Below, piece by piece: positions 1 through 64,000 of a DNA stretch of 64,000 bases. The translations under genes were made by a program, and so were the position numbers. Origin of the DNA: Clostridiales bacterium (GTDB taxonomy: Bacteria > Bacillota > Clostridia > Oscillospirales > CAG-272). The notes below the pieces were generated by a model. It did no database searches, had not been told where the DNA came from, and worked only from the letters and a program-made list of their open reading frames with translations. How positions within the stretch are numbered: the first letter of the stretch is position 1; every line of letters starts with the position of its first letter. The stretch spans positions 1 to 64,000 of the forward strand of contig JAAWDG010000003.1 in the NCBI GenBank assembly GCA_022793655.1, read 5' to 3'.

Positions 1-1875
1 GACGCACCTCTTTGCAGCTATGTCAATATTACTGTAAACGGTGAGAACTGGGGCTTGTATTTAGCAGTTGAAAGTATTGAGGAAGCGTTCCTTGAACGAA
101 ATTACGGCAGTGACTACGGAGAATTATACAAGCCTGACAGTATGAGCATGGGCGGTGGCCGCGGTAACGGTGATAAGTTCGATATGGCAGATTGGTCTGC
201 CGAACTGAACCAAGAAACCATATTAGAAATTAAGAATACTTTGGAGAAGATGGACGATACGCAGCTTGCAGAAATATTAGAAAAGCTTGGGTATAGGCGT
301 CTTGACGATTTACTATCTGCATTAGAAAATGCAGATAGTATCGAAGAAGTTCTGAATGGTATGGATATTAGGGAATTGCTCACAGGAAAAAGCAATCCGG
401 CCACCCCTTCGAGAACGGAAAGCATGACACCGCCGGATGTGTCTGAAAACGATGGCTTTCCTAATGAGAGTCAAAATAATCAGATGCAGCAGAATGGTCA
501 AAACAGTATGCAGCCACCAAGTGGCGAAGCACCTGCTGGTGAAGAAATGCCGAGAAACGGTCAAGGCGGTATGCAACTGCCAAGCGGCGAAGCACCTCCT
601 GATGGAGAAATGCCACAGATGCCAAATGGCGAACACCCGACAGACAGTAATTTTCAAGGCGGAGCAGGCGGCGGAATGGGCAGCGATGATGTAAAGCTTA
701 TCTACTCTGATGATGAGTACAATAGTTATACAAATATTTTTAATAATGCTAAAACTGATATTACCGACGCAGATAAAGACCGTTTGATTGCGTCATTAAA
801 ACAGCTTAACAGCAATGAAAATATCGATGAGGTTGTAAATATCGATGAGGTTATTCGATATTTTGTAGTCCATAATTTCGTCTGCAATTTTGACAGCTAC
901 ACGGGGTCTATGATTCACAATTACTACCTTTATGAAGAAGATGGGCAGCTTTCTATGATACCTTGGGATTACAACCTTGCTTTTGGCGGATTTCAAGATG
1001 TAAAAGATGCCACCTCGCTAGTTAACTACCCGAGAGATTCGCCTGTTTCAAGCGGAACAGTGGATTCCAGACCGATGCTTGCTTGGATTTTCAGCAATGA
1101 AGAATATACAGAGCTGTATCATAAATATTTTGCAGAATTTATCGAAATTTGCTTTGACAGCGGATATTTCTCAGAAATGATTGATTCTACCCGGGAAACG
1201 ATTGCACCTTTCGTAGAAAATGACGCAACAAAATTCTGTACCTATGAGGAATTCCAAACAGGTGTTGACGCCTTGAAAGAATTTTGCTTACTCCGTGCGG
1301 AAAGTGTGAGCGGGCAGCTTGACGGTACGATTGCTTCTACCTCTGACGGACAGGCACAGAATAGTCGTTCATTGATTGATGCTTCCGCTCTCAATATTTC
1401 GGATATGGGTTCTATGGGAAACGAGAAAGACGGTGGAATAGATAAACCGAATATGCAAAATGACGCACGGGATAAAGTTTCTCAAAATACCTCTGATGAA
1501 CAGAGTCCCATTGACGATAATGATATAAAACAAGAACAAAATGATACTGCCACTCATTCACCGCCAAATGGACAGCAGAGGGGGAGCGTACCTCCCCATA
1601 TGCCGCAAAACGAACAACAAAACGGCGACACGTCTGTTTCATTGCCAAACGAAACGCAGAGTGATACAGCGCATCCAACCATACCAAATAGCAAACAACC
1701 ATCTGACTCATTACAAAATAATGGCGTTGCATTTGCGCCAAACGCTGAACAAAGTGAAACGGGCTTGGCTAATACGCAAATGATTAGCATAGAGTCGTGG
1801 ATAGCGATTAGCGTATCGTGTTTGGTGTTGATAATAGCGATTTTAATTGCAATGCGTTATAAAAAACGTTCTTGA
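1..1875 (+). CDS. CotH kinase family protein (5' truncated by window), Q/P/M-rich linkers and C-terminal TM anchor
   Basis: Frame is open from base 1 (DAPLCSYVNITVNGENWGLYLAVESIEEAFLERNYG...). CotH-like motifs GLYLAVE and ..SMIPWDYNLAFGGF; C-terminal hydrophobic helix then RYKKRS. Confidence 0.85.
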   Translation, partial: DAPLCSYVNITVNGENWGLYLAVESIEEAFLERNYGSDYGELYKPDSMSMGGGRGNGDKFDMADWSAELNQETILEIKNTLEKMDDTQLAEILEKLGYRRLDDLLSALENADSIEEVLNGMDIRELLTGKSNPATPSRTESMTPPDVSENDGFPNESQNNQMQQNGQNSMQPPSGEAPAGEEMPRNGQGGMQLPSGEAPPDGEMPQMPNGEHPTDSNFQGGAGGGMGSDDVKLIYSDDEYNSYTNIFNNAKTDITDADKDRLIASLKQLNSNENIDEVVNIDEVIRYFVVHNFVCNFDSYTGSMIHNYYLYEEDGQLSMIPWDYNLAFGGFQDVKDATSLVNYPRDSPVSSGTVDSRPMLAWIFSNEEYTELYHKYFAEFIEICFDSGYFSEMIDSTRETIAPFVENDATKFCTYEEFQTGVDALKEFCLLRAESVSGQLDGTIASTSDGQAQNSRSLIDASALNISDMGSMGNEKDGGIDKPNMQNDARDKVSQNTSDEQSPIDDNDIKQEQNDTATHSPPNGQQRGSVPPHMPQNEQQNGDTSVSLPNETQSDTAHPTIPNSKQPSDSLQNNGVAFAPNAEQSETGLANTQMISIESWIAISVSCLVLIIAILIAMRYKKRS

Positions 1876-1977
1876 CCGTAAGGTATAAAGCAGATGCAGA
1901 GAACAGAATGGATACTTTGCCCTATTCGCGGCAGGCTTGGTATGCAAAACGAAAAAAGAAAACAGCCCGATAACAAA

Positions 1978-2014
1978 AAGAGGCGGCACAGTCATAAGAC
2001 TGTGCCGCCTCTTT
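1978..2014 (+). terminator. Rho-independent terminator-like hairpin
   Basis: AAAGAGGCGGCACAGTC-ATAA-GACTGTGCCGCCTCTTT. Confidence 0.7.
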
Positions 2015-2107
2015 ACATAAATACTTCGTTACCGCACCTCGGCGAACCTCCTTGCCGTTGCTTTTTATTCCTTATCATCGTGATTGTCTTTACCCTATCA
2101 GTGTCTG

Positions 2108-2314
2108 TCACTCCATTTTATTAAAAATGACCGTTTGCTTTTTTAAGGATATTTTGCCGACCTGATAGCCATAGGCGGCAAGCTCTTTTTTGCAAGTTAA
2201 AAACGAGTGGTCAATTGATAGGCCGGTTATGCTCTGAATTTCTTCAAAGGTCATTCGCAGAGAGGCTTGTCCGCTTTGGCACACATAATCCCATAAAGCG
2301 CTGTATTTGCTCAT
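2108..2314 (-). CDS. Small DUF7662-like protein
   Basis: 68 aa, MSKYSALWDYVCQSGQASLRMTFEEIQSITGLSIDHSFL; typical small family layout. Confidence 0.55.
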   Translation of the reverse strand: MSKYSALWDYVCQSGQASLRMTFEEIQSITGLSIDHSFLTCKKELAAYGYQVGKISLKKQTVIFNKME

Positions 2315-2409
2315 GCTCTTTTGCCCCTTTTCACATCATCACAACAAAATGCACCGAAAAGCCTCTTTTTTCGCCGGCGCACGAAAAAAATATAAGGACA
2401 GCGGCGGCC

Positions 2410-3399
2410 TTATTTAATAATATCCGCAATTTTAGCAGTTTTCACCGTTTTAGGCTGTCCATATTCGTTAGACTCGCCATAAGCGACCGTTTTGCCCTCG
2501 CCAAAATAATAAATGTCGACAAATCCTGTCTCAACTTCATATTTTTTATAAAAACCGCCTGTTGTTTCTAAAATCAAGGTGTAAGTCAGCTCTTTTCCAT
2601 CATCCTCTGTCTGCAAGGTGAGAATATATTTGCCGTCCTCTGAAACCTTTTCTTCTGCTCGGAGAATTTTCGCTTGATTCACTCCTAACACGCAGGCGTA
2701 AAAAGCCATAAACACCGCAATGCCGCAAACACAAATGCGAGGATACATCCCCTCAATCGTGATGCCCACCGCCACAAAGGACAGAATCAGCGGCACCATC
2801 AAAAACACGTTGCCATGCACGCAGAAAAGGCTCGTAAACACTACTAACAAAGCAAGCGGCTTTGGCATCATATCCATGAACATAAGAAGCAAAACACCCA
2901 CTGCCGAAAGAAGCAAATATAGAATATACAAAATGACAGTAAGCGGCGTCATTCTGAAATGATATCCGAAAAGGCCCAATAAATCAATACACACGACCGA
3001 AAGAATATACGCCACAATCAGGCAGAGCGGAACAAGCAGCGCCGCCATTTTCTTTTTGGTCATGGCCTTGCGCTTGCCGCCCGGCACCGTCGGAATCGCA
3101 AGCGAGGTGGTTGTCATCATCCGATGAACCGTTTGGGTGTCCATCCGTTTGACCGAATTGGTCGCAAAAAATTGATATTCGCCGGTAGGTGTTCCTGCGG
3201 CGGAGGCTCCCGCTTGCGGCCGGCCGGATGAAGCCTGCTTAACATTCAGTCTCGCCTCTTCCTCTCGTCTGACGTCATCGACAATTTTGCTGTCCGCCGG
3301 TTTGTACCGAAAAGGCTCCGGTTGTTGCCGGTTTGTTTGGGCGCTCATTGGCGCTCCCGGCCCCAATGGGCGCTTGCCGCTGTCGTTATTTGTTTTCAT
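2410..3399 (-). CDS. Hypothetical multi-TM membrane protein
   Basis: 329 aa with hydrophilic N-terminus and several hydrophobic helices; 3' neighbour of polA on the same strand. Confidence 0.7.
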   Translation of the reverse strand: MKTNNDSGKRPLGPGAPMSAQTNRQQPEPFRYKPADSKIVDDVRREEEARLNVKQASSGRPQAGASAAGTPTGEYQFFATNSVKRMDTQTVHRMMTTTSLAIPTVPGGKRKAMTKKKMAALLVPLCLIVAYILSVVCIDLLGLFGYHFRMTPLTVILYILYLLLSAVGVLLLMFMDMMPKPLALLVVFTSLFCVHGNVFLMVPLILSFVAVGITIEGMYPRICVCGIAVFMAFYACVLGVNQAKILRAEEKVSEDGKYILTLQTEDDGKELTYTLILETTGGFYKKYEVETGFVDIYYFGEGKTVAYGESNEYGQPKTVKTAKIADIIK

Positions 3400-5893
3400 A
3401 CCAAGTTTCTCCTATCGAAGTTTGTGCGACAAGGGGCACCGAAAGGCTCATCACATTTTCCATTTCGGTTTGCAAGATGCGCGCCGCCAAAGAGGCGCAC
3501 TCCCTGTTCGCTTCAATCACAAGCTCGTCATGGACCTGCAAAATAATCGCCGCGTCGAGGTTGGCTTCTTGCAGCGCCTTATGCACCTTCACCATCGCCA
3601 ACTTCATCATGTCTGCCGCAGCGCCCTGAATCGGGCTGTTCATGGCCACCCGTTCACCAAACGAACGCAGCATAGCCTTGCCGGCTGATAGTTCGGGTAT
3701 ATAGCGCCGCCGACCAAAGAGAGTGGTCACATACCCATCCTCTTTGGCTTGTTCTACTACATTGTTCAAATAGTCAGCCACGCCCGGATAGGTCCGCATA
3801 TAAGAATCTATATAATCTTTTGCTTGTTTCTTGGTAACGCCAAGGTCCTGGGCCAGTGCAAAATCACTAATGCCATATACAATGCCGAAATTCACGGCCT
3901 TGGCCCGCTTGCGCATTTCAGCCGTCACACCCGCGGCGGGTACACCAAAGGCCGAAGCGGCCGTCAGCGCATGAATATCTACATTGTCTAAGAACGCCTG
4001 AATCATGGTGGGATCATTCGCCACATGCGCAAGCAGCCGCAGTTCAATTTGCGAATAATCGGCATCCACTAACACATAATCCTGATTTTCAGGAACAAAA
4101 TACCGCCGCAGCACACGGCCGATTTCCGTTTTGATGGGAATATTCTGTAAGTTCGGTTCAACCGAGGAAAGCCGCCCTGTGGCCGTCACCGTCTGCTGAA
4201 ATCGGGTGTGCACACGGCCTGCTTCATCCGCCGCTGTCGAAAGGCCAACCGCATAGGTTGAGTTGAGCTTTGTCAGCTGCCGATACTCTAACACAAGGTC
4301 CACAATGGGATAGAAGGGACGCAGCCCCTCTAACACCTCGGCAGAAGTCGAATAGCCGGTTTTTGTCTTTTTCTTCGTAGGAATCTGTAGTTTGTCAAAC
4401 AAGATGTGACCAAGCTGTTTCGGCGAATTGATATTAAATTCCTCACCGGCCAACAAATAAATATTCTCGGCCAGCACATGCGCCGCCTGTGTCAATTCTT
4501 CCGAATAGGCATGAAGCCCGTCCACATCCACCTTAAAGCCTTTTTTCTCCATCTCGGCCAAAACAAAGGCGCAGGGCAACTCAATTTGCTCGTACAGTTC
4601 CTTGACGCCCGTCTCGGCCATGCGCGCCGATAGATTCTCCCACAGCCGATAGAGCAAATCTGCCTCATCCGCCGAGGTCATAGAAAGATAGGTTTTCGCT
4701 AACCGGTCCACCGAATAATCGGCGGCCGCCGTGTCCAGCACATACCCCGCCAACGAAACATCAAAGGCGCAGGAACGAAAAACAATGCCCTCTGCATCAA
4801 GCTGATGCCAAAGGCTCTTTGCATCATGCACAATCAACCGGTAGTCAGTCTCTTCAAACAACACACGCACGTCGGTGAGTGAATCAAACGAGATCTTCAC
4901 ATGCTCATCCGCCGCAAGATACAGATACCCCTCTTCTAAGAGAAGGCCATAAGGTTTCCCTTTTTGCACCTGGTCAAGGCTTGCCGGACAATACTCGGCC
5001 GCATCGGCCTGTTCCTCTAACGAAAGCCGGTCAAGCAAAGAATAAAGCTCTAATTCTTTTAACAAATCAGTCAGTTTTTTTGTTTGATAACCCGTGAATG
5101 CCACATCGTCAAGCGACAAGCCCACCGGCACGTCGGTGCAAATGGTGGCCAAATCACGCGAAAGCAGCGCGCTGTCCCGCCCGGCCGCTAACTTTTTTTT
5201 CACACCGGCCGATAAGTCGGCCGTTTCATAGGTTGCAAGCAGATTGTCTAAATCATGAAAATCGGCTATGAGTTTCAGCGCCGTTTTTTCACCAATACCG
5301 GCTACACCGGGAATATGGTCAGAGGCATCGCCCATCAGCGCTTTCACATCGACGAATTGCGATGACAGCACACCGTATTTTTCGGTGAATACCGCGGGCG
5401 TATAAGCCGTTGTTTGGCCGGTTGAGGCAAGCAGCACGGTCGTATTTTCATTTACAAGCTGAAGCGCGTCCCGATCACCGGTTAAAAGATAAGCATGAAC
5501 GCCGCGCTCATTCGCCATACGCGCAAAGGTGCCTAACAAATCGTCCGCCTCATAGCCCTCTTGCTCGGCTACATAAAAACCAAGTCCCTTCGCGCATTCT
5601 TTGGCATAGGGCAGCTGCACAGCTAACTCCTCGGGCATGCCTTTGCGGCCCGCCTTGTATTCGGCATAAGCCTTATGCCGAAAGGTCGGCCCTTTTAAAT
5701 CAAAAGCCGTCACCGCATAGGCCGGCGCAAGCTCGGCGCAGTGCTTCAGCATAATATTCGTGAAACCATACACCGCTTGGGTAAACAAACCGTCCTTGGT
5801 CGTCAGCGGTCTGATGCCGTAAAAAGCACGGTTCAAAATACTGTTGCCATCTACAACGAGTATGCATGGTTTGGTTGATTGCTGCATTTGCAT
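3386..5893 (-). CDS. polA: DNA polymerase I
   Basis: 5'-3' exonuclease N-domain (VDGNSILNRAFYG) and family A polymerase motifs (DADYSQIELRLLAH, KAVNFGIVYG, QVHDELVIEA); start placed at MQMQQST. Confidence 0.97.
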   Translation of the reverse strand: MQMQQSTKPCILVVDGNSILNRAFYGIRPLTTKDGLFTQAVYGFTNIMLKHCAELAPAYAVTAFDLKGPTFRHKAYAEYKAGRKGMPEELAVQLPYAKECAKGLGFYVAEQEGYEADDLLGTFARMANERGVHAYLLTGDRDALQLVNENTTVLLASTGQTTAYTPAVFTEKYGVLSSQFVDVKALMGDASDHIPGVAGIGEKTALKLIADFHDLDNLLATYETADLSAGVKKKLAAGRDSALLSRDLATICTDVPVGLSLDDVAFTGYQTKKLTDLLKELELYSLLDRLSLEEQADAAEYCPASLDQVQKGKPYGLLLEEGYLYLAADEHVKISFDSLTDVRVLFEETDYRLIVHDAKSLWHQLDAEGIVFRSCAFDVSLAGYVLDTAAADYSVDRLAKTYLSMTSADEADLLYRLWENLSARMAETGVKELYEQIELPCAFVLAEMEKKGFKVDVDGLHAYSEELTQAAHVLAENIYLLAGEEFNINSPKQLGHILFDKLQIPTKKKTKTGYSTSAEVLEGLRPFYPIVDLVLEYRQLTKLNSTYAVGLSTAADEAGRVHTRFQQTVTATGRLSSVEPNLQNIPIKTEIGRVLRRYFVPENQDYVLVDADYSQIELRLLAHVANDPTMIQAFLDNVDIHALTAASAFGVPAAGVTAEMRKRAKAVNFGIVYGISDFALAQDLGVTKKQAKDYIDSYMRTYPGVADYLNNVVEQAKEDGYVTTLFGRRRYIPELSAGKAMLRSFGERVAMNSPIQGAAADMMKLAMVKVHKALQEANLDAAIILQVHDELVIEANRECASLAARILQTEMENVMSLSVPLVAQTSIGETWYENK

Positions 5894-6014
5894 AAAAATC
5901 CCTCGATCTTGATTCACTTAGTCCATCGCCCCTTTGGCGCGCAAGACAAAAACCGAATCAAAACATTCATTTTATTTATTATATCAAATATATGTAAATT
6001 TTTCAAATTTTTAT

Positions 6015-6043
6015 TTGACTTACCCGTTTTAATTCAGTATAAT
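6015..6043 (+). promoter_or_regulatory. Sigma-A-type promoter
   Basis: TTGACT-17 bp-TATAAT upstream of the NYN-domain gene. Confidence 0.7.
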
Positions 6044-6151
6044 GATGAACATGGCTGCATCGTTTGATCCTTTTTGTTCGGCTTTTTTCCGACATAAACA
6101 GAAATCTTTAAGGACCAAACGGCAAGCAAAACAATTGGAAAGGAGGTAAGT

Positions 6152-6928
6152 ATGTTCGGATTATTTAAAAAACAGAAGTCCGAATTAAAACGCGCGGTCA
6201 TATTTGTCGACTATGAACATTGGTATATTTCATTCGATAAGTTTTACGATAAAAAGCCGGATATAAAAGCATTCAGAGAGGAATTATCAAAGTCCTACGA
6301 TATTGTTGATATTTCATTTTTTGCCGATTTTTCAAATCCCTCTCTGCGAGCTGAAATTTCAAGAATCCGAGAAGTCACCGGCTCGATCATTGAGACGCAG
6401 AACTCATCGTCTCATTTTAAAAAAGATTTCACTGATTTTATCATGTTAGACCATATTTATCAAGCCGCGCTTATGCGTTCGGATATTGATACGTTTATTA
6501 TTTTCTCAGGCGACGGTCATTTTTCAAGCGTGGTCAGCTTTCTCAAAACCAAATGCCGCAAAGAAGTGGGCGTATATGGCGTAAAGGACGCAATCAGCGG
6601 CTCGCTCAAGGGCGCTGCCGATTGGACGGTTGAAGTAACCGGCGAAGATCAAACGCTGTATCAATATGGTTATCTAATTCTTAAAAACGTAAAATCTGTT
6701 CAAGAAAAACACAGCGGCAAAGGCAGAGCCCGCATCACCTTTTGGGCCACTGTAGAAGCGGTTTCAAAAACCTATGGCATTGATCGGGACGAAATTGCCA
6801 AAACCCTTCGCACCATGTTGGAAAAAGGCTATCTTAACCAGTATTATGTTCGGTCAGGTTCTAAAAAAATTAAAGTCATCAGCATCAACTGGGCGCTTTG
6901 CCAAAAAGATGGAGTGTGGCATGATTAA
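6152..6928 (+). CDS. NYN (LabA-like PIN) domain protein with winged-helix-like C-terminus
   Basis: RAVIFVDYEHWYISFD...FIIFSGDGHFSSVVSFLK...KEVGVYG is a NYN domain signature; AAAGGAGG SD. Confidence 0.85.
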   Translation: MFGLFKKQKSELKRAVIFVDYEHWYISFDKFYDKKPDIKAFREELSKSYDIVDISFFADFSNPSLRAEISRIREVTGSIIETQNSSSHFKKDFTDFIMLDHIYQAALMRSDIDTFIIFSGDGHFSSVVSFLKTKCRKEVGVYGVKDAISGSLKGAADWTVEVTGEDQTLYQYGYLILKNVKSVQEKHSGKGRARITFWATVEAVSKTYGIDRDEIAKTLRTMLEKGYLNQYYVRSGSKKIKVISINWALCQKDGVWHD

Positions 6929-7253
6929 ATTTTTTGGTTCAAAGAAAAAAGAAGACAGCGTGTCTTATCGCAGAGAAAAAGCCGACGCCCTTTCGGGCCG
7001 GGCCATTAAATATGTGACCGAGCGAAGCGCGGACGGCAGCAACGATACCGTCATCGGCAAGGCTGGCTCTCTTTCGGTACGAAACGGAGAGTTTATTGTA
7101 TTATCCAGCCAGCAAATTGTGTTTCGCTGCAAAGTAGATAAACTAACCGCGTCTGACCTCATGTCGCTTGAAGGGGTTATCTTAGAAGGGTATGATGAAG
7201 AGCAAAAACGAGTGCGCAAAATCATTGCCTATTATACCTATTATCGTACATAG
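6921..7253 (+). CDS. Conserved hypothetical protein, translationally coupled to NYN gene
   Basis: ATG overlaps the stop of the upstream gene (ATGATTAA); MIKFFGSKKKEDSVSYRREKADALSGRAIKYVTER... Confidence 0.6.
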   Translation: MIKFFGSKKKEDSVSYRREKADALSGRAIKYVTERSADGSNDTVIGKAGSLSVRNGEFIVLSSQQIVFRCKVDKLTASDLMSLEGVILEGYDEEQKRVRKIIAYYTYYRT

Positions 7254-7304
7254 ACCACTTGTCTCATACAAGTTTTATGAATCTTTTGCCGATCAAACTA
7301 TATC

Positions 7305-7778
7305 ATGAAAAACAACATCAATCAACTGATTTCTCTTTTGAAAGAAAACCATATGACCATTGCGGCCGCCGAGTCCTGCACCGGCGGACTGCTTTCGGCT
7401 GCGATCACGTCGGCAGCCGGAGCCAGCGCGGTGTTTGAAGGATCGATCATTTCCTATGCCAATCGCATTAAAGAAAACATGTTAGGCGTAGCATCGACTA
7501 TTTTAACGACGCACGGCGCTGTTTCGGAGCCCTGTGCAAAAGCAATGGCAGAGGGCGTCAGACAAAAAATCGGCGCTGATATCGGCGTATCCATCACCGG
7601 CATTGCCGGACCAGGCGGCGGCACGCCGCAAAAACCGGTAGGCACGGTGTATATCGGCCTTTCGTTTGCCGGCGGCACACTGGCAAAACGCTTTCAGTTC
7701 GACGGCAGCCGAGAGGATGTGCGCCGGCAAAGTGTTGCGCAAGCGATTGAAGAAGTGCTTGCCGCTTGTTTCGCATAA
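7305..7778 (+). CDS. pncC: CinA C-terminal family protein / nicotinamide-nucleotide amidohydrolase
   Basis: AAESCTGGLLSAAITSAAGAS...GVSITGIAGPGGGTPQKPVGTVYIGL. Confidence 0.95.
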   Translation: MKNNINQLISLLKENHMTIAAAESCTGGLLSAAITSAAGASAVFEGSIISYANRIKENMLGVASTILTTHGAVSEPCAKAMAEGVRQKIGADIGVSITGIAGPGGGTPQKPVGTVYIGLSFAGGTLAKRFQFDGSREDVRRQSVAQAIEEVLAACFA

Positions 7779-7878
7779 AAACAGGCCGTCCCTTGTTGAC
7801 GGCCAATAACACAAAACGTTTCATACAAAATCATCAGACGGCCGCAGCGCCGACAGTGCTATGATTTGGAGGGTTAAC

Positions 7879-9246
7879 ATGAACATCAACTACCAAGAAT
7901 CAACCAAGACAATTCGCAGAAACCCTGAAATGGGCTATCCTCATTTCTCCAGCTGGCAAGATATGAAAAAAGAAGGAATCATGACCAGCCAGCAAATGAA
8001 AGAAGCCGTTCAAAATTTAAGCGGCTATGTCAATCTGCTTTACACATTGACTGATTTTACTAAAAACGGTGGCGGAGCCGACATGCCCATCACCGAAAAA
8101 GCCCTGTCTGATCTGGGTGACCAGCTGCATAGCTTAGCTTCGCGGGGCGGCAGTGCGCTGCTGCGTTTTGCCTATGATTCCAGAGGGGAAAGAGACAAAG
8201 AGCCTGAAAGCTTAGAAATGATTTTAACCCACATTAAGCAAATCGGCGAAGTACTGCATCAGTATAATTATGCGGTGGCTGGTTTAGAGGCAGGTATTAT
8301 CGGCCTGTTTGGCGAAATGCACAACTCCAAATACTGCGGCGAAGAATTCAGCAAACCCATTATTCAAGCCCTGCTTGACGCATGTCCCGATGGCAAACCG
8401 GTTTTGCTTCGTTCCCCGATTTATCTGAAAGCATGGTCTAGTAAGGAATTTTCAGAAATCGCGGGCTGGACGCCCGAAAAAGGCTCGGACGCTGCCCGCC
8501 TTGGCTTTTATAACGACGGCTACATGGGTTCGGACTCTGACCTTGGCACCTGGACAGAAGACATGCTGACCCGCAAAGAAGGCATTGATTATTTAAACCG
8601 GATGGGCACCCAAGTCTTTTACGGCGGCGAATATTCGGGCGCATGGTGGTGGACCACTCGTTTCCAGGCCTGGCTGCCTGAAAACGCGATTCCTGAAATG
8701 TATCGCTCGCATGTAGACTATATCCGCGGCAATGTCTTTAAAGACGAACATGTCAGCTATGAAAACTTTATCTATGGTGAAGATTATGAATATTCATGGT
8801 TTCCGGATAATTCCGCCTACTATGGCCAAACAACATGGAAATTTATCCGCGATCATATCGGTTATCGTTTTGTACTGCGCGCCTCGGACGCGAAAGCAGA
8901 AGGCAGAAAAGTCTCCCTTCGCGGTCAAGTGGAAAACACCGGTTTCTCCAGTGTGATTAACCCGAAAAAAGCCGTGTTGATTTTCAAGGCTGAGGACGGC
9001 ACCGTTTATCAAACGCCTATCGAATGCGACGTGCGCGACTGGCTCTCCTGCCAAACAACGCCATACGAATTCTCAGCCATGCTGCCTGAAGAAGCCGCGC
9101 CCGGCCGTTATGAAGTTTATCTGCGCTTCTCCCTATTCGGCATCACCGAAGAGGCCTGCCGTCTTAGCGCCATCGAATTTGCAAATGAAGACATTTTTAA
9201 TGAGGACATCGGCGGCAACTTGATAGGAGAAGTCAACATTCAATGA
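7879..9246 (+). CDS. DUF4832/DUF4874 domain protein
   Basis: NPEMGYPHFSSW..., GIIGLFGEMHNSKY, VLLRSPIYLKAW, LGFYNDGYMGSDSDLGT. Confidence 0.7.
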   Translation: MNINYQESTKTIRRNPEMGYPHFSSWQDMKKEGIMTSQQMKEAVQNLSGYVNLLYTLTDFTKNGGGADMPITEKALSDLGDQLHSLASRGGSALLRFAYDSRGERDKEPESLEMILTHIKQIGEVLHQYNYAVAGLEAGIIGLFGEMHNSKYCGEEFSKPIIQALLDACPDGKPVLLRSPIYLKAWSSKEFSEIAGWTPEKGSDAARLGFYNDGYMGSDSDLGTWTEDMLTRKEGIDYLNRMGTQVFYGGEYSGAWWWTTRFQAWLPENAIPEMYRSHVDYIRGNVFKDEHVSYENFIYGEDYEYSWFPDNSAYYGQTTWKFIRDHIGYRFVLRASDAKAEGRKVSLRGQVENTGFSSVINPKKAVLIFKAEDGTVYQTPIECDVRDWLSCQTTPYEFSAMLPEEAAPGRYEVYLRFSLFGITEEACRLSAIEFANEDIFNEDIGGNLIGEVNIQ

Positions 9247-11189
9247 CAAAAGCAAAAGAATTTTTTACCCGCTATATACTCACACCGACCGCCCCTTCGT
9301 TTTTAACAAAACGGATTCAAAACAAGCCCCTTCGCATCATCATTACCACCATGGCCTATTTGGCGGCGCTTGTTTTTCCGGTCTGGTGTTATCTTGCCTC
9401 TGAGTATGTGCATTTTTCGACCATCGCCAGCGGCAAATTCGTATATTTTCTGCAAAACCGAACCTCGGTTGCCATCGGCATGATCATCATGCTTTACACC
9501 TTTTTCATCATATTGAACCTCCTTTTGAAAAAGGCCTGGGCAGCCAATTTGCTGCTCGGCGGAACTGTAGTGGTATTTGCCATTGTCAACCACTTCAAAT
9601 ACATATTAACCGGTGACTTCTTCTATCCGTGGGATATGGTGCAAGCCGGCAACGTGGGTGAGCTCACTGGATTTGTCAGCGCCGGCTTCCCCATCAAGTA
9701 TGTATTGGCCCTGCTCAGCATTCTTTTGCTGGCGCTTGTGCCGTTGCTTGGCAATGTTTCAGTCCCACTGAAAGCTTATGTGCGGGTACCAATTGCCCTA
9801 CTCATTGGCCTTTGCGTGTTTTTTCACGTCAATACGCCGGCCAAGGCCACTGCCTATTTAGATCAATATGGCATGGAGCAAATGAACGCCGCCCTGCAGT
9901 CCTCTAACTATGTGGACAACGGCTTTATCGGCGGCTTTACCCTCAATGTGCTCTTTCTCAATGTGGAGCAGCCCGAGGGGTACTCAGAAGCGGCGGTTAA
10001 TGATTATCTGGCGCCGTATGAATACAAAGATGCGGCCGACGACTTTTCCTCGCCTGACATCATTGTCATTCTTTCTGAAAGCTTTTGGGATCCCAAAAGC
10101 CTGCCGGGTTCCCGTTTCTATGATTTAGAGGGAAATGAAGCCAATCCGCTTGCTCATTTTGACGCCTTAGCGTCCAAAGAAGGCACCATCAGCGGGGTCA
10201 TGGCCAATACGGCTCTTGGCGGCGGCACGGTACGGCCTGAGTTTGAGGTACTGACCGGTCTTTCCACCGATTATCTGCCTTCTGGCAGCGTGCCTTATCA
10301 GTATCTGAATCAGCAAACACCCAGCTATGTTTCGGTCTATAAAGAGTTAGGCTATAAAACCTATAGCGTGCACCCGTATATTCCGGCCTTTTATGCCAGA
10401 CAAACGGGCTATCCCTATATCGGTATTGACAACCTAAGCTTTGAAGAAGACTTTTACGCCCGGCACGAACGGGACAACTGGCCCTTCTATATCAGCGGCG
10501 GCTATCTCTCTGATTATTCATTTGAGCAATATTTAGAAGCGGTGTTAAACGAAAATGAACAAAACACCCAATCCCCTGCCTTTCTCATGGGAATATCGAT
10601 GGAGGCCCATCAACCCTATGAAACTAAATACAAACCAGAAGATTTGACCATTATCGCCCAAAACGATTCATTGGATCCAGAAACGCTGGGCGCGTTCCGC
10701 AATTTCACCATGGCCATGAAAAATGCCGACAATGCGCTTGGCACACTGGCCGACTATATCGATAAGCGGGAAAAAGATACCGTCTTAGTTTACTTTGGCG
10801 ATCACCTGCCCACACTGGGCGTCAACTATGCTGCTTATTGCTCAAGCGGACTCATTCAAAGCACCGAAAGAAATTCGTTTGAAGAACGATATGCAACCCA
10901 AACCACGCCTTTCCTGATCTATGCAAACTTTGATTTAAAAGACAGCGTTTTGCTAAAAAAAGGCAAGGATAACCAAATTGCTTCGTATAATCTTTTAAAT
11001 GCGCTAAGCGAGTTGATCGGTTCACCGCGCACCCCCTATATGCAGCTGTTAACCGATTTAGGGCTTACTTCACCCATTTACAATGTGCGTATGCAAATTC
11101 CCATGACGGATGAGCTGCAGTATTTTGTAAACGGACAGCGCATGGTTACGTATGATCGAATTGTCGGCAAACATTACTCTGCTGATTGA
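9243..11189 (+). CDS. LTA synthase family protein (alkaline phosphatase-superfamily sulfatase-like), multi-TM N-terminus
   Basis: DIIVILSESFWDPKSLPG...GGGTVRPEFEVLTG...YFGDHLPTLG; 4 bp overlap with upstream CDS. Confidence 0.92.
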   Translation: MTKAKEFFTRYILTPTAPSFLTKRIQNKPLRIIITTMAYLAALVFPVWCYLASEYVHFSTIASGKFVYFLQNRTSVAIGMIIMLYTFFIILNLLLKKAWAANLLLGGTVVVFAIVNHFKYILTGDFFYPWDMVQAGNVGELTGFVSAGFPIKYVLALLSILLLALVPLLGNVSVPLKAYVRVPIALLIGLCVFFHVNTPAKATAYLDQYGMEQMNAALQSSNYVDNGFIGGFTLNVLFLNVEQPEGYSEAAVNDYLAPYEYKDAADDFSSPDIIVILSESFWDPKSLPGSRFYDLEGNEANPLAHFDALASKEGTISGVMANTALGGGTVRPEFEVLTGLSTDYLPSGSVPYQYLNQQTPSYVSVYKELGYKTYSVHPYIPAFYARQTGYPYIGIDNLSFEEDFYARHERDNWPFYISGGYLSDYSFEQYLEAVLNENEQNTQSPAFLMGISMEAHQPYETKYKPEDLTIIAQNDSLDPETLGAFRNFTMAMKNADNALGTLADYIDKREKDTVLVYFGDHLPTLGVNYAAYCSSGLIQSTERNSFEERYATQTTPFLIYANFDLKDSVLLKKGKDNQIASYNLLNALSELIGSPRTPYMQLLTDLGLTSPIYNVRMQIPMTDELQYFVNGQRMVTYDRIVGKHYSAD

Positions 11190-11230
11190 GCCGCTTTTGG
11201 CTGCTTTGCTGCAACGAAAAAAGCTAAAAA

Positions 11231-11262
11231 GGGCGGGCCTTAAAACGGCCCGCTCATTTTAT
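11231..11262 (+). terminator. Rho-independent terminator
   Basis: GGGCGGGCC-TTAAAAC-GGCCCGCTC-ATTTTATT. Confidence 0.7.
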
Positions 11263-11275
11263 TGATTATGAAGGA

Positions 11276-12646
11276 GTGTCCACTATGAACCTGCCCCCCT
11301 CATTTGTTACACGCATGCAGCGTCTTTTGCGAGAAGAGTACCCCGCTTATGAAAAGGCCCTGCAGGAGTCGCCGGTGAAAGGGCTCATCACCTCTGTCAA
11401 AATGTCGGCCGAAGCCTTCGCCGCGCAACAGCCCTTTGCGCTAAAAGAAATTCCCTATTGCACAAACGGTTTTTATTTCAATGCGCCAAATCCAGGCCGG
11501 CATCCGCTTCATCACGCCGGCGGCTTTTATGTGCAGGATCCATCGGCCATGGCCACGGTTTGCGCGCTTCCGGTTCAAAAAGGTTTGCGGGTATTAGACT
11601 GCTGCGCGGCCCCAGGCGGTAAATCCATTCAGTTAGCAACTAAAATCGGCCCTGACGGACTGCTTCTTTCCAATGAAATTGACCGGGGGCGTGCGCGCAT
11701 TTTAGCGGCCAATATTGAACGCATGGGCCTTACGAACACGATTGTGACAAGTCAGGACACCGCCGCACTAAAAGAGCAATATCCAGATTATTTTGATCTT
11801 GTGCTGGCCGATGCGCCCTGCTCGGGCGAAGGAATGTTCCGAAAATACGAAGAAGCGGTCAGCGATTGGAGCGAAGGAAAAATCGCCGGCTGCACTAACA
11901 TGCAACAAAACATTTTAGAAAATGCCAGTGCGTGCGTGATGCCGGGCGGTTATTTGCTCTATGCCACCTGCACCTTCTCGGTCGAAGAAAACGAGGCCAT
12001 GATTGAGGCATTCTTAGAAAATCACCCGCAGTTCACCCTATGCCCCGTCAATGAAGCGCTTTTGCCGTTCACGAAACCGGGCGTCACAGAAAAAACAATC
12101 TTAACCAGACGGTTTTATCCGCACCAAGCGCCAGGCGAAGGACAATTTATCGCGCTCATGCAAAAAAGTGCTGATAGCGACCGGCAAAAGCAACCGCCTG
12201 CTCGAAAAAGCACATTCTGTCAGCCCACAAAAGAAGAACAAGCCCTAATTCATCAATTTATCGCACAAAACACGACGCTTGACCTAACCCATCATCCCAT
12301 CATCACTGCGCCCGATGGGTTCCGAATCCTATCCAGCCCTGCGCCCGCCTCGTTACAAAGCATCGTGGCTTATGGCGTGAACATGGGTCATATACAAAAA
12401 GGTGTTTTTCACCCTCATCATCAATTTTTTAGCGCCTATGGACGTTTTTTTAAACAGCAAGTCAACCTTGCGGCCGACTCTTCCGAGGCAGCGCTTTTTT
12501 TAGCCGGCCATCCATTGCCGTTTGCAGGCCCAAACGGATGGTGCTGTATTCTTATAGATGGCTGTCCGCTCAGCGGCGGAAAACGGGTCGGCGGTCTTGT
12601 CAAAAACCACTATCCCAAAGGGCTAAGGCAATCTTTGCCATCATGA
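11276..12646 (+). CDS. RsmF/RsmB-type rRNA (cytosine-C5) methyltransferase
   Basis: VLDCCAAPGGKSIQLA...LADAPCSGEGMFRK...YATCTFSVEENE. Confidence 0.93.
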   Translation: MSTMNLPPSFVTRMQRLLREEYPAYEKALQESPVKGLITSVKMSAEAFAAQQPFALKEIPYCTNGFYFNAPNPGRHPLHHAGGFYVQDPSAMATVCALPVQKGLRVLDCCAAPGGKSIQLATKIGPDGLLLSNEIDRGRARILAANIERMGLTNTIVTSQDTAALKEQYPDYFDLVLADAPCSGEGMFRKYEEAVSDWSEGKIAGCTNMQQNILENASACVMPGGYLLYATCTFSVEENEAMIEAFLENHPQFTLCPVNEALLPFTKPGVTEKTILTRRFYPHQAPGEGQFIALMQKSADSDRQKQPPARKSTFCQPTKEEQALIHQFIAQNTTLDLTHHPIITAPDGFRILSSPAPASLQSIVAYGVNMGHIQKGVFHPHHQFFSAYGRFFKQQVNLAADSSEAALFLAGHPLPFAGPNGWCCILIDGCPLSGGKRVGGLVKNHYPKGLRQSLPS

Positions 12647-12750
12647 TTGACGCCGCCTTTTTCCCACTAAAATATGATGATAAGAAAAACGGCCGCTTTG
12701 GGTTTCGCCATTCTATTCGCCAAACCATAACGGCTTTTTTGCAAAATATT

Positions 12751-12784
12751 TACCCGGGTTCAATTTCCGGGTATTTATTTTTTT
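12751..12784 (+). terminator. Rho-independent terminator
   Basis: TACCCGG-GTTCAATTT-CCGGGTA-TTTATTTTTTT. Confidence 0.75.
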
Positions 12785-12793
12785 ACGAATATA

Positions 12794-12802
12794 TGATATA
12801 CT
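12794..12802 (+). promoter_or_regulatory. Putative extended -10 promoter for hpf
   Basis: TGATATACT immediately downstream of the terminator and about 50 bp before hpf. Confidence 0.5.
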
Positions 12803-12855
12803 AACCATACAAGGATAGCAGTGTCTGTTATCCAAAATCACTGTAAAGGAGCAGC

Positions 12856-13395
12856 ATGATGAAAACGACCATCAACGCACGCGGCGTTATTATTGATGAC
12901 GCCTTGAGAGCCGCCACAGAGAAAAAACTAAGCAAATTAGAAAAGTTTTTCGGTAAGGACACCGCATCGGCCACTGTCACATTCCGCGAAATAAAAATGG
13001 TACAGACGGTTGAGGTAACCATTTCTCTATATGGCACGATCTTCCGTGCAGAAGAAGAGGATTCATCGTTCCGCAATGCGCTGGACCGCGCAGTTGAAAC
13101 TATCGAGCGGCAAATTCGCAAAAACAAGACCCGCTTGGAAAAGAGATGGAGAAGCGAAGGGCTTGCCATGGTATTTAAACCCGACGACGATGAATATGAA
13201 TACGATGAAGAAGTCGATTTCAATATACGCACCAAGACCTTTGACAGCAAACCGATGTCTGCCGAAGAAGCCATTCTACAAATGAATTTGTTAGGCCACA
13301 CCTTCTTTGTTTTCCGCGATGATACGACAGAACAAACCTGCGTTGTATATAAACGGCACGACAATTCCTATGGCCTGCTTACGCCTGAATCGTAA
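12856..13395 (+). CDS. hpf: Ribosome hibernation promoting factor (long form)
   Basis: KTTINARGVIIDDALRAATEKKLSKLEKFFG...; C-terminal S30AE_C-like domain (FDSKPMSAEEAILQMNLLGHTFFVFRD). Confidence 0.95.
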   Translation: MMKTTINARGVIIDDALRAATEKKLSKLEKFFGKDTASATVTFREIKMVQTVEVTISLYGTIFRAEEEDSSFRNALDRAVETIERQIRKNKTRLEKRWRSEGLAMVFKPDDDEYEYDEEVDFNIRTKTFDSKPMSAEEAILQMNLLGHTFFVFRDDTTEQTCVVYKRHDNSYGLLTPES

Positions 13396-13500
13396 GAACT
13401 TGGCATCACACATTGATACCAGCTATAAAATAAAACCATATTTGTTGGGGAGTGCCGCATCGCAGCACTCCCCACATCCATAAAAGAAAGCGAACCGACG

Positions 13501-14148
13501 ATGAAATATGAATGCGCCCTCTTTGATTTAGACGGCACCTTGCTTGACACGTTAACCGATTTAAAAAACAGTGTAAACACGGCCCTTGCCAAGTTCGGGT
13601 TCCCTCCACGCACCCAAAACGAAATCCGTTGTTTTGTAGGACATGGCGTAAAAAAATTGATTGAACGCAGCTTGCCGTCCAATTGCAGCACCGAACAGTG
13701 CGAACAGGTTTTTCAGTTTTTTATGCAGCACTATGAGCATCACCTCGCCGATCACACGAGCGTGTATGACGGCATTGTGCCCATGCTCCACCGTCTTCAA
13801 CATGAGCATATAAAAATCGGGATTGTGTCGAATAAGGCCGACAGCGCCGTGCAGGTACTATGTCGGCAATATTTTGACGGACTATACGCGCTGGCGGCCG
13901 GCGCCAAAGAAAATATCCGCAAAAAACCTTATCCCGATGCCGTTAATCAGATGATGCAGCGCCTGTTGGTCACGAGGGATAAGACCGTGTATATTGGCGA
14001 TTCTGAGGTAGATATCGAAACCGCAAAAAACGCAGGCATTCACTGCATTTCGGTCGCTTGGGGATTCCGCAGCTGGGCAGAACTGTCCAACGCCCGCGCC
14101 AAAACCATTGTCACTTCGCCGGAAGAATTAACTAATCTGATTCTATAA
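13501..14148 (+). CDS. HAD-family hydrolase, phosphoglycolate phosphatase-like
   Basis: FDLDGTLLDTLTDL...VSNKAD...YIGDSEVDIETAKNAG. Confidence 0.93.
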   Translation: MKYECALFDLDGTLLDTLTDLKNSVNTALAKFGFPPRTQNEIRCFVGHGVKKLIERSLPSNCSTEQCEQVFQFFMQHYEHHLADHTSVYDGIVPMLHRLQHEHIKIGIVSNKADSAVQVLCRQYFDGLYALAAGAKENIRKKPYPDAVNQMMQRLLVTRDKTVYIGDSEVDIETAKNAGIHCISVAWGFRSWAELSNARAKTIVTSPEELTNLIL

Positions 14149-14226
14149 AATTTCTAAAATCAAAATGAACTAATCTGGTTCTTCTGCAAAATGCAGCTTA
14201 CCCCTAAATCATATGACAGAAGCAAA

Positions 14227-14256
14227 AAAACAAGCCGTTTAAACGGCTTGTTTTTT
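14227..14256 (+). terminator. Bidirectional terminator-like hairpin between convergent genes
   Basis: AAAAACAAGCCGTTTAAACGGCTTGTTTTTT. Confidence 0.75.
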
Positions 14257-14289
14257 ATGCTACAAAGGTTATAGAAAGTTTATGTAAAT

Positions 14290-14560
14290 TGGCCGAAAAT
14301 TTGTCTTGTTACCCGTTAGGGATAACCAAGCAAATTTCAGTTCCCTCGAAATTTAACGATGCTAGTTGTTCCGGCAGGTGTGCATGCGTACCGGCACGAC
14401 CAGTTAAATTTTCCAAGACACCTGATAAGGTTTCTTGTCTATACTATCAAGTTTTAGCTATCTCGAAATTTGACGATTTCGGCCCTGCCGAAATTTCGCT
14501 TGGTTAAGCGAAAAGGCAAATTTCCCAAGACACCTGTAAGGTGTCTTGCCTATACTATGA
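14290..14560 (-). repeat. Structured intergenic repeat family, locus R1 (2 units, minus orientation)
   Basis: On minus strand: ATAGTATAGG-CAAGACACCT-TAC-AGGTGTCTTG-GGAAATTTGCC...CGCTTAACCAAGCG...TTTCGGCAGGGCCGAAA...TCAAATTTC-GAGATAGCTAAAACTT, then a second unit about 111 bp on. Confidence 0.85.
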
Positions 14561-17474
14561 TTTTTGTGATAATTGCGAGCGCCGCAATCCAAAACAACTG
14601 ATAAAGCCCTGTATAGATCGAGGCAACGGCGCCGCCGCCATTAAAGATCAAAAGCAGCAAAGAAACAATGCCTCCGACACCCATGGCCGCCATTTTCACA
14701 AAAACGCCTGTTTTAATCGCCCTGTGCACTCGCTCACAACTCATAAAGGCACGCAACATATCTTTTACCGAACGCTTAGATACAATGCCGCTGTCCAAAT
14801 GTTCTTTTGCCAAATTCACTTCTTGATCAGAACGATGCTTAATCACTTTCACTGGATACTGATCATAGCGCAGCAGCAAATTCAACATGCGATCGTCAAT
14901 GTTAGGGTCAAAGGTGCGAACGCTGATGCAAACACCCGCTGTATACAAATTACGCAAAATATCTTCAAATTCGCGGTCAATGGTATACTCAACATAAAAT
15001 TTGGCGGCAATTTCATCTTCAATGGCCATAAACATAATACAAATGCCACCGTTGCCTTCAATCACCTCATCCTCATCGTCAAAGCCAGGCACATAGCCCT
15101 TGCGCACAAGGTAATCGGTTTTTCCAATATAAATATGACTGCCTGCTACCATCGCCTCAATGCCGTCATCTTCTATCGTACCAAAGAAAACTTCATCGGT
15201 TGTGCCAAGCTCCAAAGTTGCCATATTAAACACTTGGGATAGGGGCCCACCGTATTTTCTAAAAATATTGGCCGCATTAAAGACCACACGATCAATCCGA
15301 TGGCTGCCGTACACTTTAATGCTTTTGACTTTGACACCTTTGGTGGGAAAAATATCCTTGTCTTCAAAAGTGAGAACCGACGTGTCTAACGATTCCTCGA
15401 CCACCTTTTCACCAATAATGGCGCTCTCGTTCGCAAAAGCCTGTTTACTTGCCTTATACAGTGGATAGCTGTATGTAATAAACATAGAAATCGGCGCACA
15501 CATAGCAAGCGTAAAATAGCCCATGCTCACACCGCTCGCAAAAGAGGCCGTTCGAGCAAAGCCAATGATACAAAACAGAAGCGAGAGAATCGCCATGATC
15601 GGCACGATAAACAAAAGAATGGATTTATAAGATGGATACTGTCTCATTTTGTCAAAAAATCCATCGATAAACGCGCCTCTCTTCAGCTTATACATGGTGT
15701 CGCCAAGCCGCTCTTCACCAAGATTCTCTGTCGGTTGATCAGCCTGTTCCTCTTCCAGATCTGCACCACCGTCAAATGTTTCTTGCGGCTTACTCTCCAC
15801 AAAAGAATGAAAAGCACCGCGTTCTTCTGCCTTCTCTTCTTCGGATAATCCGCAAAGCGCATATTTCATTTTTTTGGAGGCCACTATATTAAATGAGTAC
15901 ATCTCTCTTTTAAGATTCATAAACTCATAAACCAGGCTAAACAAAACACATAACGCAACCGGGAAATTATAAGTTGTGTAACTAACACGACAGAATATCG
16001 CAATCAAAACCTGGTACAACAGCGAAATTAAAGCAATCAGCGCCATGCCCGATTCAGGAATGAGCTGTCCCCTCAACAGGGCTGCTCCCCCCTTTTTCAG
16101 TTGGTCAAATACAAGCGCATAGGCAAAGACAGTCAGCTGCAGCCCCACCATCACGTTAACAATGGGATAATACTGAGCGCTGATCCCCTTGGGCAATCCC
16201 CCGCCAAGTACCGTAATGTTTTCAAAGAAAAACAAGAGTACTGTCAGTAAAAGAGCCGTAGCTAACTTCAAAAGCAGTTTACGATACTGCCCTTTATATC
16301 GACGAAAAATAGATTTTGTTTGTGAATGATCGGTAAACTCAATGGCTGGTTTTGTCTCTTCATTGACTATCTTAAAAAGATCCGTCGAGGTCATCGTCTT
16401 GGCGTCTTCTTCGGCCTGTCTGCTCACTTGTTGCGTGGCTTCCTCTCCAATTACGTCCTTTAGCTTGTCCTCCATACCAAAGGCCAGCATCAAGTTTACA
16501 TCCACCGCATCAAACTCCGCAGCGGTCTGTTGATTGTCGGATTCTTGGTTGAGTGAAGATTCTTCTTTGTCTGTTTCAAGGGCTACAGACTCAGCGGGCC
16601 GCGCCTCCTCTGCTTCGATTGGCTCTGCTTGGGCCACTGCTTCTGTTACCGGTTCATCAATGATTTCAGCCTCCGATTCGGCGGCTGTTGCAGCAGCAGA
16701 TATTGTATCGGCCGAAGCCGTCTTGGCCGCCCGTTTGGTCAACGAAGCGATGAAATTAAACACATTTTTCTTGGCGCTTTCGTTCGGCTGTATATAATCT
16801 TCTGAAGATTCTTCTATCACCGCCGATGTTTCTTCCTCTATGGGGTCTTCGGCAAACAATGCCTCTTCTGCTTCATCGTCCACCCCGACTGCCTCTATAT
16901 CAATCGTATTATAATACTCCGCCGCATCGCCATAGACAGCCTCTACCTCATCGGTGAGGGTCATCTCTTCTTCATCCAATAAAGCGTCTGATTCGCTGAC
17001 AGTCTCTTCTCTCTCAAAGGCTGCCTGCGCTTCTTCCTTGGCTTCATCGGCAATTGCCTGCATATCCGGCATGGCGCCAAACTGCTCCATTTGCGCAATT
17101 TCATCCTCGTTTAGCATGGCGCCCATGACCTCTTGCATATCACTGCCAGATGCGGCATGAAAGGACAATTCCGTCTCTGTTTTTAATGGAAATGCCGGTG
17201 CCTCTATCTCTGTTTCCTGTCGAGTCGCAGGGGCAGGCGGCTCGACCGCTCTAAAAGAAATCGGTCTTTCGATTGTATAATGATATCGCATGGCAGGCTG
17301 AGTCGTCTGCTGTGGCGCAGCGATCGGCTCCGTTTCGCCGCTACGTACAAGCGCTTCATCGATAGGATCTGTCTCCATCGATTCTGGCTGTGCGCCCCGT
17401 TCATCCCCCGAGATGCTTTCCTTTAATTTTTTGAGCAATTCCTGAGGGGACATTTCGTTATTTTTATTTTTCAT
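14550..17474 (-). CDS. Large membrane protein resembling a degenerate P-type ATPase, with long acidic low-complexity N-terminus
   Basis: 974 aa; TM pairs; order CAPISMFITYSYPLYKASKQAF...TSVLTFEDKDIFPTKGVKV...VAGSHIYIGKTDYL...VRTFDPNIDDRML...C-terminal TM pair parallels CPC/DKTGT/N-domain/TGDN order with altered motifs. Confidence 0.7.
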   Translation of the reverse strand: MKNKNNEMSPQELLKKLKESISGDERGAQPESMETDPIDEALVRSGETEPIAAPQQTTQPAMRYHYTIERPISFRAVEPPAPATRQETEIEAPAFPLKTETELSFHAASGSDMQEVMGAMLNEDEIAQMEQFGAMPDMQAIADEAKEEAQAAFEREETVSESDALLDEEEMTLTDEVEAVYGDAAEYYNTIDIEAVGVDDEAEEALFAEDPIEEETSAVIEESSEDYIQPNESAKKNVFNFIASLTKRAAKTASADTISAAATAAESEAEIIDEPVTEAVAQAEPIEAEEARPAESVALETDKEESSLNQESDNQQTAAEFDAVDVNLMLAFGMEDKLKDVIGEEATQQVSRQAEEDAKTMTSTDLFKIVNEETKPAIEFTDHSQTKSIFRRYKGQYRKLLLKLATALLLTVLLFFFENITVLGGGLPKGISAQYYPIVNVMVGLQLTVFAYALVFDQLKKGGAALLRGQLIPESGMALIALISLLYQVLIAIFCRVSYTTYNFPVALCVLFSLVYEFMNLKREMYSFNIVASKKMKYALCGLSEEEKAEERGAFHSFVESKPQETFDGGADLEEEQADQPTENLGEERLGDTMYKLKRGAFIDGFFDKMRQYPSYKSILLFIVPIMAILSLLFCIIGFARTASFASGVSMGYFTLAMCAPISMFITYSYPLYKASKQAFANESAIIGEKVVEESLDTSVLTFEDKDIFPTKGVKVKSIKVYGSHRIDRVVFNAANIFRKYGGPLSQVFNMATLELGTTDEVFFGTIEDDGIEAMVAGSHIYIGKTDYLVRKGYVPGFDDEDEVIEGNGGICIMFMAIEDEIAAKFYVEYTIDREFEDILRNLYTAGVCISVRTFDPNIDDRMLNLLLRYDQYPVKVIKHRSDQEVNLAKEHLDSGIVSKRSVKDMLRAFMSCERVHRAIKTGVFVKMAAMGVGGIVSLLLLIFNGGGAVASIYTGLYQLFWIAALAIITKIIV

Positions 17475-17488
17475 AAGATCTGCTCCGT

Positions 17489-18262
17489 TCAGTGATTTCT
17501 TTGTCTAGCCGCCTCACACAAGATGACCGCAGCCGCCGTTGACACATTAAAAGAATTGACTTTGCCATACATCGGTATCGAAAGCAAAAAGTCACATTTT
17601 TCTTTAATTTTTTGTGAGAGGCCGGCCCCCTCACTGCCAAGCACAAATGCGCTGGCACCGGTAAGATCCGTCTGGTAAAGAGACGTACCGTCCGCCTCGG
17701 CACCATAAACCCAAACGCCATTTTCTTTCAACTGATCAATCGCCGCCGAAAGGTTCGTTACTTTCGCAATCGCCATATGAGAAACAGCGCCCGCCGAGCT
17801 CCGGCTGACAACCGGTGTGATGCCTACACAATGGCGCTTTGAAATAATAATTCCATGCACACCGGCGCCTTCAGCACACCGAATCATAGCCCCTAAGTTA
17901 TGCGGATCATTAATTTTGTCTGCAATTAGCAGGAACGGGGCTTCGTTTCTTTTGGCGGCGATAGCCAAAATATCTGCAATCGAAACATATTGAACCCCAG
18001 CGCTTAAGGCAACAACACCCTGATGAATCACGCCGGCCGATAAAGAATCTAACTTTCCCTTATCGGCGCGAAAAAAAGGAACGCCGTTCTCTTTAGCTAA
18101 TTGTATAATCTGCTGATAAGCCGCATCGCGCGCTTTATCGGCAATAAATATTTTATCGACACTGCGCCCGCTTTTCAACAATTCCGTAACGGCGTTAATA
18201 CCCGCCACTACGTTTTCAGCTGGCTCAAAAGACCGATTTTCATTCATTGAATACTGTTTCAT
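17489..18262 (-). CDS. rlmB: 23S rRNA (guanosine-2'-O-)-methyltransferase RlmB (SpoU/TrmH family)
   Basis: VAGINAVTELLKSGRSVDKIFI...LIADKINDPHNLGAMIRCAEGAGVHGIII...FVLGSEGAGLS...IPMYGKVNSFNVSTAAAVILCE. Confidence 0.95.
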   Translation of the reverse strand: MKQYSMNENRSFEPAENVVAGINAVTELLKSGRSVDKIFIADKARDAAYQQIIQLAKENGVPFFRADKGKLDSLSAGVIHQGVVALSAGVQYVSIADILAIAAKRNEAPFLLIADKINDPHNLGAMIRCAEGAGVHGIIISKRHCVGITPVVSRSSAGAVSHMAIAKVTNLSAAIDQLKENGVWVYGAEADGTSLYQTDLTGASAFVLGSEGAGLSQKIKEKCDFLLSIPMYGKVNSFNVSTAAAVILCEAARQRNH

Positions 18263-18371
18263 TGACTCTCTAACTTTAATTTATTCGATTATATATAGAT
18301 CACAAAAATTAAATATGTATCTTATCAATCATCTATTCGACATATGACAAACACATCAAATGATTTCCTTT

Positions 18372-18780
18372 GATTGTATGATAACCTTTCCGGCATTCAA
18401 TCATTTGACCATTCCAGCTTCGCCCAACTCTGCCCGACTTCGCCGTCATTTCGCTTGGACAAGCAATAAAATAAACTTTTTAAAATCAAGCCAACAGCTT
18501 GCTTTAATTCGATCATAAAATTTCAGCTACCATAAAGATTGGCGGATGATGCTGATTCTATCGACAGATCGTGCACCTGTGCGGGCGTTAGTACGGCCCG
18601 TTAACCATTCCCAAGAAACTCAAAGTTTTCTTGTATAACCCGGAAGTTTTCTTCTATTATAACATAAAATTTTCAGCTCTCTTAAAGTTTATCGTTTTCA
18701 GCTTCGCTGAAATGCAGCCTTGTAGGCTGCAAGGTAAACTTTCTAAGAACAAACCATATGGTTTGTTCTTATTATAACAC
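18372..18780 (-). repeat. Structured intergenic repeat family, locus R2 (1 intact and about 2 degraded units, minus orientation)
   Basis: On minus strand: GTTATAATAAGAACAAACC-ATAT-GGTTTGTTCTTAG-AAAGTTTACCTTG-CAGCCTACAAGGCTG-CATTTCAGCGAAGCTGAAAACG-ATAAACTTT-AAGAGAGCTGAAAATTTTATGTTATAATAG. Confidence 0.85.
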
Positions 18781-19049
18781 ACATACAATTTTTTGTACAC
18801 AGAGAGAGAAAAATTTATCAGCCAATCATTTTAAAAATAATTCGTATTAAGATGCCAAAAACAGCCCTTTCCATATGATATAAAAAAGGGGATCGCTTGC
18901 GGCAATCCACCCTTTTGACGAAAACTTTATTGACCATGTCTCTCAAACTGTTTTTATCCCCTTTTTCAAAAGCTATGCCAAGAAAAAACACGCTAAACAA
19001 AGAGAACCCTAAACAAGTAATTATGAATACGGCCTAAACAAATAAAAAA

Positions 19050-19328
19050 TCAGTTCTGAGCGCGAATTTCTTCAAAGCACGCGCTGCAGTAAATCGGTCT
19101 GTCATCGGTCGGCTGAAAAGGCACTTTTGCCTCTCCGCCGCAATTAGAACATACACCTACAAAGAATTCTCTGGCCGGTCTTGCAGCATTCTTTCTGGCT
19201 ATACGGCAGTCTTTGCATCTTTTGGGTTCATTCTGATAATCTTTTTCAGCATAGAACTCCTGCTCTCCTGCGGAAAAAATAAACTCTTTCCCACATTCAA
19301 CACATGTTAGGGTTTTGTCTTCGAACAT
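19050..19328 (-). CDS. Zinc-ribbon protein (zf-trcl / CxxC-x-CxxC type)
   Basis: LTCVECGKEFIFSAGEQEFYAEKDYQNEPKRCKDCR...GVCSNCGGEAKVPFQPTDDRPIYCSACFEE. Confidence 0.85.
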   Translation of the reverse strand: MFEDKTLTCVECGKEFIFSAGEQEFYAEKDYQNEPKRCKDCRIARKNAARPAREFFVGVCSNCGGEAKVPFQPTDDRPIYCSACFEEIRAQN

Positions 19329-19496
19329 CTCTGATTACCTCGTTTATCGTGGTTAATTTTTTGCCCCAGAATGGATTTCAACCATCACCTTTTCACAACG
19401 CTCTATTTAAGCTACTGAAGCATATAAATCATTTCAAATCCTGCTAATATGACCCTGCCAAGCGATAATGTCTGTTTGCTGCCAGCTCATTTCTCT

Positions 19497-20030
19497 TCAT
19501 GAGCGTTCAAGCAGGCTCGCTTTCGCACGAATCCGGCAAAGACTATTGTAAACGCTCTTCACATCGCGCCCCAAAAGCTTCGCGATTTCAGCAGGCTTAT
19601 ACCCTTTGGAGTAATACGACCAAACCTGCTTTTCATAAGCAGTCAACTTATTTTCAAGCGCGTAAATCCACTCGGTTCGATCAACAAAAACCGCCGGCGC
19701 GGCCTGTATTTCACAAAAATCTTTTTTTGCTTTTCTTTCTTTTTTGTGGTTGGCGCGATAGATCGAAATCAAGCGATTACGCACACACCTTTTCGCAAAA
19801 GCCCCAAAAGAGACGCCCCGCTCCCCATCAAATTGTTCAACCGCCTTAAACAACGCCACCGAACACTCCTGCTGCAAATCCTCCATCGTAAACCCGACGG
19901 CTGAGAGACCAGAATAATAGAAAGAAATTGCATGATTAATCATGGGGCGATAGGCAGTAAGCAACATAGACAGGGCCTTTTCATCGCCCTTCTTTGCTTT
20001 TTGTATAATGGCCAAGAGATCTGTTTCCAC
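19497..20030 (-). CDS. Sigma-70 family RNA polymerase sigma factor, SigH-like (short)
   Basis: DLQQECSVALFKAVEQFDGERGVSFGAFAKRCVRNRLIS...LTAYEKQVWSYYSKGYKPAEIAKLLGRDVKSVYNSLCRIRAK. Confidence 0.85.
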   Translation of the reverse strand: METDLLAIIQKAKKGDEKALSMLLTAYRPMINHAISFYYSGLSAVGFTMEDLQQECSVALFKAVEQFDGERGVSFGAFAKRCVRNRLISIYRANHKKERKAKKDFCEIQAAPAVFVDRTEWIYALENKLTAYEKQVWSYYSKGYKPAEIAKLLGRDVKSVYNSLCRIRAKASLLERS

Positions 20031-20181
20031 AAAAATGACTCCTATACAGTGTTCATTATAATCTACAATTTATAGATTGTCAATAGTTTTATTCACAAAA
20101 CTTAAAATATTTCTATGTAATTTGTCAAAAAAATTTGCTTTTTTCTCTCATTTTCTTTGTTAATAAGACACCAAAGACGAC

Positions 20182-20742
20182 TCACTGAAACAAATAGTCC
20201 GCTTCGCCCGATAAAATCGAAAGAATACTTTTATACACATTTTCCGGGTTCATGTCTAAATTCTGCCTGATTCTTTCGGTTTGGCGTTCATTCTCAGCAA
20301 TTAAATTTAACGTAAAAAACATCTCTTCGTTCCGTTCAAATCCAAAAGAGATACGGCTTCTTCCATCATATAAAGGTTTTATATCAAGCTTTACCTGTGT
20401 TCCATCCTTTCTAAAGGACAAATATTGCAGGGTTCTTTTCAAACTTTTATCCCGCACATAGGCCGCTAACCCAGTGGATAAGGTATCCGCTACCGAAACG
20501 CCTTGCTTCGTAATAACAAAATCTTCATCAATTTTATACTCACCCTCGGCCGTGTCATCACATCTTTGAATGTTCCCCGCCTCAACCAGTTCACCAAAGC
20601 ACTCCACAAAATCAAAGTATTTTACGGCACCGCCGCCCAACACCAAATCGATAATCGCCGCATAATGCAAGGGATATCCCACGTGCCGAAGGATGTAAAG
20701 AATAAATATTTTAATATCATTCTTATTATTCAGATCAGCCAT
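20182..20742 (-). CDS. DUF4364 family protein
   Basis: NNKNDIKIFILYILRHVGYPLHYAAIIDLVL...YFDFVECFGELVEAGNI. Confidence 0.8.
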   Translation of the reverse strand: MADLNNKNDIKIFILYILRHVGYPLHYAAIIDLVLGGGAVKYFDFVECFGELVEAGNIQRCDDTAEGEYKIDEDFVITKQGVSVADTLSTGLAAYVRDKSLKRTLQYLSFRKDGTQVKLDIKPLYDGRSRISFGFERNEEMFFTLNLIAENERQTERIRQNLDMNPENVYKSILSILSGEADYLFQ

Positions 20743-20790
20743 TTTCAAATCCTTTCCATTTCATAGAAATTAAATATGCACAACTTAAAA

Positions 20791-20813
20791 TCGGGCGGTC
20801 TAAAACCGCCCGA
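20791..20813 (-). terminator. Terminator-like hairpin downstream of the SBP gene
   Basis: TCGGGCGGT-CTAAA-ACCGCCCGA. Confidence 0.55.
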
Positions 20814-20865
20814 AAATCACAAAACACACGTATTCAGCTTATTTCTGCCTAATCGCGCTCCGCCA

Positions 20866-22749
20866 TTACTTCATTTTCGCTTTTGTAAACAGTACAGCGC
20901 CATGGTAATTGGTGTCAAGTTTTGAAATAGCACCTGTGCTGCGATAAGCGTTTTGATATTGGAACAAAGGCATAACCGGCATTTCCTGCATCAAAATGGT
21001 TTCTGCCTGGTAGAGCAAATCGCTCCTTGCGCCCAAATCTTTTTCTGCAAAGGCCTGTTCAATCAACGCATCATATTGATCATTCTGCCAACCTGTGATA
21101 TGCGGAATGTTCACATCATAATTCTCAATTAACGTACGGTCTCTTAGACTGATCGCCTGACCAGTAAAGCCAGAGGCAAAAGGCGCCAGCGCCCCAAAAG
21201 CATAGGTGCTTGTGGCTGTATAATCAAGGGCAATCACATCAAAATCGCCTTTTACATAAGCGTTCACAAGCTCATCACGATAAAGCGAATAGAATTTTGT
21301 CTGTTCGGTGCTCTCAATACCGGTATTATTCATACCAAGCTTACGGATGGTTACGTTAAAGCCAAGCTCTTCCCACACGCTCTTCACATATTCGGCGACC
21401 GCTGTTTCTACCTCGCTGTCCCGGCAGGAAAGGGTAAAGGAACCGCGCGTCACACCCGCGCTGCGCAGCATCGAGCGCGCTTCGTCCATATTAGCACCAG
21501 CAGCGATTAAATCATCATAGCTATCACGATACTCGGTTTTGCGTTTGCCATCTTTATAAATACCTGTCTGCACAAAACCCTTTGCCGGCACGGTATAGTT
21601 TATAATTTCGCAAAGCGCATTTCGGTCAATCGCCATAGACAGCGCTGCGCGCACTTCTGGCTTAGACAAAGTTTCGTTCTTAGTATTAAAATAATACACA
21701 TGCTCGGTCAGCATATCCGTTGTCTTTACCTTGCCCGCTTTGTCGGCTGAAACCAACGACAAATCCGAATCGAAAACAATTTTTTCATCGTCATTTTCCG
21801 CGTTCATAGAAGCCAAAGCCACCAACTGGCGCAGATTTACTTGTGTCTCCCCTTCGCCCAAGGTATAATTCGATGTAATTTCATTGGAAGCATATACAAT
21901 TTTAATACGGTAAGGAGTTACATATTTTGTAACTTTCTCTCTGCCAAACGGATCTCTGTGATAATAGTTATTCCGCTCTAAAATCATTTCGCCGCTTTCA
22001 CTGCGTGAAGGTCTGCTGTGCGACTTTACCGTGAACGGTCCGTTCGTCACAAGATTTTGTGCGTCAGTACTCCAAGCATATGCCGAGATATCATATCCTG
22101 TAATGACATTTGTGGTTACACCATCATTGTTGGTTTGCTCTTCGTATACAATGTCTTGCGGTGTAAGCACAGTGACCACCTGCTCGCGCAGCGGAACCAG
22201 CGCAGGGCTCGCTAACGTTTCAAGCCAAGCGTCCATGTCAATATCTTCATCAAAAACAAACTGTAAAATTGATTTATCAGCACTGCGAATACCTAAATCA
22301 TCAATCGATTTCGCGCCAGACTTAACCTCTCTTGCGTTTTGCAAATCAAAGAGGAGGCAGGCTGCTTCACTTGAAAATTCAGGGTCCATAATGCGTTTGA
22401 AAGCATAAACGAAATCGTTAGCCGAAACCGAAATACCATCGTTCCAATATGACTCTTTCAGCGTGATTTCCATCAAATACGTGCCGTCATTTTGCTGCGT
22501 GTACGTATAGCTGTCAATCAGCGCTTTCTGCACCTTGCCATTTCCATCAATCTGGGTGAGTCCCTCATACAGAAGAGGCATAATCTTAGCAGCCGCGTCA
22601 TCTGTATAAGCAAACGCCGGATCGAAATTCAATATTTCATCCGAAAAATAAACAGGGATCGTAGCGCCCTTATCGGTAGAGCCGCCGCAGCCGGTAAAGA
22701 CTGAAGCCACCATAAGAACACAAAGGACAAAAAGCAACAATTTTTTCAT
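20866..22749 (-). CDS. ABC transporter substrate-binding lipoprotein (peptide/SBP_bac_5 family)
   Basis: Lipobox VFTGCGG; PVYFSDEILNFDPAFAYTDDAAAKIMPLLYEGLTQID; KPEVRAALSMAIDRNAL. Confidence 0.92.
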   Translation of the reverse strand: MKKLLLFVLCVLMVASVFTGCGGSTDKGATIPVYFSDEILNFDPAFAYTDDAAAKIMPLLYEGLTQIDGNGKVQKALIDSYTYTQQNDGTYLMEITLKESYWNDGISVSANDFVYAFKRIMDPEFSSEAACLLFDLQNAREVKSGAKSIDDLGIRSADKSILQFVFDEDIDMDAWLETLASPALVPLREQVVTVLTPQDIVYEEQTNNDGVTTNVITGYDISAYAWSTDAQNLVTNGPFTVKSHSRPSRSESGEMILERNNYYHRDPFGREKVTKYVTPYRIKIVYASNEITSNYTLGEGETQVNLRQLVALASMNAENDDEKIVFDSDLSLVSADKAGKVKTTDMLTEHVYYFNTKNETLSKPEVRAALSMAIDRNALCEIINYTVPAKGFVQTGIYKDGKRKTEYRDSYDDLIAAGANMDEARSMLRSAGVTRGSFTLSCRDSEVETAVAEYVKSVWEELGFNVTIRKLGMNNTGIESTEQTKFYSLYRDELVNAYVKGDFDVIALDYTATSTYAFGALAPFASGFTGQAISLRDRTLIENYDVNIPHITGWQNDQYDALIEQAFAEKDLGARSDLLYQAETILMQEMPVMPLFQYQNAYRSTGAISKLDTNYHGAVLFTKAKMK

Positions 22750-23100
22750 AAGAATATTCATTCCTTTCCGAAATCAGATCGAAATATAAAAATAGAAACC
22801 CGCCTCATAAAAAGCGAACCTCCAAAGGCCTTGTATTCTGCCCGCACGAAAAAGCCGAAAAACGCCTAAAAACAGCGCTAAGCCGGGCAGCCATACGCAG
22901 CGAAAACACAAACTGAATTTCCGCATTTGTCAACTCGTGTAATAGTATAACACTAAACAAGGTTTTTCGCAAGAAAAATTTACGAAAAAGAAAATAGTTA
23001 ACAAATCTAAGCAATGCACAAAAAATATCTTTAATTTTGTGCGCATTGCATAATGTCAAACGAAACCGGTCAATAATAAATCAAAAAAGGAGCGTGCAGC

Positions 23101-23985
23101 ATGAATCGAAGCGCAAGTTATATTTACACCGACCTCGCTTGCGAGGCCTATGAACGAACAGACTCAGTAAACGCGAGCGGGGTTAGTTACAACGAATACG
23201 ACGCAGACGGCATGAAAATTACCGATCTTCGCATTACCGGCCGCGACGGCGAAAAAGCACTGGGCAAACCCATCGGTTCTTATATCACCATTGACACCGG
23301 GCGGCTGTGGGAACAGGAGTATGACGCCTCCCTGCAAGCCATCAAGCTCATTGCCGCTAATTTAAATGACCTCATGCATTCGGCCTGCAAAAAAATTGAA
23401 AGCGTGTTAGTATGCGGTCTTGGCAATCGAAACATCACGCCGGATGCCATCGGCCCCCTGACTATTGACGGCGTTACCGTAACCCGGCATATAAAAGAGG
23501 AAGACCCAACACTCTATAATCAAATGGGCGCCTATGATATTTCCGCCGTCAATGCCGGCGTAGTGGGCCAAACCGGTGTTGAAACCGCCGAAATCATCGG
23601 CAGCGTCGTCAAAACGGTCAAGCCCTCTCTCATCATTGCCGTGGACGCACTGGCCGCCCGCAACGCATCCCGCTTGGCCACCACCGTCCAAATGACCGAT
23701 ACAGGCGTGCGCCCTGGCAGCGGCATTGGCCAGAAGCGCAGAGAAATTTCAAAGCAAACCATGAATGTGCCAGTAATCGCCATCGGCGTGCCTACTGTTG
23801 CTTCCAGCGCAACCTTAGTGTATGACGCCCTGGACGAAGCCGGCGCCAAAGTCAGCCCCAAGCTAACTGAAATTTTAGAAAACGGCAAAAACTTTTTTGT
23901 TTCCCTAAACGAAAGCGATGTGGTTGTCAACAAAATGGCGCATGTCATCGCCGAGGCAATCAATCACACCTTATTGGCGGAATAA
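23101..23985 (+). CDS. gpr: GPR endopeptidase (germination protease)
   Basis: YTDLACEAYER...VCGLGNRNITPDAIGPL...IAVDALAAR...DTGVRPGSGIGQKR...AIGVPTVASSATLV. Confidence 0.97.
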   Translation: MNRSASYIYTDLACEAYERTDSVNASGVSYNEYDADGMKITDLRITGRDGEKALGKPIGSYITIDTGRLWEQEYDASLQAIKLIAANLNDLMHSACKKIESVLVCGLGNRNITPDAIGPLTIDGVTVTRHIKEEDPTLYNQMGAYDISAVNAGVVGQTGVETAEIIGSVVKTVKPSLIIAVDALAARNASRLATTVQMTDTGVRPGSGIGQKRREISKQTMNVPVIAIGVPTVASSATLVYDALDEAGAKVSPKLTEILENGKNFFVSLNESDVVVNKMAHVIAEAINHTLLAE

Positions 23986-24069
23986 TCGGGACGAGCTCTT
24001 CGTATAATTTATCAAAGACAAGCTTTCCTCAAAAACAAGATTACGTAAAGAAAGGCGTGGATTTCCATC

Positions 24070-25104
24070 GTGGAAAACAAAAAAAGTATCACCCTCATCG
24101 CCGGCTTCAAAGCCATGTGTTCAATGCTATTCATCATCAGCGCCGTGCTCTCGGTAGGTGTGCGGGCCGCCCCGCTTCTCAAAGAAGACGCCATTTATGG
24201 CGTCTTTGCAGCCGCCTCGGCGTTAAGTCCGCCAAAAGAAGAAGTGGACCAGCCCAAACCAAGCCCGGATCCTGCGCCAGCCCCCGCACCGGATACCGCC
24301 GAGCCAGAACCCGAAGAAACCTTGCCAAGCGGCGCAGACGGTTATAAAATTGTGCCCGTTGATTTATCACTTGCCGACGGAAGCGGCGATCTATTTTATA
24401 AAAACGAAACCGACTTTAAACCTAACACCAAAGAATTGCTAAGCGCGCCGTATCCTATACAAGCTGAAAACGACGAAGACCCCTTAGTGCTGATTTTACA
24501 TACTCATGCCACTGAAAGTTATGCAGAAGAAGGCGCCGATTACGTATATGACACCCGCTCGACCGATCCCGAAAAAAACATGTTAGCCGTAGGTGAAGTG
24601 ATCGCCAATACGCTAAGCGCCAGCGGCGTGCCTGCCATTCACTGCGAAACCATGCACGACGAAAAATCATACAACGCCTCCTACAGTCTTTCCTGCGACA
24701 GCATTAAAACATATTTAAAAGAATATCCTTCTATTCAATATGTATTAGACGTCCATCGCGATGCTATTCAAATGGCGGACGGCAGCATGGCAAAGCCTGT
24801 CACCAATGTGCACGGCAGCAACTTAGCGCAAATCATGCTGGTGGTCGGCACCGACAAAGGGGGCGCCGATCACCCAAATTGGCAAACCAATCTCACAATA
24901 GCCGCCCAGCTGCAAAGCCGTTTAATTACCTATCACGAAAGTCTGGCCCGCCCCATCAACATCCGCACGGCCAGTTTCAATCAACAGTATGCACCCGGTT
25001 CACTGCTCGTCGAGGTAGGCACGTGCGCCAATACATTGACAGAAGCGAAAGAAGCCGCCAAAGCCTTCGCCAAAACCTTTGCCGCTCTTGTCAAAGATGC
25101 GTAA
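24070..25104 (+). CDS. spoIIP: Stage II sporulation protein P (GTG start)
   Basis: LVLILHTHATESY...MLAVGEVIANTLSASGVPAIHCETMHDEKSYNASY...YVLDVHRDAI...LLVEVGTCANTLTEAKEAA; follows gpr. Confidence 0.95.
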   Translation: MENKKSITLIAGFKAMCSMLFIISAVLSVGVRAAPLLKEDAIYGVFAAASALSPPKEEVDQPKPSPDPAPAPAPDTAEPEPEETLPSGADGYKIVPVDLSLADGSGDLFYKNETDFKPNTKELLSAPYPIQAENDEDPLVLILHTHATESYAEEGADYVYDTRSTDPEKNMLAVGEVIANTLSASGVPAIHCETMHDEKSYNASYSLSCDSIKTYLKEYPSIQYVLDVHRDAIQMADGSMAKPVTNVHGSNLAQIMLVVGTDKGGADHPNWQTNLTIAAQLQSRLITYHESLARPINIRTASFNQQYAPGSLLVEVGTCANTLTEAKEAAKAFAKTFAALVKDA

Positions 25105-25154
25105 TTATGCTATACTCAAAGTAGTTTATGCATCAAAAAGAAAGGATTGGTTTC

Positions 25155-25682
25155 ATGGCGAACAAAATAAAAAAAGCTCCATCTGCCCACCAACCATCCA
25201 AAAAGAAAAACAGACGTTTATATATCGGCCTTGGCCTCTTGCTGGCCCTCATTTTGATAGGGACCATCATAACGATTTGGCTCCTGCAGCGCCAAAATGA
25301 AACCGGGCCTAAGGCCAACACCGGCTCGCGTCCTGACACCACAATCATCAGTATTATTTATCCTGACCTTGAAGACAACGGCCAAATTGTCTATACCAAC
25401 ACGCTCATTGCTACGACACAAACGAATCTTTATGATGTATTGCAGCAAGAAGCAGCCGACAAAATCCATTTTACCTACGATGAGTCCGGCGCCCTTCTGA
25501 CAGCCGGACGGCTGCAGCCGCAAACCGGTGAAAAATTGCTGATCAGACAAAACACCTCCCGTGAACAAATTGAGCTTGGCGCCATTCCCTCTGCCGTATC
25601 CATAGAAGACGGCGCTACCTATGAAATATGGCTATCAGACGCACAAGGCAATCAGCTTTATCAAATCACAAACGCCGATTAA
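25155..25682 (+). CDS. Hypothetical membrane-anchored protein
   Basis: Basic N-terminus, one TM helix (RLYIGLGLLLALILIGTIITIWLL), extracytoplasmic domain; directly downstream of spoIIP. Confidence 0.65.
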   Translation: MANKIKKAPSAHQPSKKKNRRLYIGLGLLLALILIGTIITIWLLQRQNETGPKANTGSRPDTTIISIIYPDLEDNGQIVYTNTLIATTQTNLYDVLQQEAADKIHFTYDESGALLTAGRLQPQTGEKLLIRQNTSREQIELGAIPSAVSIEDGATYEIWLSDAQGNQLYQITNAD

Positions 25683-25711
25683 TATCGCAAACAGATGTTT
25701 CATTTCTCTTC

Positions 25712-25740
25712 TTGACATTTCCTTTTTTGTGTGCTATATT
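25712..25740 (+). promoter_or_regulatory. Sigma-A-type promoter
   Basis: TTGACA-17 bp-TATATT upstream of the lipoprotein gene. Confidence 0.7.
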
Positions 25741-25797
25741 TATGGATGTATCTGAAAAATGCATTAAAAATGCTTTTGTATGGAAAGGATGCTTTTC

Positions 25798-26598
25798 ATG
25801 AACTTCATGAACAAGAAACACGGCGCTTTCATATTAGCAATAATTAGCTGCCTGTTTGTCTTTGCCTCGTGTGGGGAAAGGGCAGATGCCTATAGGCTTT
25901 ATTCGGATATGAATCAAGCGATGGAGAATGTCACTTCGCTCGAAGGCGCAATGGATGCAGATATGCGCTTATCGGTCAGCGGCGAAAGCATCGACTTGCA
26001 GTTAGAAACTAAAATAACGGCCATTTCACGTCCGGAAGATCAGCTTGATTTAGCCATGACGATGAAAATTGCTATGGCACAGCTTGGTTCGTTTAACACC
26101 AATTTATATGTTAAAGACGGCTATATATACCAAGATGTCATGGGCATGAAAACCAAGTCGGCTATGGAAACAGAGACTGCAGACGACCTTACCGATACTT
26201 ATGATTCTGCCGTACTTGATTTTGCGAAAGATGCAATTATCGAATCCTCTGTCAAACCGGCAGAAGGCGGAAAAGAACTTAGTTTTACATTGGATGGGGA
26301 AAAACTAAACGATTCCCTGTCTAAACTGACAGATTCCTTTACCGCTCAGTTAGGGAATGATATCGGTATTACATTCAGTGATGTAGTTTATACAGCGGTT
26401 GTTGGCAAAGACAATCTGCCCGTCACGCAGAAATTAACCTTTTCTTGTCATTTAACGATTGAGGGTGAGCGGGCCACGGCTGATTACTCGATGACCATGC
26501 ATGATTTCAGCTATAACAACATTACCGAAATTGAATATCCCGCTGATCTTGACTCTTATCAAAATTATGACGCAGACTTAGGACCGTCAGAAACGTAA
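25798..26598 (+). CDS. DUF6612-like lipoprotein
   Basis: Signal/lipobox SCLFVFASCGE; repeated amphipathic beta pattern; AAAGGA SD. Confidence 0.65.
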   Translation: MNFMNKKHGAFILAIISCLFVFASCGERADAYRLYSDMNQAMENVTSLEGAMDADMRLSVSGESIDLQLETKITAISRPEDQLDLAMTMKIAMAQLGSFNTNLYVKDGYIYQDVMGMKTKSAMETETADDLTDTYDSAVLDFAKDAIIESSVKPAEGGKELSFTLDGEKLNDSLSKLTDSFTAQLGNDIGITFSDVVYTAVVGKDNLPVTQKLTFSCHLTIEGERATADYSMTMHDFSYNNITEIEYPADLDSYQNYDADLGPSET

Positions 26599-26642
26599 TG
26601 ACAAACAACCAAGATGCAGAAATCTGTTTTCTTGGTTTATAC

Positions 26643-26717
26643 GCTGGTGTAGCACAGTGGTAGTGCAGCTGATTCGTAATCAGCAGGTCGTCCGTTCAAA
26701 TCGGATCACCAGCTCCA
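26643..26717 (+). tRNA. tRNA-Thr (anticodon CGT)
   Basis: GCTGGTG acceptor / CACCAGC; D-arm GCAC-AGTGGTA-GTGC; anticodon arm GCTGA-TTCGTAA-TCAGC; T-arm GTCCG-TTCAAAT-CGGAT; encoded CCA; 75 nt. Confidence 0.95.
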
Positions 26718-26720
26718 AAA

Positions 26721-26747
26721 GGAACAAGCAAAGCTTGTTCCTTTTTT
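26721..26747 (+). terminator. Rho-independent terminator after tRNA
   Basis: GGAACAAGC-AAA-GCTTGTTCC-TTTTTT. Confidence 0.85.
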
Positions 26748-26803
26748 GCGTCCGCTCGATACTTCACTTGCCAAACCGAACAAATTGCGCTTGATTTACA
26801 TAT

Positions 26804-27200
26804 GATACAATAAGAATAACCCTTACGGGTTATTCTTAGAAAGATTGACTTGCCACCCATTAAAGGGTGACATTCCGGCTATGCCGAAAACGCCAATCTT
26901 TCCAGTTGCTTAAATTCCGTTAGGATACAATAAGAATAACCCTTACGGGTTATTCTTAGAAAGATTGACTTGCCATCCATTAAAGGGTGACATTCCGGCT
27001 ATGCCGAAAACGCCAATCTTTCCAGTTGCTTAAATTCCGTTAGGATACAATAAGAATAAGCCTTACGGCTTATTCTTAGAAAGTTCATCTTACAGCCCAT
27101 CAGGCAGCATTCCAGCAGAGCTGGAAACGATGAACTTTCCGGCAACTTGAATCCTGGTGGGCTCTATAAGCATAACCCTTACAGGTTTATTCTTCAAAAA
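26804..27200 (+). repeat. Structured intergenic repeat family, locus R3 (three tandem 120-bp units plus partial H1)
   Basis: Units start at 26804, 26924 and 27044 (GATACAATAAG...). By eye units 1 and 2 differ at one base (CCACCC/CCATCC); unit 3 is diverged with compensatory stem changes. Confidence 0.95.
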
Positions 27201-27397
27201 TTTCGACCCAGCCGAACTCGTCCGACAGCTTTTCTTCCGGATGTCGCACGACAAGATAACTAAATTTCATCATACAATAAAAACAGGCCTTGCGGCCTGT
27301 CTTATAAGGCAATCCTATGAACAAGCGAATCGGCCCAATCGCTCGGACCGTTTTCGCTCTTTTACAACACGCAAAAATCAAGAAACAGGAGAATACA

Positions 27398-28120
27398 ATG
27401 GATCGACAAACAATCACCATGATTGCTGAGGTAATCGAAGCATACCCAGATGGGCTAATGGTCATGGATAAACAAAGCGGGCAAACGATTCAAGTGCACG
27501 CAAAAGACATCGAATGTTTTTCACAGGGCGAATGGATTTGCATTTTGTATAACGGTCAAATGACCCATAGCATACCGCCCCAAATCACAGCCATTTCCAT
27601 TGAAAGTCTACATGATGCACCACCTATGCCCGTCAGCACGCCTCTATCAAATGACCCGCGCGCGCAGACGACATCGGCACCAATACAAAACAATGAAATC
27701 TATGTAAACAGCACCGACCGCTGGGACGCGGTAAATCCCATGGGTCTTGAAAGATCCACCGCGCAGCCGAACATGGTCAACAACCCCTCTGGGGCCAATA
27801 ACCGCACAGCACCTGACACGACACCTACCTACCCCACGTCTATAGCAGAGGTGACGCCGCCAAGACCAAATCCAGATCTAACTTTCGTGCCCAACGAAAC
27901 GTTTGACGGACCACCCTTTGAAATGCGCGGCATTATCGTGCAAAAAGGCCCTGATTTCTTTATCATTCGCAATCGGCAATACAACTTTGTTCGTATTAAC
28001 TATGAATACGCCCATCACTTTTGCGTACGGCAAAGAGTCATTGTCAAGTACTATATCTCTACCCTAAGCCAGCCACCGCAAATTCCGGCCGTAGACGTCA
28101 TTCCTATTTGCGGCGCATAG
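27398..28120 (+). CDS. Hypothetical protein with two similar beta-rich (OB-like) ends joined by a P/N/T-rich linker
   Basis: MDRQTITMIAEVIEAYPDGLMVMDKQSGQTIQVHAKDIECFSQGEWICILYNGQMT... ; AGGAG SD before ATG. Confidence 0.65.
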   Translation: MDRQTITMIAEVIEAYPDGLMVMDKQSGQTIQVHAKDIECFSQGEWICILYNGQMTHSIPPQITAISIESLHDAPPMPVSTPLSNDPRAQTTSAPIQNNEIYVNSTDRWDAVNPMGLERSTAQPNMVNNPSGANNRTAPDTTPTYPTSIAEVTPPRPNPDLTFVPNETFDGPPFEMRGIIVQKGPDFFIIRNRQYNFVRINYEYAHHFCVRQRVIVKYYISTLSQPPQIPAVDVIPICGA

Positions 28121-28184
28121 TAAATATGCGCCATAGTATATGCGCGGGGCTTAATATGCGGCGTGTCCGCAATTTAATCATGAC

Positions 28185-28216
28185 AAAAAGGCTTTCTTAA
28201 CAGAAAGCCTTTTTTA
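28185..28216 (+). terminator. Rho-independent terminator
   Basis: AAAAAGGCTTTC-TTAACA-GAAAGCCTTTTTT. Confidence 0.8.
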
Positions 28217-28239
28217 TTATATTCCCTTATGCACCCTTC

Positions 28240-29940
28240 TCACTCTTCCGCCGCCGCTTGGCGGCCAAAAATAGCGGCGATTTGTTCGGGTGGAAACTTG
28301 GGTTTTCGATCATAGGTATATAACCCATTCTGCTCCTGCTCTACATCGATAAGCTGTGTATAGCAAAGTCCAAACATGCGCTCATTGTTTAAAAGCACAT
28401 CGGTTAATCCTTTTAAGCGCTCCAAAAATTCTTCCGGCGTGGCAGGGCCATTGCCATACCCCCATCCATTTTGATCATCACTCCACCGAATGCCGCCGTA
28501 TTCACTCACAAAAAATGGTTTTTCCCCATCATACCGCTGTCTGTTCTGCCAAACTTCCTTGGCCACCCCCTTGTCGAGGTCTTTATAAGCTTCATAGAAA
28601 GCTTCGGGTGATTGCTCATAGGAATGCACATCATAAATATCGGTAATCACATGAAAATTACCGCTGGTGTCAATACACGGACGGCTGGAATCAACCGCCT
28701 TGGTTGCATGATACACCAGCGCAATCAAATCATCAAACTGCCGCCGGCCTTGATAATCAAAAGTCTCATTAAACGGACACCAACCCACAATGGATGGATG
28801 GTTCCGATCGCGCTCTACCGCCTCTAACCACTCGGGCAACAGGCTGTAAATGGCCTTTGGATCAGACACATCAAGGCCCCAGTTTGGATATTCGCCCCAG
28901 ACAAGATATCCTTTTTGATCGCAGTGATACAGAAAACGCTCCTCAAAAATCTTCTCATGCAGGCGCGCGCCATTAAATCCCATCGCCATGGAACGGTCAA
29001 TATCCGCGGCCAATTCCTGATCAGAAGGCGCTGTATATACTCCGTCCGGATAAAAACCCTGGTCCAAAATCAGCCGCTGAAACACCGAACGCCCGTTTAA
29101 ATAGAACTTATAGTCGCGATATTCAATGGAGCGCAAGCCAAAATAACTGGCAACTTTATCTTCACCAAATGTAAAATTCAAATTATATAGGCCGCCTTTG
29201 CCGACCTCCCAAAGATACTTTTCCTTTAGCGGCAGCGCAAAGCATACCGTACCGCTGACCGCCCGAAGTGTAATCTCACCCATCAGAGCGCCGTCAAAGA
29301 AAGCCTCCACTGTTAAATCAGCACAGCCAACCACATGGGCCTCGATCTGCACTGATACCGTATCCACACTGGGCTGCAAACGAAAGTTCTTCATATACTG
29401 CCGCGGCGTAAATTCAAGCCACACCGTCTGCCAAATACCGGTTGTACGGGTATAAGAACAGCCCGAAGAGGCAAATCGCTCACACTGCTTGCCCCGCGGA
29501 ATCATTGGATCCCGCTCATTATCCCGCGCACAAACCACAATGGTATTTTCGCCCTCGGTTACAAGCCCAGTGATATCAAATGAAAAGGACACATAGCCCC
29601 CCTTGTGCCGGCCGCATTCTTTGGCATTTATATACACAATCGCCTCATAATCCACCGCACCGAAATGGAGCACAACCCGGCCATTTAACTGGTCTTTTGT
29701 CAGCGTAAAACTGCGCCTATACCAAACCGCCTGCATAAAGTCTTGATAGGCAATACCCGAAAGCTTGCTTTGCGGACAAAAAGGGACTTCAATCATCTGC
29801 CCGAACACAGTCTCGGGCTCAAACCACCCCTGTTCTCTGCCACTGTCGCCATCGTCCCGCCTAAATTGCCAGGCTCCATTTAGATTTTGCCAGGTTTCCC
29901 GCTTAAACTGCGGCTTTGGATGCTCTTTGCGATATATCAT
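28240..29940 (-). CDS. Glycoside hydrolase family 2 protein
   Basis: RETWQNLNGAWQFR...VDYEAIVYINAKECGRHKGGYVSFSFDIT...LILDQGFYPDG...NHPSIVGWCPFNETFD...FFVSEYGGIRWS. Confidence 0.95.
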   Translation of the reverse strand: MIYRKEHPKPQFKRETWQNLNGAWQFRRDDGDSGREQGWFEPETVFGQMIEVPFCPQSKLSGIAYQDFMQAVWYRRSFTLTKDQLNGRVVLHFGAVDYEAIVYINAKECGRHKGGYVSFSFDITGLVTEGENTIVVCARDNERDPMIPRGKQCERFASSGCSYTRTTGIWQTVWLEFTPRQYMKNFRLQPSVDTVSVQIEAHVVGCADLTVEAFFDGALMGEITLRAVSGTVCFALPLKEKYLWEVGKGGLYNLNFTFGEDKVASYFGLRSIEYRDYKFYLNGRSVFQRLILDQGFYPDGVYTAPSDQELAADIDRSMAMGFNGARLHEKIFEERFLYHCDQKGYLVWGEYPNWGLDVSDPKAIYSLLPEWLEAVERDRNHPSIVGWCPFNETFDYQGRRQFDDLIALVYHATKAVDSSRPCIDTSGNFHVITDIYDVHSYEQSPEAFYEAYKDLDKGVAKEVWQNRQRYDGEKPFFVSEYGGIRWSDDQNGWGYGNGPATPEEFLERLKGLTDVLLNNERMFGLCYTQLIDVEQEQNGLYTYDRKPKFPPEQIAAIFGRQAAAEE

Positions 29941-30069
29941 TTTCCACTTGCCCTCCTTGCTTTATTAACTCTATTTTATAACGATTATATCGCAATCACA
30001 ATGACATACCCTCTTATTTTATTGACATATCCTACTGTTTCTTTTATACTGATAAAAAGGAGAAGAGCC

Positions 30070-30840
30070 ATGATTGAAATCACCAGCATCCGCCACCACT
30101 GGCCCGAAAAAGCCGGCTTTACTTTAACAAGACCAAACGGCCATGAGCACTATACCTTTTTACACTTTTATAACAGCGTTGAAGTAAAGCTGCATAACGT
30201 TACCATCACAACCAAGCCCCATGCGTGCCTGATGTATGCGCCCGGCGTCCCGCAATACTTTCACAGCGAGCAGCCCTTGCTGCACGACTGGTTCCACTCG
30301 AGGGGAGAAGACCTTGAGAATCTCTTTTCCTGCAACACCCTCTATTACCCCGCTTCGGCCGGCTTTATCACCGCTATGGCGCAGGAAATGGAGGCCGAGT
30401 TCAACGATGACCGCTATCAACGCTGCGTATTATTAGACAGCAAAGTGAAAGAATTATTGATCCGTATCACCCGCGCCGAAAACAGCGCGTCTATATCGTA
30501 TGATACGGCGCATCACGAAGAATGCTTTCGTAAGCTTCGCGCGCACATCTTCACCCATTTAGATGAAACGTGGACCATAAACCGGATGGCCGACCTTGTC
30601 CACCTAAGCCCTTCTCGTTTTTTTACGATTTACCGCGCTTTATATGGCAAAAGCCCGACCGATGACCTCATCAGCGCCCGCATCGATGCCGCTAAAATCG
30701 CGCTTGCCTTTGGCGAGCAATCGCTAACGGCTATTGCTGAAGGACTTGGCTATCGCTATCTAACTCATTTCATGCGCCAATTTCACGACCGCACCGGTGA
30801 AACGCCAACCGCCTATCGCAGACGTCATATGCAATCTTAG
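30070..30840 (+). CDS. AraC family transcriptional regulator, divergent from GH2
   Basis: N-terminal cupin-like part and C-terminal HTH (WTINRMADLVHLSPSRFFTIYRALYGKSPTDDLISARIDAAKIAL...YRYLTHFMRQFHDRTGETPTAYRRR). Confidence 0.92.
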   Translation: MIEITSIRHHWPEKAGFTLTRPNGHEHYTFLHFYNSVEVKLHNVTITTKPHACLMYAPGVPQYFHSEQPLLHDWFHSRGEDLENLFSCNTLYYPASAGFITAMAQEMEAEFNDDRYQRCVLLDSKVKELLIRITRAENSASISYDTAHHEECFRKLRAHIFTHLDETWTINRMADLVHLSPSRFFTIYRALYGKSPTDDLISARIDAAKIALAFGEQSLTAIAEGLGYRYLTHFMRQFHDRTGETPTAYRRRHMQS

Positions 30841-30913
30841 CCGGTGGCATATGCAATCTTCATAAATAGCATATACGATTCTCAATAATGGCATATGCTA
30901 TTAGAGGCCGCAT
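30826..30913. repeat. Four tandem copies of a 22-bp CATATG-containing motif
   Basis: CATATG-like motif starts at 30826, 30848, 30870 and 30892, exactly 22 bp apart; first copy lies in the 3' end of the AraC CDS. Confidence 0.85.
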
Positions 30914-30960
30914 GACCCCTTCGCATTGTTTCGGAAAACCATCTAGCGAATCGACAAAAC

Positions 30961-30999
30961 AAAAGTCCAAAAAGGCGCTGCCTTTTCGGACTTTTTTTC
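30961..30999 (+). terminator. Terminator-like hairpin
   Basis: AAAAGTCCAAAAAGGCGCTGCCTTTTCGGACTTTTTTT. Confidence 0.7.
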
Positions 31000-31079
31000 A
31001 TCGTATTGATCAAATCTTGGGCTAACTAACTTTACCGCCCGACAATGCTTTTATTTCATGACGTGCAGTCAAGAGGTCA

Positions 31080-33452
31080 TTACTCGCCTTTGAAGAAAGA
31101 AAACAATCCTTTTTTCTTTTCTTCTGTTTTCGGCTCTTCTTTTACTGTCTTTGGTTCTTCACGCGGTTCGGTCTGAGTTTTCGCTGGGGCGCTCTCTGTC
31201 CGTAATGGTGCCGCACCTGTGTTAAGTTTACCATCCCGAACGCCGCCGGTGCGAGACTCTTGACGCTCACCAGGCCGGCCATTCTCTCTTCGTGGACGAT
31301 CCCCTTCCCGTCTTGGCGCCGGACGATCAAAATCACGTCTTGGACGGTCAGCGCGAGGCGCTTTAGGTTTTGCTTCATAATCTGCATAAGCGAAATCAGG
31401 GCCTTTATTGCCAATGCCCAGATACTTCACCGTGAAGTCATCGCCAACCTTCACCACGTCTTCTACCTTTTCAACCCGGTGATCAGCTAACTTAGAAATA
31501 TGGCAGAGCACCTCTTTACCCGGTGCAATCTCAACAAATGCGCCAAACTCTGCAATGCGCGTCACTTTGCCGGTGTATTTCTCGCCTACCTCCGGCTCAA
31601 AGACAATCGCGTCGATTAATTCTTTCGCTTTATAGGCATCGTCACGGTTTACGGCCAAAATGAATACGTTTCCGTCTTCTTCAATGTCAATTTTCGCACC
31701 CGTGTCGGCTACGATTTTCTGAATCACCTTGCCGCCAGTGCCAATAACGTCTCTGATTTTTTCAGGATCAATTTTTAACGTCAGCATCTTAGGCGCGTAT
31801 TTTGATACCTCAGCACGCGGCTTGTCAATCGCCTTCAAAATGATATCATCAATGATATAATCTCTGCCCTTATGAGTAACCGCTAAGGCTTCTTTCACAA
31901 TTTCTGGGGTCAGACCATCGATCTTCAAATCCATCTGAATCGACGTAATACCCTTATGCGTACCAGCTACTTTGAAATCCATGTCGCCATAGAAATCTTC
32001 TAAGCCCTGAATATCAATCATCGTCATCCAGTCGTCTTCATCGGTAATCAGACCGCAGGAAATACCCGCCACCGGCGCCTTAATCGGCACACCGGCGTCC
32101 ATCAGCGCCAGCGTAGAGCCGCAAACCGAAGCCTGTGAGGTAGAGCCGTTAGAGGATACAACCTCGGATACCAGCCGCAGCGCATATGGGAATTCTTCTA
32201 CCGACGGCAAAACCGGAATCAAAGAGCGCTCTGCTAATGCACCATGGCCAATTTCTCTGCGTCCGGGACTTCTGGCCGGTCTTGCTTCGCCAACCGAATA
32301 GCTGGGCATGTTGTATTGATGCATATATCTCTTTTCCTGTTCTTCGTCAATGCCGTCTAACAGCTGGCTGTCGCTGATAGCGCCCAGCGTCGCAACCGTC
32401 AGCACCTGCGTTTGTCCTCTGGTAAAGAGACCTGTGCCATGTGCACGCGGCAGCAAACCAACCTCGGCAGCAAGAGGACGAATTTCGTCCAGTCTGCGAC
32501 CGTCTACCCGCTTGTGGTCAACAAGCAGCCAACGGCGCACGATTTTCTTCTGAATCTTATACATAACCTCGCCGATAATGTCAGGAAGTTCGGGATATTT
32601 CTCTTCAAAATGAGCAATCACATCGTCTGTGATTGGAACCAGTTTTTCATCGCGCACATTTTTGTCGTCAGTGTCAAGCGCTTCCATCACGGCTTTTTCA
32701 CAATAAGCAAATACTTCGTCAAACATCTCGTGGTCAAGTTCACAAGAAGGATAATCAAATTTGGGCTTGCCAATTTCAGCGACAATGGAATCAATAAAAG
32801 CGCAAATCTTCTTAATCTCTTCGTGCGCCGTCATGATGGCGTCAAACATGACATCATCGTCCACTTCATTCGCGCCAGCTTCAATCATGACAATTTTTTC
32901 TTTTGAACCCGCTACGGTGAGCTGCAAATCGCTCTTTTCACGCTGGGCAAAAGAAGGATTGATCACAACTTCTCCATCCACAAGGCCGACGAATACGCCG
33001 CCAATCGGTCCGTTCCATGGAATGTCCGAAATAGACAATGCAATGGAAGCGCCGATCATCGCAGTAATTTCCGGTGAACAATCAGGGTCTACCGACATGA
33101 CCGTCAGCGTTAAGCACACATCATTGCGAAGGTCCTTCGGGAACAAGGGACGAATCGGCCGGTCAATTACACGACTGGTCAAAATCGCCTTTTCACTCGG
33201 ACGGCCCTCTCTTCTCAAATAGCCGCCCGGAATTTTACCAACCGAGTACATTTTTTCCTCAAAGTCAACCGACAAAGGCAGAAAATCAATGCCGTCCCGC
33301 GGTTTTTCGCTGGCTGTTGCTACCGCCAAAACAACCGTTTCGCCATAGCGCACCAAAACAGAACCGTTGGCAAGGCCGGCTAACTTACCGTTTTCGATAA
33401 CAAGCGGTCTTCCTGCTAATTCATACGAAAATGTTTTAAAATTCTCAAACAT
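31080..33452 (-). CDS. pnp: Polyribonucleotide nucleotidyltransferase (PNPase)
   Basis: [50 protein letters not shown]-like N-domain; KH and S1 domains; basic Arg-rich C-terminal extension. Confidence 0.98.
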   Translation of the reverse strand: [790 protein letters not shown]

Positions 33453-33647
33453 TTTGTTTCCTCCGTTTATTTATATTAAACCGCCCGACTTAGCACTTAA
33501 ACAGGGGTCCAAGCCCACTTAGGCCTCTATTTAACTGCTAATGCCGACGATTTTTTCAAAATGGAGCCGAGGCCTGTCTCTTTGTAAGAGGCCCCGGCGC
33601 GACGCCGTTTCATACGGCAAATGCCGGCAAGACTGCCGGCATTAAGC

Positions 33648-33911
33648 TTACTTTCTGATTCCTAATTTCTCAATCAGCGCTCTGTAGCGTTCGATATCTA
33701 CTTTTTGCAGATAGCCAAGCAGATTCTTTCTGTGACCAATCATCTTGAGCATGCCGCGGCGGCTGTGATGGTCTTTCTTGTTCACCCGCAAATGCTCGGT
33801 TAATGAGTTAATTCTGTAGGTTAAAATGGCAACCTGTACTTCGGGTGAACCGGTGTCACCTTCGTGTGTGGCATATTTTTCAATAATTGCCTGTTTTTCT
33901 TCTCTTGTCAT
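33648..33911 (-). CDS. rpsO: 30S ribosomal protein S15
   Basis: [53 protein letters not shown]. Confidence 0.99.
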
Positions 33912-34071
33912 TGTTTATCACCTTTCCTAAACATAATCGCAAGACATAGCATACGGCTGGTGAAAGCACGCTTACGCGCAAGTCTCCGTAAGCCAAGCCC
34001 GCGTATATTCTATATTACCATAGATTAAAAAATAAATCAACACCATTTAAAGGAATAAATCCATTTTACTT

Positions 34072-35448
34072 CTATGGTTCACCCACAAATGCCAAAAAAT
34101 CGGCCTCGGCAGCCTGGTACAGCTCTTCATGCGTTTTGCGGCCGGTCACAGCACTTTGCACCGCGCCATAGGTCGCATCCGCCACGGCCGGCTCATGCGG
34201 CCCGAATAAATAGGCAAAATCATACTTCATGCTGCTGCCAATCCGCTTGATCATCTGCGCCGAGCGATTGTCCCGCAAGCAATAGGCCATCTGCCAAGAC
34301 AAATACGCGTTGTCAATGGTCTCATAAGAAGCCGCGCTGTATGCCTCTAATATCAGCCCCGCATGTTCGGAAGCAGCCGCCCCCGCCGGAATACACAAAA
34401 CCGGCATGTCACCCGAAACATAGCTTGCATACTCGTCGCCCTCCGCCAAGCAAGGCAGCGGCAGAACACCATACGAATCGGGCATATCATTGAGCGAATA
34501 AGACTCGCTCACCGTACCGATATAAAACAAACAGCCGCCGCCGGCAAAAAAGCCAGCCGGGTTTTCTGCGTCGGCAAACGCGCCCTCTTCGAATATACGT
34601 TTCGCTCGCTCGATCACGCCCTCTGTCGGCTCGCCCACCGCGCTGCCATAACGCGCGCCATCCGCAAGCGTCGTATACGAAAGTCCGCTAGACGTAAACA
34701 GGCAATTGATCAGTTCTTCCCTCGAAGCACAAGCCACCCCGGCATCATAGCGGCCCTCTAACAGAGAAAGGAAAACATCCCATGTCCAATTCCCGTCAGC
34801 GGCCATTCCATAAAGATCAATCTTTGCCTCTTGTGCCAGTGCCTCATTAAAATAAACGCAATAGGCATATTTAGCTCTTGCGCTTGCCGCACCAATCACC
34901 CCATAAGGCGCGCCTTGCCAATAGAGCGCGTCAGTGTCTGCATAATAAGGCTTGTCAAGATCAACCGCCGACCAATCCGATAGCGGAGCCAAAAGACCAT
35001 CGGCCGCGAATCTTCCGTACCAGGAAAGGGGAATGGCCACCAAATCAGAAAAATATTCTCCCTTGGCGATACTATCTTGCAGCTCGGCATAGATAGCGGC
35101 GGGCTCCTTTTCAACCACTGCAATCCCCACATGATATTTATCCTGCACAGCCGCAGTTCTAGCCGACAGCGCCACGCTGTATAAATCCCCGCTGTCATCG
35201 TCAAAATCTGCTTTATGATGGGTAGTCAACGCCAAGGTGACCCCCTCTAAATCAGCCTCCGGCAATGCATCAAGAGCTGGATAGCCAAGATTTTCCCCAC
35301 CGGAAGGTTCGCTCGAAACAGAGCCAGGGTCACTGGTCGAATCAGTTGTATTCCCGAGTTGCGAATGCCCATTCCATCGAATCCACCCGCAACCGCTGTT
35401 TATGCACAAAAGAAGAACCAGCAACAAGAGGATCGTCATTTTTTTCAT
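34072..35448 (-). CDS. Extracellular solute-binding-protein-like lipoprotein (family 1 type)
   Basis: Lipobox LLLCINSGCG; DALYWQGAPYGVIGAASARAKYAYCVYFNEALAQEA...WTWDVFLSLL. Confidence 0.75.
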   Translation of the reverse strand: MKKMTILLLLVLLLCINSGCGWIRWNGHSQLGNTTDSTSDPGSVSSEPSGGENLGYPALDALPEADLEGVTLALTTHHKADFDDDSGDLYSVALSARTAAVQDKYHVGIAVVEKEPAAIYAELQDSIAKGEYFSDLVAIPLSWYGRFAADGLLAPLSDWSAVDLDKPYYADTDALYWQGAPYGVIGAASARAKYAYCVYFNEALAQEAKIDLYGMAADGNWTWDVFLSLLEGRYDAGVACASREELINCLFTSSGLSYTTLADGARYGSAVGEPTEGVIERAKRIFEEGAFADAENPAGFFAGGGCLFYIGTVSESYSLNDMPDSYGVLPLPCLAEGDEYASYVSGDMPVLCIPAGAAASEHAGLILEAYSAASYETIDNAYLSWQMAYCLRDNRSAQMIKRIGSSMKYDFAYLFGPHEPAVADATYGAVQSAVTGRKTHEELYQAAEADFLAFVGEP

Positions 35449-35504
35449 CATGTACATCTCCATTTCCGCCGCGGGGGCATAAACACCTGCATCAAGCGCT
35501 GCTT

Positions 35505-36941
35505 TTATTTAAATTGATAGGTCGTACCGGTCGGACTATCGATCAGCACAATCCCTTTTGCTAATAAATCGTTTCGGATTTCATCGGCCAGGGCATAATT
35601 CTTTTCCTTTTTGGCGTTGGTTCTTTTTTCAATAGCCGCCAAGATTTCATCTTCAGACAGCTCCGCATGAACCCCGCCTGCCTTTTTCCCGTTTGCCTCT
35701 TCGCTTGCGGCCGCGTGTGCTAACAGCGACAAGCCTAAAACCTGATCGAAGTCCTCAATTAACGCATATTTAGTATGGGCCGAAATATCCGCCTTCAATA
35801 CATCATAAAGCGCGGTCAATGCCAGCGACGTATTTAAATCATTGTCCAGCGCCTCGCAAAAGAGCGCCTTATACTTGGTAAAGGCCTCTTCATCGCATGC
35901 ACCCTCGTCTTTCTGTTTAACAATGGCCGCGATACGCGCAATCAGTTTGTCAAACGCGGTGCGCGCGTTGTTCAAGTTCTCATAAGAGAAAAGCAGCGCC
36001 TTGCGATAATGACTTTGCAAGCAGAAAAAACGATACACGATGGGATCATACCCCTCTTCCTCCAGCACCGAAACAGTCAGGGTTTTACCCTTGCTTTTGC
36101 TCATTTTTCCTGCATCCGTATTCAAATGGTGCACGTGGAACCAAAAACGGCACCACGCCTTGCCGGTGCAGGCCTCGCTTTGCGCAATCTCATTGGTATG
36201 ATGAGGAAACGCATTGTCGATGCCCCCGCAATGAATATCCAGTGTAGGGCCCAAATGCTTGAGAGCAATGCTGGAACACTCAATGTGCCAGCCCGGATAG
36301 CCAACGCCCCAAGGGCTTGGCCATTTCAATTCTTGGTCGTCAAACTTGCTTTTGGTGAACCACAAAACGAAATCGGTTTGGCTTCGCTTGTTTGCATCCG
36401 CGCCAACCCCTTCCCGCACGCCGACGGCTAAGTCACCCTCATTAAAATCGTTAAATACATAATATTTATCTAATTTAGCTGTGTCAAAATAAATATTGCC
36501 GCCAGCTTCATAGGCATAGCCCTTATCAAGCAGCGTCTGTATCAATTCAATAAAATCGGCAATGCAAGAGGTAGCCGGCACCACCGTGTCCGGCTTTTTG
36601 ATATTCAGTTTTTCGGCATCGGCAAAAAAGGCGTCGGTATAAAAACGGGCAATGTCCATCACCGACTTATTCTCCCGCTTAGCACCCATGAGCATCTTGT
36701 CTTCGCCCGTGTCGGCGTCGCTAGCCAAATGCCCAACGTCGGTGATATTCATCACCCGCTCTACGGTATAACCGCTGTAATTTAAATATCGTTCTAACAC
36801 ATCCTCCATCAAATAAGAGCGCAGATTGCCGATGTGTGCATAATGATATACTGTCGGGCCGCAGGTGTACATTTTGCAAAGGCCTGCTTTAGCGGTCACA
36901 AACTCTTCCTTTTTTCTTGAAGCACTGTTATATAAAATCAT
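35505..36941 (-). CDS. cysS: Cysteinyl-tRNA synthetase
   Basis: [21 protein letters not shown]...[19 protein letters not shown]...[15 protein letters not shown]...[23 protein letters not shown]...KMSKSKGK. Confidence 0.98.
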
Positions 36942-37696
36942 GAACGATCCCTCTCCTTTTCACTTCCGCCCTTTTCCATCTGTGTAAGCTTTGTTTCCAG
37001 TTCGGCAATCTTATCCCGTAAGCGGGCCAGTTCTTGCGCAACGGGATCGGGCACATTGCACTGGTCAAGGTCCTCTACCCGCTGGTCGTTCACCTTGACC
37101 ACTTTAGCCGGAATGCCGACCGCTGTGGAATTTTCCGGAATCTCTTTGAGCACCACGGCGCCGGCCGCAATTTTTGTATTGTCGCCAATGGTAAACGGGC
37201 CAAGCACCTTGGCGCCCGCGCCAATCATGACATTATCGCCCAAGGTAGGGTGCCGTTTGCCCTGGTGTTTTCCCGTGCCCCCCAGCGTAACCCCTTGATA
37301 AATAGTGCAGTTATCGCCAATGACCGTCGTTTCACCGATGACGACGCCGCTGCCGTGGTCAATAAACAACCCTCTGCCAATGGTTGCACCCGGATGTATC
37401 TCGATACCCGTGGCAAAGCGCGCCAATTGAGATAACAATCTGGCGCTCAGGAAATGCTGCTTCTCATACAGCGCATGGGTAATCCGATACACCATCATGG
37501 CGTGCAGTCCCGAGTAAGAGAGCAGCACCTCCGCCGCGCTCCTGGCCGCCGGGTCCCTCTCGCGAATAATCTCTACATCTTCTCCAATTGACTCTATATA
37601 GCGGCGCACTTGGTTCACTGGCTCGCTTCGTTTAAAAGCGCGTCTTGCCGCCCTTGCTCTTTTTTCAAATTCTTCTTTGGTCATGGTAACCTCCAA
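36938..37696 (-). CDS. cysE: Serine O-acetyltransferase
   Basis: [49 protein letters not shown]...[19 protein letters not shown]; overlaps cysS start. Confidence 0.97.
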
Positions 37697-37722
37697 AATA
37701 TATTCACAAAATGCGTAATGAC

Positions 37723-37955
37723 AAAAAAGCCTTTAAGATACAATCTTAAAGGCGCCAACGCACGGTTCCACTTTAATCAAACTCTTCCTATCCTTTAACG
37801 GGGACGAGGCGCGCAGCCATACTTCCATTTCCGGCGGCGGGCTCACGGACGCACTAACTAAGACACCCCGCGCGCCTTCTCTCAGCGAACCCAAAAGCGC
37901 TCTCTTCGCAGGGGCTTGTCACAGTCTCTTTCCGATCAAAGCCTTTTCTTATTCT
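37723..37955 (-). promoter_or_regulatory. T-box leader upstream of cysE-cysS (presumed tRNA-Cys responsive)
   Basis: On minus strand: AAAGTGGAACCGTGC T-box (about 37760-37774) followed by GCCTTTAAGATTGTATCTTAAAGGC-TTTTTT terminator (37723-37753); long structured upstream arm. Confidence 0.82.
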
Positions 37956-38078
37956 CATTATATTATGCCGCGCTCTTTTTGTCAAGCGCACCCAAAGACT
38001 TCTTTCTACTCTATGCAGCAAGCCGGTTCTTTATGTCTATACTTGCCGGCAAAATCAAGCGGCCCCGCCGTCTACTCC

Positions 38079-38882
38079 TCATTCTCCAAATCGCTCTTCG
38101 GCCGGCAAGGCCCGGTATTGTCTAGGCGTCATGTTTTTTGCTGCTAAAAAGCAGCGGTTGAAGGTTCGGGGATTTTCAAAACCAACGTCATAGGCAATCT
38201 CTGTGATGGTCTTACCACGCACATGCAGCAAATCGCAGGCCGCCTGCACACGCAAAAAATTGATATACTCTTTGAAGCCCATGCCCAATTTTTCCTGAAA
38301 CAGATGCGAAATATAGTATTTGCTAACGCCAAGGCGGGCCGCGGCGCTCTCAAGCGACACCGATGTTTTATAATTCTCATAGCAGTAAGAAATCATGCGT
38401 TTAAGGGTATCCCCATCACAGCCCGTTCTCTTTTGAATCACCATCGCAGGCATCAGTTCACACAAAAGAAGAAGCAAATGCGCCCGCACTGCTACATCGC
38501 CAAAGGGCCTTTTTGATTTTTCACGAAAAACCCCATCTAATATCCCCTTGATCTTTTTTGGATGGCCAACCCCTTTCAACACCGGGCAGGCAGGCACTCC
38601 CTGACTAAAAATTTTTTCAAATTCAGGACAAATATCCGGCGAAAATATAATGATATAATGTTTAGCCGGCTCCACGTCGTCATAATAATGGATTTGATTC
38701 GGAAAGGAGATAAACGCATCCCCCGCTTCAGCCAGCGCCTTTTTATCATCCGCCGCACACATGCTTTGTCCCTTTAAAATAAAGACCATCTCCACATGCG
38801 TGTGCATATGGGGTACCGGCGAAAGCCCTGTGCCCTTTGTAAGATAATAGGGCGCCTCTTTTCGTTCAATATTAAAGTACAT
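38079..38882 (-). CDS. AraC family transcriptional regulator
   Basis: Cupin N-domain (PHMHTHVEMVFILKG) and HTH (VSLESAAARLGVSKYYISHLFQEKLGMGFKEYINFLRVQAACDLL...TEIAYDVGFENPRTFNRCF). Confidence 0.93.
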   Translation of the reverse strand: MYFNIERKEAPYYLTKGTGLSPVPHMHTHVEMVFILKGQSMCAADDKKALAEAGDAFISFPNQIHYYDDVEPAKHYIIIFSPDICPEFEKIFSQGVPACPVLKGVGHPKKIKGILDGVFREKSKRPFGDVAVRAHLLLLLCELMPAMVIQKRTGCDGDTLKRMISYCYENYKTSVSLESAAARLGVSKYYISHLFQEKLGMGFKEYINFLRVQAACDLLHVRGKTITEIAYDVGFENPRTFNRCFLAAKNMTPRQYRALPAEERFGE

Positions 38883-39004
38883 AGGTTCCTCTAAAAAGTG
38901 CAATTTTTGTCTGAAAATATCTCGCTTATGTCTTGCATTATACGCATAGATAAGGTAAAATGCAAGTAGTTTATAAAAATTACTTATATAAAGGAGAATG
39001 CGCC

Positions 39005-39838
39005 ATGTTAAAAACAGCGCTTCAGCTCTACTCGGTCAGAGAAGATCTTAAGCAAAATTTTGACGAAACACTTAAAATCGTCGGAAAAATGGGGTATGAG
39101 GGTGTCGAACTCGTTTTTGACAGCCGAGATTTTGCCAACTTTTGCGGCAAAACGGCTGATGAAATGATTGCCGCCTGTAAAACCGCCGGTGTAAAGCCAA
39201 TTTCGGCTCATATTGAGTTCAGCGAATTAGTGCGGGATGCAGAGGGCTATGCGGCTTACTGCCAAAAAATCGGCTGTATCCAAATGGTGATCCCCTATTT
39301 AGACAGAGCCTGTCTGCCCCACGGCGAATTATATGAAGAGACCGCCGCGAACATTCGCAAAGTCAGCGCCGTAGCCAAGGCGCACGGCTTACACCTTGCC
39401 TATCATAACCACGATTTTGAGTTTGAAAAAATAGGCGACGACTATTTGTTAGACGTTTTGTATCAAGAGTTTGACCCCTCGGTGCTGCAAACACAGATTG
39501 ACACTTGCTGGGTCAATGTCGGAGGTGAAAACCCAGCCGATTATATTATCAAATATACAGGACGCGCTCCGACCGTCCATATCAAAGATTTTGTCGGCAC
39601 TAAAGGAAATCAGCCGCCCTATGCGCTCATTGGCAAAGAAGGTGGCGGAGCCGAATCAGGTTCCTTTGAATTTCGCTCGGTCGGCAGCGGCGCGCAAAAC
39701 GTAACGTCCTTATTAAAGGCCTCCGAACAAGCGGGCGCCGGATGGGTCATCGTTGAGCAGGATTCACCCTCCAGCGGGTACAGCGCGCTCACCTGCGCCG
39801 AAATGAGCATACAGTATTTAAACGGCATTGCCATATAA
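39005..39838 (+). CDS. Sugar phosphate isomerase/epimerase (TIM barrel)
   Basis: ALQLYSVREDLKQNFDETLKIVGKMGYEGVELVF...HLAYHNHDFEF...IDTCWVNVGGENPADYI...HIKDF. Confidence 0.92.
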   Translation: MLKTALQLYSVREDLKQNFDETLKIVGKMGYEGVELVFDSRDFANFCGKTADEMIAACKTAGVKPISAHIEFSELVRDAEGYAAYCQKIGCIQMVIPYLDRACLPHGELYEETAANIRKVSAVAKAHGLHLAYHNHDFEFEKIGDDYLLDVLYQEFDPSVLQTQIDTCWVNVGGENPADYIIKYTGRAPTVHIKDFVGTKGNQPPYALIGKEGGGAESGSFEFRSVGSGAQNVTSLLKASEQAGAGWVIVEQDSPSSGYSALTCAEMSIQYLNGIAI

Positions 39839-39870
39839 TAAACTTGAGTGTATAAATTTAGGAGGCACTT

Positions 39871-41025
39871 ATGACAAACGATATTTTAAATCAATTCAAA
39901 CACAATCAAGAAGTAAAAAAAAGAAATCTTGACGACAAAGTAAAGGTCGCCATTATCGGCACCGGCTGGATTGCAGGCGCGCATATTCATCAATATTTGC
40001 AGATGGAGGATGTAGAAGTCATCGCTTTAGCTGATTTGGTGCCAGGACGCGCACAAGATTTTGCCAAAAAATACGGCTTAACAAATGCGCGCTGCTATCT
40101 GTCAGACGAAGAATTACTCGCCGCTGAAAAAGACAACTTAGATGCGGTCAGCATCTGTACATATAACGCACAGCATGCCCCCTGCGCCATTCACGCTTTA
40201 GACGCAGGCGTCCATGTTATGCTGGAAAAACCCTTTACGGTCACCTTAGATGAGGCCGTTGAGATTATGCGCGCTGAAAAAAGAAGCGGCAAAATCTTGA
40301 CAATCGGCTACCAACCCCGTATGAGCCCCAACATGCAGATGGTTAAGAAAATCATTGATTCAGGCGAACTTGGTAAAGTATACTATATGCAGGCCGGCGG
40401 CGGACGCCGTCACGGCATTCCCACCCCGTTCGGCACCTCTTTTATTGAAAAAGAAACCGGCGGCATTGGCGCTTCGGGTGATATCGGTACCTATTCGCTC
40501 GACCTGCTCATGTTAGCGGTTGGCTATCCAAAGCCGCTGACTGTTTCGGGCTACACCAGCGATTTCTTCGGTAAAGATCCCGAATACTATGAGAACCATC
40601 CCGAATATGCAAAAGTGTTCGGCGTAGACGATTTCTCGGCCGCTTTTGTCCGTCTGGAAGGAGATATTATTTTAGACTTTAGGATCTCGTGGGCGATGCA
40701 TATGGATACCGCCGGCGACGCACTTATTCTCGGTACCAAGGGCGGTATGAGAATCCCCTCTACCGAGTGCTGGAACGGCGACTTCTCAGGTCCGATTAAG
40801 ATCTATAAGAATTCAGGCGGTCAGCCGGTTGAGTACGAAGTGCCCATGCTGCCGGCCGTAGACGTATTCTACGAAAAACTCCGCTCCTTCATTGACGCAG
40901 TCAAAGAGGGCGGCAAAGCAACCGTGCCCAGCTCTGAAATTATCTACAACCAGGCGATTATCGACGGTATTAACCGCAGCGCCGCGCTGGGTAAAGAAGT
41001 GGATATTGTCATTCCCGAAATCTAA
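39871..41025 (+). CDS. Gfo/Idh/MocA family oxidoreductase
   Basis: KVAIIGTGWIAGAHIHQYLQMEDVEVIALADLVPGRAQDFAKKYG...VHVMLEKPFTVTLDEAVEIMRAEKRSGKILTIGYQPR. Confidence 0.95.
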   Translation: MTNDILNQFKHNQEVKKRNLDDKVKVAIIGTGWIAGAHIHQYLQMEDVEVIALADLVPGRAQDFAKKYGLTNARCYLSDEELLAAEKDNLDAVSICTYNAQHAPCAIHALDAGVHVMLEKPFTVTLDEAVEIMRAEKRSGKILTIGYQPRMSPNMQMVKKIIDSGELGKVYYMQAGGGRRHGIPTPFGTSFIEKETGGIGASGDIGTYSLDLLMLAVGYPKPLTVSGYTSDFFGKDPEYYENHPEYAKVFGVDDFSAAFVRLEGDIILDFRISWAMHMDTAGDALILGTKGGMRIPSTECWNGDFSGPIKIYKNSGGQPVEYEVPMLPAVDVFYEKLRSFIDAVKEGGKATVPSSEIIYNQAIIDGINRSAALGKEVDIVIPEI

Positions 41026-41045
41026 GAACGATACACAAAAACAAA

Positions 41046-41076
41046 GCGGGGCCGGAAGCCCCGCCCCTGTTTTGTT
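41046..41076 (+). terminator. Terminator-like hairpin
   Basis: GCGGGGC-CGGAA-GCCCCGC-CCCTGTTTTGTT. Confidence 0.6.
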
Positions 41077-41210
41077 AATATACAATTTGACATAAGTTAG
41101 ACAAGAATATCCCCAATTCTCTCGGCTTTGGGGGCGTCTTGCAGCGAACAGGGGACACTATCCCCTTATTTCACAAACTTGCGCATAATAAACGAAAGGA
41201 ACTTACCATC

Positions 41211-42179
41211 ATGAAACTCGGTGTTTTAATCAATCTATATGGCGGCATGCCGCTGAAAGACGCGCTCGCTAAAGTAAAAGCCATGGGCGTTGAAGCGGTT
41301 GAAATCGGCGCGGGCGGTTACCCAGGCAAAGCACACTGCAATCCCGCAGAGCTGTTGGCTGATTCCAAAAAATTCGAAGAATTTAAAAACACAATTGACG
41401 AAAGCGGCATCGAAGTGGCGGCCCTTGCCTGCCACGGCAACCCAATTCACCCTGACAAAGCGATTGCCAAAGATTTCCACGATGATTTTATCAACGCCGT
41501 CTTATTGGCCGAAAAATTAGGCGTGGATACCATTGTCGGCTTCTCGGGCTGTCCTGGTGACAGTGAAAATTCCAAATATCCGAACTGGCCGGTTATCTCC
41601 TGGCCCAACGATTTCACCAAAATTTTAGAATGGCAGTGGAACGAAGTTTTAATTCCCTATTGGAAAGAAACAGCTGCGTTTGCCAAAGCGCACGGCGTCA
41701 CCAAGATCGCGCTCGAAATGCACCCTGGCTTTTGCGTCTATAACACCAGCACTCTGTTAAGGCTGCGCGAGGCCGTTGGCGAGGTCATCGGCGCCAACTT
41801 TGACCCCAGCCACCTAATCTGGCAGGGCATGGACCCAGTCACCTGTATTCGTGAATTGGGCAGCGCGATTTACCACTTCCACGCTAAAGACACCAAGGTA
41901 GATCCCATCAACACCGCGAAAAATGGCGTGTTAGATACCCAGTCTTACGGCAAAGAAATTACCCGTTCTTGGATTTTCAGAGCCGTTGGTTATGGTCACG
42001 GTATTGAATTCTGGCGGGACATCATGTCCAATCTGCGCATGGTTGGTTATGACAAAGTGGCCTCGATCGAGCATGAAGATTCGCTCATGTCTCTGGACGA
42101 AGGCCTCAGCAAAGCGATCGCTTCTATGAAAGAAGCTATGCTAAACGACAACAAACCGGCCGATATGCACTGGGTATAA
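41211..42179 (+). CDS. Sugar phosphate isomerase/epimerase (TIM barrel)
   Basis: MKLGVLINLYGGMPLKDALAKVKAMGVEAVEIGAGG...NFDPSHLIWQGMDP...IYHFHAKDTKVD...GIEFWRDIMSNLRMVGYDKVASIEHED; SD GAAAGGA. Confidence 0.92.
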   Translation: MKLGVLINLYGGMPLKDALAKVKAMGVEAVEIGAGGYPGKAHCNPAELLADSKKFEEFKNTIDESGIEVAALACHGNPIHPDKAIAKDFHDDFINAVLLAEKLGVDTIVGFSGCPGDSENSKYPNWPVISWPNDFTKILEWQWNEVLIPYWKETAAFAKAHGVTKIALEMHPGFCVYNTSTLLRLREAVGEVIGANFDPSHLIWQGMDPVTCIRELGSAIYHFHAKDTKVDPINTAKNGVLDTQSYGKEITRSWIFRAVGYGHGIEFWRDIMSNLRMVGYDKVASIEHEDSLMSLDEGLSKAIASMKEAMLNDNKPADMHWV

Positions 42180-42315
42180 GCAACTATCGAAAAAAGACAA
42201 AATTTCTACACGAGAATGATGCCACACAGTCCTTTGGTATCACTTAGTTCACGATGAATTGGCGTCAAGCACCAGGCGGCACCCCGCTTCGGTGCTTGGC
42301 GAACTGGAGAGTAAC

Positions 42316-43368
42316 ATGAAAAAAAATTTAGTATTAATCGGATATGGCGGCATTGGCAGCCGGCTGCATGTGCCGAACGCGTTGAAAAGCGATGTTGTCA
42401 ATCTGCTTGGTATCTATGATATTGATCCCGAAAAAAGCAAAAAGGCAGAAGAAAACGGATTGTATGCCTATCCATCGTTAGAAGCCGTTTTACAGGATGA
42501 AAAAGTTGATCTTGTCACCATTGCCACACCAAATGACACTCACTTAGAACTGGTTGTCACCTGTCTAAAAGGGGGCAAGCATGTAATCTGCGAAAAACCG
42601 GCCGCTATGAATACGGAAGAGCTTGCCATCATGATGGAAACCGCCAAAGAAACAGGTAAAGTCTTTACCATTCATCAGAACCGCCGGTGGGACCAAGACT
42701 TTTTAGCCATGAAAGAGATTTACCAATCGGGCAAAATTGGTGATGTGTTCGACCTGCGTTCTTATATCCATGGCTCCCGTGGGATTCCGGGCGACTGGCG
42801 GCGCGAAAAAGCACACGGCGGCGGTATGGTGTTGGACTGGGGCGTGCACTTGATCGATCAGGTGCTGCAGATTATCCCCCACAAGATCTGTTCACTCTAC
42901 TGCCAGTTAGATTTTTTAACCGGCGCCGAGGTTGACGACGGATTTAAGTTAGAGCTAACTTTTGAAAACGGTTGCGGGGCGCATATCGAGGTGGGCACCT
43001 ATAATTTTATCAGCATGCCTCGTTTCTATATGCGGGGAAGAAAAGGTTCGGCCATTATTGCCGACTGGCAGGAGCCAACTAAAATCGTTGAATGCACCGA
43101 GTGGACCGAACAATCTGAGATTGTGCCCATCAAGACCGCCGCTGGCATGACCAAAACCATGGCGCCGAGAGATGGTTTATCCACTAAGGAATACACATGG
43201 CCCATCCCGAAAGCAGACGTTCACAATTTTTATCGCAATGTTGTCAAAGCGATTGACGGCGAAGAACCGTTGGCTGTTCGCCTTGATGAAGTGATGCGGG
43301 TCTTTAAAGTGATGGAGGCCGCCTTTGCCTCCGGTGAAAAAAATGAGGTAATCGCACTTAGCTTATAG
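42316..43368 (+). CDS. Gfo/Idh/MocA family oxidoreductase
   Basis: NLVLIGYGGIGSRLHVPNALKSDVVNLLGIYDIDPEKSKKAEENG...GKHVICEKPAAMNTEELAIMM...HQNRRWDQDFLAM. Confidence 0.95.
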   Translation: MKKNLVLIGYGGIGSRLHVPNALKSDVVNLLGIYDIDPEKSKKAEENGLYAYPSLEAVLQDEKVDLVTIATPNDTHLELVVTCLKGGKHVICEKPAAMNTEELAIMMETAKETGKVFTIHQNRRWDQDFLAMKEIYQSGKIGDVFDLRSYIHGSRGIPGDWRREKAHGGGMVLDWGVHLIDQVLQIIPHKICSLYCQLDFLTGAEVDDGFKLELTFENGCGAHIEVGTYNFISMPRFYMRGRKGSAIIADWQEPTKIVECTEWTEQSEIVPIKTAAGMTKTMAPRDGLSTKEYTWPIPKADVHNFYRNVVKAIDGEEPLAVRLDEVMRVFKVMEAAFASGEKNEVIALSL

Positions 43369-43374
43369 GGCATA

Positions 43375-43490
43375 ACCCATCTTTCCTGTAATCCTTGTGG
43401 GTTATTCTTATAGTTGCTAAAACTTTATTTTTATTATATAATAGAAACTGCAAGCGCAAGCCTTACGGCTTGCGCTTGTGGTGAGTTTGT
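43375..43490 (+). repeat. Structured intergenic repeat family, locus R4 (partial unit)
   Basis: TAGTTGCTAAAACTTTATTTTTATTATATAATAG linker/box followed by H1 CAAGCGCAAGCC-TTAC-GGCTTGCGCTTG. Confidence 0.7.
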
Positions 43491-43533
43491 TTCTTATAAA
43501 AAAATAAGATAATAAAAAGGAAAATAAAAGACA

Positions 43534-44562
43534 ATGAAAAAAATAGTTGAAACCATTCCCGGCATTCTTCTCGCCCTTGCGATTGCCGCGCTGGCCCGAT
43601 TCATTGAAGGACTTTTGCCCATTCACTTGATCGGCGCGTCGGTTATTGCTCTTTTTATCGGCATGATTATCAACGCTTTTTGGAAACCGCCGGCACTCAT
43701 CACAAAAGGCCTTCGTTTTACTTCTAAAAAAGTATTAAAGTTGGCCATCATTCTGCTCGGCGCGTCCCTCAGTATCGGCACCATTTTGAATGTCGGCAAG
43801 CTCTCTTTGGCCGTTATGCTGTTCACCCTGCTTACCTGTTTTGGCGGTGGCTACTTTATCGGCAAGGGTCTTGGCTTAAACTGGAAACTCTCTAACCTAA
43901 TTTCAGCCGGCACAGGCATTTGCGGCGGTTCAGCCATTGCCGCCATTGCACCAGTCATCGATGCGGAGGATCGGGACATTGCTTACGCAATGTCGGCCAC
44001 GTTTATTTTCGATATGGCCATGATTGTGCTGTTCCCCATTATGGGCAGTGCTATGGGACTTAGCGATATGGCCTACGGCCTTTGGGCAGGCACCGCCGTT
44101 AACGATACCTCCAGCGTGGTGGCCGCCGGTTATGCCTTTTCAGAGGCCGCTGGTGACTTTGCCACCATGGTAAAGCTGACTCGCACTTTAGCGATCATAC
44201 CAACCGTGTTTGTATTTGCCCTCATTCAAGTGCGCCTGAAAAAGAAAGAGGCGCTCGCTGCCGGCAAGTCCGCCCAGGTGAAGACAGATGTCCGCTTTAC
44301 CAAGCTTTTTCCTTGGTTTATTTTAGGATTTTTGGCGCTGGCTATTGTGAATAGCTTTGGCGTGATTCCCGTCGCCGTTTCATCAGGCGCCAAAACACTC
44401 AGCAAATTTCTCATGGTAGCGGCGCTCGCCGCCATTGGTTTAAACACCAGCTTCTCCGAGATGAAAAAATCAGGCGTGCGGCCCATGATTCACGGCTTTA
44501 TTATTTCAGCCTTAGTCGTTGTCGTAGCCATTGCCGTTGAATATTTTATTGGATTAGTATAA
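43534..44562 (+). CDS. YeiH/UPF0324 family putative sulfate exporter
   Basis: GLRFTSKKVLKLAIILLGASLSIGTI...GTGICGGSAIAAIAPVIDAEDRDIAYAMSATFIFDMAMIVLFP. Confidence 0.92.
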   Translation: MKKIVETIPGILLALAIAALARFIEGLLPIHLIGASVIALFIGMIINAFWKPPALITKGLRFTSKKVLKLAIILLGASLSIGTILNVGKLSLAVMLFTLLTCFGGGYFIGKGLGLNWKLSNLISAGTGICGGSAIAAIAPVIDAEDRDIAYAMSATFIFDMAMIVLFPIMGSAMGLSDMAYGLWAGTAVNDTSSVVAAGYAFSEAAGDFATMVKLTRTLAIIPTVFVFALIQVRLKKKEALAAGKSAQVKTDVRFTKLFPWFILGFLALAIVNSFGVIPVAVSSGAKTLSKFLMVAALAAIGLNTSFSEMKKSGVRPMIHGFIISALVVVVAIAVEYFIGLV

Positions 44563-44583
44563 TTGCGCAAAGCATCTATACAT

Positions 44584-44613
44584 AAAAAATCGCCCCTTAG
44601 GGGCGATTTTTAT
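44584..44613 (+). terminator. Rho-independent terminator
   Basis: AAAAAATCGCCCC-TTA-GGGGCGATTTTTATTT. Confidence 0.8.
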
Positions 44614-44651
44614 TTCTTTCATTGCAACTTGGTCATTAAAAAGGAAAGCCT

Positions 44652-45219
44652 TTATCGCGCTGTTTCTACAAAATGCGTTTCGCTCATCTGCCAGTATTTT
44701 TGATACACATCATGTTCTTCTCCATTAAGATTTAGCTGATACATTCTAAACGTCACTAAGAAGTTTTTGGGCTGCCATAGTTCTTCATAAGAATAGCAAT
44801 AACGCATGCCTATATGCTGCATGACCCGGCCGCTTTTTGGATTATTTCGATCATGCGTCGCGGTGATGTATGGGAGTCCGTCTTTCTTTAATTGCGCTAC
44901 AATCGCGGCGCTGGCCTCCGTGATGATTCCTCGGTTCCAATATTCTTTCCGCAGCGCATAGCCGAAATCATGGCTTTCGTCGCTCTCTGCCTTGACATAG
45001 CCAATCGGAAAATTATCTTCTTTCAAGCAGACAGCATAGGCATATTCCTGGTTTTCAAAACGCTCTTGATAAAAACGCGTTGTTTCTTCTATCGTTTTGA
45101 CCGGATACCACGGCAGAAAATGATTGACATCCTCATCTTTCAATAGTAAAAACAAGGCCACGATATCACTTTCCTGAAACTTTTCTTAGCACAAGCCTGT
45201 TTGTTTCAATTTTTACCAT
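44652..45219 (-). pseudogene. GNAT (RimJ/RimL-like) N-acetyltransferase with 1-nt frameshift near its N-terminus
   Basis: ATG GTA AAA ATT GAA ACA AAC AGG CTT GTG CTA AGA AAA (MVKIETNRLVLRK) hits a stop a few codons later; removing one base at about 45180 gives ..LRKFQESDIVALFLLLKDEDVNHFL continuous with the ORF. Confidence 0.75.
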
Positions 45220-45320
45220 GGTCATCCCCCTTATCAATTAAGGGCAGCGCCGAAAAGCTGCGTGTATATCGCAAGCTTGCCCACGGCTCTGCCCAAAAAC
45301 AATGATTTCTTTCGAGAAGT

Positions 45321-46631
45321 TTACTCAGTATATAGCTTAAACGGCTCTGTCTTAGAAAAAACAATAGCGGGACAATGGCAAATATCCATCTTACCATCTT
45401 TAACGGGAATATTCTTACCATCAATTTCATTGACATAGACGCCATCTTCGAGCGGCACTTCCACCGCGCCCACTGTTTCCCGCAGACGGAAAACACCCAC
45501 GGCGAACTCTTCGCCATACTGATAGCTGCCAATCGCGGTATGATGTTCATTATCCGCCACCATGTTGAAATATCCTTTTGCAAAAATCGGACGGCGTTTG
45601 ATGGCCGAAAGGGCTGCAAACAGGGCCGATTTGTCCGGCCCGGTCCGGTCGATCGGCTCTTTTTCAAATAAAGAGGGCGTAAAATCGTTGGTGTATTCCC
45701 CGCCCGCGTTAATGAGCGCCGGCCCCAACAGAAAATAATAGAAGGCGGTAAAATTGATTAAGGCCTCGTCGTTTTTAATACGGGTAATGGCCCGGGGCTG
45801 ATCATGATTTTCCAAAAACCGCATTTTCACATAATTGCGCGGGTTCAGACCGTTTTGATCGCACAAATACTGGGTGTATTCGGAAAGGGGGATGCGGTCG
45901 TTTAAATACTTGCACAAATAATTGTAGCCGTCATAATCATAGGTCATGTCAAAAGCGGTGAGAATCTCATTCTCGCACCACCACGGACAGCCAAGACGCT
46001 CCAAATGCCGCATAAAGCCGGGGCCGCCCACCTCAGCTAACCAAATTGCCTCAGGATTCACCTTGGCAACCTCCTCAACTGCCTTGCGCCAAAAGGCAAC
46101 CGGCACCATAGGCGCCACATCACAACGGAAACCATCTACAAGCTGGGCCCAGTTCTGCAAGGTTTCAATCTGGTATTCCCACACATCCTCGTTCCGGTAA
46201 TCCAAATCATATACATCATTCCATTCGGGGAAGCGATTGATTGGCTCTCCCTTTTCATTTTGATAAAAGTACTCAGGATGCTCGTTCACAAGAACCGAAT
46301 CGCGCGCGGTATGATTGTACACAACGTCAATAATGACCTTCATGCCCAGCTGATGAATGCTGTCTACCAGCGAACGAAAATCCTCCATCGTGCCGTACTC
46401 TTCCCCGACGGTTCGATAATCCCGAATCGAATAGGGGCAGCCGTACGTCCCTTTTTTCACCGCTTGGGTCGCGGGATGAATCGGCGTAAGCCAAATAATC
46501 GTTGTGCCTAACGCGGCAATACGCGGCAAATCTGCCTCAAGCGCGCGAAAAGTTCCCTCTTTGGTTTGGTTGCGCGTATACACGCTGTAAATAACCTGAT
46601 TGCGCAGGGATACATCTGTCCATTCTGCCAT
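45321..46631 (-). CDS. Alpha-amylase family glycosyl hydrolase (GH13)
   Basis: IIWLTPIHPATQAVKKGTYGCPYSIRDYRTVGEEYGT...GMKVIIDVVYNHTARDS...VDGFRCDVAPMVP...EAIWLAEVGG...FLENHDQPRA. Confidence 0.95.
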   Translation of the reverse strand: MAEWTDVSLRNQVIYSVYTRNQTKEGTFRALEADLPRIAALGTTIIWLTPIHPATQAVKKGTYGCPYSIRDYRTVGEEYGTMEDFRSLVDSIHQLGMKVIIDVVYNHTARDSVLVNEHPEYFYQNEKGEPINRFPEWNDVYDLDYRNEDVWEYQIETLQNWAQLVDGFRCDVAPMVPVAFWRKAVEEVAKVNPEAIWLAEVGGPGFMRHLERLGCPWWCENEILTAFDMTYDYDGYNYLCKYLNDRIPLSEYTQYLCDQNGLNPRNYVKMRFLENHDQPRAITRIKNDEALINFTAFYYFLLGPALINAGGEYTNDFTPSLFEKEPIDRTGPDKSALFAALSAIKRRPIFAKGYFNMVADNEHHTAIGSYQYGEEFAVGVFRLRETVGAVEVPLEDGVYVNEIDGKNIPVKDGKMDICHCPAIVFSKTEPFKLYTE

Positions 46632-46678
46632 GATCATGCTCCTTTTTTCTGTAAATTGTTTATATAACGAACTCTCTT

Positions 46679-48445
46679 TTACATTTTAATGGGATTATAA
46701 TACTTTATTTTATATGCTTGATAAGTCTCTTTAAATGCCTCGCCGTTCTTTTTCACATCACGCAAATACTCATGCGTGTCCATGGCGGCGCTTTGCAGCT
46801 GAAGAACGCTCACTGCAATATTGGAACAATGGTCCGAGGCCCTCTCAATGTTTGTCAATAAATCATTATAGACAAATCCGTTCTCGATCGTACACTCGGC
46901 ATTCTGCAGACGCTTGACATGTCTTGTGCGCAGTTCGTCTTTCATCAAATCAATCACTTCTTCAAGCGGCTCCACCTTAGCAGCCTGCTCGGCATCGTCC
47001 TCAATAAATGCGCCGATTGCATAGCGCACTATATCCTTCAGCGCAGTAATAATTGCGTCGATTTCTTTCTTTGCCTCGTCAGAAAAAACAAGTTTTTTTT
47101 CGGCGAGTTCTCGTGCCAAGTTTACAATATTATCAGCATGATCGGCAATGCGCTCTAAATCACCGATTGAGTGCAGCATGACCGACACCTTGTTGGATTC
47201 TGCCTCGGTCATTGACATCCGGCTGACTTGCACTAAATACCTGCCTAATTTATCCTCAAATTCATCGGTTCTGTTTTCATATTCGGCCACCTTGTCCGCC
47301 TTTTTCTTGTCGAATTGCGTCACCTCAGCCAAGGCCTCTGTCATGGCTTTTTGAGTGATTTCGGCCATTTTGACCACCACTTGTTTAGCTTGGCCAATCG
47401 CAATAGAGGGGACCGAAAGGAAACGCTGATCAAGCAGCGCAATGGATTCCGCCTCGCTGTTGCCGCGGTCTTTAATGGTGATGCACATCATTTTTTCAAA
47501 TTGTTTGGTAAACGGAACTAAAAGAACGGTTTTTATCACATTAAACACCGTGTTTATCAGCGCAATATCCACCGCACTGGCCGTCATATCCTGAAACCCA
47601 AAGTGGAAAATGCCGTCTAAGAGATAAAACAGCGGCATCAGCAAAACAGCGCCAATCACATTAAAATAAAGATAGGTATAGGCCGCCCGCTTGGCGTTTG
47701 TATTCGCGCCAATGGCCGAAAGCAGGCAAGGGGCCGCCGCGCCAATCGAGGCGCCGACAATCAGCGGAATGGTCATTTGCATATCGATAGCGCCAGTCAC
47801 AGACAGCGCCTGAATAATGCCAATCGAGGCCGAAGAAGACTGTATCAGCGCGGTTAAAACCGTACCGGCGAGTAAAGCCAAAATCGGATTGGAAAAAGCG
47901 GTCACCATCTCGATAAAAACCGGTGATTCCCGAAGGCCCGCCATAGAGGAGGACATTTGCGCCATGCCGAACATCAACACCGCAAAGCCAAGCAGAATGC
48001 TGCCCACATCTCTTTTGCGGCTGCGGCCGGTGCATTTGAACATCACAATGCCAATGAAAGCAAGCACAGGCGTAAACGAAGAGGGCTGAAAAAGCCGAAC
48101 CAACATGCCCATGCCAGAGCCCTCAAGGCTATTCAGGGAAAGCAGCCACCCCGTCGCCGTTGTACCGATGTTGGCCCCCATGATAATGCCAATTGATTGG
48201 GACAGAGTCATAATGCCCGAGTTTACAAAGCCGACTACCATCACCGTGGTCGCCGAAGAGGACTGGATAACCGCCGTCACCAAGGCCCCAAGCAGCACCC
48301 CTTTAAGCGGCGTATTCGACACTTTTTCAAGAATCCCTTTCATCCTTCCGCCGGATATTTTTTCGAGCCCGCTGCCCATCAAAGACATACCAAACAAGAA
48401 AAACGACAGCCCGCCGATTAATGTCAAGATGCTAAATAGATCCAT
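46679..48445 (-). CDS. Na/Pi cotransporter family protein with PhoU-like C-terminus
   Basis: GGLSFFLFGMSLMGSGLEKISGGRMKGILEKVSNTPLKGVLLGALVTAVIQSSSATTVMVVGFVNSGIM; duplicated QSSSA motif. Confidence 0.95.
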   Translation of the reverse strand: MDLFSILTLIGGLSFFLFGMSLMGSGLEKISGGRMKGILEKVSNTPLKGVLLGALVTAVIQSSSATTVMVVGFVNSGIMTLSQSIGIIMGANIGTTATGWLLSLNSLEGSGMGMLVRLFQPSSFTPVLAFIGIVMFKCTGRSRKRDVGSILLGFAVLMFGMAQMSSSMAGLRESPVFIEMVTAFSNPILALLAGTVLTALIQSSSASIGIIQALSVTGAIDMQMTIPLIVGASIGAAAPCLLSAIGANTNAKRAAYTYLYFNVIGAVLLMPLFYLLDGIFHFGFQDMTASAVDIALINTVFNVIKTVLLVPFTKQFEKMMCITIKDRGNSEAESIALLDQRFLSVPSIAIGQAKQVVVKMAEITQKAMTEALAEVTQFDKKKADKVAEYENRTDEFEDKLGRYLVQVSRMSMTEAESNKVSVMLHSIGDLERIADHADNIVNLARELAEKKLVFSDEAKKEIDAIITALKDIVRYAIGAFIEDDAEQAAKVEPLEEVIDLMKDELRTRHVKRLQNAECTIENGFVYNDLLTNIERASDHCSNIAVSVLQLQSAAMDTHEYLRDVKKNGEAFKETYQAYKIKYYNPIKM

Positions 48446-48666
48446 GCTTGTCCCTCACACAACACAAATTTTTCCTTTTACATTATATAACAAAAACCCA
48501 CAAAATTGAAGTGTTTTTCTAAAATTATTCAAAGTAAATTGACCTTCGTCTTTTGTCGTGTTATCATATAATTGTCTTTGCCAAATGTTCCTGCTTATAA
48601 AAACCATTTGGCCTAGGCAGCGTGCATCCTATCGATTTTACAAAACCCTAAAAGGAGAATTTTATC

Positions 48667-49440
48667 ATGAAACTTTGGAGCCAAACACCCCCTTTATTCG
48701 ACCCTGCCTATGAACAGCCCGAAACTGAACTGCATTTTTATCCAGCAAACACCGCCTCTCCGGCGGGATGTGTCATCATCTGTCCCGGCGGCGCCTATCG
48801 TTTGCGCGCCGCCCATGAGGGAGAAGCCTATGCACACATGTTCAACCAAGCAGGCCTGCACGCGGCGGTGCTTGACTACCGCCTGTATCCTTATTCCTAT
48901 CCGGCGCCCATGTTAGACCTGCAAAGGGCCATCCGCTTTGTTCGTTACCACGCAGAAGAATGGAATATTCTGCCCGACAAAATTGCCATCTGCGGCTCCA
49001 GCGCGGGCGGTCATTTAGCGGCCGTTTGCGCAGTGGACTTTGATGACGGCATGCCCGATGGTGACGACATCGACCGTGTTTCCTGCCGACCGGACGCGGC
49101 GATTCTATGCTATGCCGTCGCCACCCTCGGTCCCTTTACCCACCAAGATACCTCCCTTGTGATTACCAAGGGTGATCCGATGCTTGTCGAAAAGCTCTCG
49201 GCTGAGAAAAACATAGCCGAAAACACGCCGCCTATGTTTATTTGGCACACCGCAGACGACCAAGCCGTACCGGTCGAAAACGCACTGCTTATGGGCATGG
49301 CCTTAAGTGAAAAAAAGGTGCCCTATGAACTGCATATTTTCCCTCATGGCCCGCACGGACTCGGTCTTGCCGCGGGCTATCCGGAAGTCGCCAAGTGGGC
49401 TGAACTCTGCCAAAGCTATTTAAAATCGCTCGGTTTTTAA
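48667..49440 (+). CDS. Alpha/beta hydrolase (acetyl-esterase-like)
   Basis: CVIICPGGAYRLRAAHEGEAYAHMFNQAG...ICGSSAGGHLAAV...PMFIWHTADDQAVPVENAL...HIFPHGPHGLGLA. Confidence 0.92.
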   Translation: MKLWSQTPPLFDPAYEQPETELHFYPANTASPAGCVIICPGGAYRLRAAHEGEAYAHMFNQAGLHAAVLDYRLYPYSYPAPMLDLQRAIRFVRYHAEEWNILPDKIAICGSSAGGHLAAVCAVDFDDGMPDGDDIDRVSCRPDAAILCYAVATLGPFTHQDTSLVITKGDPMLVEKLSAEKNIAENTPPMFIWHTADDQAVPVENALLMGMALSEKKVPYELHIFPHGPHGLGLAAGYPEVAKWAELCQSYLKSLGF

Positions 49441-49454
49441 TTTCTTCATAACGG

Positions 49455-49491
49455 CAAAAAAGGGGTGTCATGGTTTTCCATGACACCCCTT
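49455..49491 (-). terminator. Terminator between the convergent esterase and small ORF, read on minus strand
   Basis: Minus strand: AAGGGGTGTCATGG-AAAA-CCATGACACCCC-TTTTTT. Confidence 0.8.
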
Positions 49492-49509
49492 GCCATTTGG
49501 TCGGTTCTA

Positions 49510-49599
49510 TTAGTTGCAGCAGCAACAGAAAATAATAACCAAAGCGATAATAATAATCCAGACATTGCAGTCGTCAAACATATTGCAAAGGCAGTTCAT
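49510..49599 (-). CDS. 29-aa Cys-rich single-TM peptide (not in supplied ORF track)
   Basis: MNCLCNMFDDCNVWIIIIALVIIFCCCCN*; perfect AAAGGAGG SD just upstream and strong terminator just downstream. Confidence 0.75.
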   Translation of the reverse strand: MNCLCNMFDDCNVWIIIIALVIIFCCCCN

Positions 49600-49768
49600 T
49601 TTTATCCTCCTTTCGGACTAGGCAATCCTACTTTTAGTGTATGTATCGTCCGCCCGAATGTGCATAAACTCTTTCCCTTGCCATTTGCCTCCACACAGCC
49701 CTTTTAGCGTTTTTTATGCTGCCACTGTTCTTTTAGCACTCCTTACCGAGTTTATTCCTCAGTAAAGA

Positions 49769-50545
49769 TTAATTTTCATAACAAAATGTTTTTAGAAGCG
49801 CTAAGGATTTTTCGGCATCCGCCTCAAAATTCTGCGTGCCGGCTTCAATCGAAATACGACCCTGGTAGCGGCAAGCCTTCAGCGCTTTGGCAAACAGCGC
49901 ATAATCAGCGTCCTGCCCATCCCCCCAGGTTGGATAGGTGCGGTCGGCCGCGGCAATATGAATATGCACAAGTTCGGCCCCATAGGTGCCAATATCCGCA
50001 AACGATTCACCCTCGCTTTTCATATGGTAAAGGTCTGCAAGGCCAGCCACGTGCGCATTGTTCGCCTCTTTCGCGGCCGCAAGGCCCTGCGGCACCCGGT
50101 TGATTAAATTATCCTCTTGTTTGCGAAGGGGCTCAACGGCAATCATGATATCATATTCACCCGCAATGTCGCCCACAATTTTCAGTGCTTCGATAAACTG
50201 CCCATAGGCGCGCTCATAGGAAAAGCCCTCGTCGACCCGGCGGGCGTCGCCGCTACCAAACACAACCGTTTTCACGCCGAGCGATGCCGCCCGCTGTAAC
50301 GCCTTGCGTGCAAAAGCACTGATTGCCTGCAGATCCGCCGCCTCGCCGGTAACGCGAATCTCGGCCGGGAAAAAGCAGTTGCCTGCCTCGGCCGCAAGAC
50401 CAGTGTCAAGCACCCTTTGTCGATAAGCTTCAAACGCGCCGTCCTCCATCTGTGCGAGCTCACGCACATTCAGTTCCCAATAGTCATATCCGAGTTTCTT
50501 GGCTGTTGGTGCCTGCTCTACCGAGCAGCAAATTCCTAATTTCAT
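49769..50545 (-). CDS. Sugar phosphate isomerase/epimerase (TIM barrel)
   Basis: KLGICCSVEQAPTAKKLGYDYWELNVRELAQM...VKTVVFGSGDAR...AVEPLRKQEDNLINRV...LVHIHIAAADRTYPTWGDGQDADYALFAKALKACRYQGRISIE. Confidence 0.92.
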   Translation of the reverse strand: MKLGICCSVEQAPTAKKLGYDYWELNVRELAQMEDGAFEAYRQRVLDTGLAAEAGNCFFPAEIRVTGEAADLQAISAFARKALQRAASLGVKTVVFGSGDARRVDEGFSYERAYGQFIEALKIVGDIAGEYDIMIAVEPLRKQEDNLINRVPQGLAAAKEANNAHVAGLADLYHMKSEGESFADIGTYGAELVHIHIAAADRTYPTWGDGQDADYALFAKALKACRYQGRISIEAGTQNFEADAEKSLALLKTFCYEN

Positions 50546-50604
50546 TCTTAGCCTCCATACTGCGACTGTTTTAAAGGGCAGCGATAAGCTGCTCTCTTTT
50601 TTAT

Positions 50605-51606
50605 TTAAAGATTTCCAATGCCCTCAGAAATCCCTAACATCACAATGCCGAGAATCACTAAAATTACACAGGCATACTGCCCTTTCTTGAGCTTCTCTTT
50701 TAAAAAGATATGCGAGAGAATCACCGAAATAATACAATAAGAAGCAATCATTGGTGCGGCTAACACGGGTTTTGCGGCCATGGCATACACATAGAACACC
50801 TGGCCAAATTCTTCAAAGCAAGCCGCCACACCCTTGGTTTTATCCTTAAAAGGATTATATGGCTTTTTATTTTTAAGCCACAGGTAGACAAAGCACACAA
50901 GACCGAACAAAAAGAAAGTCAGGCCATAGATAATGATAACGTCTATTTCGCCCAGCGAAAGACCATGGTCGCTATCCAAAATAATGCCGTCTGCGGCCGT
51001 ACCGATAGTATCAAAGATACAATATAACAGTGGAAACAAAAGCGCCAGCGCACCCAGACGATATTTGCGATTTTCTTTTGTTTCGGCCAGTTCACTCGTC
51101 GCTAATCGATGTTCCACAACCGCAAGCGCAACCACACCGGCACAGATAACAAGAAAGCCTGCCCCAATTAACAGGTTGTTCACCAGTGAAAGGCCCTGTA
51201 CATCCTCAAACACAAAACCGGTTTCTTCTGAAAAAGCCTCTAAGAAATTATCGGCTGTAAAGGCGAACCAAATGGCCATCAGTATGGCCGAAAACGCACC
51301 CGATGCGTTCTGCACAGGCGAAACAATCGACACCTCTAAATACCGCAGCCCTGCATAACCAATCACCATAGAGAGTATGTAAGAGGCCGAAGCCGGTGCA
51401 TATCTGACAAGGTTATGAAGATTTAAAACGCCAACGCCGCTTTCGGCAAATGGAAGCAGCGCCAAGGCGCATACACCCATCACAAGCCCTACCCAAACGG
51501 CAATCTTTAAATGGCTTTGCGAATCATTCTCGTCAGTCCCTTTTTTATAAAATAAATCAGCGCCGCCCCACGCAAGGGTAGCAATTAAAGCAAATAAAAA
51601 CCACAT
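50605..51606 (-). CDS. DMT/EamA-type transporter
   Basis: About 10 TM helices; WFLFALIATLAWGGADLFYKKGTDE...HIFLKEKLKKGQYACVILVILGIVMLG. Confidence 0.8.
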   Translation of the reverse strand: MWFLFALIATLAWGGADLFYKKGTDENDSQSHLKIAVWVGLVMGVCALALLPFAESGVGVLNLHNLVRYAPASASYILSMVIGYAGLRYLEVSIVSPVQNASGAFSAILMAIWFAFTADNFLEAFSEETGFVFEDVQGLSLVNNLLIGAGFLVICAGVVALAVVEHRLATSELAETKENRKYRLGALALLFPLLYCIFDTIGTAADGIILDSDHGLSLGEIDVIIIYGLTFFLFGLVCFVYLWLKNKKPYNPFKDKTKGVAACFEEFGQVFYVYAMAAKPVLAAPMIASYCIISVILSHIFLKEKLKKGQYACVILVILGIVMLGISEGIGNL

Positions 51607-51659
51607 ATCGATATAAACCTCACGTTCAAATTAAAATGATAAAATCATGAAAATGCCCT

Positions 51660-52787
51660 TTATGGCCTTTTTTGCTCTGAATCGGGCGGCTCCTCCGCTT
51701 TTTGCAGGCCTGAATCGACTCTGACATTGAAATGATGGAACACAAAAAATGCAAAGGAAAATAAACACACCGCTACCACCAAAATTCCGCAGGCAGCAAA
51801 CATCAGCCTGGTATTGCTGAACAGCTCTAAGGACTCGTCCAAATTGCGCAGCGAAAGAACAATCGCCGCCACGCCCAACACTGCGCTGATAATATACATA
51901 ATGCATACCGTCTGCATATGTGTAAAGCCCATGTCAATCAATCGATGATGCAAGTGCCCCCTGTCGGCCGAAAATGGACTTCTGCCATGCAAAATGCGGC
52001 GGATAAAGGCAAAGGCCGTATCCAAGAGCGGCAAACCGAACACTGCAATCGGCGTGATAAACGCTAAAAGTGAATTCATCGACATGATGCCTTGAATCGA
52101 CATGATCGAAAGAATATAGCCAAGGAACATCGCGCCCGTATCGCCCATAAAAATTTTGGCTTTATGCAGATTGTATGGCAGAAAGCCCGCACAGGCGCCA
52201 ACTAATACACAAGCGAAAAGGACCATATAAGAATTAGAATAAATAATTGAAATAACCAAAATGGATAACGCGCCAATACCCGAAACCCCGCAAGCAAGGC
52301 CGTCTAAACCATCAATTAAATTGATGGCGTTAATCAGCGCCACAATCCAAAGCACCGAGATCACCGTTCCCCACACCCGGCCAAAGACAAGGGTAGTATC
52401 CAAAAACGTGATTTCTGTAATCATAATATCACCAAACACAACCGTGCCCAGTGCAATGAGAATCTGCAAGGCAAATTTAACTAATGCTTTTAAGCCAAAC
52501 CGATCATCAATGATACCGGTCAGCACAATCAGCGTAGCGCCGGCCCACATAGCAATCGAAGAGGCTGACAAGCCGCAAAGCAGCACGCTGGTCACCGTAA
52601 AGCCAAACCATATGGCGAGGCCCCCAAGCAGCGGCGTCGCCTCTTTGTGCATTCTTCTTTCATCCTTCGGCACGTCAATAGCACCAATTTTATAGGCAAA
52701 AACACGCACCAAAGGCGTAACCGAAAACGAGAAAAGCCAAGCAACCACGCCCGCGGCAATACAATAAATAATATATGTTTTCGTCAT
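51660..52787 (-). CDS. MraY/WecA/TagO family undecaprenyl-phosphate glycosyl-1-phosphate transferase
   Basis: TPLLGGLAIWFGF...GIIDDRFGLKAL...NLIDGLDGLACGVSGI...AKIFMGDTGAMFLGY...GRSPFSADRGHLHHRLID. Confidence 0.95.
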   Translation of the reverse strand: MTKTYIIYCIAAGVVAWLFSFSVTPLVRVFAYKIGAIDVPKDERRMHKEATPLLGGLAIWFGFTVTSVLLCGLSASSIAMWAGATLIVLTGIIDDRFGLKALVKFALQILIALGTVVFGDIMITEITFLDTTLVFGRVWGTVISVLWIVALINAINLIDGLDGLACGVSGIGALSILVISIIYSNSYMVLFACVLVGACAGFLPYNLHKAKIFMGDTGAMFLGYILSIMSIQGIMSMNSLLAFITPIAVFGLPLLDTAFAFIRRILHGRSPFSADRGHLHHRLIDMGFTHMQTVCIMYIISAVLGVAAIVLSLRNLDESLELFSNTRLMFAACGILVVAVCLFSFAFFVFHHFNVRVDSGLQKAEEPPDSEQKRP

Positions 52788-53779
52788 CCGATAAAGCCAA
52801 CCTTTCTATACACCTTAGCCATGGTGCGGCCGGCGAGGCGACTCGCCGCCTCGGCCCCCTGCTTCATGACCGATTCCAAATAAGCTTTGTCCTTTGTCAA
52901 ACGGGCAAACTCGGCCTGTATGGGTGCAAGCCCATCGGCCACCGCTTCACCGACCGCTAATTTAAAGTCGCCATAACCCCGGCCCTCAAACTCTTTTTCA
53001 ATCTCCTCGAAGTTCTTGCCGGTAAAGCAGGCATAAATGGTCATTAAATTGTTGATACCATCTTTGCCCTCATGGAAGCACACCCGCGCTTCTGAATCGG
53101 TCACGGCCCGTTTGCATTTACGAATGATCGTATCCCGATCATCTAACATTAAAATAAACGCGTTGGTATTTTCGTCCGATTTGCTCATTTTTTTCTGTGG
53201 CTCGGACAGGCTCATGATTTTCGCACCGTTTCGATGCACCAACCCCTCAGGCATTTTGAAGGTATCGCCATAAACTGAATTAAAACGCCCTGCCACATCA
53301 CGAGTTAACTCTATATGCTGCATCTGATCTTGTCCAACCGGCACAAGGTCAGTCTGATAAAGCAAAATATCGGCCGCCATTAACGAAGGATAGGTAAAAA
53401 GACCCGCGTTGATATTATCAGCATGTTTTGCGCTTTTGTCTTTAAACTGGGTCATGCGCGAAAGTTCGCCAAACATGGTATTGCAATTTAAAACCCAGGC
53501 GAGCTGCGCATGCGCCGGCACATGATTTTGCACAAACAAGGTGCATTTGCCGGGGTCAATCCCTGACGCCATATAGAGCGCCACTAACTCATACGTCCGC
53601 TGACGCAGTGCGCCAGGATCCTGCCGTACAGTAATGGCATGCATGTCCGCTACACAATAAATACACTGATATTCTTCCTGCAGATCAATCCAGTTTTTAA
53701 TAGAACCAAGATAGTTGCCAATGGTCAGCTTGCCGCTTGGCTGAACAGCAGAAAAAACAATTTTACGATTATTTTCCAT
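52784..53779 (-). CDS. trpS: Tryptophanyl-tRNA synthetase
   Basis: VFSAVQPSGKLTIGNYLGSIKNW...IYCVADMHAITV...LLYQTDLVPVGQDQMQHIELTRDVAGRFN...PQKKMSKSDE. Confidence 0.98.
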   Translation of the reverse strand: MENNRKIVFSAVQPSGKLTIGNYLGSIKNWIDLQEEYQCIYCVADMHAITVRQDPGALRQRTYELVALYMASGIDPGKCTLFVQNHVPAHAQLAWVLNCNTMFGELSRMTQFKDKSAKHADNINAGLFTYPSLMAADILLYQTDLVPVGQDQMQHIELTRDVAGRFNSVYGDTFKMPEGLVHRNGAKIMSLSEPQKKMSKSDENTNAFILMLDDRDTIIRKCKRAVTDSEARVCFHEGKDGINNLMTIYACFTGKNFEEIEKEFEGRGYGDFKLAVGEAVADGLAPIQAEFARLTKDKAYLESVMKQGAEAASRLAGRTMAKVYRKVGFIG

Positions 53780-53917
53780 ATGAATCTCCCAAATAGACGC
53801 GTAGACGTCATCGTGTTTTCACACGAACTCCCTTACAGGGGTATAAACCTATTATTCTACTATTTTACACAAAATAGACATATTTTTCAAGTGCCCGCGT
53901 TGTATTTTACAAAAGTC

Positions 53918-54206
53918 TGTGGTACAATAAGCTAAAATCGAAGATTTGCACTGCAAGTTTACCGTGCGTCTTATATAAGACGCAGCCGATTTCATCGGCA
54001 CCGATAAACTTGCCGGTAACTGAAATTTTGAAGTACAATAAGTTAAAATCTTCGATTTTAACTTAGAAAATTTGTCTTGCCGCATTTCTGCCTGCGGCAT
54101 TCCGGCTAAAGCCGGACACGCCAAATTTTAAGACCCATCAAACCTGTTCGGCAACAAGTTTTTCTTGCGGCTTACGTAAGCCGCATGCCGGAAAAACAGT
54201 TTAACG
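53918..54206 (+). repeat. Structured intergenic repeat family, locus R5 (two units plus partial third)
   Basis: TACAAT boxes at 53923 and 54034 (111 bp); H1 TTAAAATC-TTC-GATTTTAA; P1 AAAATTTG/CAAATTTT; H3 TCCGGC-TAAA-GCCGGA. Confidence 0.85.
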
Positions 54207-54273
54207 ATCAAGACAAAGCAAAGATTTGCACAATATTTTTCCATTTATGCGAAATAAGTGAATGGAGGGTTAC

Positions 54274-55038
54274 ATGGATAACGATAACTATAACGATTAT
54301 GATTATTCAGAGCTGGATCCTAAAAAAAGAGGGCCCATTTTTCGAATTTTTAAATATATCTTTCTTTTCTTGGCCATACTCTTTGGGGTATTCCTTATAG
54401 CGCGCATACACGTCAATAATACCACGCCGGAAGAAGCAAAGAAGCTTTTATGGAATGAGGAGGCCATCGACGCACTGCATAAAGAAGGTCCCGAAACCTT
54501 TTCGGTCATTGAACACAATCTCTCCACTTATATTACAGCGGAGGGCAAGCGGATACTGCGCAACCCCATGACAGACGATGCCTTTTTCTCCTTTTCTCAT
54601 GTGCAGTATATGCCCTCTGTGAATCAAATTCAGCTCACGGTGCGGTTTAACGAATCAACCATTGACCGTGTAATGGAGCGATTTGATCTGTCAACCCGTC
54701 CGGAAAACGAGATTTTTTTGTTTTGGTTAGAGGATAACAACGGGAACCGCTATACCACCTATTCTTATACAACTGCTACCCAAAACTTTTTAGGAAAACG
54801 CCGTTATAACTATCGGCGGCTGTTATTCACGCAAGTTGATATAGAGCAAGTCAAGACGCTGACTCTGCATATTGATTATAACAACCAAAGCGATCCCTCC
54901 GCCAGCCAAACGATCGACACGATTGTTGTTTATGACGCTGGCTTTGAGGCCGAGGCCGGCCGTACAAAAAGCGATTACGAAGCGCCCTCGGCGCCTACCG
55001 AACAGATGATATTTGTCAATCCTACAAGGAGTGAATAA
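54274..55038 (+). CDS. Hypothetical single-TM protein with extracytoplasmic domain
   Basis: GGAGGGTTAC-ATG; acidic Tyr/Asn-rich N-terminus, TM FKYIFLFLAILFGVFLIARI, beta-rich C-domain. Confidence 0.7.
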   Translation: MDNDNYNDYDYSELDPKKRGPIFRIFKYIFLFLAILFGVFLIARIHVNNTTPEEAKKLLWNEEAIDALHKEGPETFSVIEHNLSTYITAEGKRILRNPMTDDAFFSFSHVQYMPSVNQIQLTVRFNESTIDRVMERFDLSTRPENEIFLFWLEDNNGNRYTTYSYTTATQNFLGKRRYNYRRLLFTQVDIEQVKTLTLHIDYNNQSDPSASQTIDTIVVYDAGFEAEAGRTKSDYEAPSAPTEQMIFVNPTRSE

Positions 55039-55046
55039 ACAATTTT

Positions 55047-55685
55047 ATGATATTAAATTCCAAAGAAACGACTGTTATTTATCGCTGCCCTCATTGCGGA
55101 CTCAGCGTTGTGAGCGTTGTGGGCATTTTTACCCTGTCAGGCGATATGATCAAGCTAAAATGCAACTGCGGTCATTCCGCGCTGCTCATTCATCATACCA
55201 AAGACGGCAAAATCAGACTCACCATTCCTTGCCTCACTTGCGGGGCTGAACACACCTATGTCATTTCAGAAGACGCTTTCTTTGCTAAAAAGGTACTAAG
55301 TCTATGCTGCACCTATACGGGCATTGCCATCTGTTTTATTGGCCACAAAGAGGACGCGCTCGAAGCCCTCAAAGAAAACGATATCGAGCTTGAACAAATC
55401 ATGAAAGAGGCCGGCATTGAGAATTTTCACAGTATACAGCAAGAGGATCTTGCCTTAACCGACCCGGAAACTGAAAATCTAGTTCGCTTTATGCTCGAAG
55501 AATTTAAGGCTGATCACTGCATCCACTGCCAATGTCCCCCTGGCGACGGGCATTATGATTTTCGTTTCATCAACGACAGTGTATTGATATTCTGCACCAA
55601 ATGCAATGCCAACACCATCGTCCCGCTGCAGGATGCCGCGGCCGCCTCAGCCTTTATTAAAAGCGACAGCATTCAGTTGCAATAA
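55047..55685 (+). CDS. Hypothetical multi-zinc-ribbon protein
   Basis: CPHCGL...CNCGH...CLTCGAEHTYVISEDAFFAKKVLSLCC...HCIHCQC...CTKCNA. Confidence 0.7.
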   Translation: MILNSKETTVIYRCPHCGLSVVSVVGIFTLSGDMIKLKCNCGHSALLIHHTKDGKIRLTIPCLTCGAEHTYVISEDAFFAKKVLSLCCTYTGIAICFIGHKEDALEALKENDIELEQIMKEAGIENFHSIQQEDLALTDPETENLVRFMLEEFKADHCIHCQCPPGDGHYDFRFINDSVLIFCTKCNANTIVPLQDAAAASAFIKSDSIQLQ

Positions 55686-55702
55686 TAAAATATGATCATA
55701 AC

Positions 55703-55744
55703 AAAAAAGCTTGCCGGCCTAATTGGCCGCAAGCTTTTTTTATT
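55703..55744. terminator. Bidirectional terminator-like hairpin
   Basis: AAAAAAGCTTGCCGGCCTAATTGGCCGCAAGCTTTTTTT. Confidence 0.75.
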
Positions 55745-55862
55745 TATATGGCAGCCAACGTTTGGGCCTCCTACGAGAACCACAGCGTTTATATAAACAC
55801 TTTAAAAGTAACACGGTTCAGTCCTGCCGGGAGGCATCCCTTCCACCCTTATCGGGCCATGT

Positions 55863-57014
55863 TTACATGCCGGTTGGCAGTGGATGCTTGATCCGATAAA
55901 CGATGTTTTTCACGCCTTCTCTATAGTGCAGCAAACCGACCGAAATAAAGATTAAGGCCAGCATGCGGGCAATTATCGAGCCCATTTCGATAAAATCACC
56001 AGCGGCAATGCAATAGCCAATAAACGGAGCGCTGGCGATCGCTTCGAGTAACGTCATCACGATGACAAAAACTGAAATGTTCGCGTCCGCCTCTCCGGTG
56101 GCCGCCATATGACGCACACGGCGGATCATTCCCATCAACTTGGCGCTGTATATTATGCGCAGCACGATAACTCCAATCAGCAAAACGGCCACCAAAATAA
56201 GCACCCCTATCGCCCCGCGTGAAACCGCTATCGGGTGGCCCCCCCACCAGATGATAATAGCGCCACCGGCGACGCAAGCCAAAAGGCCAAGACTCAGCAA
56301 ACAAATCTGCAGGACAGCCCCGCTGTAAACCACACCCAAGCCACTTGTTTTCACATAAGACCGCTTGCGGCTCAAACAAGCGCGATAAAACAGCCACATG
56401 CCGATTATGGTCAGTAAACCAGGCATAATCCGAAGTATCTGAACGGCCATTAACAAGCCAAACACCAGATTTTGCTCGGACGTAAGCGTGCCTTGTTCAT
56501 GCCCCGTGAACCAAAGGCTCACTTCATACAGCCCTAAAGAACCCACGTAAGACCATATCGACAAAATCAACGATATGGTAAAAAACAAGCAGAAGCAAAG
56601 CATGCATAGCGACGCCCCGTTTTTTCTAAGCGTATGTATCACCGCATTGATATCATTCTCCCGCCCGCCAAACGGAAAGGGCGCCAGCGGGAGGCTTTCT
56701 TCATCCTGCGCCTCCTGTTTGTCCATAAAGTCAAAGTCAATGACCGGCCGGGCAGGGGGCGGGCAAGAGGGAACAGCCGGCGTTGTCTGCAAAGGTAAGT
56801 CCTCGACTGGTTTTTCCACAGGATCCAAACCGCCGCTTGCCAAGCCTTGGTCCCAAAAATCGCTTTCAGGCACGTCGAAAAATGGTTGGATTTTGGAGAC
56901 CTCCGCAGCGGTATTCCCACTCGGGGCTTCCTCTTCTGGAAAGCGCATGCCGCAGTTCCGGCAATATCGGTTCACGCTGTCGTTGACACACCCGCAATGC
57001 GCACAATTTTTCAT
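55863..57014 (-). CDS. Zinc-ribbon-domain multi-TM membrane protein
   Basis: MKNCAHCGCVNDSVNRYCRNCGMRF; Pro-rich linker; about 6 TM helices. Confidence 0.75.
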   Translation of the reverse strand: MKNCAHCGCVNDSVNRYCRNCGMRFPEEEAPSGNTAAEVSKIQPFFDVPESDFWDQGLASGGLDPVEKPVEDLPLQTTPAVPSCPPPARPVIDFDFMDKQEAQDEESLPLAPFPFGGRENDINAVIHTLRKNGASLCMLCFCLFFTISLILSIWSYVGSLGLYEVSLWFTGHEQGTLTSEQNLVFGLLMAVQILRIMPGLLTIIGMWLFYRACLSRKRSYVKTSGLGVVYSGAVLQICLLSLGLLACVAGGAIIIWWGGHPIAVSRGAIGVLILVAVLLIGVIVLRIIYSAKLMGMIRRVRHMAATGEADANISVFVIVMTLLEAIASAPFIGYCIAAGDFIEMGSIIARMLALIFISVGLLHYREGVKNIVYRIKHPLPTGM

Positions 57015-57058
57015 ATAGATTCTGCCTTTCTATATTGATTCCTATTTTTTAAAACACC

Positions 57059-57091
57059 AAGGGGGACCGTATGGTGAACGATCCCCCTTAA
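57059..57091 (-). terminator. Hairpin downstream of the ASKHA gene
   Basis: AAGGGGGACCGT-ATGGTGA-ACGATCCCCCTT. Confidence 0.5.
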
Positions 57092-57104
57092 TCATAATTC
57101 TATC

Positions 57105-58481
57105 TTACTTAATTTCAGGAAGGGACGCAGCCGCAACAGACTGTCCAACCCGTCTGCTCTTCTCATCCGGAATATGTAAGCTGATTTTCTCGGCACAAGC
57201 AGGGAATTCAGTGTCCAATACCTTTTGCGCATTGGCGAGAACTAATTCGCCCCCCTTGCCAGAAGTAACCCGGCCCATGATCAGCACGTGCTTAATATCA
57301 TAGAAAGCGCTGTAATAAGCAATCGCATAACCAAAGTAAACTCCGATCGTCTCAAAAATCTTCTTGGCTCTCTCGTCGTCTTTCTCCATTAAGCCCTGCA
57401 CAACTTTCAGCTTCTCTGCCGGCGACAATGCTTCGTCAAGCTCAATGCCAGCGGCTGGTGCTAGCTTAATGACAGCGTCTTGGCTGAAATATTTAACACC
57501 GCAGCCGATATCGCCCGACCACTCATCAATCATTGCGTCCTTATCGTAATCAACCGGTACGAATGCAAGCTCGTTCAGCCAGCCGGTAATGTTGCCGTTT
57601 AAGTCAACATACCCGCCTGCCTCAGAGGTACCCATAGCAATACCAAGCACACCGGTGTCCTCAAGGCTCATCGCACCGGCAAGCGCGGTTACATCACCGT
57701 CATTAGCTACTTCAAGCGGTACATCGCCAATCTCTTTGGCCACGTCAATATACATATTTTTCACATATTTATCAAAATCAGCATCCGATACTTTTAAGAA
57801 CAGGGACGCTACCATGATGCGGTTATCTACATAAACGCCGGCGCTGGAAACGCCGATCGCGTCAACTCGCGGCATTTTTGAGGCCGCTGTTTTCATAGCG
57901 CTTAAAATGCCTTCGTAATGATATTTGGGATCCTCATTTGTTTTCGGGAACCAAACAACCTCTTCCGAATAAACGCTTTCGCCATTGACAACAGCCGATA
58001 CCTTGCGGTCGCTTCCGCCCGCATCAAACCCAATGCGGCAGCCGTCTAAATGCCGTCCTACCGGTGCGGCGCTCTCGCTTGTTTCGGGTGCGTCTTCAAT
58101 CGCACGATATTCTACCTCAAATGGTTTCTCATATACTTTTGCCATAAAGTCAGCGTCAAATTCTCTGGCGCCGCCTTGGCAATACGCGCCGGCGATTGCA
58201 TCATATACCACTTTGCTTCCGGCAACAATCACCTTGTAGCCGCCCTTGACCCACAGCATTGTTTTGACAATTCTTTCAATATAACGGGCATTTTCTTCGT
58301 CATGACCGGTGCCATCGGCAAAGATCGCTGTTTTGTAGGCAGATACATACCCCTTATTGCGTACAATACCGATTACAAGCGGCTGATTTTGCGCCGCGGC
58401 TACTCGCTGGTCATAATCTCTCATCACAACAGACATTGGCTTAAAGCCAGGATCAAGCAGTGCTTTTACTTTTAATTCCAT
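57105..58481 (-). CDS. ROK-like ASKHA-superfamily protein with extra N-terminal domain
   Basis: CRIGFDAGGSDRKVSAVVNGESVYSEE...VDAIGVSSAGVYVDNRI...LEVANDGDVTALAGAMS...GVLGIAMGTSEAGGYVD. Confidence 0.75.
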   Translation of the reverse strand: MELKVKALLDPGFKPMSVVMRDYDQRVAAAQNQPLVIGIVRNKGYVSAYKTAIFADGTGHDEENARYIERIVKTMLWVKGGYKVIVAGSKVVYDAIAGAYCQGGAREFDADFMAKVYEKPFEVEYRAIEDAPETSESAAPVGRHLDGCRIGFDAGGSDRKVSAVVNGESVYSEEVVWFPKTNEDPKYHYEGILSAMKTAASKMPRVDAIGVSSAGVYVDNRIMVASLFLKVSDADFDKYVKNMYIDVAKEIGDVPLEVANDGDVTALAGAMSLEDTGVLGIAMGTSEAGGYVDLNGNITGWLNELAFVPVDYDKDAMIDEWSGDIGCGVKYFSQDAVIKLAPAAGIELDEALSPAEKLKVVQGLMEKDDERAKKIFETIGVYFGYAIAYYSAFYDIKHVLIMGRVTSGKGGELVLANAQKVLDTEFPACAEKISLHIPDEKSRRVGQSVAAASLPEIK

Positions 58482-58519
58482 AATTCTATATCCTTCCTTG
58501 TTTTTATATATATGATTCT

Positions 58520-59488
58520 TTAATCATTTTCATAGAGTCTGTATAAATTAGCCGCGCCAATGGTACCGGCATCGTTGCGCAGGGTACATACGCCAATTTT
58601 TGTCTTGGGTGCGTCCATGCTGCTACCATAGGTTTCAACGGCCAAAATTTTGCGAAGCGGCTCTAAAAGAGTTTCGCCTTCTTTCGAAACGCCGCCGCCA
58701 ATGAGCAGCATCTCAGGCTGGAACACGTTGATAAAATTCGTCAGTCCGCAGCCAAGATAATTAATATATCGATTCACCACTTCAGCGCCCGCCTTTGAGC
58801 CTTCGCGCATCGCGTCAAACGCAGTTTTGCCGTTAATTTGTGAAATATCCGGGCAAATCTTCCATAACCGGCTCTCGGTATGGTTTTTCATGGCTTCTCT
58901 GGTTTGCTTAATGAGCGCTGTCGCTGAGGCATACGACTCTAAGCATCCCCGTCTGCCGCAAGGGCAAGGCTCGCCATTGTGCACAATGACCGTGTGGCCA
59001 AGCTCACCGCCGAAGCTGTTAAAGCCGGCGTAAATCTTGCCGCCGATGATCACGCCGCCGCCAACGCCAGTACCCAACGTCACAACAATCACATCCTTGC
59101 AGCCCTGAGCCGCACCAGCTACCACCTCACCATAAGCCGCGGCGTTCGCGTCATTGTGTACAAACACAGGTTTGCCGGTGCGTTCTTTGATCATCGCCGC
59201 AAGGGGCGTGTTTCTGAATTTGATATTCGAGCAGTAAACCACCACCCCGTTCACCGAATCCACCGCGCCTGGTACGCAAACGCCAATGTGCTCAATCTCA
59301 TCCATGGTTAGGCCAGCCTCGTCCACAGCCGTCTTCGCGCACTCAATCATGCGCGCGCAAAGACCGTCAACATTCGTGTCTACGTGGCTTTCCATCATGA
59401 ATTTCGCCTTAATTTTATTTTCTGAATCGACCACGCCCGCTTTAATGAACGTTCCGCCTAAATCAATGCCAAGATTGTACATATCCAA
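58520..59488 (-). CDS. ROK family protein (glucokinase-like)
   Basis: LGIDLGGTFIKAGVVD...HNDANAAAYGEVVAGAA...VTLGTGVGGGVIIGG...ELGHTVIVHNGEPCPCGRRGCLESYAS. Confidence 0.95.
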   Translation of the reverse strand: MDMYNLGIDLGGTFIKAGVVDSENKIKAKFMMESHVDTNVDGLCARMIECAKTAVDEAGLTMDEIEHIGVCVPGAVDSVNGVVVYCSNIKFRNTPLAAMIKERTGKPVFVHNDANAAAYGEVVAGAAQGCKDVIVVTLGTGVGGGVIIGGKIYAGFNSFGGELGHTVIVHNGEPCPCGRRGCLESYASATALIKQTREAMKNHTESRLWKICPDISQINGKTAFDAMREGSKAGAEVVNRYINYLGCGLTNFINVFQPEMLLIGGGVSKEGETLLEPLRKILAVETYGSSMDAPKTKIGVCTLRNDAGTIGAANLYRLYEND

Positions 59489-59561
59489 GTATCTCCCTGC
59501 AAATTTTTCCTATTTTTCATTATACACGCAAGGGGCTTATTCGTCAAGTTCTTTACCAAAC

Positions 59562-59590
59562 AAAAAGGAAGACATTCGTCTTCCTTTTTC
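59562..59590 (-). terminator. Rho-independent terminator at the mscL 3' end
   Basis: AAAAAGGAAGAC-ATTC-GTCTTCCTTTTT. Confidence 0.75.
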
Positions 59591-60119
59591 ACTCTTTTTT
59601 CTGAAGTTCTGCTAAAATCTCGCTTAAAACCGCTTCGTCTTCGAGCGCTTTTTTCCGGAGTTCTATTAATAAAAGCTCTTGGGTCTCTTTTTCCCGAAGC
59701 TCTGCTAAAATTTCGCTTAAAAGTTCTTCGGTTGTCGGCGGTTTGGGCTCGGCCTCCTTGGCCTTGCGCGCCGCCTCTTCTTCGGCTAATTTTTTGGCAT
59801 GCAGCGAGTTGCTGATTTTTGTTGCCGCTTTAATCACCAGGAAAATCGAAAAAGCGATAATCAAAAAGTCAATAATGCTCTGCAAAAAAGAACCATACGC
59901 CAGCACGTTCTTCGTGCCGTCCTCGGTCACCCGCAGGATCACTGCTTTGTCCGAAAGATCCACCCCGCCGGTCAAAAGGCCAATGAGCGGCGTAATGATA
60001 TTGTTGACAAGACTGGTTACAATCGCGCTAAACGCAGAACCGATGACCACACCGATGGCCATGTCCAGCACGTTGCCTTTCATCGCGAAATCTTTAAATT
60101 CCTGAAAAAACTTTTTCAT
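59589..60119 (-). CDS. mscL: Large-conductance mechanosensitive channel with extended C-terminus
   Basis: MKKFFQEFKDFAMKGNVLDMAIGVVIGSAFSAIVTSLVNNIITPLIGLLTGG...YGSFLQSIIDFLIIAFSIFLVIKA. Confidence 0.96.
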   Translation of the reverse strand: MKKFFQEFKDFAMKGNVLDMAIGVVIGSAFSAIVTSLVNNIITPLIGLLTGGVDLSDKAVILRVTEDGTKNVLAYGSFLQSIIDFLIIAFSIFLVIKAATKISNSLHAKKLAEEEAARKAKEAEPKPPTTEELLSEILAELREKETQELLLIELRKKALEDEAVLSEILAELQKKE

Positions 60120-60211
60120 GAAAGTTCCTCCCTTTCTACATAACATAGAATCCCAAGGCCATCTTAGTAGAACCAAATCAACATCATACTCCCTTTTTGA
60201 AACCCGCCTTG

Positions 60212-60601
60212 TCAGCAGTCATCGTCCAAAGACTGGTCAAAGGCCGCCGCAAATAACTCTCTTGCCCGCTCCTGCTTTCCTGCAAGGTGCAGATAACCAA
60301 AAAGTGCTTCCATGCCGGTCGCCCGCCGGTATTCACTCACCGAGGCGCTCTTTGGCGCGGAAATACCGTTTGCATTGCGTCCTCTTTTATAATATGATGT
60401 CTCTTCTTCATTTAGCATCGGCAAAAGCCGATCCATCGCCTGGCTCTGATTTTTTGCCGTCACATAGGTTCTGGCCTGCGCGCTCAGTTTGCCTGTATTG
60501 GTAAAACCGCCCTGCAGCAGGCGCTCTCTTGCCAACAGTTCAATGACCGCGTCTCCCAAATAGGCAAGCGATAGGCCGGGCAGTGTCTCAAACGATTTCA
60601 C
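60212..60601 (-). CDS. mrnC: Mini-ribonuclease III (probable GTG start overlapping pduL)
   Basis: LPGLSLAYLGDAVIELLARERLL...NTGKLSAQARTYVTAKNQSQAMDRLLPMLNEEETSYYKRGRNANG...YRRATGMEALFGYLHLAG. Confidence 0.9.
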   Translation of the reverse strand: MKSFETLPGLSLAYLGDAVIELLARERLLQGGFTNTGKLSAQARTYVTAKNQSQAMDRLLPMLNEEETSYYKRGRNANGISAPKSASVSEYRRATGMEALFGYLHLAGKQERARELFAAAFDQSLDDDC

Positions 60602-61157
60602 CGCGGCAGTCCCTTGGAGCCATAGCAGCGTTCGATTCGTCGGTATCAATATGCATAGCCAACGCAAACTGCGGACTGACTCTGACAACCACATCGCCGA
60701 AAACAAGGCTGCGTTCAGAATCAATTTTAACCGATACAATTTGTTTATCAGTCACGCCAAGGCGCTCGGCATCCTCGGGCGTCATATGGATATGCCGTTT
60801 CGCCGCGATTACACCCTCTGTTAATGTTACCTCACCGCAGGGACCTACGATTTTGCATCCCGGGCTGCCCGCAATATCACCGCTCTCCCGCACGGGCGCC
60901 GCTACACCGATGCCCCTTGCGTCGGTCAGCGAAAGTTCTACCTGCGAAGCGGCTCTTGCCGGCCCTAATACAATCACATTCGCCAATTGGTTTTTCGGTC
61001 CTACCACGCAAACCCGCTCCTCACAGGCAAACTGGCCCGGCTGGCTTAAATCTTTTTTGAAGGTCAGCTCGGCACCCTTGCCGAACAACACTTCGATATG
61101 CTCTTTTGTCAAATGCACGTGACGAGCCGATGTCTCAACGATAAAACTTTTATCCAT
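60588..61157 (-). CDS. pduL: Phosphate propanoyltransferase (PduL family)
   Basis: VETSARHVHLTKEHIEVLFGKG...VVGPKNQLANVIVLGPARAASQVELSLTDAR...GVIAAKRHIHMTPEDAERLGV. Confidence 0.95.
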   Translation of the reverse strand: MDKSFIVETSARHVHLTKEHIEVLFGKGAELTFKKDLSQPGQFACEERVCVVGPKNQLANVIVLGPARAASQVELSLTDARGIGVAAPVRESGDIAGSPGCKIVGPCGEVTLTEGVIAAKRHIHMTPEDAERLGVTDKQIVSVKIDSERSLVFGDVVVRVSPQFALAMHIDTDESNAAMAPRDCRGEIV

Positions 61158-61268
61158 GATGATTCTACACCTCAATTCCTTTTTTGCTAAAATTCTTTTT
61201 ATTTCCTGCTTATTATACCTCTGATTTTGTCAAATGTAAAGACGCAAACAGGTGCTTTGCCGTTATTC

Positions 61269-62183
61269 TTACTGCTCTTCCAAGACAAACTGTTTAATAG
61301 GCTTAATGGCGCTGCCCCCTTCAAAGGCGCGCACCTCGCCCAACGCAAAAAATCCCTTTTCGCCGCAAAGACGCACCCGCGTGCCCTCGTCCCATGCGGT
61401 ATGTATTTTCGCTTGGTATATCTCGGCGCCGCAGCGGGCGAGCCTCTCGTAAAAGGCTGGAAGCCGCACGGACGGACAGTCGGCAAACAAGCTTTCAAGC
61501 GGCACTAATTTCTCGCCCCGCGTTTCCGGTTCCATGGCCTCAATCTCTCCTAACGTATACGCATCGTCCAGCGTAAAGGCGCCCACCGAAAGGCGCGCAA
61601 GTTCGCTCATCGCCCCGCCGCAGCCAAGGGCCGCGCCAATATCATGGCACAGGGTTCGCATATACGTGCCTGGTCCGCAGGCCACCTCTAACACGTATTC
61701 ATTCTCGCTGGCACCAGGCTGCACCTCGATGAACTCAATGGTCACCGGCCTTGCTGCCCGCTCAATTTCAATCTGCTGCCTGGCAAGATCAACCAACTTC
61801 TTGCCGCCCACCTTCAGGGCCGAATACATAGGCGGCACCTGCTCTGTCGTGCCGACAAACCGCTGGCAGACCTCGGCCACCCTCTCTTTGTCGGGCCACG
61901 GCCCCTCATGCACCGACTGGACGGCGCCGGTTATATCCTGCGTGTCGGTGGTTACGCCTAATCGAAGGCCCACCCGATACGCCTTATTATGTACCGTCAA
62001 AAAAGAGGCGGCCTTCACCGCGCGGCCCACCAACAGCACCAGCACGCCGGTAGCCATGGGATCCAGGGTGCCGGTGTGCCCCACCTGTTTGGTTTGATAG
62101 AGCTTCCGCACCCGGTTCACCACATCGTGCGAGGTCATGCTCGCCTCTTTATGGACGCACAACACGCCCGAAAATTCATTCAT
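61269..62183 (-). CDS. truB: tRNA pseudouridine(55) synthase
   Basis: MNEFSGVLCVHKEASMTSHDVVNRVRKLYQTKQVGHTGTLDPMATGVLVLLVGRAVKAA; supplied 484-aa ORF is over-extended upstream. Confidence 0.96.
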   Translation of the reverse strand: MNEFSGVLCVHKEASMTSHDVVNRVRKLYQTKQVGHTGTLDPMATGVLVLLVGRAVKAASFLTVHNKAYRVGLRLGVTTDTQDITGAVQSVHEGPWPDKERVAEVCQRFVGTTEQVPPMYSALKVGGKKLVDLARQQIEIERAARPVTIEFIEVQPGASENEYVLEVACGPGTYMRTLCHDIGAALGCGGAMSELARLSVGAFTLDDAYTLGEIEAMEPETRGEKLVPLESLFADCPSVRLPAFYERLARCGAEIYQAKIHTAWDEGTRVRLCGEKGFFALGEVRAFEGGSAIKPIKQFVLEEQ

Positions 62184-63138
62184 GGAACACCTCTCGGCAC
62201 AACGCCGTGATGGCTTTCTGCACCCCGGCCGGTGATTCGGCCCCGAGCGTGCAGCCCGCCGCCCGCTTGTGTCCGCCGCCGCCGAGTTTGGCGCAAAGGG
62301 CCGCACAGTCGATGCCCTCGGCCGACCGCATGGAAATCTTATAAACAGCCGGATTTTTCTCGCTTTGTCTTGCCGAAACCGCCAGTTCCACCCCCGCAAT
62401 CTGCCGCAATAAGGAGGAAGCATTGCCAAAATGCTCATCGCCAAAGCCGGCGGCCTGCTTGGCTTGATTGTCAGCCACTGCGATGGCCAAACGCCCGTCA
62501 AACAAAAAAGACGCGTGCGTGTATACATAGCCGGCCGCGGCCGCTTCTTCTTTCGACACCGTTTCAAACAGTTTTTCCGAAAGGTCGGCGCCGTCTGCTC
62601 CCCGCGCCAACAGGCGAGCCGCCGTTTCAAAGGTGCGCGCACGCACGTTGGAATACCGGAACCCGCCGGTGTCCGAAGCAATCGCGCAATATAAATATTG
62701 GGCGCACTTCGTCGAAAAGCCACCCATCAATTCCCCGAGCTCAGCGATAATTTCACCGGCCGCGGCCGCTTCTGCGTCCACATAACCGGCTTTGCCAAAG
62801 TCAGGCGAAATCAGATGATGGTCAATTTTGATATCCACCCGTTCAAGCCAGGTCTCTTTCAAGTCCCCCAACTGTTCGGGCGAAGCCACATCCACCGTGA
62901 TGACCAAATCAGGCGCAAAGTCAGCCGGCACCGGTTCCTCGTCAAATAAAAAAGCAAGGCGGGCCGGCACTGGGTCAGCGCACAAGCAGGCCGCCTGTTT
63001 GCCTTTGTTTACCATCATTTCTTTCAGGGCATAAGCACTGCCCAGCGCGTCGCCATCGGGATTCACATGACAAAGAATGGCCGCGCACGCCGCCCCCTCG
63101 AGACGAGCGGCAATTTCATCTAACTCAATTCGATTCAT
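62176..63138 (-). CDS. nrnA: DHH/DHHA1 phosphoesterase (NrnA-like)
   Basis: AAILCHVNPDGDALGSAYALK...DLVITVDVASPEQLGDL...IKIDHHLISPDFGKAGYVD...LGGGGHKRAAGCTLG. Confidence 0.93.
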   Translation of the reverse strand: MNRIELDEIAARLEGAACAAILCHVNPDGDALGSAYALKEMMVNKGKQAACLCADPVPARLAFLFDEEPVPADFAPDLVITVDVASPEQLGDLKETWLERVDIKIDHHLISPDFGKAGYVDAEAAAAGEIIAELGELMGGFSTKCAQYLYCAIASDTGGFRYSNVRARTFETAARLLARGADGADLSEKLFETVSKEEAAAAGYVYTHASFLFDGRLAIAVADNQAKQAAGFGDEHFGNASSLLRQIAGVELAVSARQSEKNPAVYKISMRSAEGIDCAALCAKLGGGGHKRAAGCTLGAESPAGVQKAITALCREVFHE

Positions 63139-63487
63139 GCGGCTCGTTCTCCTCAATTTCCTTTAAAAGCTGCATAATATGCGCGCCGTGTTCGGCCGAC
63201 TCGTCATAATAAAAGGTGAGCGCCGGCGTCATACGCAGGTTGAGCGATGTGGCAAGCCGGCTCCGGATAAACCCTTTGGCCCGCTCTAGCGCCTCTTTTA
63301 CCTCGGCCTGCGCTCCTTGTCCGATGACCGAATAATAGATTTTTGCAAATTTCAAATCGGCGCTGACATCGCACGCAGTCACCGTCACTAAATTCCGCTG
63401 GATTCTTGGGTCTTTAATCTCACGCAAAATGACGGCCATCTCTTTGGATACCTCGTCGTTGATTCGCCCTCTTCGATAATTCGGCAT
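63125..63487 (-). CDS. rbfA: 30S ribosome-binding factor A
   Basis: MPNYRRGRINDEVSKEMAVILREIKDPRIQRNLVTVTACDVSADLKFAKIYYSVIG...LRMTPALTFYYDESAEHGAHIMQLLKEIEENE. Confidence 0.96.
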   Translation of the reverse strand: MPNYRRGRINDEVSKEMAVILREIKDPRIQRNLVTVTACDVSADLKFAKIYYSVIGQGAQAEVKEALERAKGFIRSRLATSLNLRMTPALTFYYDESAEHGAHIMQLLKEIEENEPHESN

Positions 63488-63587
63488 GTATATTCCCGCC
63501 TTTCTAAGCATTATATCGTTTAGTATTCTCGTTTTGCTTTCGGTATATGATAAACATTCATTGCCGCATTGGAATACGGCAAGTTAA

Positions 63588-63730
63588 ACAAATCTCCGAT
63601 TTGTTCTATGATACCACAAAGTTTTAGCTACCTAAAAGTTTATCGGTTCCGGCAGAGCCGGAATGTCACCCTTTTGGGTGGCAAGATAAACTTTAGGAAC
63701 AAATTTCTGATTTGTTCCATTATACTATAA
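63588..63730 (-). repeat. Structured intergenic repeat family, locus R6 (one intact unit plus partial, minus orientation)
   Basis: On minus strand: TATAATGGAACAAATCAGAAATTTGTTCCTAAAGTTTATCTTGCCACCCAAAAGGGTGACATTCCGGCTCTGCCGGAACCGATAAACTTTTAGGTAGCTAAAACTTTGTGGTATCATAG. Confidence 0.9.
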
Positions 63731-63754
63731 AGTTCGATGAAATTCAACATACAG

Positions 63755-63799
63755 AAAAACCGCCGCAGGCCGGTAAAACTGGCCATGCGACGGTTTTTG
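63755..63799. terminator. Terminator-like hairpin
   Basis: AAAAACCGCCGCAGGCCGG-TAAAA-CTGGCCATGCGACGGTTTTTG (imperfect). Confidence 0.55.
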
Positions 63800-63814
63800 T
63801 TTTGGGTTATGAAC

Positions 63815-63982
63815 ATGAAAGGCTCCTACAACTTGGATTTTGTCATTGACATGTGCAAAGATGCTGACATGACCGACGAAGAACTTGAAAAGCACGAGAG
63901 AATCGCATGGGAGAAAAAAGATTATATGGCCTTTTTTCTTCTATGTATTACAAAAATTTGCAAAAAAGACTTCCAAGGATAA
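63815..63982 (+). CDS. Possible small hypothetical protein
   Basis: MKGSYNLDFVIDMCKDADMTDEELEKHERIAWEKKDYMAFFLLCITKICKKDFQG; no clear SD. Confidence 0.35.
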   Translation: MKGSYNLDFVIDMCKDADMTDEELEKHERIAWEKKDYMAFFLLCITKICKKDFQG

Positions 63983-64000
63983 TCAGAATGTTTTTATTTA

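What the first reader, a model, noticed from the sequence alone, without database searches (positions are those of the whole stretch)
26804..27200. Dispersed structured tandem-repeat family: 120-bp units with compensatory stem changes
Seen directly: after the tRNA-Thr terminator, three tandem units start exactly 120 bp apart (26804, 26924, 27044), plus a fourth partial H1. Each unit is TACAAT-AAG | H1 hairpin | P1 5' arm | CTTG | H2 | ACATT | H3 | P1 3' arm | linker. Unit 1: H1 AAGAATAACCC-TTAC-GGGTTATTCTT, P1 GAAAGATTG/CAATCTTTC, H2 CACCC/GGGTG, H3 around CGGC-TAT-GCCG. Unit 3 differs but stays paired: H1 AAGAATAAGCC-TTAC-GGCTTATTCTT (C-G swapped to G-C), P1 AAAGTTCATC/GATGAACTTT, H3 TTCCAGC-AGA-GCTGGAA. 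Related units occur at five other loci here (14.3, 18.4, 43.4, 53.9 and 63.6 kb), always intergenic and in both orientations. Inference: a structure-selected element, either a hairpin-mobilised non-autonomous repeat or a small structured RNA whose box doubles as a -10. I do not recognise it as a named family.
Basis: partly seen in the sequence, partly recalled or inferred. Interest (0 to 1): 0.85.

Follow-up and report, generated by a model that had tools for sequence, protein, structure and literature searches.

The report
Mobile repeats landing on promoter -10 boxes
A small folded DNA element, present in about a hundred copies in this clostridial genome, has repeatedly inserted at one exact spot, the -10 box where RNA polymerase opens gene promoters; families of the same build but different sequence do the same in other genera, which points to an undescribed kind of promoter-seeking mobile DNA.

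Summary
Three 120-bp tandem units lie at 26804-27163, with further units at the other listed loci. The family has about 113 CM hits in the 1.84-Mb genome, and its four helices covary strongly. The anatomy is TATAATAA, hairpin H1, a three-way junction P1[H2,H3], a tail, and a second TATAAT. Rfam has no match. TTG occurs exactly 17 bp upstream in 32 of 77 arrays (background about 2; P about 6e-26). At four orthologous sites the element is absent from one of two congeners and the promoter is already there. The -10 is repeated at the right end, and left and right copies covary locus by locus (p<5e-5), as expected of a target-site duplication. Two other genera carry their own 54-60-copy families, different in sequence but with the same architecture and -10 target. 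IS200/RAYT (Y1), reverse-transcriptase and IS110 genes were not found in the host genome. Best reading: non-autonomous, oriented mobile elements that insert at promoter -10 boxes and leave a new -10 behind. The enzyme is unknown. Nearest precedents (TnGBS/ISLre2/ISKra4) insert 15-17 bp upstream of the -35.

The parts
26801..26811 (+). TATG-A-TACAAT, extended -10 box at the left end of the array (target sequence)
   Evidence: sequence; left ends of 77 arrays coincide with -10 boxes
26804..26923 (+). unit 1: H1 26812-26822/26827-26837, P1 26839-26847/26894-26902, H2 26854-26858/26865-26869, H3 26876-26879/26883-26886, then tail
26924..27043 (+). unit 2, its own -10 box TACAAT at 26926-26931
27044..27163 (+). 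unit 3, diverged but paired; -10 box at 27046-27051
27165..27203 (+). partial unit: degenerate -10 and H1 only
27273..27303 (+). H1-only remnant with TACAAT box
   Evidence: sequence; repeat family D4
14335..14555 (-). array of two units
18434..18778 (-). one full unit (18671-18778) and one partial unit (18434-18513)
43444..43529 (+). weak, degenerate unit
   Evidence: E=0.009
53921..54142 (+). array of two units at a promoter also occupied in G001
63622..63726 (-). one unit of the AACAAATC subtype
5850..6060 (-). empty site: intact TTGAAA-17-TATAATAA promoter, occupied by two units in congener G001 (L061:14979-15203)

Best explanation
The units are copies of a non-autonomous mobile DNA element of about 105-115 bp that inserts, in one orientation, at the -10 hexamer of sigma-A promoters. 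SHOWN: the left end lies directly after the -10 (TATAATAA) of a pre-existing promoter, and a second, locus-matched copy of the -10 follows the right end; the right end often places a TRTG-type extended -10 motif before that copy (tail CTTTATG-N-TATAAT). INFERRED: insertion makes a staggered cut around the -10, or an equivalent exchange, that duplicates about 8-12 bp. Every insertion then leaves two -10 boxes, both new targets, so elements pile up head to tail in the same orientation, and the new -10 at the right end can keep the downstream gene expressed. INFERRED: the folded ends (H1 plus the three-way junction) are what the mobilising enzyme recognises; the enzyme acts in trans and is not identified. 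The target is the DNA that RNA polymerase melts in the open complex, so targeting through the polymerase or its bubble is plausible but untested.
For: TTG exactly 17 bp upstream of the left -10 in 32/77 arrays, other spacings mean 2.06 and at most 6, binomial 6e-26. Same test in two other families: 14/19 in G013 (3e-19) and 10/22 in G033 (1e-9). Empty orthologous sites with the promoter already present: window 5.9 kb vs L061:14979, L086:1762 vs L074:7792, L074:9348 vs L086:3091, L062:12314 vs L018:6177. Left and right -10 copies covary by locus: p<5e-5 in G000 (n=47), p=0.004 in G001 (n=30). Head-to-tail arrays of mixed subtypes. High copy number in G000 and G001, none in congeners G002 and G003. 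Downstream gene co-directional in 38 of 49 arrays. Structure covaries.
Against: No enzyme found and no autonomous copy. About half of the left ends lack a TTG -35 at 17 bp, including the array of the finding. A few arrays sit elsewhere, for example directly behind a stop codon (L025:11429). The duplication is inferred from covarying flanks, not read off an empty allele of the same species; right flanks have diverged between species. Some left/right pairs do not match.
Confidence: 0.7

Rival explanations
1. Structured leader RNA: the unit is a 5'-UTR regulatory RNA (attenuator, processing site or riboregulator) transcribed from the adjacent promoter. It spread because it is useful, and selection acts on the RNA fold.
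For: Strong covariation, position between promoter and co-directional gene, some sites occupied by closest-matching units in both species.
Against: In the own family G-T mispairs (51) are no commoner than A-C mispairs (65), though G013 and G033 lean to G-T. Transcription from the left -10 would start inside H1 and cut its 5' arm (inference). No Rfam match. Locus-specific duplicated -10 boxes, mixed tandem subtypes and absence from congeners are not expected of a leader RNA.
Confidence: 0.12
2. MITE-like derivative of a DDE transposon with promoter preference, such as the p-MULT (TnGBS/ISLre2/ISKra4) kind: an ordinary transposase cuts at both ends and makes an 8-10 bp duplication.
For: Duplication of about 8-12 bp inferred. 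[quoted passage not shown]
Against: No terminal inverted repeats in any of the three families (sequence inspection). p-MULT elements insert 15-17 bp upstream of the -35, not at the -10. No transposase found with the same ends among the right-end motifs inspected. The presence of p-MULT transposases in this genome was not tested.
Confidence: 0.13
3. REP/RAYT-like element moved by an IS200/IS605-type Y1 HUH transposase acting on single-stranded hairpin ends.
For: Hairpin ends without inverted repeats and one fixed orientation relative to a short target (sequence).
Against: No Y1_Tnp match in seven genomes, while five control genomes rang. Flanking duplications are not made by this family (established knowledge).
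Confidence: 0.05

Closest known systems
TnGBS ICEs and ISLre2 / ISKra4 insertion sequences (p-MULT 3 and 4 DDE transposases; PMC3942029)
   Same: Oriented insertion at a fixed position relative to sigma-A promoters
   Different: They insert 15-17 bp upstream of the -35, have inverted repeats, encode a transposase and are 1.1-52 kb long; these units are about 115 bp, noncoding, lack inverted repeats and join at the -10 itself, which is repeated
BOX, RUP and SPRITE repeats of Streptococcus pneumoniae (PMC3049150)
   Same: Short, folded, high-copy intergenic repeats; BOX is modular with tandem parts; BOX and RUP have target duplications
   Different: BOX and RUP have terminal inverted repeats; different fold; no -10 target is described in the passages read
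REP / BIME repeats with RAYT transposases (PMC2817692)
   Same: Hairpin-ended non-autonomous repeats in composite arrays
   Different: BIMEs have REPs in alternating orientation; no Y1 transposase here; -10-box target and flanking repeats here
Integron attC arrays (from general knowledge)
   Same: Head-to-tail arrays of folded, sequence-variable but structure-conserved units behind a promoter
   Different: Dispersed at dozens of promoters instead of one attI; no cassette genes; different fold; integrase not tested

Membership tests
Described Rfam RNA family | Match at gathering score | tested here: not met
   Only tRNA-Thr is found in the window
REP/RAYT or IS200/IS605 | Y1 HUH transposase in the genome | tested here: not met
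   PF01797: 0 of 7 genomes; controls positive
MITE | Terminal inverted repeats shared with an IS | tested here: not met
   By inspection, left AAGAATAA/AAGAACAGC/AATCTCAAA and right CTTTATG/ATTCATG/TTTTATG ends are not inverted repeats; no partner IS seen
MITE | Target-site duplication | tested here: inconclusive
   Flanking -10 copies covary by locus, but no same-species empty allele was available
p-MULT promoter-targeting elements (TnGBS/ISLre2/ISKra4) | Insertion 15-17 bp upstream of the -35 | tested here: not met
   The join is at the -10, 23 bp downstream of the start of the -35 hexamer
p-MULT promoter-targeting elements (TnGBS/ISLre2/ISKra4) | Mutator-type DDE transposase in the genome | not tested
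Retroelement or IS110-type (bridge RNA) element | RVT_1 or DEDD_Tnp_IS110 gene in the host | tested here: not met
   None in G000, G001 or G033

The most novel reading that the evidence does not exclude
A new class of mobile DNA: non-autonomous, hairpin/three-way-junction elements without inverted repeats that integrate into the single-stranded -10 bubble of the RNA polymerase open complex, duplicate the -10, rebuild a promoter behind themselves and so stack up head to tail; lineage-specific families exist in at least three genera of one clostridial order, driven by an unknown recombinase.
Probability: 0.33. Interest if true: 0.92.

Novelty: new variant of a known kind. Interest (0 to 1): 0.76.

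Why it matters
Bacterial transposons known to read promoters insert upstream of the core promoter. An element that takes the -10 hexamer itself as target, copies it, and leaves the gene with a possibly rebuilt promoter would show how high-copy mobile DNA can live inside promoters at little cost. It would also reshape 5' leaders and promoter annotation of dozens of genes per genome, and its recombinase could become a tool for writing into active promoters.

Tried and rejected
Rfam: only tRNA. Y1 transposase, reverse transcriptase (one weak hit in G013 only) and IS110 (only in G003, which lacks the repeats): not in the host. Autonomous copy: right-end motifs without a CM unit turned out to be internally deleted units or chance matches, none with a transposase. 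Plasmid and phage collections: no match. Terminator reading: the only terminator-like sites in the region are on the other strand and outside the three full units. Literature searches gave no description of this family; the library is open-access text only. Position-by-position mapping of the duplicated stretch was blurred by ambiguous -10 calls in AT-rich flanks, so its length is given only as about 8-12 bp. G324 hits (L053, L054) share the fold but not the TATAAT site and are left out of the claim. Order-wide prevalence (2 of 397) is likely an underestimate, because R1 barely sees the other families and stricter filters were used.

Full report
WHAT IS THERE. Three direct repeats of 120 bp start at 26804, 26924 and 27044, followed by an H1-only copy at 27165 and another H1 remnant at 27273-27303 (sequence). 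Each unit is a TACAAT box and AA, hairpin H1, then P1 enclosing two hairpins (H2, H3), then a tail (AGTTGCTTAAATTCCG... here; GGTAGCTGAAACTTTATG in many copies) that runs into the next TACAAT. Unit 1 folds as ssDNA with z=-7.4 and unit 3 as RNA with z=-9.3.

COPIES. Iterated profile search and a covariance model (R1) find 113 matches at E<=1e-3 in the genome (1.84 Mb in 25 contigs, clostridial, with a stage II sporulation protein P gene). Among 47 G000 arrays examined, 24 have one unit, 17 two, 5 three and 1 four. Units of different subtypes stand in the same array, head to tail.

STRUCTURE. On 57 units, 91.1% of cells of the 36 pairs are paired (77.8% when shuffled), 30 pairs show changes on both sides, and no shuffle reaches the observed covariation; sliding the partners by one column drops pairing below 50%. 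A second subtype keeps the fold with different P1/H2/H3 (AAATTTAACTGG...CCGTTAAATTT). In the own family G-T and A-C mispairs are about equally common (51 and 65), as for a fold that matters at DNA level or on both strands; G013 and G033 lean to G-T, so this point is only suggestive.

TARGET. The left end of an array is not arbitrary. Aligned on the -10, a TTG occurs exactly 17 bp upstream in 32 of 77 arrays; spacings other than 16-18 average 2.06 and never exceed 6. Of 62 arrays with TAnnnT, 44 have TG one base before it. The downstream gene is co-directional in 38 of 49 arrays (simple ORF caller). Comparison of G000 with G001 gives empty sites in which the promoter stands without the element. 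Window 5.9 kb has TTGAAA-17-TATAATAA, and in G001 (L061:14979) the same promoter is followed directly by two units. The same holds, in one direction or the other, for L086:1762/L074:7792, L074:9348/L086:3091 and L062:12314/L018:6177. At these loci the simplest reading is that the promoter came first.

DUPLICATION. After the right end a second -10-like box often follows. Its variant matches the left one of the same array better than those of other arrays (G000 p<5e-5, G001 p=0.004): GATATCATA, GATGCAATAA, GGTATAATGG, GATATTATA and TACAATCAGAAT occur on both sides of their arrays. This is the signature of a target-site duplication of about 8-12 bp. It could not be read directly against an empty allele, because right flanks have diverged between the species. 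The tail often puts TG-N before the copy, an extended -10 (TGnTAnnnT at 23 of 77 right ends and 19 of 57 internal boundaries, 4.4 and 2.8 expected).

TURNOVER. Of 15 G000 arrays with an identified G001 counterpart, about five are empty in G001 and the rest occupied or degenerate. At three of seven co-occupied loci whose units could be compared the units are each other's closest (old, shared insertions); at the others they are of different subtypes, as repeated hits on the same promoter or replacement would give. The array of the finding itself has a degenerate counterpart in G001, not an empty site.

OTHER GENERA. Weak R1 hits led to two further families, in G013 (other genus, same family; 60 copies) and G033 (other family, same order; 54 copies), each private to that genome among 40 relatives. 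Sequences are unrelated by eye, but the layout is the same: TATAATAA, H1, P1[two hairpins], tail ending in ATTCATG or TTTTATG, TATAAT (pair counts). Their left ends also sit on promoters: TTG at exactly 17 bp in 10 of 22 in G033 (1e-9) and 14 of 19 in G013 (3e-19). Some G033 copies show rare -10 variants on both sides (TAGAAT in L154, TAAAAT in L158). That the three families are one class is inferred from architecture, target and weak CM hits, not from demonstrated sequence homology.

MECHANISM. The shown facts (promoter first, join at the -10, -10 repeated, fixed orientation, head-to-tail growth, lineage-specific bursts) fit an oriented insertion reaction whose target is the -10 region. Each insertion creates two -10 boxes and hence two new targets. 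That the target is the DNA melted by RNA polymerase suggests guidance by the polymerase or its bubble; this step is speculation. The enzyme is unknown: no Y1, RVT_1 or IS110 gene was found in G000, G001 or G033. DDE families and site-specific recombinases remain open.

KNOWN RELATIVES. TnGBS, ISLre2 and some ISKra4 elements insert 15-17 bp upstream of the -35 of sigma-A promoters in one orientation (PMC3942029). This is the nearest functional precedent, but it differs in site, size, ends and coding content. BOX and RUP repeats of pneumococcus are similar in scale and in having target duplications, but have terminal inverted repeats (PMC3049150). Nothing found describes this family.

LIMITS. 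Draft genomes only; no transcription data; about half of the arrays lack a clear TTG -35; the finding's own array has only an extended -10; literature limited to open-access text; recombinase search incomplete.

Noticed in passing
L063:4470-4650 (-), L062:5648, L069:10460, L070:9348 (-), L087:3195, L098:1630 (-): A recurrent variant has an extra module, GACTTCCAGC..GCTGGAATGTCGTACTT, sometimes doubled, in place of the P1 3' arm, in both G000 and G001. It breaks P1; its origin is unexplained.
   Followed up: partly
L053, L054, L121, L124, L128, L131, L134 (genome G324): A family with the same H1 plus three-way-junction fold and tandem units, but without TATAAT at its left end: perhaps a relative with another target.
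   Followed up: no
L018:6177-6399 compared with L018:6407-6515: Where the target reads CAATCAG instead of CAATAAG, two units have a matching change in the H1 3' arm (CTGA for CTTA) and the third has not; the outer H1 5' arm seems to come from the target.
   Followed up: no
L025:11429-11651 vs L073:8082-8103: One array sits directly behind a stop codon (GGATAA) instead of a promoter, an exception to the -10 rule with a clean empty site in G001.
   Followed up: partly
L163:207, L169:240, L150:452 (genome G033): Several G033 units are preceded by the same short sequence GCAAACATTTTTGCTTCATGG with its own small hairpin, so a second repeat may be nested at their left ends.
   Followed up: no
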